Below are positions 1 through 33,892 of a DNA stretch of 33,892 nucleotides, one piece after another. The notes beneath the pieces were generated by a model, which did not search any database, was not told the origin of the DNA, and saw nothing but the letters and a program-made list of their open reading frames with translations. The DNA is from Bacteroidales bacterium (GTDB taxonomy: Bacteria; Bacteroidota; Bacteroidia; Bacteroidales; Tenuifilaceae). The stretch's first letter is position 1. Each line of letters begins with the position of its first letter. The stretch spans positions 1 to 33,892 of the forward strand of contig JACABB010000015.1 of the NCBI GenBank assembly GCA_013376985.1, read 5' to 3'. The translations under genes were made by a program, and so were the position numbers.

Positions 1-339
1 GAACAATATTGTAAACAGTTGAAAATGTTCTAACTAAGACGCAACGCTAGTGATACTATTATTAAAAAATATTATTACTATTTAAAACATAAAGTTTGGA
101 GTGCCTAGAATACTTAAAGTGCCTAAAGTAAGTATTTAACTCAAGTTGCTAGATACTAGTTACTGATTTCTAGTTATTTATTTGATGTTATGATTGATAC
201 AAAAATTCACTTCTTAAAATTAAAACTAAATACAAAAAGAACAAAACACAGTACCAAACTAGCACCTTGTAACCAGAAACCGGCAACTTAGGTTATTTAT
301 AAACTTTAGGCACTCCAAACTCAAGGCACTTTAAGTACT
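1..339. repeat. Gene-free region with imperfect inverted repeat of short words
   Basis: No plausible gene is present. Two words, AGTTTGGAGTGCCT (93-106) and ACTTAAAGTGCCT (112-124), recur as reverse complements at 308-321 and 324-336, in swapped order. Similarity between the arms continues inward: the stretch from AAGTTGC near 144 to CTAGTT at 170-175 resembles the reverse complement of 257-295. The whole thing is therefore a degenerate inverted repeat with arms of about 80 bp around an AT-rich centre. It abuts the stop codon of the sigma-factor gene and may act as its 3' end, but there is no clean terminator with a T-run. Confidence 0.55.
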
Positions 340-927
340 TTAACTGGTAAGAATCATTTTATTTTCCACCATAATCTTTCGTATATTGATTATAGCATAC
401 CTCATTCTTCCCAAAGCAGTATTTATACTTACATTGGTTTGTTCAGCGATTTCCTTATAACTCAAATCCGAATAATGGCGTAAAAGAATAACCTCACGTT
501 GATCCTCTGGAAGTTGTTCAATTAATGCTCTAACATCCGTTAGAATCTGCTCAAACACAATTATTTCTTCAACAGTTTTATCCGAATACCTTGGATGGTT
601 TAAAATATCAACCTCATAAGCATCTTTCGATAACATTTTTGACTGTTTCTCTCGCCTAAAATGGTCGATAATGAGATTATGTGCTATACGCATAGCCCAT
701 GATGAGAACCTATTGGTATCAATATACTTACCCTCTTTTAGGGATTTGATAACCTTTATAAATGTTTCCTGAAAAATGTCCTCGGCCACATCTTGCTTTT
801 TTACAAGCAGAAAAATATAACTATAAACTCTTTTCTGATGTCGTCGGATTAATATTTCTATTGAAGATTGTCTGCCGTTTACAAACTCGACTACGAGTTC
901 ATAATCGCTTGAATTGTTAGCATCCAC
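340..927 (-). CDS. ECF-type RNA polymerase sigma-70 factor
   Basis: A 195-residue extracytoplasmic-function sigma factor that would direct core RNA polymerase to alternative promoters. Region 2 lies at about residues 20-95, with the typical RIAHNLIIDHFRR helix near residues 80-92. Region 4 lies at about 130-185, with an HTH seen in LSYKEIAEQTNVSINTALGR. Length is normal for the family. The reading frame starts at GTG (925-927); the ATG at 921-923 is out of frame, and a perfect AGGAGG five bases upstream of the GTG supports the choice. No FecR-type anti-sigma gene or SusC/SusD receptor is adjacent, so this looks like a stand-alone Bacteroidota ECF factor; its regulon is unknown. Confidence 0.93.
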   Translation of the reverse strand: MDANNSSDYELVVEFVNGRQSSIEILIRRHQKRVYSYIFLLVKKQDVAEDIFQETFIKVIKSLKEGKYIDTNRFSSWAMRIAHNLIIDHFRREKQSKMLSKDAYEVDILNHPRYSDKTVEEIIVFEQILTDVRALIEQLPEDQREVILLRHYSDLSYKEIAEQTNVSINTALGRMRYAIINIRKIMVENKMILTS

Positions 928-1235
928 AACTACCTCCTAACTTTTTTGGTTAACGGGTAGAGATGTTCAATAGGCAGACAGTTTAGTTAAAGTTTTTGTT
1001 ATGCAGTAATTATATGCAATAAAATAAATTTTTAGGAAAATTACAAACTCTTTAAGCAAAAAACCTAAACTTTTGTTTAAAAAAGATTGTTCCTATACTA
1101 ATTAATTATTTTTACTTATGAAGCATCAATAAGGTTTCACTAATAGGTAGAATAATGGTTATGGGTAAACTCATTCGGGTAAAATTCTATATAATTGTTA
1201 ATAATCTAATACCTTTGTAGGTCAATAAAAAAATA
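928..1235. promoter_or_regulatory. Divergent intergenic region with uvrA -7 element
   Basis: This 308-bp gap separates the divergent sigma-factor and uvrA genes. TACCTTTG at 1210-1217 matches the Bacteroidota -7 consensus TAnnTTTG and lies 18 bases before the uvrA ATG. No good TTTG was seen at the expected -33 distance. Apart from AT-rich sequence and the Shine-Dalgarno of the sigma gene, nothing else was recognised; no LexA-like operator was seen. Confidence 0.45.
933..938 (-). promoter_or_regulatory. Shine-Dalgarno AGGAGG for the GTG-started sigma gene
   Basis: The minus strand reads AGGAGG, five bases before the GTG at 927-925. Strong Shine-Dalgarno sequences are unusual in Bacteroidota, and none this clear was noticed at the other starts inspected here. 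It decides the start codon of the sigma factor. Confidence 0.7.
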
Positions 1236-4058
1236 ATGCCAAATAAAGAATCAAAGAATATAATCGCCATAAGGGGTGCTAGGGTTCATAATCTTAAAAA
1301 TATCAGCCTCGATATTCCAAGAAATAAGCTAATTGTTATTACCGGACTCTCAGGATCAGGAAAATCATCACTAGCATTTGATACGCTTTATGCAGAAGGT
1401 CAACGTCGCTATGTAGAAAGTCTATCATCTTATGCCCGTCAATTCCTTGGACGAGTATCAAAACCCGAGGTTGATCTTATTTCTGGAATCCCTCCGGCTA
1501 TAGCAATAGAACAGCGTGTAAATTCGCGTAACCCAAGATCAACCGTAGGCACATCAACGGAAATATATGATTACTTAAAACTCCTTTTTGGTAGAATTGG
1601 AAAGACTTACTCTCCTATTTCAGGGAAACAGGTAAAAAGACATTCAGTTACCGATGTAGTTGAACATATTTCCTCCTTTGAGGATGAAACAAAAGTGATT
1701 CTTCTAGCACCCATAAACCTTAATGGAAATGGATTGATTAAAGAAAAATTAGCGGAACTTGCCCGAGAAGGTTTTACTAGGGTTGAAGTTGGGGATCAGG
1801 TTATCAGGATTGATGAAGAGAAGACCCGTGATTTGCTAAAAATATCCGGAGCATCTATTAGGTTGATAATTGATAGATTCGCAGTTTCTCACTCCGAAGA
1901 TTTTATTAGCCGATTGGGCGATTCTGTTCAAACTGCATTTGCAGAAGGCGATGGGAAATGCTTTTTAAAGATATATAAAGGAGAAGAGCTGATTGAAGAA
2001 ACCTTCACTAATCGCTTTGAAAGGGACGGAATTAATTTTGAAGAGCCAAATGAACATTTATTTAGTTTCAATAATCCTTTAGGGGCTTGTCCTCGGTGCG
2101 AAGGGTATGGTAAAATCATAGGTATAGACGAGGATCTTGTAATCCCTAATAAAAGTTTATCGCTTTATGAAGATGTTGTAGTCTGCTGGAAGGGTGAATC
2201 GATGAGCTGGTATAAGGATCAGGTAATTAAATTTGCTGATAAAAATGATTTCCCGATTCATAAACCCTACCACAAACTTAGTGAGCAACAAAAACATATT
2301 TTGTGGCATGGAACAAAAGATTTTGATGGAATTTATACGTTTTTCAAACATCTAGAGGAGAAAAAATATAAAATTCAATACCGGGTAATGCTTTCGAGGT
2401 ATATGGGTAAAACCATTTGCCCTGAGTGTAAAGGTGCTAGGTTAAGGAAAGAAGCATCGTATGTAAAGGTTAATGGTTATATAATTCAGGATTTAGTTAA
2501 TAAGCCTGTTTCAGAGCTCATTCAAATTTTTGATAACTTTAAAATAAGCGACCACGATTACAAAATCGCCAAAAGAATTCTCACAGAAATTAAAAATAGA
2601 ATCAACTACCTTAATAATGTTGGTCTTGGGTATTTAACCCTTAATCGTTTATCTACAACATTATCAGGGGGAGAATCCCAACGAATTAACCTATCCACCT
2701 CGCTTGGAAGCAGCCTTGTTGGTTCGCTATACATTCTTGATGAACCTAGCATAGGACTTCACTCACGAGATACTCAACTATTGATAGGTGTATTAAAGGA
2801 TTTACGCGATTTAGGAAACACAGTTGTAGTTGTTGAACACGATGAAGAAATAATTAGATCAGCAGATTACATAATTGATATAGGTCCTTTGGCTGGAAGG
2901 CTTGGTGGTGAAATTGTTTTTCAAGGTACTAAGAATGAGATTGAAAAATCAAAGGATAGCCTTACCGCTAAATATTTAAATAAAACTGAAACCATACCAG
3001 TACCTCATCCACGAAGAAAATGGTCTAATTATATAGAGGTTCAGGGAGCAAGAGAAAATAACCTTAAAAATATCAGCGTAAAGTTCCCACTTAATGTGAT
3101 GACTGTAGTTACAGGTGTTAGCGGCTCTGGCAAATCATCACTAGTGAAAGGTATTCTATACCCAGCAGTATCAAAATTACTTGTTGGAACTGGTGATCGT
3201 CCAGGTCAACACGATCAAATAAAAGGTGATGTACACCTTATTAAAGGTATCGAAATGGTTGACCAAAATCCAATTGGCAGATCATCTCGAAGTAATCCTG
3301 TAACCTATATAAAAGCATGGGACGAGGTACGTAAACTCTTATCGGATCAACCCTATGCAAAACGAAGCGGTTATAAACCCTCACATTTCTCCTTTAATGT
3401 TGAAGGTGGTAGATGCGAGGAGTGCCAAGGCGAAGGTGTAATCACCGTTGAAATGCAGTTTATGGCTGATGTAACATTGATTTGCGAAACCTGCGGAGGC
3501 AAGCGTTTTAAGGAAGATGTACTTGAAGTAAAATACAAAGGAGCTAATGTTTTTGATATCCTTGAGATGACAGTTAGCCAAGCAATTGAGTTTTTCGAAA
3601 GCGAAAAGTCATCAACAGAACGAAAGATTAATGAAAGGCTAAAACCCCTTCAAGACGTTGGTTTAGGGTATATCAAACTAGGACAATCATCAAGTACGCT
3701 TAGCGGAGGCGAAAGTCAAAGGGTGAAATTAGCCTCATTCCTTCAGAAAGATCAGGCAATTCAACCTCATCTTTTCATTTTTGATGAGCCTACAACAGGA
3801 TTACACTTCCATGATATTCGTAAACTTTTGGATGCATTTAATGCTCTCCTTCAAAAAGGTCACAGTTTAATCGTTATTGAGCATAATATGGAGGTTATTA
3901 AGTGTGCGGACTGGGTAATTGATTTAGGATCTGATGGTGGAGATAAAGGTGGTGATTTAGTATTTGAAGGCACTCCCGAGGAACTTTCTAAATCATCGAA
4001 TTCTATTACTGGTGCATTTGCAAAAATCAAATTGGAAGAATTATTGGTAAAAAAATAG
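1236..4058 (+). CDS. uvrA: Excinuclease ABC subunit A
   Basis: UvrA is the damage-sensing ATPase of nucleotide excision repair. It works as a dimer with UvrB, scans DNA for bulky lesions and loads UvrB. The 940-residue length is normal. The first Walker A is GLSGSGKSS at residues 37-45; the second, GVSGSGKSS, begins the C-terminal ABC module. Both LSGGESQR signatures are present. Zinc-finger cysteine pairs are visible as CPRC and CPEC in the N-terminal half and as CEEC with CETC in the C-terminal half. The gene stands alone, with a -7-like element upstream; its stop codon lies inside the stem of its terminator. Confidence 0.97.
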
Positions 4059-4084
4059 TCGCATTGGTCAATGCGACTATTTTT
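4051..4084. terminator. Bidirectional hairpin terminator after uvrA
   Basis: Perfect 15-bp arms (4051-4065 and 4070-4084) enclose a GGTC loop. The stem begins with A5 and ends with T5, so it can work in both directions. It contains the uvrA TAG and faces the convergent gene ending at 4105. Confidence 0.9.
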
Positions 4085-4104
4085 AATAATATTTTAATTC
4101 TGCT

Positions 4105-4545
4105 TTACTCTGTTTTCAAACCAAACATTATTGCAACACATCCACTTACGGGGATATCTGTATTTTTTTCATCGCTAGGAATCTTAACTACAATTATGAG
4201 CTGCTGTGTAGCCTCAACTTTAAAATCCCACGAAGTTGCATAGTTGTTATTGGCATTCGTATAAAGTAACTTTTTATCAACATCAAAAATCTTAAACTCA
4301 ACTTTACGTAAAGATTCCTCACAGCAAATTGAGATTCGATACTCTTGTCCAGCATAAAATGTTTTAAAAAGTTCAGCATCTTCGCCTTCAGTAAGAATTG
4401 CGGCATTGAAGTTCCCATCATGTATATATGGAGCAAGCTCTTGCTTGCATATTTTCTTTGCAAAATTCTTACACTGTGCAACACCGGAGAATGATGCTCC
4501 CCCCAGTAACAAACTGACAATAGCAATGTAAGCCAGTGATTTCAT
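4105..4545 (-). CDS. Exported protein of unknown function, 146 aa
   Basis: I do not recognise the family. Residues 1-23 form a signal peptide (positive start, hydrophobic LLLGGASFSG core, likely cleavage after VAQ). The mature part is short and, from residue 65 on, looks beta-rich: alternating stretches such as YRISICC, VEFKIFDV and QLIIVVKIP suggest a small beta sandwich. Cysteines in the mature N-terminus and a CC pair could form disulfides. It follows the lipoprotein gene by 18 bases on the same strand, so the two are probably co-transcribed and may act together in the envelope. Confidence 0.75.
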   Translation of the reverse strand: MKSLAYIAIVSLLLGGASFSGVAQCKNFAKKICKQELAPYIHDGNFNAAILTEGEDAELFKTFYAGQEYRISICCEESLRKVEFKIFDVDKKLLYTNANNNYATSWDFKVEATQQLIIVVKIPSDEKNTDIPVSGCVAIMFGLKTE

Positions 4546-4563
4546 AGTGAGATTTAAGTTATT

Positions 4564-5487
4564 TTATAAAATATATTTATTACGGATCTCAGAAACTTTA
4601 GATTTGAGTTTCGAAAAAACCTCGGGGCTAACCGATGAAACATTTTTTGATCTCAACGTTGTTACCCCACTTTTCTTATCTGGAATAGCCTCAACCCCTG
4701 AAACAGAAATCTGAATCTGTTCATATATCAACTTAATAGCATTGATATCCTCCATAACAACTTTAATATCTGGATTATCCTTATTTTGATTAAGTAAATT
4801 TATAACAGTATTCAATGATAATTTTTGATCAACAATTCTTTCAACTAACTCATTATCTGTAGATTTAAAATCTTCAACTAAGGTTGTTGCGATATAAAGA
4901 CCTTCTACCCACCCTCCAACTAATATAATTGATCCTATTGCTACTCTATCGTTTTCTTCTAGGTTTGAGTTAGTGTTTAACAAAGTTTCAGAGATAATAT
5001 CGAGAATAACATCTCTATTATTCACATTCGCCTCCAATTTTTCAATAACAGAATTATCTATAGCATTAAGTATGCCAAGTCCTTCAGCCATCTTTTTTGA
5101 AGCAGTCATAAACTTAATTGATGCTTGCGTTTGATCGAAAAGACTCGAGTAACTTAAATCTGTGCTATAAATGCCCAAATTTAAAGCCATACTCCTATTT
5201 GTGCTATAGCGAGAAGTATTATCAACAGAGTTAAGAATTTCCTGATTATATTTGGCTCCAGCCCTTTTAAGAATCATTGCTGTTTCAAGCGGTGAAGGCA
5301 AGGAATAAAAAATTTGTTTTGCGGCCTTAATCCCCTTAATGGCAACACTATCCTGTGAAAGCGTGTTCATATCAACTTCCACCTTATCTCTTTTTTTACC
5401 ATCAGACGAGCAACTTATAATAAATAGCCCAAATACAATTAGATAACTAACCAATATTTTTGCACGCCTTGTTGACATTTTTACCAT
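4564..5487 (-). CDS. Predicted lipoprotein of unknown function, 307 aa
   Basis: The N-terminus carries a hydrophobic segment ending in a lipobox (FIISC, Cys26), so the protein should be exported and lipid-anchored. The rest is largely alpha-helical and charged, with no motif I can name. Met4 is an alternative start that keeps the signal. It is the upstream gene of a probable two-gene operon with the exported 146-residue protein. No exact TAnnTTTG element was found in the 239-bp upstream gap. Function is unknown. Confidence 0.8.
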   Translation of the reverse strand: MVKMSTRRAKILVSYLIVFGLFIISCSSDGKKRDKVEVDMNTLSQDSVAIKGIKAAKQIFYSLPSPLETAMILKRAGAKYNQEILNSVDNTSRYSTNRSMALNLGIYSTDLSYSSLFDQTQASIKFMTASKKMAEGLGILNAIDNSVIEKLEANVNNRDVILDIISETLLNTNSNLEENDRVAIGSIILVGGWVEGLYIATTLVEDFKSTDNELVERIVDQKLSLNTVINLLNQNKDNPDIKVVMEDINAIKLIYEQIQISVSGVEAIPDKKSGVTTLRSKNVSSVSPEVFSKLKSKVSEIRNKYIL

Positions 5488-5699
5488 ACACCTACACTTT
5501 TATTTGGTAAATATCTTGAAAACATTCTATTCAACAAGTAAAAATAATACTTTTTTCAAATGATGACACTTAATTTTGCTTTAATCTCTGTTAATAAAAG
5601 CTTGTAAATCATTTTGTACCATCTTACTAAATCAATATAATGCTGATAATCTGATATTTATTATTTTATTATGCCTAATGGTTAAATTAAATGAATATT

Positions 5700-5707
5700 T
5701 AACTTTG
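5700..5707 (+). promoter_or_regulatory. -7 promoter element TAACTTTG
   Basis: Exact match to TAnnTTTG, 19 bases before the ATG at 5727. No convincing -33 TTTG was found. Confidence 0.45.
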
Positions 5708-5726
5708 CACAAATTTTTCAATCAAT

Positions 5727-6266
5727 ATGGACATTCCAAATTATCAACTTTCAGAAAAACAGCAAGTAGTTACTAAAAACCTACTTTCCATGAATGACGA
5801 ACAGGTTATTTCATTAATTCAGGAATTTAGGGAAAACGGTGAACTTTTTATTGTTGAGCCATTAATCGAAATGCTTTATTCTAATAGAGGTCAAGCGCTA
5901 AAAAATTCGATACTTGAGTTTATACGGGATATTAAAAACCAAGTTGCAGTGATAATAATCACCAAGTCTATTCAAAAACACATTACTGATAAATATACCA
6001 CTGGTTTAGTATCTTCATGCTGGCAAAGCAGTCTTGATTTTAGTGATGAATTACCCGTATTCTTTGATATTCTATGCAATGGGGATTATCAGACTGCATT
6101 TGAAGCATTTACTGTAATTGAAAATTCAGTAGGGAATGTTAGTCAGGAAAATATTAGTTTGTACATGGCTACAATTGAATCTAAACTAAAAATCACACCT
6201 GTTGAAAAACAAACTTTACTTACTGAGATGATTGCTATGCTTGAAAACTTTAAGAAAAATGGGTAA
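5727..6266 (+). CDS. Cytoplasmic helical (HEAT-like) protein, 179 aa
   Basis: No signal peptide or membrane segment is present. The sequence is a run of amphipathic helices: residues 20-60 (EQVISLIQEFRENGELFIV, then PLIEMLY), a second helical pair at about 60-95, and further helices to the end. This looks like a short HEAT/ARM-type solenoid, which usually serves as a protein-binding scaffold. That is a fold inference from helix pattern only. The gene is single, with its own -7-like element, and convergent with the downstream YggS-type gene. No hairpin terminator was seen in the 38-bp gap. Confidence 0.75.
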   Translation: MDIPNYQLSEKQQVVTKNLLSMNDEQVISLIQEFRENGELFIVEPLIEMLYSNRGQALKNSILEFIRDIKNQVAVIIITKSIQKHITDKYTTGLVSSCWQSSLDFSDELPVFFDILCNGDYQTAFEAFTVIENSVGNVSQENISLYMATIESKLKITPVEKQTLLTEMIAMLENFKKNG

Positions 6267-6304
6267 GACTAATCAGTAAATTCAAATGTTATGACAGCAA
6301 CCCA

Positions 6305-6982
6305 TTACTGTTTCGTATAGTCTCTATGCCCAAAAATACTACTACCAATCCTCACCATTGTGCTTCCTTCTTCAATGGCAATTTCATAATCGCCTGACAT
6401 GCCCATGGAGATTTCTTTAAAATCTTGAATATCTTTAAAATACAAATCCTTTATATGCTTAAATGTACTAGTTAAATAACGAAACTCTGATTTTACTTTC
6501 TCGGTATTATCAACAAAAGAAGCCATACCCATTAATCCAATCACCTTAATATTTTTCATTTTCTTATACTCAGATGATTTTAAAAGATCTTCTAGTTCTT
6601 CAGATGAAAGTCCAAACTTCGTCTCTTCTTTAGCAATATACATCTGAAGTAAGCAATTAATTATCCTACCTTCTTTTTCGGCCTCTTTGTTAATTACATC
6701 TAAAAGTTTTAAACCATCAACCGAGTGAATTAAACTAACAAATGGGGCAATATATTTTACCTTATTTGATTGCAAATGACCGACTAAGTGCCAATCGATA
6801 TCCTTTGGCATTGTTTCATACTTCGCAACCATCTCCTGAACCTTATTCTCACCAAAAATCCTTTGCCCAGCATTATATGCCTCCATTACAACCTCTGCAG
6901 GATGGGTTTTTGAGATGGCAACAAGGGTTACATTATCTGGTATTGTCGCTTTAATTCGTTCCAAATTTGATTGTATTGACAT
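6305..6982 (-). CDS. PLP homeostasis protein, YggS/PROSC family
   Basis: A 225-residue member of the COG0325 family. These proteins bind pyridoxal 5'-phosphate in a single alanine-racemase-type TIM barrel and buffer the cellular PLP pool; no enzyme activity is firmly known. The PLP lysine is Lys25 in VAISKTHP. Further family motifs are IFGENKVQEM, DWHLVGHLQSNKVKY, IGLMGMA and MGMSGDYEIAIEEGSTMVRIGSSIFG. Length is normal. The ATG at 6982 lies just downstream of a TAACTTTG element. It is next to serine and glycine genes, several of which are PLP-dependent, but the link is only contextual. Confidence 0.93.
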   Translation of the reverse strand: MSIQSNLERIKATIPDNVTLVAISKTHPAEVVMEAYNAGQRIFGENKVQEMVAKYETMPKDIDWHLVGHLQSNKVKYIAPFVSLIHSVDGLKLLDVINKEAEKEGRIINCLLQMYIAKEETKFGLSSEELEDLLKSSEYKKMKNIKVIGLMGMASFVDNTEKVKSEFRYLTSTFKHIKDLYFKDIQDFKEISMGMSGDYEIAIEEGSTMVRIGSSIFGHRDYTKQ

Positions 6983-6997
6983 AAAAAACGTTTTTCA

Positions 6998-7005
6998 CAA
7001 AGTTA
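6998..7005 (-). promoter_or_regulatory. -7 promoter element for the YggS-family gene
   Basis: The minus strand reads TAACTTTG, an exact TAnnTTTG match, 15 bases upstream of the ATG. The 5' leader would be short, about ten bases. Confidence 0.45.
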
Positions 7006-7043
7006 TAATGTACAGTGAAGAATTAAAAGGTTGATATAAAAAA

Positions 7044-7065
7044 GAAGCGCTCCTAAGAACGCTTC
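7044..7065 (-). terminator. Terminator downstream of the DUF1015 gene
   Basis: On the minus strand GAAGCG and CGCTTC form a stem around a ten-base loop, followed by a T6 run. It lies 16 bases past the DUF1015 stop codon and would end the serine-biosynthesis transcript. Confidence 0.7.
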
Positions 7066-7080
7066 CAAAAATATTCAATT

Positions 7081-8322
7081 TTACTCCAGTTCGTGAATTA
7101 CAAGTCCACTCCGTAACTTTGGTTCAAACCAAGTTGTTTTTGGAGGCATAATGTTACCAGTATCGGCTATATCAATTAGCTGTTTCATTGAAACGGGATA
7201 GAGAGCAAATGCAACCTTCATCTCACCACTATCAACACGTCTGCTTAATTCACCTAAGCCACGAATACCACCTACAAAATCGATACGCTTTGATGTTCTT
7301 AAGTCTTTGATATCGAATATAGGTTCAAGAACCATGTTCGATAGGATTGTTACATCAAGAATTCCTATAGGATCGTTATCGTTGTAAGTACCAGGTTTCG
7401 ATGTTAATGAATACCACTTGCCTTCAAGGTACATGCTAAAGTTATGTAGTTTACTTGGAGCGTAAATTTCTTTACCCGCCTCTTTAACCTCAAAACTTTT
7501 ATTCAATTTCTCGATCAATTGGGCAGGTGTTAAGCCATTAAGATCTTTTAATACACGATTGTAATCGATAATCCTTAGCTGATCATCGGGGAAAATTACG
7601 GCCAAGAAGTAATTATACTCTTCTTTCCCAATATGATTTGGATTGGCAGCCTTCTTCTCCTGAGCCACTCTCGCTGCGGCGGCAGTACGATGGTGACCAT
7701 CAGCAACGTATAAAGCGGGAATTTTTGCAAATAGTTCAGTAATATGCTTATTTACTGATGCATCATCGATTACCCAAAAATGGTGACCAAATCCATCAGC
7801 AGCAACGAAATCGTAAATGGGTTTGCTATCCTTTACAACGTTTTCAACAATTTGATCCATCTCCTTAACGGCTGGATATGCAAAGAAAACAGGTTCAATG
7901 TTGGCATTCTGGTTACGAACATGTATCATCCTATCCTCTTCCTTATCGGGTCGAGTTAGCTCATGTTTCTTAATTTTACCGTCCATGTAATCCTCAAAAT
8001 GGCAGCAAGCAACCAAACCATATTGAGTACGGCCTTCCATTGTTTGAGCATAAATGTAATATTTCTCTTCATTCTCTTTAACAAGCCATCCATTCGCACG
8101 CCATTTCTTAAAATTCTCAACCGCTTTATCATATGCCTCTTGCGAGTGCTCATCGATAATTGGATTAAAATCGATTTCAGGTTTAATAATATGAAGAAGT
8201 GACTTCTCCCCTGCTTCTGCTTTAGCCTCAACCGAATTTAGCACATCATAAGGGCGTGATGCTACCTCTTTAGCAAATTCCTTGGGTGGACGAATGCCTT
8301 TAAAAGACTTAATTTTTACCAT
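7081..8322 (-). CDS. DUF1015 family protein
   Basis: A 413-residue cytoplasmic protein of the DUF1015 (COG4198) family, function unknown. Recognisable parts are the N-terminal FKGIRPPKEFAKEVASRPYDVLNS stretch, the central ALYVADGHHRTAAAARVAQEK motif with a conserved HH pair, and the C-terminal FALYPVSMKQLIDIADTGNIMPPKTTWFEPKLRSGLV. Length is typical. It is last in the series serC, serA, DUF1015, an arrangement common in Bacteroidota, and has a terminator after it. The 118-bp gap to serA holds no exact -7 element, so it is probably read from the serA transcript. A role linked to serine metabolism is an inference from neighbours. Confidence 0.92.
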   Translation of the reverse strand: MVKIKSFKGIRPPKEFAKEVASRPYDVLNSVEAKAEAGEKSLLHIIKPEIDFNPIIDEHSQEAYDKAVENFKKWRANGWLVKENEEKYYIYAQTMEGRTQYGLVACCHFEDYMDGKIKKHELTRPDKEEDRMIHVRNQNANIEPVFFAYPAVKEMDQIVENVVKDSKPIYDFVAADGFGHHFWVIDDASVNKHITELFAKIPALYVADGHHRTAAAARVAQEKKAANPNHIGKEEYNYFLAVIFPDDQLRIIDYNRVLKDLNGLTPAQLIEKLNKSFEVKEAGKEIYAPSKLHNFSMYLEGKWYSLTSKPGTYNDNDPIGILDVTILSNMVLEPIFDIKDLRTSKRIDFVGGIRGLGELSRRVDSGEMKVAFALYPVSMKQLIDIADTGNIMPPKTTWFEPKLRSGLVIHELE

Positions 8323-8326
8323 AAAA

Positions 8327-8360
8327 GAGTTAAAAGTTAAGAGTTAAAAACTAAAAGTTA
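8327..8360. repeat. Short stuttering repeat of GTTAAAAGTTA type
   Basis: AGAGTTAAAAGTTAAGAGTT and the following bases contain three to four near-copies of the word GTTAAAAG in direct order, directly upstream of the DUF1015 start. It resembles other low-complexity intergenic words in this window. It may be a slippage product. Confidence 0.5.
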
Positions 8361-8440
8361 TTCAATTACAGCCAGTAAAGTAATTATAAAATAATTTACT
8401 GAAAATCAACAATTTTATACTTTTATCTTTTTACCAAATT

Positions 8441-9364
8441 CTATTTATTTACTTGGAAAGTTTTATCCCCTTTCTTAATGAAAGCTACGATCTGACGAGC
8501 AGATGCAAGTCCCGCATTAATGTTAGCTTCAGCAGTTTCTGCTCCCATTTTCTTTGGGGTTGAAAATACTCTACCAGGGAATTTTTCTACCAATTCTGCA
8601 TTACAATCTGCCATAATATCGGAAGCATATTTCAAATCGGTGCGTTCGGCAAAAGCCTTCTTTAAACCTTCCTCATCAATAACCTCTTTACGAGCAGTAT
8701 TGATAAGGGCTGCGCCCTTTGGCATTTTGGTTAATAAATCGTAATTAATCGATTTCTTCGTTTTATCGTTTGCAGGTATATGTAACGAAACATAATCACA
8801 CTTGCTATATAGCTCCTCAATAGTAGCAACTACTTTAACTCCATCTTTTTCCATTTCTTCTTTTGCAACAAAAGGATCAAATGCGTAAACTTCCATTCCA
8901 AATCCTTTACCGTATTTTGCAACAAGTTTACCTACATTGCCATAGGCATGAATACCAAGTTTTTTACCCATAATTTCGGTACCAGTTCCAGGTTGGAAAA
9001 GGCCACGTGCCATGTAAATCATCATACCTATCGCTAGTTCAGCAACAGCATTTGAGTTTTGACCTGGGGTATTCATTGCAACAACTCCTTTTGCAGTACA
9101 AGCGGCTAGGTCTAAATTATCATAACCAGCACCAGCGCGTACAACAATCTTCAAATTTTTTCCTGCTTCAACAACCTCTTTGGTAACTTTATCGCTACGA
9201 ACGATTAGCGCATCAGCATCGACAACTGCTTTTACAAGGTCATTAGGATCTGTATATTTCTCAAGAAGAGCAAAGGTAAATCCAGCTTCTTCAACTATTT
9301 TTTTGATACCCTCAACTGCAACCTTTGCGAAAGGTTTCTCAGTTGCTACAAGTACTTTTGCCAT
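8441..9364 (-). CDS. serA: D-3-phosphoglycerate dehydrogenase, short form
   Basis: Predicted to oxidise 3-phosphoglycerate to 3-phosphohydroxypyruvate with NAD+, the first step of phosphorylated serine synthesis. The 307 residues hold the catalytic and Rossmann domains but no C-terminal ACT regulatory domain. Visible are VRAGAGYDNLD (76-85), the nucleotide-binding stretch KLGIHAYGNVGKL (135-147), and INTAR with the substrate Arg225. Unusually, the place of the family's catalytic histidine (normally TPH before a GA motif) reads TPKKMGA at 269-275, and the usual DVFE-EP stretch is SDIMADCN. I recall this variant from other Bacteroidota. The gene lies between serC and DUF1015, which supports the assignment. 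Confidence 0.9.
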   Translation of the reverse strand: MAKVLVATEKPFAKVAVEGIKKIVEEAGFTFALLEKYTDPNDLVKAVVDADALIVRSDKVTKEVVEAGKNLKIVVRAGAGYDNLDLAACTAKGVVAMNTPGQNSNAVAELAIGMMIYMARGLFQPGTGTEIMGKKLGIHAYGNVGKLVAKYGKGFGMEVYAFDPFVAKEEMEKDGVKVVATIEELYSKCDYVSLHIPANDKTKKSINYDLLTKMPKGAALINTARKEVIDEEGLKKAFAERTDLKYASDIMADCNAELVEKFPGRVFSTPKKMGAETAEANINAGLASARQIVAFIKKGDKTFQVNK

Positions 9365-9407
9365 GTTGGTTATTGTTAAGTTTAATAAGGTTTTTAGGTG
9401 ATATAAA

Positions 9408-9440
9408 AAAGGTTGAACAGCATTCAGCCATTCAACCTTT
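9408..9440 (-). terminator. Hairpin terminator between serC and serA
   Basis: Ten-base perfect arms (9408-9417 and 9431-9440) enclose a 13-base loop; on the minus strand they are followed by T6. It follows the serC stop and precedes serA, so serA may depend on read-through or on an unrecognised promoter in the 43 bases before its ATG. Confidence 0.75.
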
Positions 9441-9458
9441 CTATTTTATCTATAATAA

Positions 9459-10541
9459 TTAAGCATTTTGCTTTTCAAATTCTTTCATGCAATCAACTAA
9501 AGCTTGCACACTCTCAATTGGACAAGCATTATAAATAGAAGCGCGGAAACCACCAACTGAACGATGTCCCTTAATGCCAACCATTCCTGCTTTCTTGGCA
9601 AAATCCATAAATGCAGCCTCTTTATCTTTATACTGTTCAGCCATTACAAAACAAACATTCATGATTGAACGATCTTCCTTAGCTGCAGTCCCAGTAAACA
9701 TTTTATTTCTATCAATTTCGGCGTAAAGTAAATCAGCTTTTTGATTATTGATTTTACCCATTGCAGCAACGCCACCCAATGATTTAACCCATTTCAAGGT
9801 TTCGTACATAACATAGATTGAAATGACAGGAGGTGTGTTGTACATCGAATTATCTTTAGCTTCCTCACCAATATGGGTTTTATAATCAACCATGCTTGGA
9901 AGTTTTCGCTCTGCTTTACCTAAAATATCTTTACGAACAATAACGAAAGTTACACCAGCAGGACCAACATTTTTCTGTGCTCCGCCGTAGATTAATGCAT
10001 ATTTCTTAATATCAACAGGACGACTCATGATATCGGAACTCATATCAGCCACCAAATTAATAGGGCAATCGATATCAGTTTTTATTTCGGTACCATAAAT
10101 AGTATTGTTGGTTGTGATGTGGAAATAATCGGCATCGGTAGGAATTTTATACCCTTTAGGTACATAACTGAAATTTTTATCAGAAGATGAAGCAACAACT
10201 TCGACCTCTCCATAGAGCTTCGCCTCTTTTATAGCTTTTTTAGCCCAAACACCAGTTTCTAGATAAGCAGCTTTTTTCTTAAGTAAATTTGCAGCTACTG
10301 CATAGAATTGTGTGGAAGCACCACCACCAAGAAACATTACTGCATATTCATTGGGAATGTTTAATAAATCTCTCCAAAGTTGCTCTGTTTCAGCCATTAC
10401 TTTTTCCCAACCTGGTGTACGGTGAGAAATTTCTAACAAACCTATTCCAGTATTGTCGAAATCGCGAATGGCATTGATAGTGGCTTCAATTGCTGGTTGT
10501 GGAAGTATGCAGGGACCGGCATTAAAATTATGTTTTTTCAT
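9459..10541 (-). CDS. serC: Phosphoserine aminotransferase
   Basis: SerC converts 3-phosphohydroxypyruvate and glutamate to O-phosphoserine and 2-oxoglutarate, step two of serine synthesis, and also acts in pyridoxine synthesis in some bacteria. The 360-residue length is normal for this class-V PLP aminotransferase. Visible motifs are FNAGPCILP at the start, [11 protein letters not shown] (35-45), [10 protein letters not shown] (71-80), [10 protein letters not shown] (166-175) and the PLP-binding [11 protein letters not shown] with Lys190. The C-terminus keeps [17 protein letters not shown]. It lies upstream of serA with a hairpin between them. Confidence 0.97.
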
Positions 10542-10708
10542 GTAAGGATTACTTTTAGTTTGTAATTCAAAAATCTTAGCAATGTCAAAAATCTTATTTA
10601 TTTTTCAAAATTCCAAATAAATGGGAACGAAATTTGCCAAAAATTACGAAAACTATAAGTTGTGTTCACCAAAATAGCAATTTTTGAAATGAAATTATTA
10701 TAAGAGAT

Positions 10709-11425
10709 CTAATCCTTAAATGATATGATTCGGTCACCATTTAGAATAGGAACAATAGTGGTGATATCTAAAGTTAAACAGTATCCAATTACATCATCAA
10801 GTCCTAGTTTCTTAAGCCTATGCTTCTGTGCAGCCTTTTCTATATAAACATTCAAATCCTCCTTTGCTATTGACCACATATCAATAGAAGTATATACAGA
10901 ATCGCACTTAGTTGTAAAGATTTTACTGTCTAGCAGGTTTTTGGAGAGTAACCCTGCAAGTAATGAGTCTTCAATACAAAATTTCCCCTTCCAACCCGAA
11001 CAAAGGATAATTATATCTTTGCTTTGACCTAAAAGGTAATTAGTTATTGATGATATATTTAAAAACGATCCAATTATTACCTGATCAGCCTCTTTCCCTA
11101 TAGTAATTGCATTTGTACCATTTGTAGTACTATATACTATTGTTTTATCGCTTACAATCTCTTTAGTAAAATAAAAAGGTGAGTTTCCAAAATCGGCAAA
11201 ATCCAACTTTTTACCATCCCTCTCAGCAACAACCATAAAACCGTGCTCCTTGTAATTTTGAGCCTCCTCAATACTTCTAACAGGAATTATTTCCTTTACC
11301 CCATTATGAAACATAGTACAAATTACAGAAGTTGCCCTAAGGATATCTACAACAACTACGATTTTTCCCTTACAATCGTAGTGTTTAAAAAGATCTGTTG
11401 AAAAACTTACCTCAATTAAATTCAT
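10709..11425 (-). CDS. comB: ComB-like 2-phosphosulfolactate phosphatase
   Basis: The 238-residue protein matches the ComB family, Mg-dependent phosphatases known from coenzyme M synthesis, where they turn 2-phosphosulfolactate into sulfolactate. Visible features are KIVVVVDILRATSVICT (20-36), FADFGNSPFYFTKE, VYSTTNGTNAI and the glycine-rich IILCSGWKGKFCIEDSLLAGLL. Other coenzyme M genes are absent here and the lineage is not methanogenic, so the real substrate may be a different phosphorylated sulfonate or hydroxy acid. The gene is 167 bp upstream of serC on the same strand, probably a separate unit. Confidence 0.85.
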   Translation of the reverse strand: MNLIEVSFSTDLFKHYDCKGKIVVVVDILRATSVICTMFHNGVKEIIPVRSIEEAQNYKEHGFMVVAERDGKKLDFADFGNSPFYFTKEIVSDKTIVYSTTNGTNAITIGKEADQVIIGSFLNISSITNYLLGQSKDIIILCSGWKGKFCIEDSLLAGLLSKNLLDSKIFTTKCDSVYTSIDMWSIAKEDLNVYIEKAAQKHRLKKLGLDDVIGYCLTLDITTIVPILNGDRIISFKD

Positions 11426-11449
11426 GAATAATTGTTAATTAATTGCCCG

Positions 11450-11457
11450 CAAATGTA
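11450..11457 (-). promoter_or_regulatory. -7 promoter element for comB
   Basis: The minus strand reads TACATTTG, an exact TAnnTTTG match, 24 bases upstream of the comB ATG. The -33 element is not clear. Confidence 0.45.
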
Positions 11458-11603
11458 GTAAATAAGACAAAAAAATATCTTTTAGTAAAGAATAAAAAAC
11501 CTTTAATCTCCTTTTATCACTTTACAAGTTAAATAGCATTTAACATATCCCAATCTTAATTGACTATTTTGCATCAAAATATTGATTATTAAATTAAAGC
11601 AAA

Positions 11604-11625
11604 AAGGGTTCCGACTGGAACCCTT
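11604..11625 (-). terminator. Terminator after gcvT
   Basis: Nine-base perfect arms AAGGGTTCC/GGAACCCTT enclose a four-base loop; the minus strand continues with a T-run. It lies 17 bases past the gcvT stop codon. Confidence 0.85.
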
Positions 11626-11642
11626 CGAATTATAAGGTTATA

Positions 11643-12749
11643 TTATTTAGCCAAATGAAATGGTGGTTTTACAATTTTTGCTTTAAGTTTCTTGTCTCTA
11701 ATTCCAATATAAATTTCTGTACCTTCTTTCCAGAATCCTTTTTTCAGGTATCCCATGCCTATTCCCTGTTTGCTCATTGGGGACATGGTACCCGAAGTTA
11801 CATGGCCTATCTCATTACCCTGAGCATCGAAAATAAGATAATTATGACGAGGAATACCACGATCAAGCATAATAAAGCCTTTCAGCATTTTATCAGTACC
11901 ATCTTTTTTATGTTTCTCCCAAATATCGCGATTAATGAAGTTCTTGCCATCAACAAATTTGGTTATCCAGCCTAAGCCTGCCTCAATTGAAGAAACAGAA
12001 TCATCCATATCGTTCCCATACAAACAAAAGCCCATTTCCAAACGAAGGGTATCGCGAGCACCTAAACCTATGGGCTTAATACCAAACTCCTTACCTGCTT
12101 CAAAAACAGCCTTCCAAAGTTTTGGTGCATCCTCATTAGCACAGTAAATTTCACATCCGCCTGCACCAGTATAACCAGTTGTTGCAAAAATTACTTCTTT
12201 AATGCCAGCAAAAGGAACTTTCTTAAAAGTATAATACTCCATATCCTCAACGCTAGCTGTAGTGAGCTTTTGCATTGCTTTAAGAGCAAGTGGACCCTGA
12301 ATTGCAAGTTGAGCAATTTCATCAGATGCATTATAAAGTTCTTTACCAACAACTAATCCAAACTCTGGAGCATGTTGACAAAGCCAATTCCAATCCTTTT
12401 CGATATTAGACGCATTAACTACAAGTAAGTAGGTTAAATTATCAACTCTATATACTAGAAGGTCATCAACAATACCACCCTTACCGTTGGGAAAGCAACT
12501 GTATTGTACTTTACCATCAAAAAGTACGGATGCATCATTACTTGTAACATGTTGGATAAAATCCAATGCCCTAGGTCCTTTCACCCAAATCTCGCCCATA
12601 TGGGATACGTCAAAAACGCCTAGTTTTTCGCGTACAGTGATGTGTTCATCGTTGATTCCTGTATACTCAATTGGCATGTTATACCCAGCAAATTCAGCCA
12701 TTTTTGCACCTAAATCGATGTGGTATTGTGTAAATGGAGTATTTTTCAT
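11643..12749 (-). CDS. gcvT: Aminomethyltransferase (glycine cleavage T-protein)
   Basis: GcvT transfers the methylene group from aminomethyl-lipoyl H-protein to tetrahydrofolate, releasing ammonia. At 368 residues it has the usual length. Visible motifs are [11 protein letters not shown] near the N-terminus, VFDVSHMGE, the conserved [11 protein letters not shown] with its catalytic aspartate, [18 protein letters not shown] and [21 protein letters not shown]. The C-terminal barrel has [21 protein letters not shown]. Other gcv genes are not adjacent. It shares one-carbon metabolism with the serine genes downstream. No glycine riboswitch was found in its leader. Confidence 0.97.
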
Positions 12750-13137
12750 GTGTGTTAAATTTTATAATTACATATTAGACAAACCTTAAACTTATTGTTA
12801 TTTGCAATTTTTCACTTCAAGTCACATGGAATACCCATATTTCAATTATTGCATTTTATATAGAATATTACACGGGCATTTCATAATAAAAAAATAAAAA
12901 ATTGATTTTTTTGAAGCACAAAACTACATTTTTTTTAATCATCATCAACATGATAATTTGCTAATTAATGGGAAATACTTGTTTACTTAATAATAGAAAT
13001 TTTTTATTAGAAAAAGTGAAATAAATATACTAAATAATATTTTTTTTCATTTTAATGCTTGAAAGATGGAAGGTTAACTTATTTTTGCATTAATATATAA
13101 AACATCTATTAAAAATAATCGTATTTTAGATCTATAA
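12750..13137. promoter_or_regulatory. Divergent gap between gcvT and the HPt gene
   Basis: This 388-bp AT-rich gap has no gene. Toward the HPt gene, TATTTTTG at 13080-13087 matches TAnnTTTG and has a TTG 18 bases upstream (13059-13061), the best -33/-7 pair in the window. Toward gcvT two candidates exist: TAGTTTTG at 12926-12919 (exact, long leader) and TAAGGTTTG at 12788-12780 (one extra spacer base, short leader). Nothing resembling a glycine aptamer was seen. Confidence 0.5.
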
Positions 13138-13494
13138 ATGGAGAATTTTAAACACATAAATCTTGAGTATTTAAAAGAAATATCAGATGGCAGTACAGAT
13201 TTAGTTCGTGATTTGATAAATATGTTTATCAGTCAAGTCCCCACGTTTTCTGAGCAACTAGATAATTTTTACCAAAGTGGCGACTATATTTCACTTGGTA
13301 AACTAGCTCATAAGATTAAAAGTTCTGTTGCAATGATGGGAATTAGCGAATTAACTGCAGATATGAAAATTCTTGAAAATATCGCCAAGGAGGGTAAAAG
13401 TGTTGATAACTGTCCAATATACATATCAAAATTTAAAAATATTTCTGGCGAGGCTATAATTGAACTAAATAACATACTAATCAACTTAAAATAA
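13138..13494 (+). CDS. Histidine phosphotransfer (HPt) domain protein
   Basis: A free-standing 118-residue HPt domain that should accept and pass phosphoryl groups between response-regulator receivers. The phosphorylatable histidine is His58 in KLAHKIKSSVAMMG (55-68), within the expected four-helix pattern. No kinase or receiver gene lies next to it. It is followed after only 12 bases by a STAS-domain gene, so the two are almost certainly co-transcribed. That pairing hints at a link between a phosphorelay and a STAS switch. The promoter is well matched (see the gap entry). Confidence 0.88.
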   Translation: MENFKHINLEYLKEISDGSTDLVRDLINMFISQVPTFSEQLDNFYQSGDYISLGKLAHKIKSSVAMMGISELTADMKILENIAKEGKSVDNCPIYISKFKNISGEAIIELNNILINLK

Positions 13495-13506
13495 AACTAA
13501 AGCACC

Positions 13507-13842
13507 ATGCTTAAATTAGATAAAATTGAAGATGTAATGGTTGTATCTTTCAACCTAGACAGTAAGATAAATGTTACTGTATCGCAGAAAATAAAAGTTG
13601 AGGTAACAAAACTCATCAGCCCACATTCAAAACTAGTAGTGAATCTTGAAGGTATCAACTATATTGATAGTACTGGGTTTGGTATGTTGTTATCCATTCT
13701 TAGAACTTGTAAAAACAACCAAAGTCTACTTAAACTCTGTAACATCTCCCCAGAGGTAATGGAACTGGTTAAACTTTTACAATTGCAAACCGTTTTTGAC
13801 ATTAGAAATAACTTAGACGATTGTCTGAAAAGTTTCGACTAA
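13507..13842 (+). CDS. STAS domain protein (anti-sigma factor antagonist type)
   Basis: A 111-residue single STAS domain of the SpoIIAA/RsbV type. The conserved serine that a partner kinase would phosphorylate is Ser55 in NYIDSTGFGML, followed by the usual helix and KLCNISPEVMELVKLLQLQTVF. In Firmicutes such proteins are dephosphorylated by SpoIIE-type PP2C phosphatases and then release a sigma factor or effector. The only phosphatase of that type in this window is the propeller protein at 27147-30359, over 13 kb away. No RsbW-like kinase gene is present nearby. Co-transcribed with the HPt gene. Confidence 0.9.
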   Translation: MLKLDKIEDVMVVSFNLDSKINVTVSQKIKVEVTKLISPHSKLVVNLEGINYIDSTGFGMLLSILRTCKNNQSLLKLCNISPEVMELVKLLQLQTVFDIRNNLDDCLKSFD

Positions 13843-13855
13843 TTTCGAGCCATAA

Positions 13856-13890
13856 AAAAGCCGTCTCAAAAGTAAACTGTGACGGCTTTT
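13856..13890. terminator. Bidirectional terminator between STAS gene and clpB
   Basis: Perfect ten-base arms AAAAGCCGTC (13856-13865) and GACGGCTTTT (13881-13890) enclose a 15-base loop. It sits between two convergent genes. The T-run is longer (T6) in the clpB direction. Confidence 0.85.
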
Positions 13891-13904
13891 AAGGTTATTA
13901 TATT

Positions 13905-16493
13905 TTATCTAAATACTAACTCATTGCTATCAAAATAGTCGATGGTGATGTTTTTGTTTTTAGAGATTTTGCCTGCAAGAATTTGTTTTGATAGTTCATT
14001 CAGAATATACTTTTGCATCAGTCGTTTTAAAGGCCGCGCTCCATACAATGGTTCAAATCCCTGATTGGCAATCCACTCGATAGCACTTTCTGTAATTTCA
14101 ACAGATACATCACTTTGCTCTAGCATTTTCTTAATCCTATCGAACTGCATTAGCACAATCTGTCTAATTTCATTATAATTTAAGGGGGTAAACATAATTA
14201 TCTCATCAACCCTATTCAAGAATTCCGGGCGAATTGTCTGCCTAAGCAGATCCAGCACCATTCGACGTGATCGTTCAAAAGCCTCATCGCTATCCTTTTT
14301 ATTTGCTGTTGAAAAATTCTCCTGAATGATTTGTGAGCCAATATTGGAAGTCATTATGATTATTGTGTTTTTGAAATTCACGGTTCGTCCCTTATTATCT
14401 GTTAACCTTCCTTCGTCCAGAACTTGAAGCAGAATATTAAAAACATCTGGGTGTGCTTTTTCGATTTCATCGAGAAGTAAAACCGAGTAAGGTTTATGCC
14501 TTACAGCCTCGGTAAGTTGCCCACCTTCATCATAACCAACATAACCAGGAGGAGCACCAATTAGCCTAGAAACTGAATGACGTTCTTGATATTCACTCAT
14601 ATCAATTCGTGTCATTAGGTTCTCATCATCGAATAGAAACTCTGCGAGAGCTTTGGCTAACTCAGTTTTACCAACACCTGTAGTACCCAGGAAAATGAAC
14701 GAACCAATTGGTCGCTTGGTATCTTGTAAGCCAGCCCTACTCCTACGAACGGCATCAGCAACTGCAGATATTGCCTCATCCTGCCCAATAACACGCTTAT
14801 GAAGTTCTTCTTCCTGTTTTAGTAGCTTATCTTTTTCACTTTGCAGCATTCTACTTACAGGTATCCCTGTCCAACGTGAAACAACATCAGCGATATCCTC
14901 TGCATCAACCTCTTCTTTTATTAGTGCATAGTCTGACTGGATGGAAGTTAATTCTTTTTTTAGCCTTTCTATTTCGTTTTCGGCCTCTTTAATTTTGCCA
15001 TATCGTAACTCGGCAACACGTCCATAATCGCCACGACGTTCAGCCTCATCGGCCTCAAGCTTGTAGTTTTCGATATTCTGCTTATTCTTTTGTATTGAGT
15101 CGATAATATTTTTTTCGTTCTGCCATTTAGCTCGAAGTCTTGTTCTCTCCTCGTTTAAATTAGCAATCTCTTTCCCCAATTCATCTAATTTCTCCTTGTC
15201 GCCTTCTCTCTTAATGGCCTCTCTCTCAATCTCAAGTTGTTTAATCCTACGCTCAATCTCATCAATACCCTCTGGGACAGAATTCATTTCAAGTCGAAGT
15301 TTTGAGGCAGCCTCATCAACTAGGTCGATTGCTTTATCAGGCAAAAAACGATTTGATACATAACGATTCGATAGTTCTACAGCGGCGATTATTGCTTCAT
15401 CCTTTATTCGAACAGAATGGTGGCTTTCGTAACGTTCTTTAAGCCCCCTAAGAATAGATATTGCGCTTAACGTATCAGGCTCATCAACCAGAATGCTCTG
15501 GAACCTCCGCTCGAGGGCTTTATCCTTCTCAAAGTATTTCTGATACTCATCAAGAGTTGTTGCTCCAATAGCACGAAGTTCGCCACGAGCAAGTGCTGGC
15601 TTAAGGATATTAGCAGCATCCATTGCCCCATCGCCCCTACCTGCTCCAACAAGTGTGTGAATCTCATCAATAAAAAGGATGACTTCACCATTAGATGTAA
15701 CAACCTCTTTAACAACTGATTTTAAACGTTCCTCAAATTCGCCTTTATACTTTGCTCCAGCAATAAGCGCACCCATATCGAGTGAAAAAATTTGCTTCGA
15801 TTTTAGATTTTCTGGAACATCTCCGCTGATTATTCTATGAGCAATACCCTCAGCAATAGCTGTTTTACCTACGCCTGGTTCACCTATAAGAATAGGATTG
15901 TTTTTAGTTCTCCGGGTTAGAATTTGTAAAACCCTCCGAATTTCATCGTCACGCCCAATAACAGGATCGAGTTTGCCTGAACGAGCCATCTCGTTCAAAT
16001 TTAGAGCAAATCGATTTAGAGCATTGTAGGTATCCTCTGCTGTTTGACTATCGACTTTAGCACCTTTCCTCAACTCTGCTATTGCCAGTTTTAGATCTTT
16101 CTCTGTTATACCCGCATCTTTCATCATCTGCGATACTTGATCGCCAACAACAAGTAAACCTTGGAGAATATGCTCAATTGAAACGAACTGATCCCCCAAT
16201 TCCTTACTAAAGTCAACTGATTTTTGAAGTACCCTGCTTGCTGAAGAACTTAAAAATTGATCACCTCCACTTACCTTTGGATAGGATTCGAGCATTTTAG
16301 TAAGCACTACATCAAATGTTGATGGATTTACCCCTAGTTTTCTTAGGATGAAACCAACAATGCTCTCGCTTTGGCTTGTAATACCTTTAAGTAAATGCAC
16401 AGGTTCAACTGCTTGATGGTTGTAACCCTGAGCAATTGAAAAGGACTGCTGAATGGCCTCTTGAGATTTTATTGTAAAATTATTCAGATTCAT
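13905..16493 (-). CDS. clpB: ATP-dependent disaggregase ClpB
   Basis: ClpB is a hexameric AAA+ chaperone that threads aggregated proteins through its pore together with DnaK. The 862 residues show the full order: N-domain (1-145), AAA1 with Walker A GEPGVGKT at 204-211 and [13 protein letters not shown], the long M-domain coiled coil (about 400-525), and AAA2 with GTTGVGKT near residue 600, the [16 protein letters not shown] Walker B and GARPLKR sensor 2. The M-domain separates it from ClpA/ClpC. Monocistronic, with a terminator after it; no heat-shock operator was recognised upstream. Confidence 0.97.
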
Positions 16494-16663
16494 AAGATAT
16501 ACAATTTAAACATACGTAGCCATTCAAATCGATTGCCAAAGCAAAGCAGAAGCCAAAAAGACAGTAAAATCAAAAAACATAAGCCATTTTGACATATAAG
16601 TTTCAAAGAGATCGGACAAAAAGAGCAATGATCAACCTAAATGAAATTGAAAAAAACATACTC

Positions 16664-17542
16664 TTAATTACACATGAAGCATGTCTTTTGAGATGTTTGC
16701 TCAACCTGTATGGTGCAATGGTTGATATTGAATGTTTTGCGTATATAATCTGTAGTGCTGTGTATAAAACTATCATCAACACAAGCGACAACAAGATGAA
16801 CGGTTAGTGCTGTTTCAGAGGTACTTAATGCCCAAATATGTAAATCGTGGAAAGATTTTATTTTTTCATGATTTGCAAAGTAATCCTGTATTGAAACTAT
16901 GTCGATGTTTTTGGGAACAGCATCCAAGGCGAGGTTTATTGAGTCGATTAACAGATTATACGTGCTATATAAGATAAAGGCGGCTATTATTAAACTGACT
17001 AGCGGATCAATCCAACCCAATCCAGTAAAGGAAATAATAACTGCCGCCACAACAACACCCAATGAAACCAGCATATCGGCAACAAAGTGCAAAAAAGCAC
17101 TTTTAATATTTAGATCATGTTCCCTTCCTTTTGCAAATAGCCATGCTGTAAAACCGTTAACAATGATACCAAGGGATGCAATCATTATTACAAGATTGCT
17201 TTTCACCTCGATTTCGGAACTAAATCTAACTATAGCACCCCATGCAATAAAGCCAACTGTAGCAATTAGTATTAAAGTATTTAAAATTGCAACAAGGATT
17301 GTTGATTTTCTCAATCCATAAGTATATCGCTCTGTAGGTTTACGTTGTGTTATAAGTATAGCAAACCAAGAGAATATTAGAACCACCACATCGCTGAAGT
17401 TATGCCCAGCATCAGCAATTAGAGCCATAGAATTAGCAAAAAAACCAGAAAGCACCTCAATCACAATAAACAAAAGGTTTATAAGTATCCCTATTTTTAG
17501 TGATTTACTAATGCTATTATCGTGTGTATGTTGATGAACCAT
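16664..17542 (-). CDS. Cation diffusion facilitator, CzcD/ZnT type
   Basis: A 292-residue inner-membrane metal/proton antiporter with six predicted helices and a C-terminal cytoplasmic domain. The transport site has the Zn/Cd-type pattern: His47 and Asp51 in ADAGHNFSD (helix 2), His152 and Asp156 in LHFVADML (helix 5). The N-terminus has histidines (MVHQHTH) and the C-terminus ends in two cysteines (CFMC), possible metal sensors or chaperone sites. It is the last gene of the RND efflux series, 119 bases after the adaptor gene, and its leader has its own -7-like element and palindromes, so it may also be transcribed alone. Confidence 0.94.
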   Translation of the reverse strand: MVHQHTHDNSISKSLKIGILINLLFIVIEVLSGFFANSMALIADAGHNFSDVVVLIFSWFAILITQRKPTERYTYGLRKSTILVAILNTLILIATVGFIAWGAIVRFSSEIEVKSNLVIMIASLGIIVNGFTAWLFAKGREHDLNIKSAFLHFVADMLVSLGVVVAAVIISFTGLGWIDPLVSLIIAAFILYSTYNLLIDSINLALDAVPKNIDIVSIQDYFANHEKIKSFHDLHIWALSTSETALTVHLVVACVDDSFIHSTTDYIRKTFNINHCTIQVEQTSQKTCFMCN

Positions 17543-17587
17543 TGCTTATAAAGTATTATAAATAAAAACGTTTTAAAGGGTATAAAG

Positions 17588-17657
17588 TTTATTTCTCGGT
17601 ATCACACCGTGAAATAAAACTATAACACAGTGTGACACTGAGAATACACAAATATAT
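17588..17657 (-). promoter_or_regulatory. Promoter and two related palindromes before the CDF gene
   Basis: The minus strand reads TATATTTG (about 17657-17650), an exact -7 match. Just downstream are two dyads: CAGTGT-G-ACACTG (about 17628-17640) and a longer hairpin with arms TTTATTTC/GAAATAAA around CGGT/ACCG (17588-17618). The cores TCTCGGTATCACACCGTG and the reverse complement of CACAGTGTGACACTGAGA agree at 15 of 18 bases, so they look like two sites for one repressor. Coordinates may be off by one base. Confidence 0.5.
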
Positions 17658-17661
17658 TTAA

Positions 17662-18840
17662 TTACCCACAACTCATCTCCCCTGCATTCTTTTTAGCTGC
17701 CATAAGGCTGTATGCTCCCTTAACAACAACTTTCGTATTAACTAGGTCAAATCCTTTTGGAAGAACAACTTCGGTATAACCTCCGTCGGATAAGCCCTTT
17801 TTGACTTCTACCATTTTGAACTCTGTAAATGGCTTTCCATTCTCCTCCTTATCCTTTTCAAAAACAAAGATATACTCCTTCTCATCGAATTGGATAATTG
17901 CCTCTGTAGGCAAAGCAGCAAGAGGGTTTGAAGATGTTTCAATCCACGAATTCACATACATTCCGGGTAATATGCTCCCTGAATTTTCACCTATTGAAGC
18001 ATAGACTTTAACTGTTTTATCAGCATCAATTGATCTACCAACATGGGTGATGGTTGCACTATACTGTGATCCTCCATCAAGCATGGAGAAGCGTAACTTT
18101 TGTCCAATATTAACTTTGTTAATGTCCTTTTCGAAAAGGGTAAGTTCAATCGTAAGCCTATCGGTATTAACAATTTCAAAAATAACATCGGTTGGAGCTA
18201 CAAATTTTCCAATGTTAACATTCACTACTTTCACATAACCACTAATTGGTGAAGGCAATGAGACATTACGTGATATATTATCCTCCTGTAACTTTGATGG
18301 ATTGATTCCTATCAGTTCAAGTTTTTGGGCAAGAGCGTTCACCTGTGTTTTCAAACTCTTGTAGTTAGATGTAACCTCTTGAAAATTTTGCGCAGAGTAA
18401 ACATCATCTTTAAAAAGTTCTTTATGGCGATTGTATTCACCCTCAGCAAATTCAAGCTTACTTTTTGCTTCAAGATAGTTTTGCTGAAGTTCAATAAACT
18501 CAGGATTCTCAATAATTGCCAATGTTTGACCCTTTCGAACTGGGCTTCCTACAACCAAATCAGTATTTCTGATAAATCCTCCAAGTGGCGCACAAATTGA
18601 TGCCAAGTTCTGAGGGGATACCGTAATTATTCCATTCGCTTTAACGGTATTACTCAAGGTTTTTTGTTCAATTGAGCCATAAACAATGCCTGCAACCTTA
18701 AATTGATCGGCACTCAACTCAACAATGTTTTCAGGTAACACCTCTACCTCTTTTGCTTCTGTTTCCTTTGGCTTATCTCCACATGACGATAAAAGGATTA
18801 CGCTAAATGCGAATACGGTTAATATTTTAAATTTATTCAT
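17662..18840 (-). CDS. RND efflux periplasmic adaptor lipoprotein (CzcB/CusB type)
   Basis: A 392-residue membrane-fusion protein linking an inner-membrane RND pump to an outer-membrane channel. The signal ends in a lipobox (LLSSC, Cys20). Then follow a barrel-sandwich half motif (VKANGIITVSPQNLASICAPLGGFI), an alpha-helical hairpin (about residues 115-175), the second lipoyl half (SPISGYVKVVNVNIGKFV), a beta-barrel domain and a membrane-proximal domain. Only eight bases separate it from the upstream pump gene. The C-terminus ends in GEMSCG, with one cysteine. Substrate is inferred from the pump: divalent heavy metals. Confidence 0.94.
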   Translation of the reverse strand: MNKFKILTVFAFSVILLSSCGDKPKETEAKEVEVLPENIVELSADQFKVAGIVYGSIEQKTLSNTVKANGIITVSPQNLASICAPLGGFIRNTDLVVGSPVRKGQTLAIIENPEFIELQQNYLEAKSKLEFAEGEYNRHKELFKDDVYSAQNFQEVTSNYKSLKTQVNALAQKLELIGINPSKLQEDNISRNVSLPSPISGYVKVVNVNIGKFVAPTDVIFEIVNTDRLTIELTLFEKDINKVNIGQKLRFSMLDGGSQYSATITHVGRSIDADKTVKVYASIGENSGSILPGMYVNSWIETSSNPLAALPTEAIIQFDEKEYIFVFEKDKEENGKPFTEFKMVEVKKGLSDGGYTEVVLPKGFDLVNTKVVVKGAYSLMAAKKNAGEMSCG

Positions 18841-18848
18841 TTTTCAAA

Positions 18849-21800
18849 TTATTTATTTTTACCTACTATAAATTCAATAGCAATTACCGATTGATTATAT
18901 AAATCAAGGGTTTCAAGATAGTTGTTCTTAATCAGCAAGGCTTGTGAAAGACTCTGGATATATGCAAGATAATCCATTGCACCAGCACGATAGCTCTTTG
19001 TCGATTGGTTGATAATCATATCTGCTTGTGGTAATGCTAGTTTCTCGTAGTAATCAATATTATTCTTGTACTTGCTATATTCCTGTAATAATGACTCAAA
19101 TTCACCTGAGAGGGCAGTTTTAAAATATTCAGCATTAGCCTTTGCAATGCTATGATTAATCTTAGCAGCTTTAATTTTTGCTGCTTGTGGATAGAACCAA
19201 AGCGGGATGGAAATTCCAGCCTGAATACCCGTGAACCTATCAGATGATGTGTAACTATGAGTTACACCATTTATGTCTTGATCACCAATAATTGACTGGC
19301 TAAAGTAGCCAATCTTAAAATCGGGAAGTATTTTAGATTTCTCTACCTTTGATTCGAGTCGAGCCACTTCTACCTTTTGCTCATAGCTGGCCAGTGCAGG
19401 ATTTGACACTACAGAAATGCTATCCGCATTTATATTAATGCTAAGTTTTGTCAAAACCGTATCGGTTATTGAAATAGCCTGCTTAGTGTTTAAGAGAGTT
19501 TGAAGTCGCTTTTTGTAAATCTCAACATCAGCCTTTGTTTGCATTAAAAGGTTGCGAACTTCAAGACTTTGAGATTCGGCGCTAATCTTCTCAAGCATAT
19601 TGGTTTCGCCTGTTTGCGCTCTTCTATTTGCAGCGTTGGTGAACCCAGTATAAAGGCTATCCTGATACCTCAACAATCTTAACTTAGAGTAGTAGTAGGC
19701 CAACTTCCACCAAGTTGTTTTCACACCGTTCACTATCTCGTTTTTAGTGATAGAAAATTCTATTTCACTACTTTTAATATTTGCTTTTGCCAACTTATGC
19801 TGACCTGCATAAACAGTAGGAAAAGCAAATGATTGTGAGATAGTTATCCCGTTATCCTTATTTGCAGAATTAAACTGACCATACTCCAAATCGATATCGG
19901 TTTTGCCAATATCCCACGACGTACCTTTAAGCACACGCTGCAATTCCACCTGATACCCTGCTGATCGAATGTTCAAATTACTATCAACAGCGATTGAAAT
20001 AGCCTGTTGTAGATTCAAAACCTTTGGAGATACTTTCTGAGCATTCGCATTTTGGGTGAATAAAAGGTTAATTGATATGATACCTAAAATCAGCATAATT
20101 GGATTTGCCTTGTTAATTTTTCTTCGATTCTTCCTTTGCGAAAAAATTATATATAGAACTGGCAAAACGATTAAAGTTAAGAGTGTTGCAGATATTAATC
20201 CACCAATTACAACTGTTGCCAAAGGTTTTTGTACCTCTGCTCCTGCTGAAGTAGATAATGCCATAGGCAAGAATCCGATTGATGCCACCGCAGCAGTCAT
20301 CACAACAGGACGTAGCCTAGTTTTTAAACCTTTAAGTACCCTTTCGTAGATATCGACAATTCCTTCATCCTTCTCAAGTCGATTAAACTCGGCTATCAAC
20401 ACAATGCCATTCAATACAGAGACACCGAATAGCGCAATAAAACCAACCCCTGCGGAGATACTAAAATTCATATCTCTTAACCATAGTGCTAACACACCAC
20501 CTATTGCAGATAGCGGGACCGCTGAGTAGATGAGCAGTGTTTGCTTAAATGAATGGAAGGTGAAGAAAAGCAATACGAATATTAACAACAAAGCAACTGG
20601 AACAGCCACTGCTAAACGATTCTTCGCAGCTACAAGATTCTCGAACTGACCACCATACGTTACAAAGTATCCCGGAGGTAGTTTGATGCTCTTCTCAATT
20701 TTTGTACGAACCTCTTTGATAATACTCTCAACATCACGACCCCGAACATTAAAACCTATGGTAATTCTACGCTTAGTATTCTCGCGCGATATTTGTGCTG
20801 GCCCAGCCTTTATCTGAACATCCGCAAGTTGATCGAGGCTGATTTGACCCCCTGAAGGCAAAGAGACATAAAGGTTTTTGACATTTTCTAAATCCTGCCT
20901 AAACTCTTTTTCGAAACGAACAACCAAATCGAATCGTTTCTCCTCCTCAAATATTACACCTGCTGAACTACCTGCAAATGCAGTTCTAACAAGTTGATTA
21001 ATATCGGAAATATTAAGCCCGTATTGCGCTATTTTATCACGATTATATTCAATCTGAATCTGTGGTAAACCAGTAACCTTTTCAACATTAATATCTTGTA
21101 CACCTTGTATCGGTTGAATCAAACGCTCAACCTTTGATGCGTTAAGAGCAAGGGTTTCGAGATTATCACCAAATATTTTAATAGCAACATCTTGTCTAGA
21201 GCCAGTCATCAACTCGTTGAAACGCATCTGAATGGGTTGTTGGAATTCAAATTTAACGCCTGGAAGAACCGATAAGGCTTTCTCCATCTTCTCAATTAAT
21301 TCCTCACGGGTTTCGGCAGATGTCCACTCTTTTTCATCTTTTAGTGTGATAATATAATCTCCTGTTTCCATGGGTGTTGGGTCAGTTGGAATCTCGGCTG
21401 AACCAATTTTACAAACTGCTTGTTTAACCTCAGGAAAATTGGAAAGTAGAATCTTATTTGCCTTTTCAACTGTTTCCACCGTATTTGTAAGAGAACTACC
21501 TTGAAGAGTCATAATCCCTGCAGCAAGATCTCCCTCGTTAAGTTGTGGGAGAAATTCTCCACCTAATCGGTTAAAAAGCCACATACTACCGATAAACATT
21601 ACTACCGAGATGATCACTACCCATTTCTTACTTCTAAATGCAAGATTAATTATTGGAGTAAAACCTCGATGGATAAAATCCATGATTTTATCTGAGATGC
21701 TGGGTTTATGCTCAACGTTTTTGCTTAGAAACATTGCAGATGCAACGGGTACATAAGTTAACGATAGGATTAACGCGCCAAATATGGCAAAACTTACTAC

Positions 21801-23249
21801 CTCAGCCATTGGTCTAAACATCTTACCCTCAATACCAACCAATGCAAGAATAGGTAGGTATACAATTAGTATGATAATTTGACCAAAGGTTGCAGAGCTC
21901 ATCATTCGTTTAGATGATGATAATACTTCATCATCGATTTGCTGCTGGGTTAATCGAATAACGCCTTGATGATGGGTTTTACTCATATAAATTCGATGTA
22001 CAACGCTCTCAACGATTATTACTGCTCCATCAACAATCAACCCAAAATCAATAGCCCCTAAACTCATTAGGTTTCCAGAAACACCAAAGAGGTTCATCAA
22101 TGATATTGCGAATAGCATAGAAAGGGGAATAACAGAGGCCACAATAAGCCCTGCTCTAAGGTTTCCTAAAAGGAGAACTAGTACAAATATTACGATAAGT
22201 CCCCCTTCGATAAGGTTTTTCGAAACGGTGCCAATGGAACGACTAACCAAATTGGTTCTATCCAAGTAGGGTTGAATTGTCACCCCTTCAGGTAAACTCC
22301 TTTCAATTATAGTGATGCGATTTTTAACATCCTCAATAACCTGATGGGCATTTGCGCCTTTTAGCATCATCACAACACCACCAACTGCCTCTCCTGATGT
22401 ATCGGCAACAAATGCGCCATAGCGTGGGGCATTCCCATACTGAACGGTTGCTACATCGCGAATAAGAACGGGGATTCCATGCTCTTTGTTTTTAACAACA
22501 ATCCGCTGAATATCCTCCAACGAGGTTGCTAAACCAATTCCTCTGATAAAGTAGGCGTTGGGTTTTTTATCAATATAAGCACCACCAGTATTTTCGTTGT
22601 TCTTTGATAACGCATCTAAAATATCGGTTAGTGTAAGGTTCATGCTACGAAGTTTCTCTGGATTGATAGCAACCTCGTACTGCTTCAGGAATCCACCATA
22701 ACTGTTAACATCAGCTACACCGGGCGTTCCAAGCATCTCTCGACGAACAATCCAATCCTGAACAGTTCTTAAATCCATTGCTGTATACTTATTCTCGTAA
22801 CCCGGCTGACGATGCAAGGTGTACTGGAATATCTCCCCCAAACCTGTAGAAACAGGAGCCATTTCGGGCTTTGTCATGCCATTGGGGATTTGCTCCTCGG
22901 CCTCCTTTAATCGTTCACCTACAAGCATGCGAGCTTTATAGATATCAACGTGATCTTCGAAAACAATGGTAACCACGGAGAGACCCAATCGTGAAATGGA
23001 GCGCAATTCCACCACATCGGGAATATTAGCCATAGAAACCTCGATGGGAGTTGTTATAAACCGTTCTACTTCCTGAACGGCTAAGGTTGGAGCAACCGAA
23101 ATCACCTGTACCTGATTATTGGTGATATCGGGAACTGCATCAATTGGAAGTCGAACTAACGAAAAAATCCCCCATACTATCAGTGCAAGGGTGAATAATC
23201 CGATAATTGCCTTATTCTTAAGTGAAAAATTAATTATTCTTTCAATCAT
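18849..23249 (-). CDS. CzcA-type heavy-metal RND pump fused to TolC-like outer-membrane factor
   Basis: At 1466 residues this is an RND proton/metal antiporter (about 1-1045) plus an outer-membrane-factor domain (about 1070-1466). The RND part has 12 predicted helices; the proton-relay helix reads DFGLIVDGAVIIVES, the pattern of Co/Zn/Cd pumps (HME1-3) rather than of Cu/Ag CusA. The junction contains a hydrophobic segment ending in NANA-Q, like a signal peptide with cleavage site, near residue 1068; it would bring the TolC-like helices (LNLQQAISIAVDSNLNIRSAG and on) into the periplasm. This fused form is known from Bacteroidota. Adaptor, CDF and a Cys/His peptide flank it, forming a full efflux operon. 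Confidence 0.95.
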   Translation of the reverse strand: MIERIINFSLKNKAIIGLFTLALIVWGIFSLVRLPIDAVPDITNNQVQVISVAPTLAVQEVERFITTPIEVSMANIPDVVELRSISRLGLSVVTIVFEDHVDIYKARMLVGERLKEAEEQIPNGMTKPEMAPVSTGLGEIFQYTLHRQPGYENKYTAMDLRTVQDWIVRREMLGTPGVADVNSYGGFLKQYEVAINPEKLRSMNLTLTDILDALSKNNENTGGAYIDKKPNAYFIRGIGLATSLEDIQRIVVKNKEHGIPVLIRDVATVQYGNAPRYGAFVADTSGEAVGGVVMMLKGANAHQVIEDVKNRITIIERSLPEGVTIQPYLDRTNLVSRSIGTVSKNLIEGGLIVIFVLVLLLGNLRAGLIVASVIPLSMLFAISLMNLFGVSGNLMSLGAIDFGLIVDGAVIIVESVVHRIYMSKTHHQGVIRLTQQQIDDEVLSSSKRMMSSATFGQIIILIVYLPILALVGIEGKMFRPMAEVVSFAIFGALILSLTYVPVASAMFLSKNVEHKPSISDKIMDFIHRGFTPIINLAFRSKKWVVIISVVMFIGSMWLFNRLGGEFLPQLNEGDLAAGIMTLQGSSLTNTVETVEKANKILLSNFPEVKQAVCKIGSAEIPTDPTPMETGDYIITLKDEKEWTSAETREELIEKMEKALSVLPGVKFEFQQPIQMRFNELMTGSRQDVAIKIFGDNLETLALNASKVERLIQPIQGVQDINVEKVTGLPQIQIEYNRDKIAQYGLNISDINQLVRTAFAGSSAGVIFEEEKRFDLVVRFEKEFRQDLENVKNLYVSLPSGGQISLDQLADVQIKAGPAQISRENTKRRITIGFNVRGRDVESIIKEVRTKIEKSIKLPPGYFVTYGGQFENLVAAKNRLAVAVPVALLLIFVLLFFTFHSFKQTLLIYSAVPLSAIGGVLALWLRDMNFSISAGVGFIALFGVSVLNGIVLIAEFNRLEKDEGIVDIYERVLKGLKTRLRPVVMTAAVASIGFLPMALSTSAGAEVQKPLATVVIGGLISATLLTLIVLPVLYIIFSQRKNRRKINKANPIMLILGIISINLLFTQNANAQKVSPKVLNLQQAISIAVDSNLNIRSAGYQVELQRVLKGTSWDIGKTDIDLEYGQFNSANKDNGITISQSFAFPTVYAGQHKLAKANIKSSEIEFSITKNEIVNGVKTTWWKLAYYYSKLRLLRYQDSLYTGFTNAANRRAQTGETNMLEKISAESQSLEVRNLLMQTKADVEIYKKRLQTLLNTKQAISITDTVLTKLSININADSISVVSNPALASYEQKVEVARLESKVEKSKILPDFKIGYFSQSIIGDQDINGVTHSYTSSDRFTGIQAGISIPLWFYPQAAKIKAAKINHSIAKANAEYFKTALSGEFESLLQEYSKYKNNIDYYEKLALPQADMIINQSTKSYRAGAMDYLAYIQSLSQALLIKNNYLETLDLYNQSVIAIEFIVGKNK

Positions 23250-23272
23250 CTTTTTAAAATTAGGGGATTAGG

Positions 23273-23329
23273 TATTAGGCTATAAGGCTGTTGGGTGGCT
23301 CAAATTGTTCTCACACTAATAGCCTAATA
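23273..23329. repeat. Inverted repeat of TATTAGGCTAT words
   Basis: TATTAGGCTATAAG (23273-23286) and CTAATAGCCTAATA (23316-23329) are inverted copies with one mismatch in 14. It lies between the DUF6660-like gene and the pump gene. It could form a weak attenuating hairpin in the operon mRNA, but the 29-base spacer and lack of a T-run argue against a terminator. Confidence 0.5.
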
Positions 23330-23406
23330 GTCTAAAAGCCCATGGAAATAGTAAAGTAAGGTCAACAATTATCCTTTTGAGAGGTATTGACTGAAAAAAT
23401 GTAATA

Positions 23407-23718
23407 CTACAGCTTTGGCGGTTGCCAGAAGGATTGAAAGAAATTTGAGAATAATTCTTTTTGTATCGGGTTTATTATAGCCTGAAGCATCATATATGGA
23501 ACGCTATCAAAATAGACTAGAGAGATTACTACAACTACACCGCAGCATGAGCAAACGCAGAATGGAGTACATGCATCGTGGTCGCTATGATTGCAAGGAG
23601 TTCCTTGAGGAGTAGAATGTTCAATAACCGACTTACTTGTGTGAACGATTTCATCCACACAAGGTACGGAAACCAAGTATAAGATAAATACACTGAATAT
23701 GATAGCAAAAAACTTCAT
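23407..23718 (-). CDS. Small Cys/His-rich membrane or exported protein, DUF6660-like
   Basis: A 103-residue protein with an N-terminal hydrophobic signal (MKFFAIIFSVFILYLVSV), then a likely metal-binding segment with clustered ligands: HSDHDACTPFCVCSCCG (about residues 44-60). A second hydrophobic stretch follows (VVVVISLVYF). The end, SFWQPPKL, matches my memory of the DUF6660 family found next to heavy-metal efflux genes in Bacteroidota. It is the first gene of the efflux operon, 157 bases before the pump gene. A role as periplasmic metal binder or sensor is inferred from the ligands and neighbours. Confidence 0.8.
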   Translation of the reverse strand: MKFFAIIFSVFILYLVSVPCVDEIVHTSKSVIEHSTPQGTPCNHSDHDACTPFCVCSCCGVVVVISLVYFDSVPYMMLQAIINPIQKELFSNFFQSFWQPPKL

Positions 23719-23724
23719 TGCTCA

Positions 23725-23732
23725 CAAAAGTA
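23725..23732 (-). promoter_or_regulatory. Possible -7 element of the efflux operon
   Basis: The minus strand reads TACTTTTG, an exact TAnnTTTG match, only six bases before the ATG at 23718. If real, the mRNA would be nearly leaderless; a more upstream promoter is also possible. Confidence 0.35.
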
Positions 23733-23827
23733 ATCGTTTTTGATCAACTTTTCTAATGGGTTATGATTTAACTAGAAATCTAATTTCTAACATTCAAACA
23801 TAAACCCTATTTATCTGTTTTGCTTAA

Positions 23828-23846
23828 ATGTGAAATTATTTCACAT
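23828..23846. promoter_or_regulatory. Perfect palindrome in the divergent metal-gene region
   Basis: Nine-base arms ATGTGAAAT and ATTTCACAT around a single T. It lies between the divergent starts at 23718 and 23930. It resembles a CRP/FNR half-site pair but with a 7-base rather than 6-base spacing, so a metal-responsive repressor or activator is equally possible. Confidence 0.55.
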
Positions 23847-23864
23847 ATTTGTTAGATGTACTGG

Positions 23865-23897
23865 AGAAAAATGGTTTAAACCATTTTTCTTATTTTG
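23865..23897 (+). promoter_or_regulatory. 26-bp palindrome abutting a -7-like element
   Basis: Positions 23865-23890 are a perfect palindrome with half-site AGAAAAATGGTTT. Its last base starts TTATTTTG (23890-23897), seven of eight matches to TAnnTTTG. The palindrome would fill the spacer between -33 and -7, the usual place for a repressor or a MerR-type activator. The CDF-like gene starts 33 bases downstream. Confidence 0.6.
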
Positions 23898-23929
23898 CAA
23901 CTAAATTTTGACTTCTGAAATCTTGTAAA

Positions 23930-24568
23930 ATGGACAACAAAAAACTTCTTCGAATCGCATTAATTTTAGCCATAATAACAATCGTTTACAACATTGCAGA
24001 GGGGCTATTCTCTGTCTTCTTTGGTGTTAGTGATGATACCCTTGCACTACTGGGTTTTGGTGTGGACAGTTTTGTTGAGGTGATATCGGGTATTGGTGTT
24101 CTCCATATGGTAATCCGTATGCAACATTCCAAAGCAGTTACTCACGACAAATTTGAACGACAAGCACTTAAAATCACTGGAACGGCCTTTTACCTCTTAA
24201 CAATTGGGTTAATTATAGGCTCATTGATTAATGTTTTCGAAGGAATAAAGCCAGAAACCACTATTGTTGGTATTATTATATCATCCATCTCAATAGTCAC
24301 CATGTACTTCTTGATGAAAGCAAAACTTAGAATTGGCCGCAAGTTGAACTCCAATGCCATTATTGCCGATGCAAATTGCACGAAAACATGTTTCTACCTA
24401 TCATTCATTCTACTAGGTTCAAGTTTACTTTTTGAACTTTTTGGAATCCGCTGGTTCGATATTATCGGCTCTCTTGGTATTGCTTGGTTTGCATTTGCTG
24501 AAGGACGTGAAGCGTTCGAAAAATCTAAGGCAGAGAAGATGGGATGTTCTTGTGGATGCCATGATTAG
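23930..24568 (+). CDS. CDF-like cation transporter without cytoplasmic domain, Cys-tailed
   Basis: A 212-residue membrane protein with about six hydrophobic helices resembling the transmembrane half of cation diffusion facilitators. Candidate metal ligands are Asp and Glu in GFGVDSFVEV (helix 2) and Asp and Cys in IIADANCTKTC (helix 5), so the site differs from the His/Asp site of the other CDF gene. The large cytoplasmic domain is missing; instead the protein ends in GCSCGCHD, a likely metal-binding tail. It diverges from the efflux operon and is preceded by two palindromes. A small winged-helix gene follows after 125 bp. Substrate unknown; a thiophilic metal is plausible. Confidence 0.87.
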   Translation: MDNKKLLRIALILAIITIVYNIAEGLFSVFFGVSDDTLALLGFGVDSFVEVISGIGVLHMVIRMQHSKAVTHDKFERQALKITGTAFYLLTIGLIIGSLINVFEGIKPETTIVGIIISSISIVTMYFLMKAKLRIGRKLNSNAIIADANCTKTCFYLSFILLGSSLLFELFGIRWFDIIGSLGIAWFAFAEGREAFEKSKAEKMGCSCGCHD

Positions 24569-24668
24569 CGACAAGTAATAAGTGACAAGTTTAATTAATT
24601 TCGTATGATTCGTTCTAAAGGATTACTTTTTGCTTGCCACTTGACATTTTTTCTTATAACTTGTACGC
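24568..24668. repeat. Imperfect inverted repeat of ACAAGT words
   Basis: ACAAGTAATAAGTGACAAGT (24571-24590) resembles the reverse complement of the stretch 24639-24668, which contains ACTTGACA and TTATAACTTGT. The element fills most of the gap between the CDF-like gene and the winged-helix gene. A TACTTTTTG (24624-24632) inside it is one spacer base away from a -7 consensus and could serve the small gene. Confidence 0.45.
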
Positions 24669-24693
24669 TTATTAACCTTTTAATTTTTAAACT

Positions 24694-24873
24694 ATGGAAA
24701 TTAACGATAAAGTACTTAAAACCTTAAAAGATGCTGGTAAAGCTATGAAGGCTGGCGAAATTGCCGAAGCTTCAGGAATTGAAAAAAAGGACGTTGAAAA
24801 AGCAATTAAAAAATTAGTTGCTGATAATAAACTCCACTCACCTGTACGTTGTTTCTATGATATTAAGAAGTAA
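24694..24873 (+). CDS. Small winged-helix DNA-binding protein, 59 aa
   Basis: The open frame from ATG 24694 to TAA 24873 encodes 59 residues. The pattern is a compact winged helix: VLKTLKDAGKAMKAGEIAEA (helices 1 and 2), SGIEKKDVEKAIKKLVADN (recognition helix) and a short wing, LHSPVRCFYDIKK. It resembles stand-alone MarR/DprA-type wHTH modules. One cysteine (in VRCFYD) could sense metal or redox, but a single residue is weak evidence. It lies after the CDF-like gene and is followed by a strong terminator. It could regulate the metal genes; nothing proves this. Confidence 0.82.
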   Translation: MEINDKVLKTLKDAGKAMKAGEIAEASGIEKKDVEKAIKKLVADNKLHSPVRCFYDIKK

Positions 24874-24932
24874 GTGACTAGGCTATTGTAAAAGTTTACT
24901 AGGTCTGAAGAAGACCATATTTTATCTCTATA

Positions 24933-24970
24933 AAAAGAGGGCATCTCAGAATTCTAAGATGCCCTCTTTT
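24933..24970. terminator. Strong bidirectional terminator
   Basis: Perfect 14-bp arms AAAAGAGGGCATCT (24933-24946) and AGATGCCCTCTTTT (24957-24970), with an inner AGAATTCT dyad. It separates the winged-helix gene from the convergent gene ending at 25000. Confidence 0.92.
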
Positions 24971-24999
24971 ATTTTGATTCCTATCTATATCAATAGCCA

Positions 25000-27042
25000 T
25001 TAAAACTCTGGCCCACCAGCATATTCAAATCCCAAGGCATGGGCAATTTCTTGGTATTCGGGCTTTTTAAGTTCTTCTTGGAATTTATTATACGTTTCTG
25101 AAAAATTACCAGTCCCTGAACCATTAATGAATATAAACCCATCTTTTTCCTCAACCTCCATGCCTCTTGAAATGAGATCTTTCATAATCTTGGTTCTTAC
25201 ACTTTTGAAATTGACGATCAACGACTTCCAAATTTCATCAGTTTTCTTTAGGGAGTAAAGCAAATCGCTATTACCCATAAATCCTTGATAAATCTGTGGA
25301 TAATTATTCTTTGCATACATCATATAAACAATGATATAACTCTTAAATTCAAGGTATGCATAGTAGGTACCATAATAGTCCGAGAAAAACTCAGACCAAC
25401 CAGAAGCATCGTTCCTCTTCTCCTTATAATAATTGTACAAATCAAAGCTAGTTCTTGTTCCATTATAGTATGCGTTCCATTCATCTAACAAACCATACAC
25501 ACCGCTCTGCTGTGACCCCATAATGGGCTCTGATGGATATACATAGGTCTGATAACGTGATGTTACAAGGTTTGATGGGTATACGGAGTTAATTTCCTTA
25601 GTTACAAACACATCTGTATGACGGACAAGTCTTGCCTCTTTATTCCCAAGATAGAAAGATGAATAGCCCCCGTCCTCAACTGGTTTATTGGCTTCCTTTA
25701 GAAGTTTAAGGTAAACTCTTCCTGTAAATCCATGATCCATTTCGTGTACAACAGTATTCAATGATTTTACGATATCCTCCTCAGATTGTCCATCAATCCA
25801 TTTTGTAAAATCATCATCACCTGATTGGGATTGTCCTCCGTACTCAGTAGGCGATTTATAATATTCATCCAGAATAAAATACCCATCGGGAGAATAGGTA
25901 CTCAGAAGCTGCCATGTAAGCATTTGAACAGGTGTTCCGGTAAGATGATTATTAGTAACCGCTTCATTATTTATTACATTCTCTGTTTCCTGCTGTGGCT
26001 GATTATATCCATGAGTTACTTGAGTGGATTGGTTTGAGGTAGTAGATCCATTCTGCTTGAGGTATTCTTCAACCTCATAATCGCTAGTTTGGATAGCAAC
26101 GAATTTTCCGTTTTTATCAACCAGAAAAAGTGAAGGGTATGCTTTGACCTGATATAATTTACAAACCTTCTCGTTCTGATCCATCACATTGCTCCATTTC
26201 ATGTCCTTGGCTAATACCGTACTTTTCCACTTACTAGCATTCACATCGTTGGCAATGCTGATAATTTCAAATTTTGAACCACCATACTTACCATACAACT
26301 CTTTTAATTTAGGGATTGATTGAATGCAAGGGCCACACCAAGTACCCCAAAAATCTAACAGTAGAATTTTTCCTTTAAATGATGAAAGGTTTAACGATTT
26401 TCCATTGATATCATTTAACGTAAAATCGGGAGCAAATGATCCAACTTCTATGCTGCTTTTATGATTGTCATTAGGTTGGGCAACGTCCTCATTCCCTTCA
26501 TCAACGGTAACTTGATTATTATCATCAGTTTTAATTACATCATTATTTTGTTCATTGGAAACAGTATTTTCGTACGCAGATCCTGATCCAAATGAAATTC
26601 CCTTTATTATGGATTCTACATTAATCCGCTGATCCTCTGAAAATAATATTTCACAGGTAAAATGCTTTTTAAAGTCTTTTGAAGCCATAAGGCATAAAAT
26701 CATGTTACGATCGCCTCTTTGCCCATCGAGTCTTGCAACAGCCATAGTTTTAACGTCCCAAATTTCACGTGCTTTCCCAGATGTTTTGTAACCAAATGCA
26801 GAGGCGTAGGTGTCCAATGAAGGTGCTAAGCCGCTAATTCCCTCCATGCCTCCAAGGGTTGCAAAATCGATTGATATTCCATTGCCCTCAAGATGAAATC
26901 CGTTTGAGCCGTTGCTACTACGAAGCTCAATATTCGATTTTACAAAAATATCGTGATTCATCCATTGGTAGGTGAACTGGGCTGTGGCTTGTGAGATGAA
27001 AAAAACGGATGAGATAAGAGAAGTCAAAATCAACCTGATCAT
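25000..27042 (-). CDS. Secreted thioredoxin-fold / HExxH metallopeptidase-like fusion
   Basis: The frame is open from a TTG at 27081, but the ATG at 27042 gives a clean 22-residue signal peptide (MIRLILTSLISS to ATAQ), so I start there: 680 residues. Three parts follow. Residues 23-155 are an N-domain I cannot name. After an acidic, Asn-rich linker, 198-330 form a TlpA/ResA-type thioredoxin domain with WCGPC at 235-239 and a later KAYPSLFLVD cis-proline loop. After a Gln/Asn linker, about 370-680 form a third domain with TVVHEMDHGF: the HExxH zinc motif is His433-His437, and Glu521 in LLDEWNAYYNG could be the third ligand. Together this suggests an envelope redox protein coupled to a protease-like domain. 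Substrate unknown. Confidence 0.85.
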   Translation of the reverse strand: MIRLILTSLISSVFFISQATAQFTYQWMNHDIFVKSNIELRSSNGSNGFHLEGNGISIDFATLGGMEGISGLAPSLDTYASAFGYKTSGKAREIWDVKTMAVARLDGQRGDRNMILCLMASKDFKKHFTCEILFSEDQRINVESIIKGISFGSGSAYENTVSNEQNNDVIKTDDNNQVTVDEGNEDVAQPNDNHKSSIEVGSFAPDFTLNDINGKSLNLSSFKGKILLLDFWGTWCGPCIQSIPKLKELYGKYGGSKFEIISIANDVNASKWKSTVLAKDMKWSNVMDQNEKVCKLYQVKAYPSLFLVDKNGKFVAIQTSDYEVEEYLKQNGSTTSNQSTQVTHGYNQPQQETENVINNEAVTNNHLTGTPVQMLTWQLLSTYSPDGYFILDEYYKSPTEYGGQSQSGDDDFTKWIDGQSEEDIVKSLNTVVHEMDHGFTGRVYLKLLKEANKPVEDGGYSSFYLGNKEARLVRHTDVFVTKEINSVYPSNLVTSRYQTYVYPSEPIMGSQQSGVYGLLDEWNAYYNGTRTSFDLYNYYKEKRNDASGWSEFFSDYYGTYYAYLEFKSYIIVYMMYAKNNYPQIYQGFMGNSDLLYSLKKTDEIWKSLIVNFKSVRTKIMKDLISRGMEVEEKDGFIFINGSGTGNFSETYNKFQEELKKPEYQEIAHALGFEYAGGPEF

Positions 27043-27078
27043 AAATTCTATTTTTTGAGTATCAATTTTAATACTACT

Positions 27079-27105
27079 CAAAAATAAGCGTTATTTCGAA
27101 ATAAC
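27079..27105 (-). promoter_or_regulatory. -7 element with adjacent 16-bp palindrome
   Basis: The minus strand reads TATTTTTG (27086-27079), an exact TAnnTTTG match, 37 bases before the ATG at 27042. Just upstream, GTTATTTCGAAATAAC (27090-27105) is a perfect palindrome placed in the promoter spacer, a likely operator. The promoter position also supports the internal ATG, since the TTG at 27081-27079 overlaps the -7 element itself. Confidence 0.55.
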
Positions 27106-27146
27106 ATAAAAACTAAAAGAAAATAAAATGAATCTAACCGAATCGC

Positions 27147-30100
27147 CTATATTCTTATCCCAATAACAAGCATATCATCGGTCTGAGAGTGCTCATTCTT
27201 CCATAAATCTATTCTTTCGGCTAGTAATTCTTTTTGTAACTGTGCGGGGTGATTGGTTATTTCAACAATAAGGTTTCGGAAGTTTTTAATCAAAAATTTA
27301 GTGTTCCTTTCACCTCCCAGCTGATCATGATAACCATCAGTGAAAATGTAAATCATATCATTCTCAACTAAATCAATATACTGATCGGTAAAATCATCTT
27401 CTCGTGGGAATACGCCAATTGGCATTTTATCAGCCGCATATACATTTAACTCGTTATTTCTAACCACAAATAGCGGGTTATAGGCTCCTGCATAGTTTAT
27501 ACTCTTCGTCTGTGGATCGAAAACACAAAGCGAGATATCCATACCATCTCTTGTTTCGCCATCAAAACCTTTTTGCCTTAAGGCTGCCTTAATTCTAACA
27601 CGTAGTTCTGTGAGGATTTTAGCCGCACTAAAATCAACTAAATCAGTAACAACATCGTTGAGTAGCGTTACCCCCAACATGCTCATGAATGCACCTGGAA
27701 CACCATGCCCTGTGCAATCTGCAGCTGCAAAAATAACTTTTCCCTCACGCTGGTTGAAGTAGTAAAAATCGCCACTAACAATATCACGAGGCTGGTAAAA
27801 TATGAAATACTCCTTGAAGTAGTGTTCTATCTGTTCAATTGGAGGAAGCATCGCCTGCTGAATTCTACTAGCATACTCAATGCTTGATTTTATATCCCTA
27901 TTTTGGGTTGCTATCCGATCTCTTTGCTCAGTAACAAACTGGTGCTGTACTTCAATCTCATCACGTTGGGTTTCAATCTCCTCCTTTTGCATTTGTATTT
28001 CACGAGTGCGTTTACGTACCTCTTCTTCAAGAATATCCTTATCACGCTCAAGTTTTGCAGTACGGTATTTAATAATTGCAAATATTCCAATAACAATGAT
28101 TATTACCATTGCCGAAATAAACCACCATGTAAAGTAGAATGGGGGTCTAATTATAAATGAGTAAGTTGCGTTGGGACTGCTAATCCATTTTCCAGGGATA
28201 TGGGAAACCTCTACAACAAATTTATAATTACCAGGGCTAAGGTTAGAATAGTTAGCCTGAAGAGTTCTGGTAGGTGCACTCCATCCAATATCGGCGCCCT
28301 CAAGTTTATATCTGTACAATAATTTTGCAGGAGCTTTATACCAAAGACCAATATACTGGAATGTAAAGTAATTTTGAGTATAACTGAATTTTGTTTTCGA
28401 TTGCGGAACCTGTTTTGAGTAGAGTAATCGGTGAGTAATCTGCAGGTTTGGTTCTTGCTGAATTGTAGTATCCATCGATGGGGTATAGCTAATAACTCCC
28501 TCCTGCGTACCAATCCAAATAGTTCCTTTCGTGTCAGTTATAGCAGAATTAAGGCTTGGCTCTTGATATGCAACTTTATCCTCTTCGCCCCAATACTCGA
28601 ATGTTTTGTTAGTTCCATCATATAAATCAATACCCTCGTTGCTTACAAGCATAATTTTACCATCGCATGTACGAGTGATACTTCGGATTGAGTTTGTCCT
28701 AAGTCCATTTATCTCATTGATAGTTTTAAAGGTTGAGCCATCATAGATATAAATACCCTTATCGGCACTGGCAAACCAAATTTTTCCAGATTGATCTTCA
28801 GTGATTGAATAGAATACGCGGCTGAAAAGAGAATCGCGTTGATCTTCGCATTTCTGAAATACCCCTTTAGTCATACAAGCAATACCCCCACCATCAGTCC
28901 CAAACCAGAGTCTGCTTTTGGAATCAATAAAAGAACAATATATGTAGTTTGATGTTAGCCCATTATCAATTGATAGCGTTTTAAATGATTTTGGGTTTTT
29001 AGAATCATAGACTGACACACCACCTCCAGTAGTTGAAAAAAGTATGGTATCTTTTTTTCCGCTGATTGATATTACATTATTGTTAGCCAACCCATTGTTA
29101 GTATTGAAAACTTTATAGGTTAAATCATCGGGATTAATTCGATATACACCATAACCATAGGTTCCAGCCCAAATAAATCCTTCCGAATCACAGTAAACAG
29201 AGATGAATAGCAAGAAACTAGTTGGGTTATCCAACACCTTTTGAACCGATATCTTCCCCATTTCGGAGATAATAACCTTAAAAAGCCCTTCCTGCGAAGC
29301 AATCCAAATGCACCCTTTCTTGTCGAATGCAAGATTGTAAATGTTCTTTACATTAAAATTATCATGCTCATCGAGAAACTCAATGCAGTTGTTCTTCCGA
29401 AGGGTTAAGCCCTCCTTTGAACTAATCCAAATGTTATGCTCACGATCGAGGAATATGGTTTTGGTTTGCACGGATAAACCTTGAGACTTACCGTACTCTT
29501 TGTACCAAGCAACACCATTAACATCAATGTTAAGTTTTACTATTCCATTTCGTTTAGTGCTTACCCAAAACTCCGAGGGGTTAACTATCACAAAATCATT
29601 GATGCTACCAAACATCCAATTACTAATTATATTGAATTTTTTTGTTTCAATATCATAGCTGCAAAGGCCTCCGTCCTCCATCGCAATCCAGAGTTTTTTA
29701 TCGGGAGTGAAACAAAGATGTTTTACAATATTATCGGGTAAACCATCAGACATGGTAATACTGCCCACAATGGCTTGTTTTGTAGTATCATAAACACAAA
29801 TTCCTTTATCAGTTGCTATATAGATGTTTGAGTTTTCGCCTTGAACAATGGAGTAGGTATAGTTATCTAACAAACCATCATCGGTATTGATATTGTATAC
29901 TCGTTTGCGATTCTTTCCGCCCCAGTAATAGACTCCCTCTCCATAAGTTGTAAACCAAACAGTATTGGATTTTGAAATTAAAAAACTCGATATTTCAACA
30001 GAACTTATTCCCTCTTCGGGTTTAAAGGGAGCAAAATTTTCCCCATCATATATACTTATGTTGCCATTCTGATGGCCAATCCAAATAATGCCCGTTGAAT

Positions 30101-30359
30101 CCTGAGCAATAGCAGTAATCTCATTGCTTAATAGGTTGTTTTCCGTTGTAAATGGGGTAAATTCTATGCCATTGTATTTTACTAATCCTTGATTCGTTCC
30201 CACCCATATAAAACCCGATTTATCCTGAAAGATAGTATTTACACTTACATCCTTCTTGTTCTTCATCACCTTATATAGCTCAAAATGTGGACTCTGAGCT
30301 ATAGTGCTATTAACCCATAGACCAAAGAAACAAGTCAGAAATAAGTATCTTTTTATCAT
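27147..30359 (-). CDS. Periplasmic beta-propeller sensor with cytoplasmic SpoIIE-type phosphatase
   Basis: A 1070-residue membrane sensor. A signal peptide (1-22) is followed by two-component-regulator propeller repeats (about 35-625; repeated GxIWIGTxxG blades), a Y_Y_Y domain (about 655-738), one membrane helix (742-764), a coiled coil (about 768-825) and a PP2C SpoIIE phosphatase domain (830-1070). Metal ligands are visible: Asp864 in SGDF, Asp881 in DCTGHGVPGAF, Asp1008 in FTDGY and the aspartates of QTDDM (1061-1062). Propeller sensors in Bacteroidota usually carry a histidine kinase; here a Ser/Thr phosphatase takes that place, so its target could be a phosphorylated STAS protein. It starts seven bases after the YceI gene and is likely co-transcribed. 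Confidence 0.93.
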   Translation of the reverse strand: MIKRYLFLTCFFGLWVNSTIAQSPHFELYKVMKNKKDVSVNTIFQDKSGFIWVGTNQGLVKYNGIEFTPFTTENNLLSNEITAIAQDSTGIIWIGHQNGNISIYDGENFAPFKPEEGISSVEISSFLISKSNTVWFTTYGEGVYYWGGKNRKRVYNINTDDGLLDNYTYSIVQGENSNIYIATDKGICVYDTTKQAIVGSITMSDGLPDNIVKHLCFTPDKKLWIAMEDGGLCSYDIETKKFNIISNWMFGSINDFVIVNPSEFWVSTKRNGIVKLNIDVNGVAWYKEYGKSQGLSVQTKTIFLDREHNIWISSKEGLTLRKNNCIEFLDEHDNFNVKNIYNLAFDKKGCIWIASQEGLFKVIISEMGKISVQKVLDNPTSFLLFISVYCDSEGFIWAGTYGYGVYRINPDDLTYKVFNTNNGLANNNVISISGKKDTILFSTTGGGVSVYDSKNPKSFKTLSIDNGLTSNYIYCSFIDSKSRLWFGTDGGGIACMTKGVFQKCEDQRDSLFSRVFYSITEDQSGKIWFASADKGIYIYDGSTFKTINEINGLRTNSIRSITRTCDGKIMLVSNEGIDLYDGTNKTFEYWGEEDKVAYQEPSLNSAITDTKGTIWIGTQEGVISYTPSMDTTIQQEPNLQITHRLLYSKQVPQSKTKFSYTQNYFTFQYIGLWYKAPAKLLYRYKLEGADIGWSAPTRTLQANYSNLSPGNYKFVVEVSHIPGKWISSPNATYSFIIRPPFYFTWWFISAMVIIIVIGIFAIIKYRTAKLERDKDILEEEVRKRTREIQMQKEEIETQRDEIEVQHQFVTEQRDRIATQNRDIKSSIEYASRIQQAMLPPIEQIEHYFKEYFIFYQPRDIVSGDFYYFNQREGKVIFAAADCTGHGVPGAFMSMLGVTLLNDVVTDLVDFSAAKILTELRVRIKAALRQKGFDGETRDGMDISLCVFDPQTKSINYAGAYNPLFVVRNNELNVYAADKMPIGVFPREDDFTDQYIDLVENDMIYIFTDGYHDQLGGERNTKFLIKNFRNLIVEITNHPAQLQKELLAERIDLWKNEHSQTDDMLVIGIRI

Positions 30360-30366
30360 AATATTC

Positions 30367-30918
30367 TCATTTCTTAATTACCATCTCAATATTGATAGAG
30401 ACCAGAATCTCCTCGGCAATTTTCTGATTTACAATAGCTGGAATTTTAATATTATGATCATCCAGAAATACCGTAAAACTTGCTGAAACAGTAAGTTTAC
30501 CATTACTAACTATAAGCTTGCAAGGTATTATTCGTTCCTGAGTTACGCCATGCACGGAGAATTTACCTTTTCCACGTATATTATATGTACCATCTTTCGT
30601 TAAATTGATATCCTCAATTATCTTACCCTCGAACGTAATTTTTGGATACTTATCCGATTCAAGGTAGTTCTCATTAAAATGCGTACGCTGTAAGCTGCTA
30701 TTGAATCCTTCAAAACTTTTTACAAGTACGCTAAATGCAAAAGATCTATCGGTTGATTTAACTGCACCTGCTACAGAATTAGACGATGCCTTTATCACCT
30801 CCAAAGGTGCATCGGATGTGAAATTCACCTTACCAGAATTTGTATAGAACAGAACTCCCTGAGAATTGCCAAATAAAGGGAATAATAGGAATAATAGGGA
30901 GGTAATATTCTTAATCAT
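30367..30918 (-). CDS. YceI family periplasmic protein
   Basis: A 183-residue exported protein of the YceI fold, a lipocalin-like beta barrel that binds isoprenoid-type lipids in studied members. Signal peptide residues 1-19 (cleavage near GNSQ). Family motifs are GKVNFTSDAPLEVIKA near the start, HFNENYLESDKYPKITFEGKI in the middle and GKGKFSVHGVTQERIIPCKL. Length is normal. It lies seven bases before the propeller-phosphatase gene and 110 bp after the beta-barrel gene. In Bacteroidota, YceI is often found beside DUF5777 barrels and cytochrome lipoproteins, which fits here. Confidence 0.9.
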   Translation of the reverse strand: MIKNITSLLFLLFPLFGNSQGVLFYTNSGKVNFTSDAPLEVIKASSNSVAGAVKSTDRSFAFSVLVKSFEGFNSSLQRTHFNENYLESDKYPKITFEGKIIEDINLTKDGTYNIRGKGKFSVHGVTQERIIPCKLIVSNGKLTVSASFTVFLDDHNIKIPAIVNQKIAEEILVSINIEMVIKK

Positions 30919-31028
30919 ATTGAGATTATTTAATGTATTAACTCAAAAACGTTCGAATTGTTTAATCATCTAGCTAATAGATATCTCAATTGAACTATTA
31001 AAAAAGCAGGTTATATAAGATGAGATAT

Positions 31029-31925
31029 TTAAACCTTTTTTGCGTGTGATAATCCGAATACCCTAATAATATTGAATCCAAAATGGACATCACCATCCCT
31101 CCATTTATGAGTAGTTTCTGGAATAAATACTTTCTCCTGAGGAGAAATTGAGTTTGTGAATAAAAGTTGGAAAATATGCCCACCAGTTTCAATATCAAAC
31201 CCTAGTGAAAAGGAGTTAACAAAGTCATCAGCAGTTTGACCCGGTAACAAGTAGTAATATTCCGCATTTAAAGCCAATCGTTTTGAGAGTTTAAACCTTC
31301 CGCCCGCAGCTATGGAGTAAACATTGTTTTGATCTATTTCCCTTTTAACCAAATTGCGATGAACAAGGCCTGGCGTTAGCTGCAATGAGATTCTATTATT
31401 AAATTTTCGGGCAACTAATAACTGGTAAGAATAAAAAAGTCTTGAGTTGAATAGATTATCCTTGGTTGGATCTTGCCATTTTTCAGCAGAAATAAAAGCT
31501 GTAGATGATAGTACTACAGTAACAGGTATGCTTTTGGAGCCATGACATTGTTTAAGGAGTGAGATTTTGATGAAACCATCAAAAGTTCTTTGATAGCTAC
31601 CCACTCCAAGACCAATATTAACCCTGTTTAATAGCCCATAATCAACACCAAGTCGAATTATGTTCTGTGTTAAACCATAGAAATTATAAGCCCCTTCGGA
31701 AATAGGCGCGAATCTATGTGCGATTATTACCGCCATTTCCTTCTTACCAATCAGCTCAACCGTTTGCCCATTGACCAAACGTGGTGCTTTAAAGGTTGCC
31801 TCAGTATACTCAACTTGTTTAGGTTGATTAGTAATACCATCCAAAGAATCCAACAATCCCTGAGCACTAATTTGATAACTACCAATTAGTAAAAGAAAAA
31901 ATGAAGTGAAAATTATTTTTCTCAT
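31029..31925 (-). CDS. DUF5777-like outer-membrane beta-barrel protein
   Basis: A 298-residue protein with a signal peptide (1-21, ends ISAQ) and a mature part of alternating amphipathic strands typical of an outer-membrane barrel. I recognise the DUF5777 type from features such as ATFKAPRLVNGQTVE, VIIAHRFAPISEGAYNFYGL, LGVDYGLLNRVNIGLGVGS and the C-terminal FIPETTHKWRDGDVHFGFNIIRVFGL. Function unknown. It follows the cytochrome gene by 18 bases, so these two are surely one operon; a transport or structural partner role for the cytochrome is a guess from context. Confidence 0.88.
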   Translation of the reverse strand: MRKIIFTSFFLLLIGSYQISAQGLLDSLDGITNQPKQVEYTEATFKAPRLVNGQTVELIGKKEMAVIIAHRFAPISEGAYNFYGLTQNIIRLGVDYGLLNRVNIGLGVGSYQRTFDGFIKISLLKQCHGSKSIPVTVVLSSTAFISAEKWQDPTKDNLFNSRLFYSYQLLVARKFNNRISLQLTPGLVHRNLVKREIDQNNVYSIAAGGRFKLSKRLALNAEYYYLLPGQTADDFVNSFSLGFDIETGGHIFQLLFTNSISPQEKVFIPETTHKWRDGDVHFGFNIIRVFGLSHAKKV

Positions 31926-31943
31926 AGCATTTTATGGTTTTAT

Positions 31944-32306
31944 TTATTCAGGCATACCTGCATTAATCCACGCTCCAATCTTCTTTATAAGGCATTCGTC
32001 TAGTTTTGGTTGCCCATTAGGCATTGGTAAGTAACCATCGAATCGGTTAATTGCGCCCCAAGGTCTATTGGTATTTATTGCTGCTTTTAAATCTTCATAA
32101 GTATCAGTTTTAATACCTCTGTAGGAAAGGTTTGCAGAGTGGCAAGAATAGCAATTATTCTGAAAAATAAATTTAACCTTTGAATAAGTCATATTCAAAG
32201 TATCGCAATCATTACCATACAATTTTTCCTCACTATTATTCTCACATTGAGTTAAGGAAAAAAATACAATTAAAAATATTGGGGCAAGAAATAATCTGAA
32301 TTTCAT
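31944..32306 (-). CDS. Small c-type cytochrome lipoprotein
   Basis: The frame is open from an ATG at 32327, but the second ATG (32306) is preferred: the protein then begins MKFRLFLAPIFL and a -7-like element (GTAATTTG, 32343-32336) would leave about 24 bases of leader. It has 120 residues. The signal ends at Cys21 (SLTQC), a lipobox-like site. One heme-binding motif, CYSCH (Cys52, Cys55, His56), and a likely distal ligand Met95 in LPMPNGQPKL mark a single c-type heme domain, here in the form often annotated as a cytochrome with planctomycete-type sequence. It would carry electrons at the envelope. First gene of the operon with the DUF5777-like barrel. Confidence 0.85.
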   Translation of the reverse strand: MKFRLFLAPIFLIVFFSLTQCENNSEEKLYGNDCDTLNMTYSKVKFIFQNNCYSCHSANLSYRGIKTDTYEDLKAAINTNRPWGAINRFDGYLPMPNGQPKLDECLIKKIGAWINAGMPE

Positions 32307-32335
32307 AACAAAAAAATAACACTTCATTAGGAGAG

Positions 32336-32343
32336 CAAATTAC
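32336..32343 (-). promoter_or_regulatory. Possible -7 element of the cytochrome operon
   Basis: The minus strand reads GTAATTTG, a shortened form of TAnnTTTG. It fits the ATG at 32306 better than that at 32327. Confidence 0.3.
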
Positions 32344-32414
32344 ATAATTTTAGGGATATCCTTAATGTTTGTGTTCACTTTATCAAAATGGAAGAAATAT
32401 TTTTTAAAAATATA

Positions 32415-32431
32415 TATCGCATTTTGCGATA
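32415..32431. promoter_or_regulatory. Palindrome upstream of the cytochrome operon
   Basis: Seven-base arms TATCGCA and TGCGATA around TTT. It lies about 70 bp upstream of the candidate -7 element, so a distant activator site is possible. No known regulator motif was recognised. Confidence 0.4.
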
Positions 32432-32490
32432 GCTATAAACACCCCACAGAACCAGAGTTACAGCAAAGCACTAGCATATAAACAGCAAAA

Positions 32491-32512
32491 AGCGAAGCTT
32501 TACGGCTTCGCT
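32491..32512 (-). terminator. Terminator downstream of the DUF6261-like gene
   Basis: Perfect 8-bp arms AGCGAAGC/GCTTCGCT with a six-base loop; the minus strand continues with T5. It lies about 170 bases past the gene's stop codon, beyond the MITE-like element, which suggests that the element inserted between gene and terminator. Confidence 0.8.
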
Positions 32513-32540
32513 CAAACAAAATATTACCACTAATTAAAGT

Positions 32541-32680
32541 CTGTCCATAAACTTAGCCAAAAGCGTCATTGCAAGCGTTTTTTGCGAAGCAACCGAGCTT
32601 GCGAGTTCGATGAAATCAATCTACTGATTTTCAACATAAGGATTGCTTCACTTCGTTCGCAATGACGAGTTTACGGACAG
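32541..32680. mobile_element. 140-bp MITE-like inverted-repeat element
   Basis: The ends are inverted repeats: CTGTCCATAAACT (32541-32553) and AGTTTACGGACAG (32668-32680), one mismatch in 13. Inside, CGTCATTGC (32564-32572) and GCAATGACG (32659-32667) start second arms that continue as GCGAAGCAA against GGATTGCTTC. It has no coding capacity. The GTCATTGCGAA-GAAGCAATC core resembles palindromic repeats scattered through many bacterial genomes. It ends three bases before the stop codon of the next gene. Clear target-site duplications were not seen. Confidence 0.65.
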
Positions 32681-32683
32681 CCC

Positions 32684-33442
32684 CTAATTAACCGATTCCT
32701 GCTCACTAGCAACCTCATGGGATGTGGAGCTCTTTTTCTGACTCACCGAGCGTGTTTCATTTGCCTTTACCGTAGAGAGCGAACGGACAATCAGCTCGCT
32801 AAGCACAGTTTCAAGATCCGTAAGATCGCGTGTAGGTGCGGATGAGTTAAGCAGCGAGATGAACGTGAAAAGCGATTTTAACGAGTTTGTTAACGAAGGA
32901 CGCACATCCCAGATTGTGGGCTCGTTGCTTGGAGCGTTCTTTACGTTCTGGTGGGAGATCTCCTCAAAAGCCCTCTGATCGGCTTCCAGCTCGGCAAGGA
33001 GCTCCTCGGCGTTTAGGAAAGTGATCTCGGTAGCATATTTGCCCCGCAGCTCGGAGGTGATATTATTTATAGCAGCCGATTTTGCCTTGTAGCCCATTGT
33101 GGTAGCACTCCACCCATGACGACGGATTACCTCAAGTATTTTGGTTGCTGTAGCCGACCACCCTACCTTAGTTCGGTAGCTCATTGCCTCCGAGTGGGTG
33201 CGTAGCACCATGAATGAGGCATTGCGGAGGGCATCCTTCTCGGAAAGCTGCGGGGTGTAGGGATTCTTTTTGGCACGCTCAAGGGCATTCTGGTAAAGGG
33301 AAAGCTGCTGGCTGGCCTTATCCAGAAAAGGAACTAACGATGGAATTCGTGATCGTTTCTCCTCTACAATGGTTAATGACCTCTTTGCAAATGTAAAAAA
33401 CTCATCGCTTGGGAAAAGTGAAAAATTTGAAGTACTAATCAT
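32684..33442 (-). CDS. Helical protein resembling DUF6261 family, 252 aa
   Basis: A cytoplasmic, mostly alpha-helical protein without signal peptide. From memory it resembles the Bacteroidota DUF6261 family; this was not verified. Visible features are an N-terminal helical part (FFTFAKRSLTIVEEKRSRI), a central part with HSEAMSYRTKVGWSATATKILEVIRRHGW and a second, related GWSATTMGY, then acidic helices (ELLAELEADQRAFEEI) and a polar Ser-rich tail. No catalytic motif stands out. The gene looks clearly more GC-rich than its neighbours (many GCN, CTC, CGG codons), hinting at separate ancestry. It diverges from a structured leader and a 42-bp tandem array, with 98 bp between its start and the leader. 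Confidence 0.75.
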   Translation of the reverse strand: MISTSNFSLFPSDEFFTFAKRSLTIVEEKRSRIPSLVPFLDKASQQLSLYQNALERAKKNPYTPQLSEKDALRNASFMVLRTHSEAMSYRTKVGWSATATKILEVIRRHGWSATTMGYKAKSAAINNITSELRGKYATEITFLNAEELLAELEADQRAFEEISHQNVKNAPSNEPTIWDVRPSLTNSLKSLFTFISLLNSSAPTRDLTDLETVLSELIVRSLSTVKANETRSVSQKKSSTSHEVASEQESVN

Positions 33443-33470
33443 AGCTTTAAGAATTTTTGGTTAAACATTG

Positions 33471-33493
33471 CGTTTACTGCTGCCAGTAAAACG
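33471..33493. promoter_or_regulatory. Inverted repeat upstream of the DUF6261-like gene
   Basis: CGTTTACTG and CAGTAAAACG pair with one bulged A around a CTGC loop. It lies 29-51 bases before the ATG and could be an operator or a leader hairpin. Confidence 0.4.
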
Positions 33494-33527
33494 TGATTTA
33501 ATGATAAAATGGTATTTTAAAGGTTGA

Positions 33528-33535
33528 TAATTTTG
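33528..33535 (+). promoter_or_regulatory. -7 element TAATTTTG firing toward the repeat array
   Basis: An exact TAnnTTTG match on the plus strand. Transcription would start near 33541, at the beginning of a foldable stretch, and run into the array. No clear -33 TTTG was found. Confidence 0.45.
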
Positions 33536-33540
33536 CAGGG

Positions 33541-33683
33541 ATATTTCCGTACCCTTCCGATGCTGGTAGGGTGTTTCCCACGGTCTAGCACAGACCAAAA
33601 GTTATGCCAATAATAGAAATGTATGCTATTCGAAATTGTTTAGATGCTACCTATAAGAGAATTAATCCGATTTCAAGCCGTTT
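33541..33683 (+). ncRNA. Candidate structured leader of the repeat array
   Basis: Downstream of the -7 element the sequence folds on paper. CCGT (33547-33550) pairs with ACGG (33580-33583), enclosing ACCCT/AGGGT (33551-33555 with 33568-33572). A second hairpin, GGTCT-AGCAC-AGACC, spans 33582-33596. The two share bases 33582-33583, so they may alternate. Downstream is an ATG (33604) whose frame enters the array. Whether this is an untranslated RNA or an mRNA leader cannot be decided from one sequence. Confidence 0.35.
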
Positions 33684-33892
33684 GGGCGGAACTTCTTTCT
33701 CCGTGGGGTCGTTCCCAAAAGTTTTGGGCGGAGCTTCTTTCTCCGTGGGGTTGTTCCCAAAAGTTTTGGGAGGAGCTTCTTTCTCCGTGGGGTTGTTCCC
33801 AAAAGTTTTGGAAGCACTTCTTTTTCCGTGGGGTTGCTCCCAAAAGTTTTGGGAGGAGCTTCTTTCTCCGTGGGGTTGTTCCCAAAAGTTTT
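33604..33892 (+). other. Open frame entering the array, no stop before window end
   Basis: From ATG 33604 the plus strand stays open for 96 codons to the window edge. The first 26 residues (MPIIEMYAIRNCLDATYKRI and on) are non-repetitive; then 14-residue repeats follow, such as GGASFSVGLFPKVL. In the fourth unit a one-base-shorter copy shifts the repeat to another frame (LLSPWGCSQKFWEE type). The frame is incomplete at its 3' end. Because one unit is open in every frame, an open frame here is weak evidence for a protein. Confidence 0.3.
33684..33892. repeat. Tandem array of 42-bp units, running off the window
   Basis: Five contiguous units start at 33684, 33726, 33768, 33810 and 33851. Units 1, 2, 3 and 5 are 42 bp and nearly identical; unit 4 is 41 bp with several changes. 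A degenerate remnant precedes unit 1 (33671-33683). Each junction contains CCCAAAAGTTTTGGG or a close variant, seven-base inverted arms around one base. There are no spacers, so it is not a CRISPR array. The last unit ends exactly at the window edge, so the true copy number is unknown. Confidence 0.95.

Follow-up and report, generated by a model that had tools for sequence, protein, structure and literature searches.

Genes of the uncharacterised family DUF6261 are usually accompanied by a tandem array of 41-42-bp units that lies just upstream of them. Among all retained DUF6261 genes, an array of this class was found at most 600 bp upstream in 73 of 103 cases and downstream in 4 of 103 (p ~1e-25, relatedness uncorrected), and the pairing of gene and array is supported as a conserved association. 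The geometry of the repeat stays constant while its sequence changes, which suggests that the pairing is a protein-DNA partnership so far undescribed. In the open-licence PubMed Central literature that was searched (subscription papers lay outside this scope) the pairing is not described, and the one paper found there to mention DUF6261 is on another subject, to judge by its title.

The window, i.e. the whole stretch of DNA that was analysed, comprises 33,892 nucleotides of a Bacteroidales genome (GCA_013376985.1, contig JACABB010000015.1). An earlier note on this DNA had read a gene and a neighbouring array at its right end as a possible two-part system in which the protein acts on the repeat DNA or its RNA; the association holds across homologues, and the action of the protein on the repeat is taken up below as a proposal. 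The window protein matches the DUF6261 profile (PF19775) with 66.6 bits against a cut-off of 27, over profile positions 1-149 of 154, which bears out the earlier description as DUF6261-like, and its gene is indeed richer in G+C than the window (0.486 and 0.363, respectively). Besides DUF6261, no Pfam match above cut-off was found in the protein, neither a transposase nor a nuclease. Three neighbours in the window were assigned by Pfam to a DUF5777 beta-barrel, a haem-binding-like protein (below cut-off) and a YceI protein.

The array is head-to-tail and spacer-less, as had been described, with 92% matches between its units. It is followed by 100 N (C7:33893-33992 of the contig), beyond which the 42-bp repeat picks up again; the possible genomic junction proposed earlier is therefore an assembly (scaffold) gap inside the array. 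Dyads in the window array are centred at ~33763, ~33805 and ~33846, and, whichever strand is taken, the array forms a more stable fold than its shuffles (z -2.87 and -3.12), as is to be expected from its palindromes. Looking for a CRISPR, we found no spacers in the window array, and the window gave no Rfam match.

The spacer between array and gene is conserved across five copies of the window-gene subfamily and presumably holds the promoter of the DUF6261 gene. A foldable leader had been proposed on the opposite strand, but 33541-33660 (+) folds no better than expected by chance (z -0.40, 62 of 200 shuffles folding as well) and a structured leader was rejected. The Bacteroidetes -7 consensus is TAnnTTTG. 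The proposed -7-like element, TAATTTTG at 33528 (+), does fit this pattern, but 26 matches to the pattern are found on the window's plus strand, one in every 1.3 kb or so, and by eye an element of the TAATTTTG type is missing at the same place in the second module copy of the same genome. Beyond the other end of the gene, a hairpin with a T run is, from its sequence, a probable terminator of the DUF6261 gene. Of the five other copies compared, four, among them a gene-less copy on C25, were seen by eye to have the palindrome TATCGCATTTTGCGATA downstream as well; it was absent after the G002:C21 copy within the stretch compared. Directly 3' of the DUF6261 stop codon lies a MITE-like element of ~147 bp (window 32537-32683) with the ends GTCTGTCC.../...GGACAGCCCC and a palindromic body with GTCATTGC/GCAATGAC; it is missing from the sister copies compared.

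Table 1. Features of the DUF6261 module and its downstream flank in the window.
Feature	Position	Strand	Basis
Tandem array, 42-bp unit, 5.1 copies inside the window	33681..33892		TRF; runs on to ~C7:34060 past the gap
Spacer between array and gene, 238 bp	33443..33680	-	Alignment of 5 copies
DUF6261 gene, 252 aa, all-helical protein model	32684..33442	-	ORF list, PF19775, structure model
Hairpin, then T run, on the gene strand	32491..32513	-	Read from sequence; common to sister copies
17-bp palindrome TATCGCATTTTGCGATA	32415..32431		Read by eye

The first DUF6261 genes found, in the window's own genome and three relatives, all had an upstream array with a period of 41-42 or about twice that (14 of 14). 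In a second set, fetched after the pattern had been noticed, the array class lay at most 600 bp upstream at 25 of 40 loci and downstream at 2 of 40; with the full count given above, arrays of about 42 bp are commoner near homologues than in controls, which is the comparison that the earlier note had proposed. The 103 retained genes derive from 112 detected frames, nine of which were dropped (four short frames, three with short flanks and two on phage contigs); L075, a match below the DUF6261 cut-off, was never picked up by the profile. They are not independent of each other but form 68 clusters at 50% identity, and in 50 of these 68 at least one array with a 40-43-bp row is present. The 30 genes without a called array had their best upstream self-match at lag 40-43 in 18 cases, compared to 7 downstream, so in many of them the array seems to have decayed; three of these 18 self-matches are weak (identity ≤0.53). 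The other twelve of the 103 genes that lack an array have a best lag other than 40-43. Loci from named records, partly from the same genomes as the main set, had the array upstream in 19 of 32 cases and downstream in none of the 32. This set held 39 loci, seven of which were dropped for short flanks, and includes Bacteroidales, Paludibacter, Prolixibacteraceae, Prevotellaceae and Porphyromonas.

Two loci have unusual arrangements. In Prevotella nigrescens (NZ_CP082843.1, L082:5169-5600) the upstream array (TRF period 120) carries the annotation of a hypothetical protein and adjoins the DUF6261 gene. L042 carries, besides its upstream array, two 43-bp arrays downstream of the DUF6261 gene (gene-sense 2149-2342 and 2962-3243) that share a different unit.

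DUF6261 was detected in 46 of 393 genomes sampled from the order, 7 of 395 from the class and 12 of 395 from the phylum (11 above cut-off), the window's own genome being counted in each sample, and was absent from 14 control genomes. Its distribution is patchy, and G602 and G685 hold as many as 38 and 33 copies, respectively.

The period of the arrays is narrowly set. Among 70 arrays selected as having units of 40-43 bp, the unit is 41 bp in 34, 42 bp in 32, 40 bp in three and 43 bp in one. Without selection on period, the best upstream array belonged to the 41-42 class or a multiple of it in 71 of 74 genes, these 74 being the genes that have any upstream array of period ≥20. The helical repeat of B-DNA is 10.4-10.5 bp; the mean unit of 41.5 bp is 4 x 10.4 bp and thus spans four helical turns. 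Dyad symmetry, assessed by column shuffles that keep the periodicity, was found with z >2 in 83% of the 70 arrays (median 4.7), and 28 of 70 were significant (p <0.05) by simple base shuffles. In 15 of the 70, the two best local dyads are separated by exactly half a unit, and direct identity at a lag of 20-21 is close to background (0.28 versus 0.24). From the dyad symmetry and the second dyad at half a unit, many units therefore read as two half-units of ~21 bp placed head to head. Since open frames cross the arrays in several frames, the array was also considered as coding sequence; units of 41 bp, which cannot keep frame, occur in about half of the protein clusters, and the coding reading was therefore set aside.

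Unit sequence turns over between loci while position, period and dyad symmetry persist. Array alignment scores were 37-228 for the seven protein pairs of at least 75% identity, whereas pairs below 45% identity had a median of ~16 and a maximum of 40. Recognisable kinship of the arrays is lost below ~60% protein identity, with one exception at 52%; in L021 and L023, for instance, the proteins are 51% identical and the units unrelated. A common sequence motif was rejected, as the best 6-mers were shared by 7 of 76 distinct units, where the null reached up to 8. At the protein level the family is under purifying selection, with dN/dS of 0.08-0.25 in 14 gene pairs, some of them overlapping.

The structure model of the window protein reached a mean pLDDT of 85.2 from an alignment of 28 sequences. 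That of a relative, L013, was built from 92 sequences and is all-helical with nine helices (mean pLDDT 94.7, pTM 0.73). Neither model gave a PDB fold match at E ≤0.001, the L013 model gave no match to a viral protein fold, and the best sequence match to a solved structure had E 0.056. No DNA-binding domain or fold was recognisable by Pfam or the PDB fold search; the net charge of 70 array-bearing proteins has a median of -3, so that DNA binding is not obvious from composition.

Similar layouts are known from type III toxin-antitoxin systems, and one alternative is an RNA-protein system of that design, in which the repeats are transcribed and bind the DUF6261 protein as RNA. In the cited passages, ToxIN, CptIN and TenpIN have an array upstream of a single protein gene, with the unit length kept as the sequence diverges, and ToxI consists of units of 34-36 nt that form RNA pseudoknots (PMC5086642). 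The DUF6261 arrays likewise lie upstream, have ~2-9 copies and combine a fixed unit length with a variable sequence. Their gene-sense strand is A-rich (AT skew 0.10; AACAA in 14 of 76 units, TTGTT in 2 of 76), a polarity that a symmetric DNA site leaves unexplained. On either strand, their folds (73 arrays) are more stable than those of period-preserving shuffles, and the raw folding energy is lower on the antisense strand in 48 of 76 (p 0.03), which could weakly support a transcript in the direction assumed by the earlier note. Against shuffles of the same composition, however, the strands do not differ (mean z -3.66 for sense and -3.31 for antisense, sense lower in 38 of 73, p 0.15). No wobble excess was found within dyads (83 G-T versus 98 A-C mismatches) or within defined stems (55 versus 52), nor were compensatory double changes in excess (32 versus 34.3 after shuffling). 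The centres of 26 of 62 stems, from 59 arrays, measure 0-2 nt and are too short for an RNA loop, and the period equals four turns of B-DNA. In contrast to the type III repeats, the DUF6261 unit measures 41-42 bp, is often a near-perfect palindrome and bears no sign of RNA selection. Pfam and PADLOC revealed no endoribonuclease of the ToxN/CptN/TenpN type, the all-helical model has no PDB match at the E-value given above, and two DUF6261 proteins and two of a second family (see below) matched no known defence system in PADLOC. RNA hairpins were rejected on the wobble, compensatory and strand tests, although the A-rich sense strand and the stabler antisense strand point the other way, and we regard the RNA-protein system as decidedly unlikely. 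On balance, we take the array to act as double-stranded DNA whose two-fold sites face the same side of the helix.

Random 20-kb regions, searched like the gene flanks, served to estimate how frequent such arrays are in the background. Arrays of the 41-42 class were absent from 400 kb of such regions in four genomes without detected DUF6261 and from 320 kb in G007, G060, G1049 and G002. One was found in 80 kb of G476, and 400 kb of the window's own genome yielded a single non-coding array of 42 bp, another one called by the script being coding on inspection. The high-copy genomes held 16 arrays per 400 kb (G602), 8 per 200 kb (G685) and 4 per 200 kb (G625). Where DUF6261 frames fell by chance in the random regions, four of five had a class array within 1 kb. 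Of 30 random-region arrays from G602, G685, G625, G000 and G476, four were near DUF6261, two near the second family (searched for genome-wide except in G476) and 24 near neither, so the array does not always need a gene in cis, or the gene has since been lost, which weakens the case for a strict pairing in cis. Among the four gene-linked arrays from these regions, two had no clear dyad symmetry (z 0.1 and 1.9).

The 24 orphan arrays (in L125-L141, L152, L183 and L216-L234) were divided by a threshold on direct 21-bp repetition into 12 with and 12 without it; dyad z exceeded 2 in 7 and in all 12 of these, respectively. Mostly, they share little sequence with gene-linked arrays. A third protein family at the orphan arrays was rejected, as their 67 neighbouring frames gave one weak match to the DUF6261 profile (E 0.0014) and one pair of related neighbours. 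The orphan arrays L128:17559-17679 and L183:13850-13939 come from two genomes assigned to different families, and each closely follows the end of a gene; the two genes are related (49% identical) and presumably resemble LD-carboxypeptidases.

These background counts bear on the view that the array is a passive minisatellite, i.e. that intergenic regions of Bacteroidota grow 21/42-bp repeats through replication or topology and that the DUF6261 genes merely happen to be there. Non-coding arrays of 21 or 22 bp were present in three of the four DUF6261-negative genomes sampled, and 13 of the 16 arrays sampled in G602 were near neither family, as this view would have it. It is hard to reconcile with the gene-array association: the polarity is upstream (73 versus 4 of 103), the 41-42 class is missing from the 400 kb of DUF6261-negative genomes, and the second family has the opposite array placement and symmetry. 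We therefore hold it to be very unlikely.

The window's own genome has four DUF6261 genes. The copy nearest to the window gene, 17 kb off, encodes a protein 80% identical to the window protein and has its own array of 41-bp units; the protein encoded on C10 is 22% identical and a 42-bp array with a different unit lies upstream of its gene; the fourth gene, on C3, likewise has an upstream array. On G000:C25 of the same genome, an array of the window type lies beside only the 3' end of a gene, i.e. the module without its gene. In G002, three copies of array and gene are 93-94% identical over ~1.4-1.6 kb and differ in their array-side neighbours; the module is therefore copied as a block in this genome. 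The window copy and the G002:C21 copy share the array-side neighbour gene, and this pair may therefore have been inherited in place. The DUF6261 gene on C10 appears to be interrupted by an insertion of ~215 bp (L012:3949-4165), and stretches related to this insertion occur in G002:C20 and G002:C2.

Block copying raises the question of a mobile or selfish element, in which the array would be a recognition end or a by-product of copying, the DUF6261 protein would help the module to spread, as in RAYT/REP systems, and orphan arrays would be copies or remnants. The near-identical G002 copies among different neighbours, the gene-less remnant on G000:C25, the patchy distribution with 38 and 33 genes in G602 and G685 and the lack of a nearby gene at 24 of 30 sampled arrays all agree with this. 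RAYTs are described as transposases related to IS200/IS605 and flanked by two inverted REPs; the palindromic repeats are both gene-linked and dispersed, and protein and repeat change together, which recalls DUF6261 (PMC2817692). However, the window protein has no IS200/IS605-type or other transposase domain and no nuclease domain above the Pfam cut-off, the array is one-sided at most loci, and repeat sequence is mostly not shared between arrays; unlike REPs, the orphan arrays mostly have no sequence in common with the gene-linked ones. By eye, the copies compared show no clean element ends, sharp right boundary or terminal inverted repeats, complementary changes are not in excess, and the window and G002:C21 pair may have stayed in place. 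All in all, a mobile element seems unlikely.

An origin from a phage or plasmid was rejected as well. The window protein had no plasmid match, and L013 had one (a Prevotella nigrescens replicon), together with two unverified faecal phage contigs and no match in one IMG/VR scan. Another repeat of the Bacteroidales, the minisatellite-MITE BrickBuilt of Porphyromonas gingivalis, is similarly an intergenic spacer-less tandem array; according to the cited passages one 23-nt unit occurs 19 times in one genome, within a MITE that has a leader and tail, and no partner protein family is named in them (PMC4596501). The DUF6261 loci differ from it: in place of a 23-nt unit with a conserved leader and tail at many loci, most of them have their own 41-42-bp unit.

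The reading that we prefer, and to which we give an even chance, is a two-part cassette in which a symmetric oligomer of the DUF6261 protein binds its own phased array as double-stranded DNA, beside its own promoter. The array, lying in cis just upstream of the gene, would work as double-stranded DNA. Many of its four-turn units consist of two inverted halves of ~21 bp, so two-fold binding sites would recur on one face of the helix. Along these sites the protein would assemble as a symmetric oligomer, and a phased nucleoprotein complex would form next to the DUF6261 promoter. The direct effects would probably be autoregulation of the DUF6261 gene and the seeding of a local complex, by analogy to SopB on sopC. 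We infer the binding of the array, the oligomeric state and any cellular role of the protein from the observed association and geometry.

Proteins of the ParB type have known domains and a ParA partner, and no match of DUF6261 to a ParB-type centromere-binding protein was found by Pfam, PDB sequence or fold. A close likeness is to the F-plasmid centromere sopC (parS-F), which the cited passages describe as twelve tandem units of 43 bp with 16-bp inverted repeats that are bound by the cognate protein; its units are nearly as long as those of DUF6261 (43 versus 41-42 bp) and both carry inverted repeats or dyads (PMC6238139). In contrast to SopB, DUF6261 has no domain or fold match, its units often contain two dyads, its chromosomal copies are many (38 in G602) and its arrays are mostly unrelated in sequence. 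A DNA partner with conserved geometry and free sequence would be an unusual form of protein-DNA co-evolution, and a protein with its cognate 42-bp unit offers a direct experimental handle on an uncharacterised family. If binding is confirmed, the paralogous pairs in one cell would constitute a natural collection of insulated DNA-binding specificities.

Pairing with an array is also a way to find further such families, as is shown by a second uncharacterised family that was first met beside two G602 arrays. Its members are ~250 aa long, typically start with MxSTSETGHAKN, and have no Pfam family matched by more than one of 17 members. They are located in L134:471-1214, L140:13580-14401, L235-L257 and L298-L325 and, in the window's own genome, in C67:94569-95303 and C49:14779-15510; the C49 copy has no array. 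In a first set (23 matches, with one fragment left out and one gene not located) an array of 21/42 bp lay downstream in 17 of the 21 loci with a located gene. A further set gave 17 of 27 downstream and 4 of 27 upstream, one of 28 loci having been dropped. The arrays mostly lie ~25-320 bp downstream of the gene. Those of the first set are direct repeats of 21 bp (median identity 0.68 at lag 20-21) in which dyad symmetry is slight (median z 1.1; 24% of 17 exceed 2).

A comparison of the two family profiles gave a probability of 71% over 97 columns, which is suggestive of a distant homology between DUF6261 and the second family. They might then be one superfamily of array-bearing proteins with a half-unit of ~21 bp (two helical turns) as building block, arranged head to head upstream in DUF6261 and head to tail, mostly downstream, in the second family. 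Its paralogues, most of them with their own unit sequence, would resemble insulated nucleoprotein switches of the centromere type, in which the geometry is inherited and the sequence is free; we put this wider reading at somewhat below an even chance. If it holds, dozens of such paralogues can coexist in one genome, as the 38 DUF6261 genes of G602 illustrate. One member of the second family, L237, has rows with a period of 20-22 upstream in addition to its downstream array.
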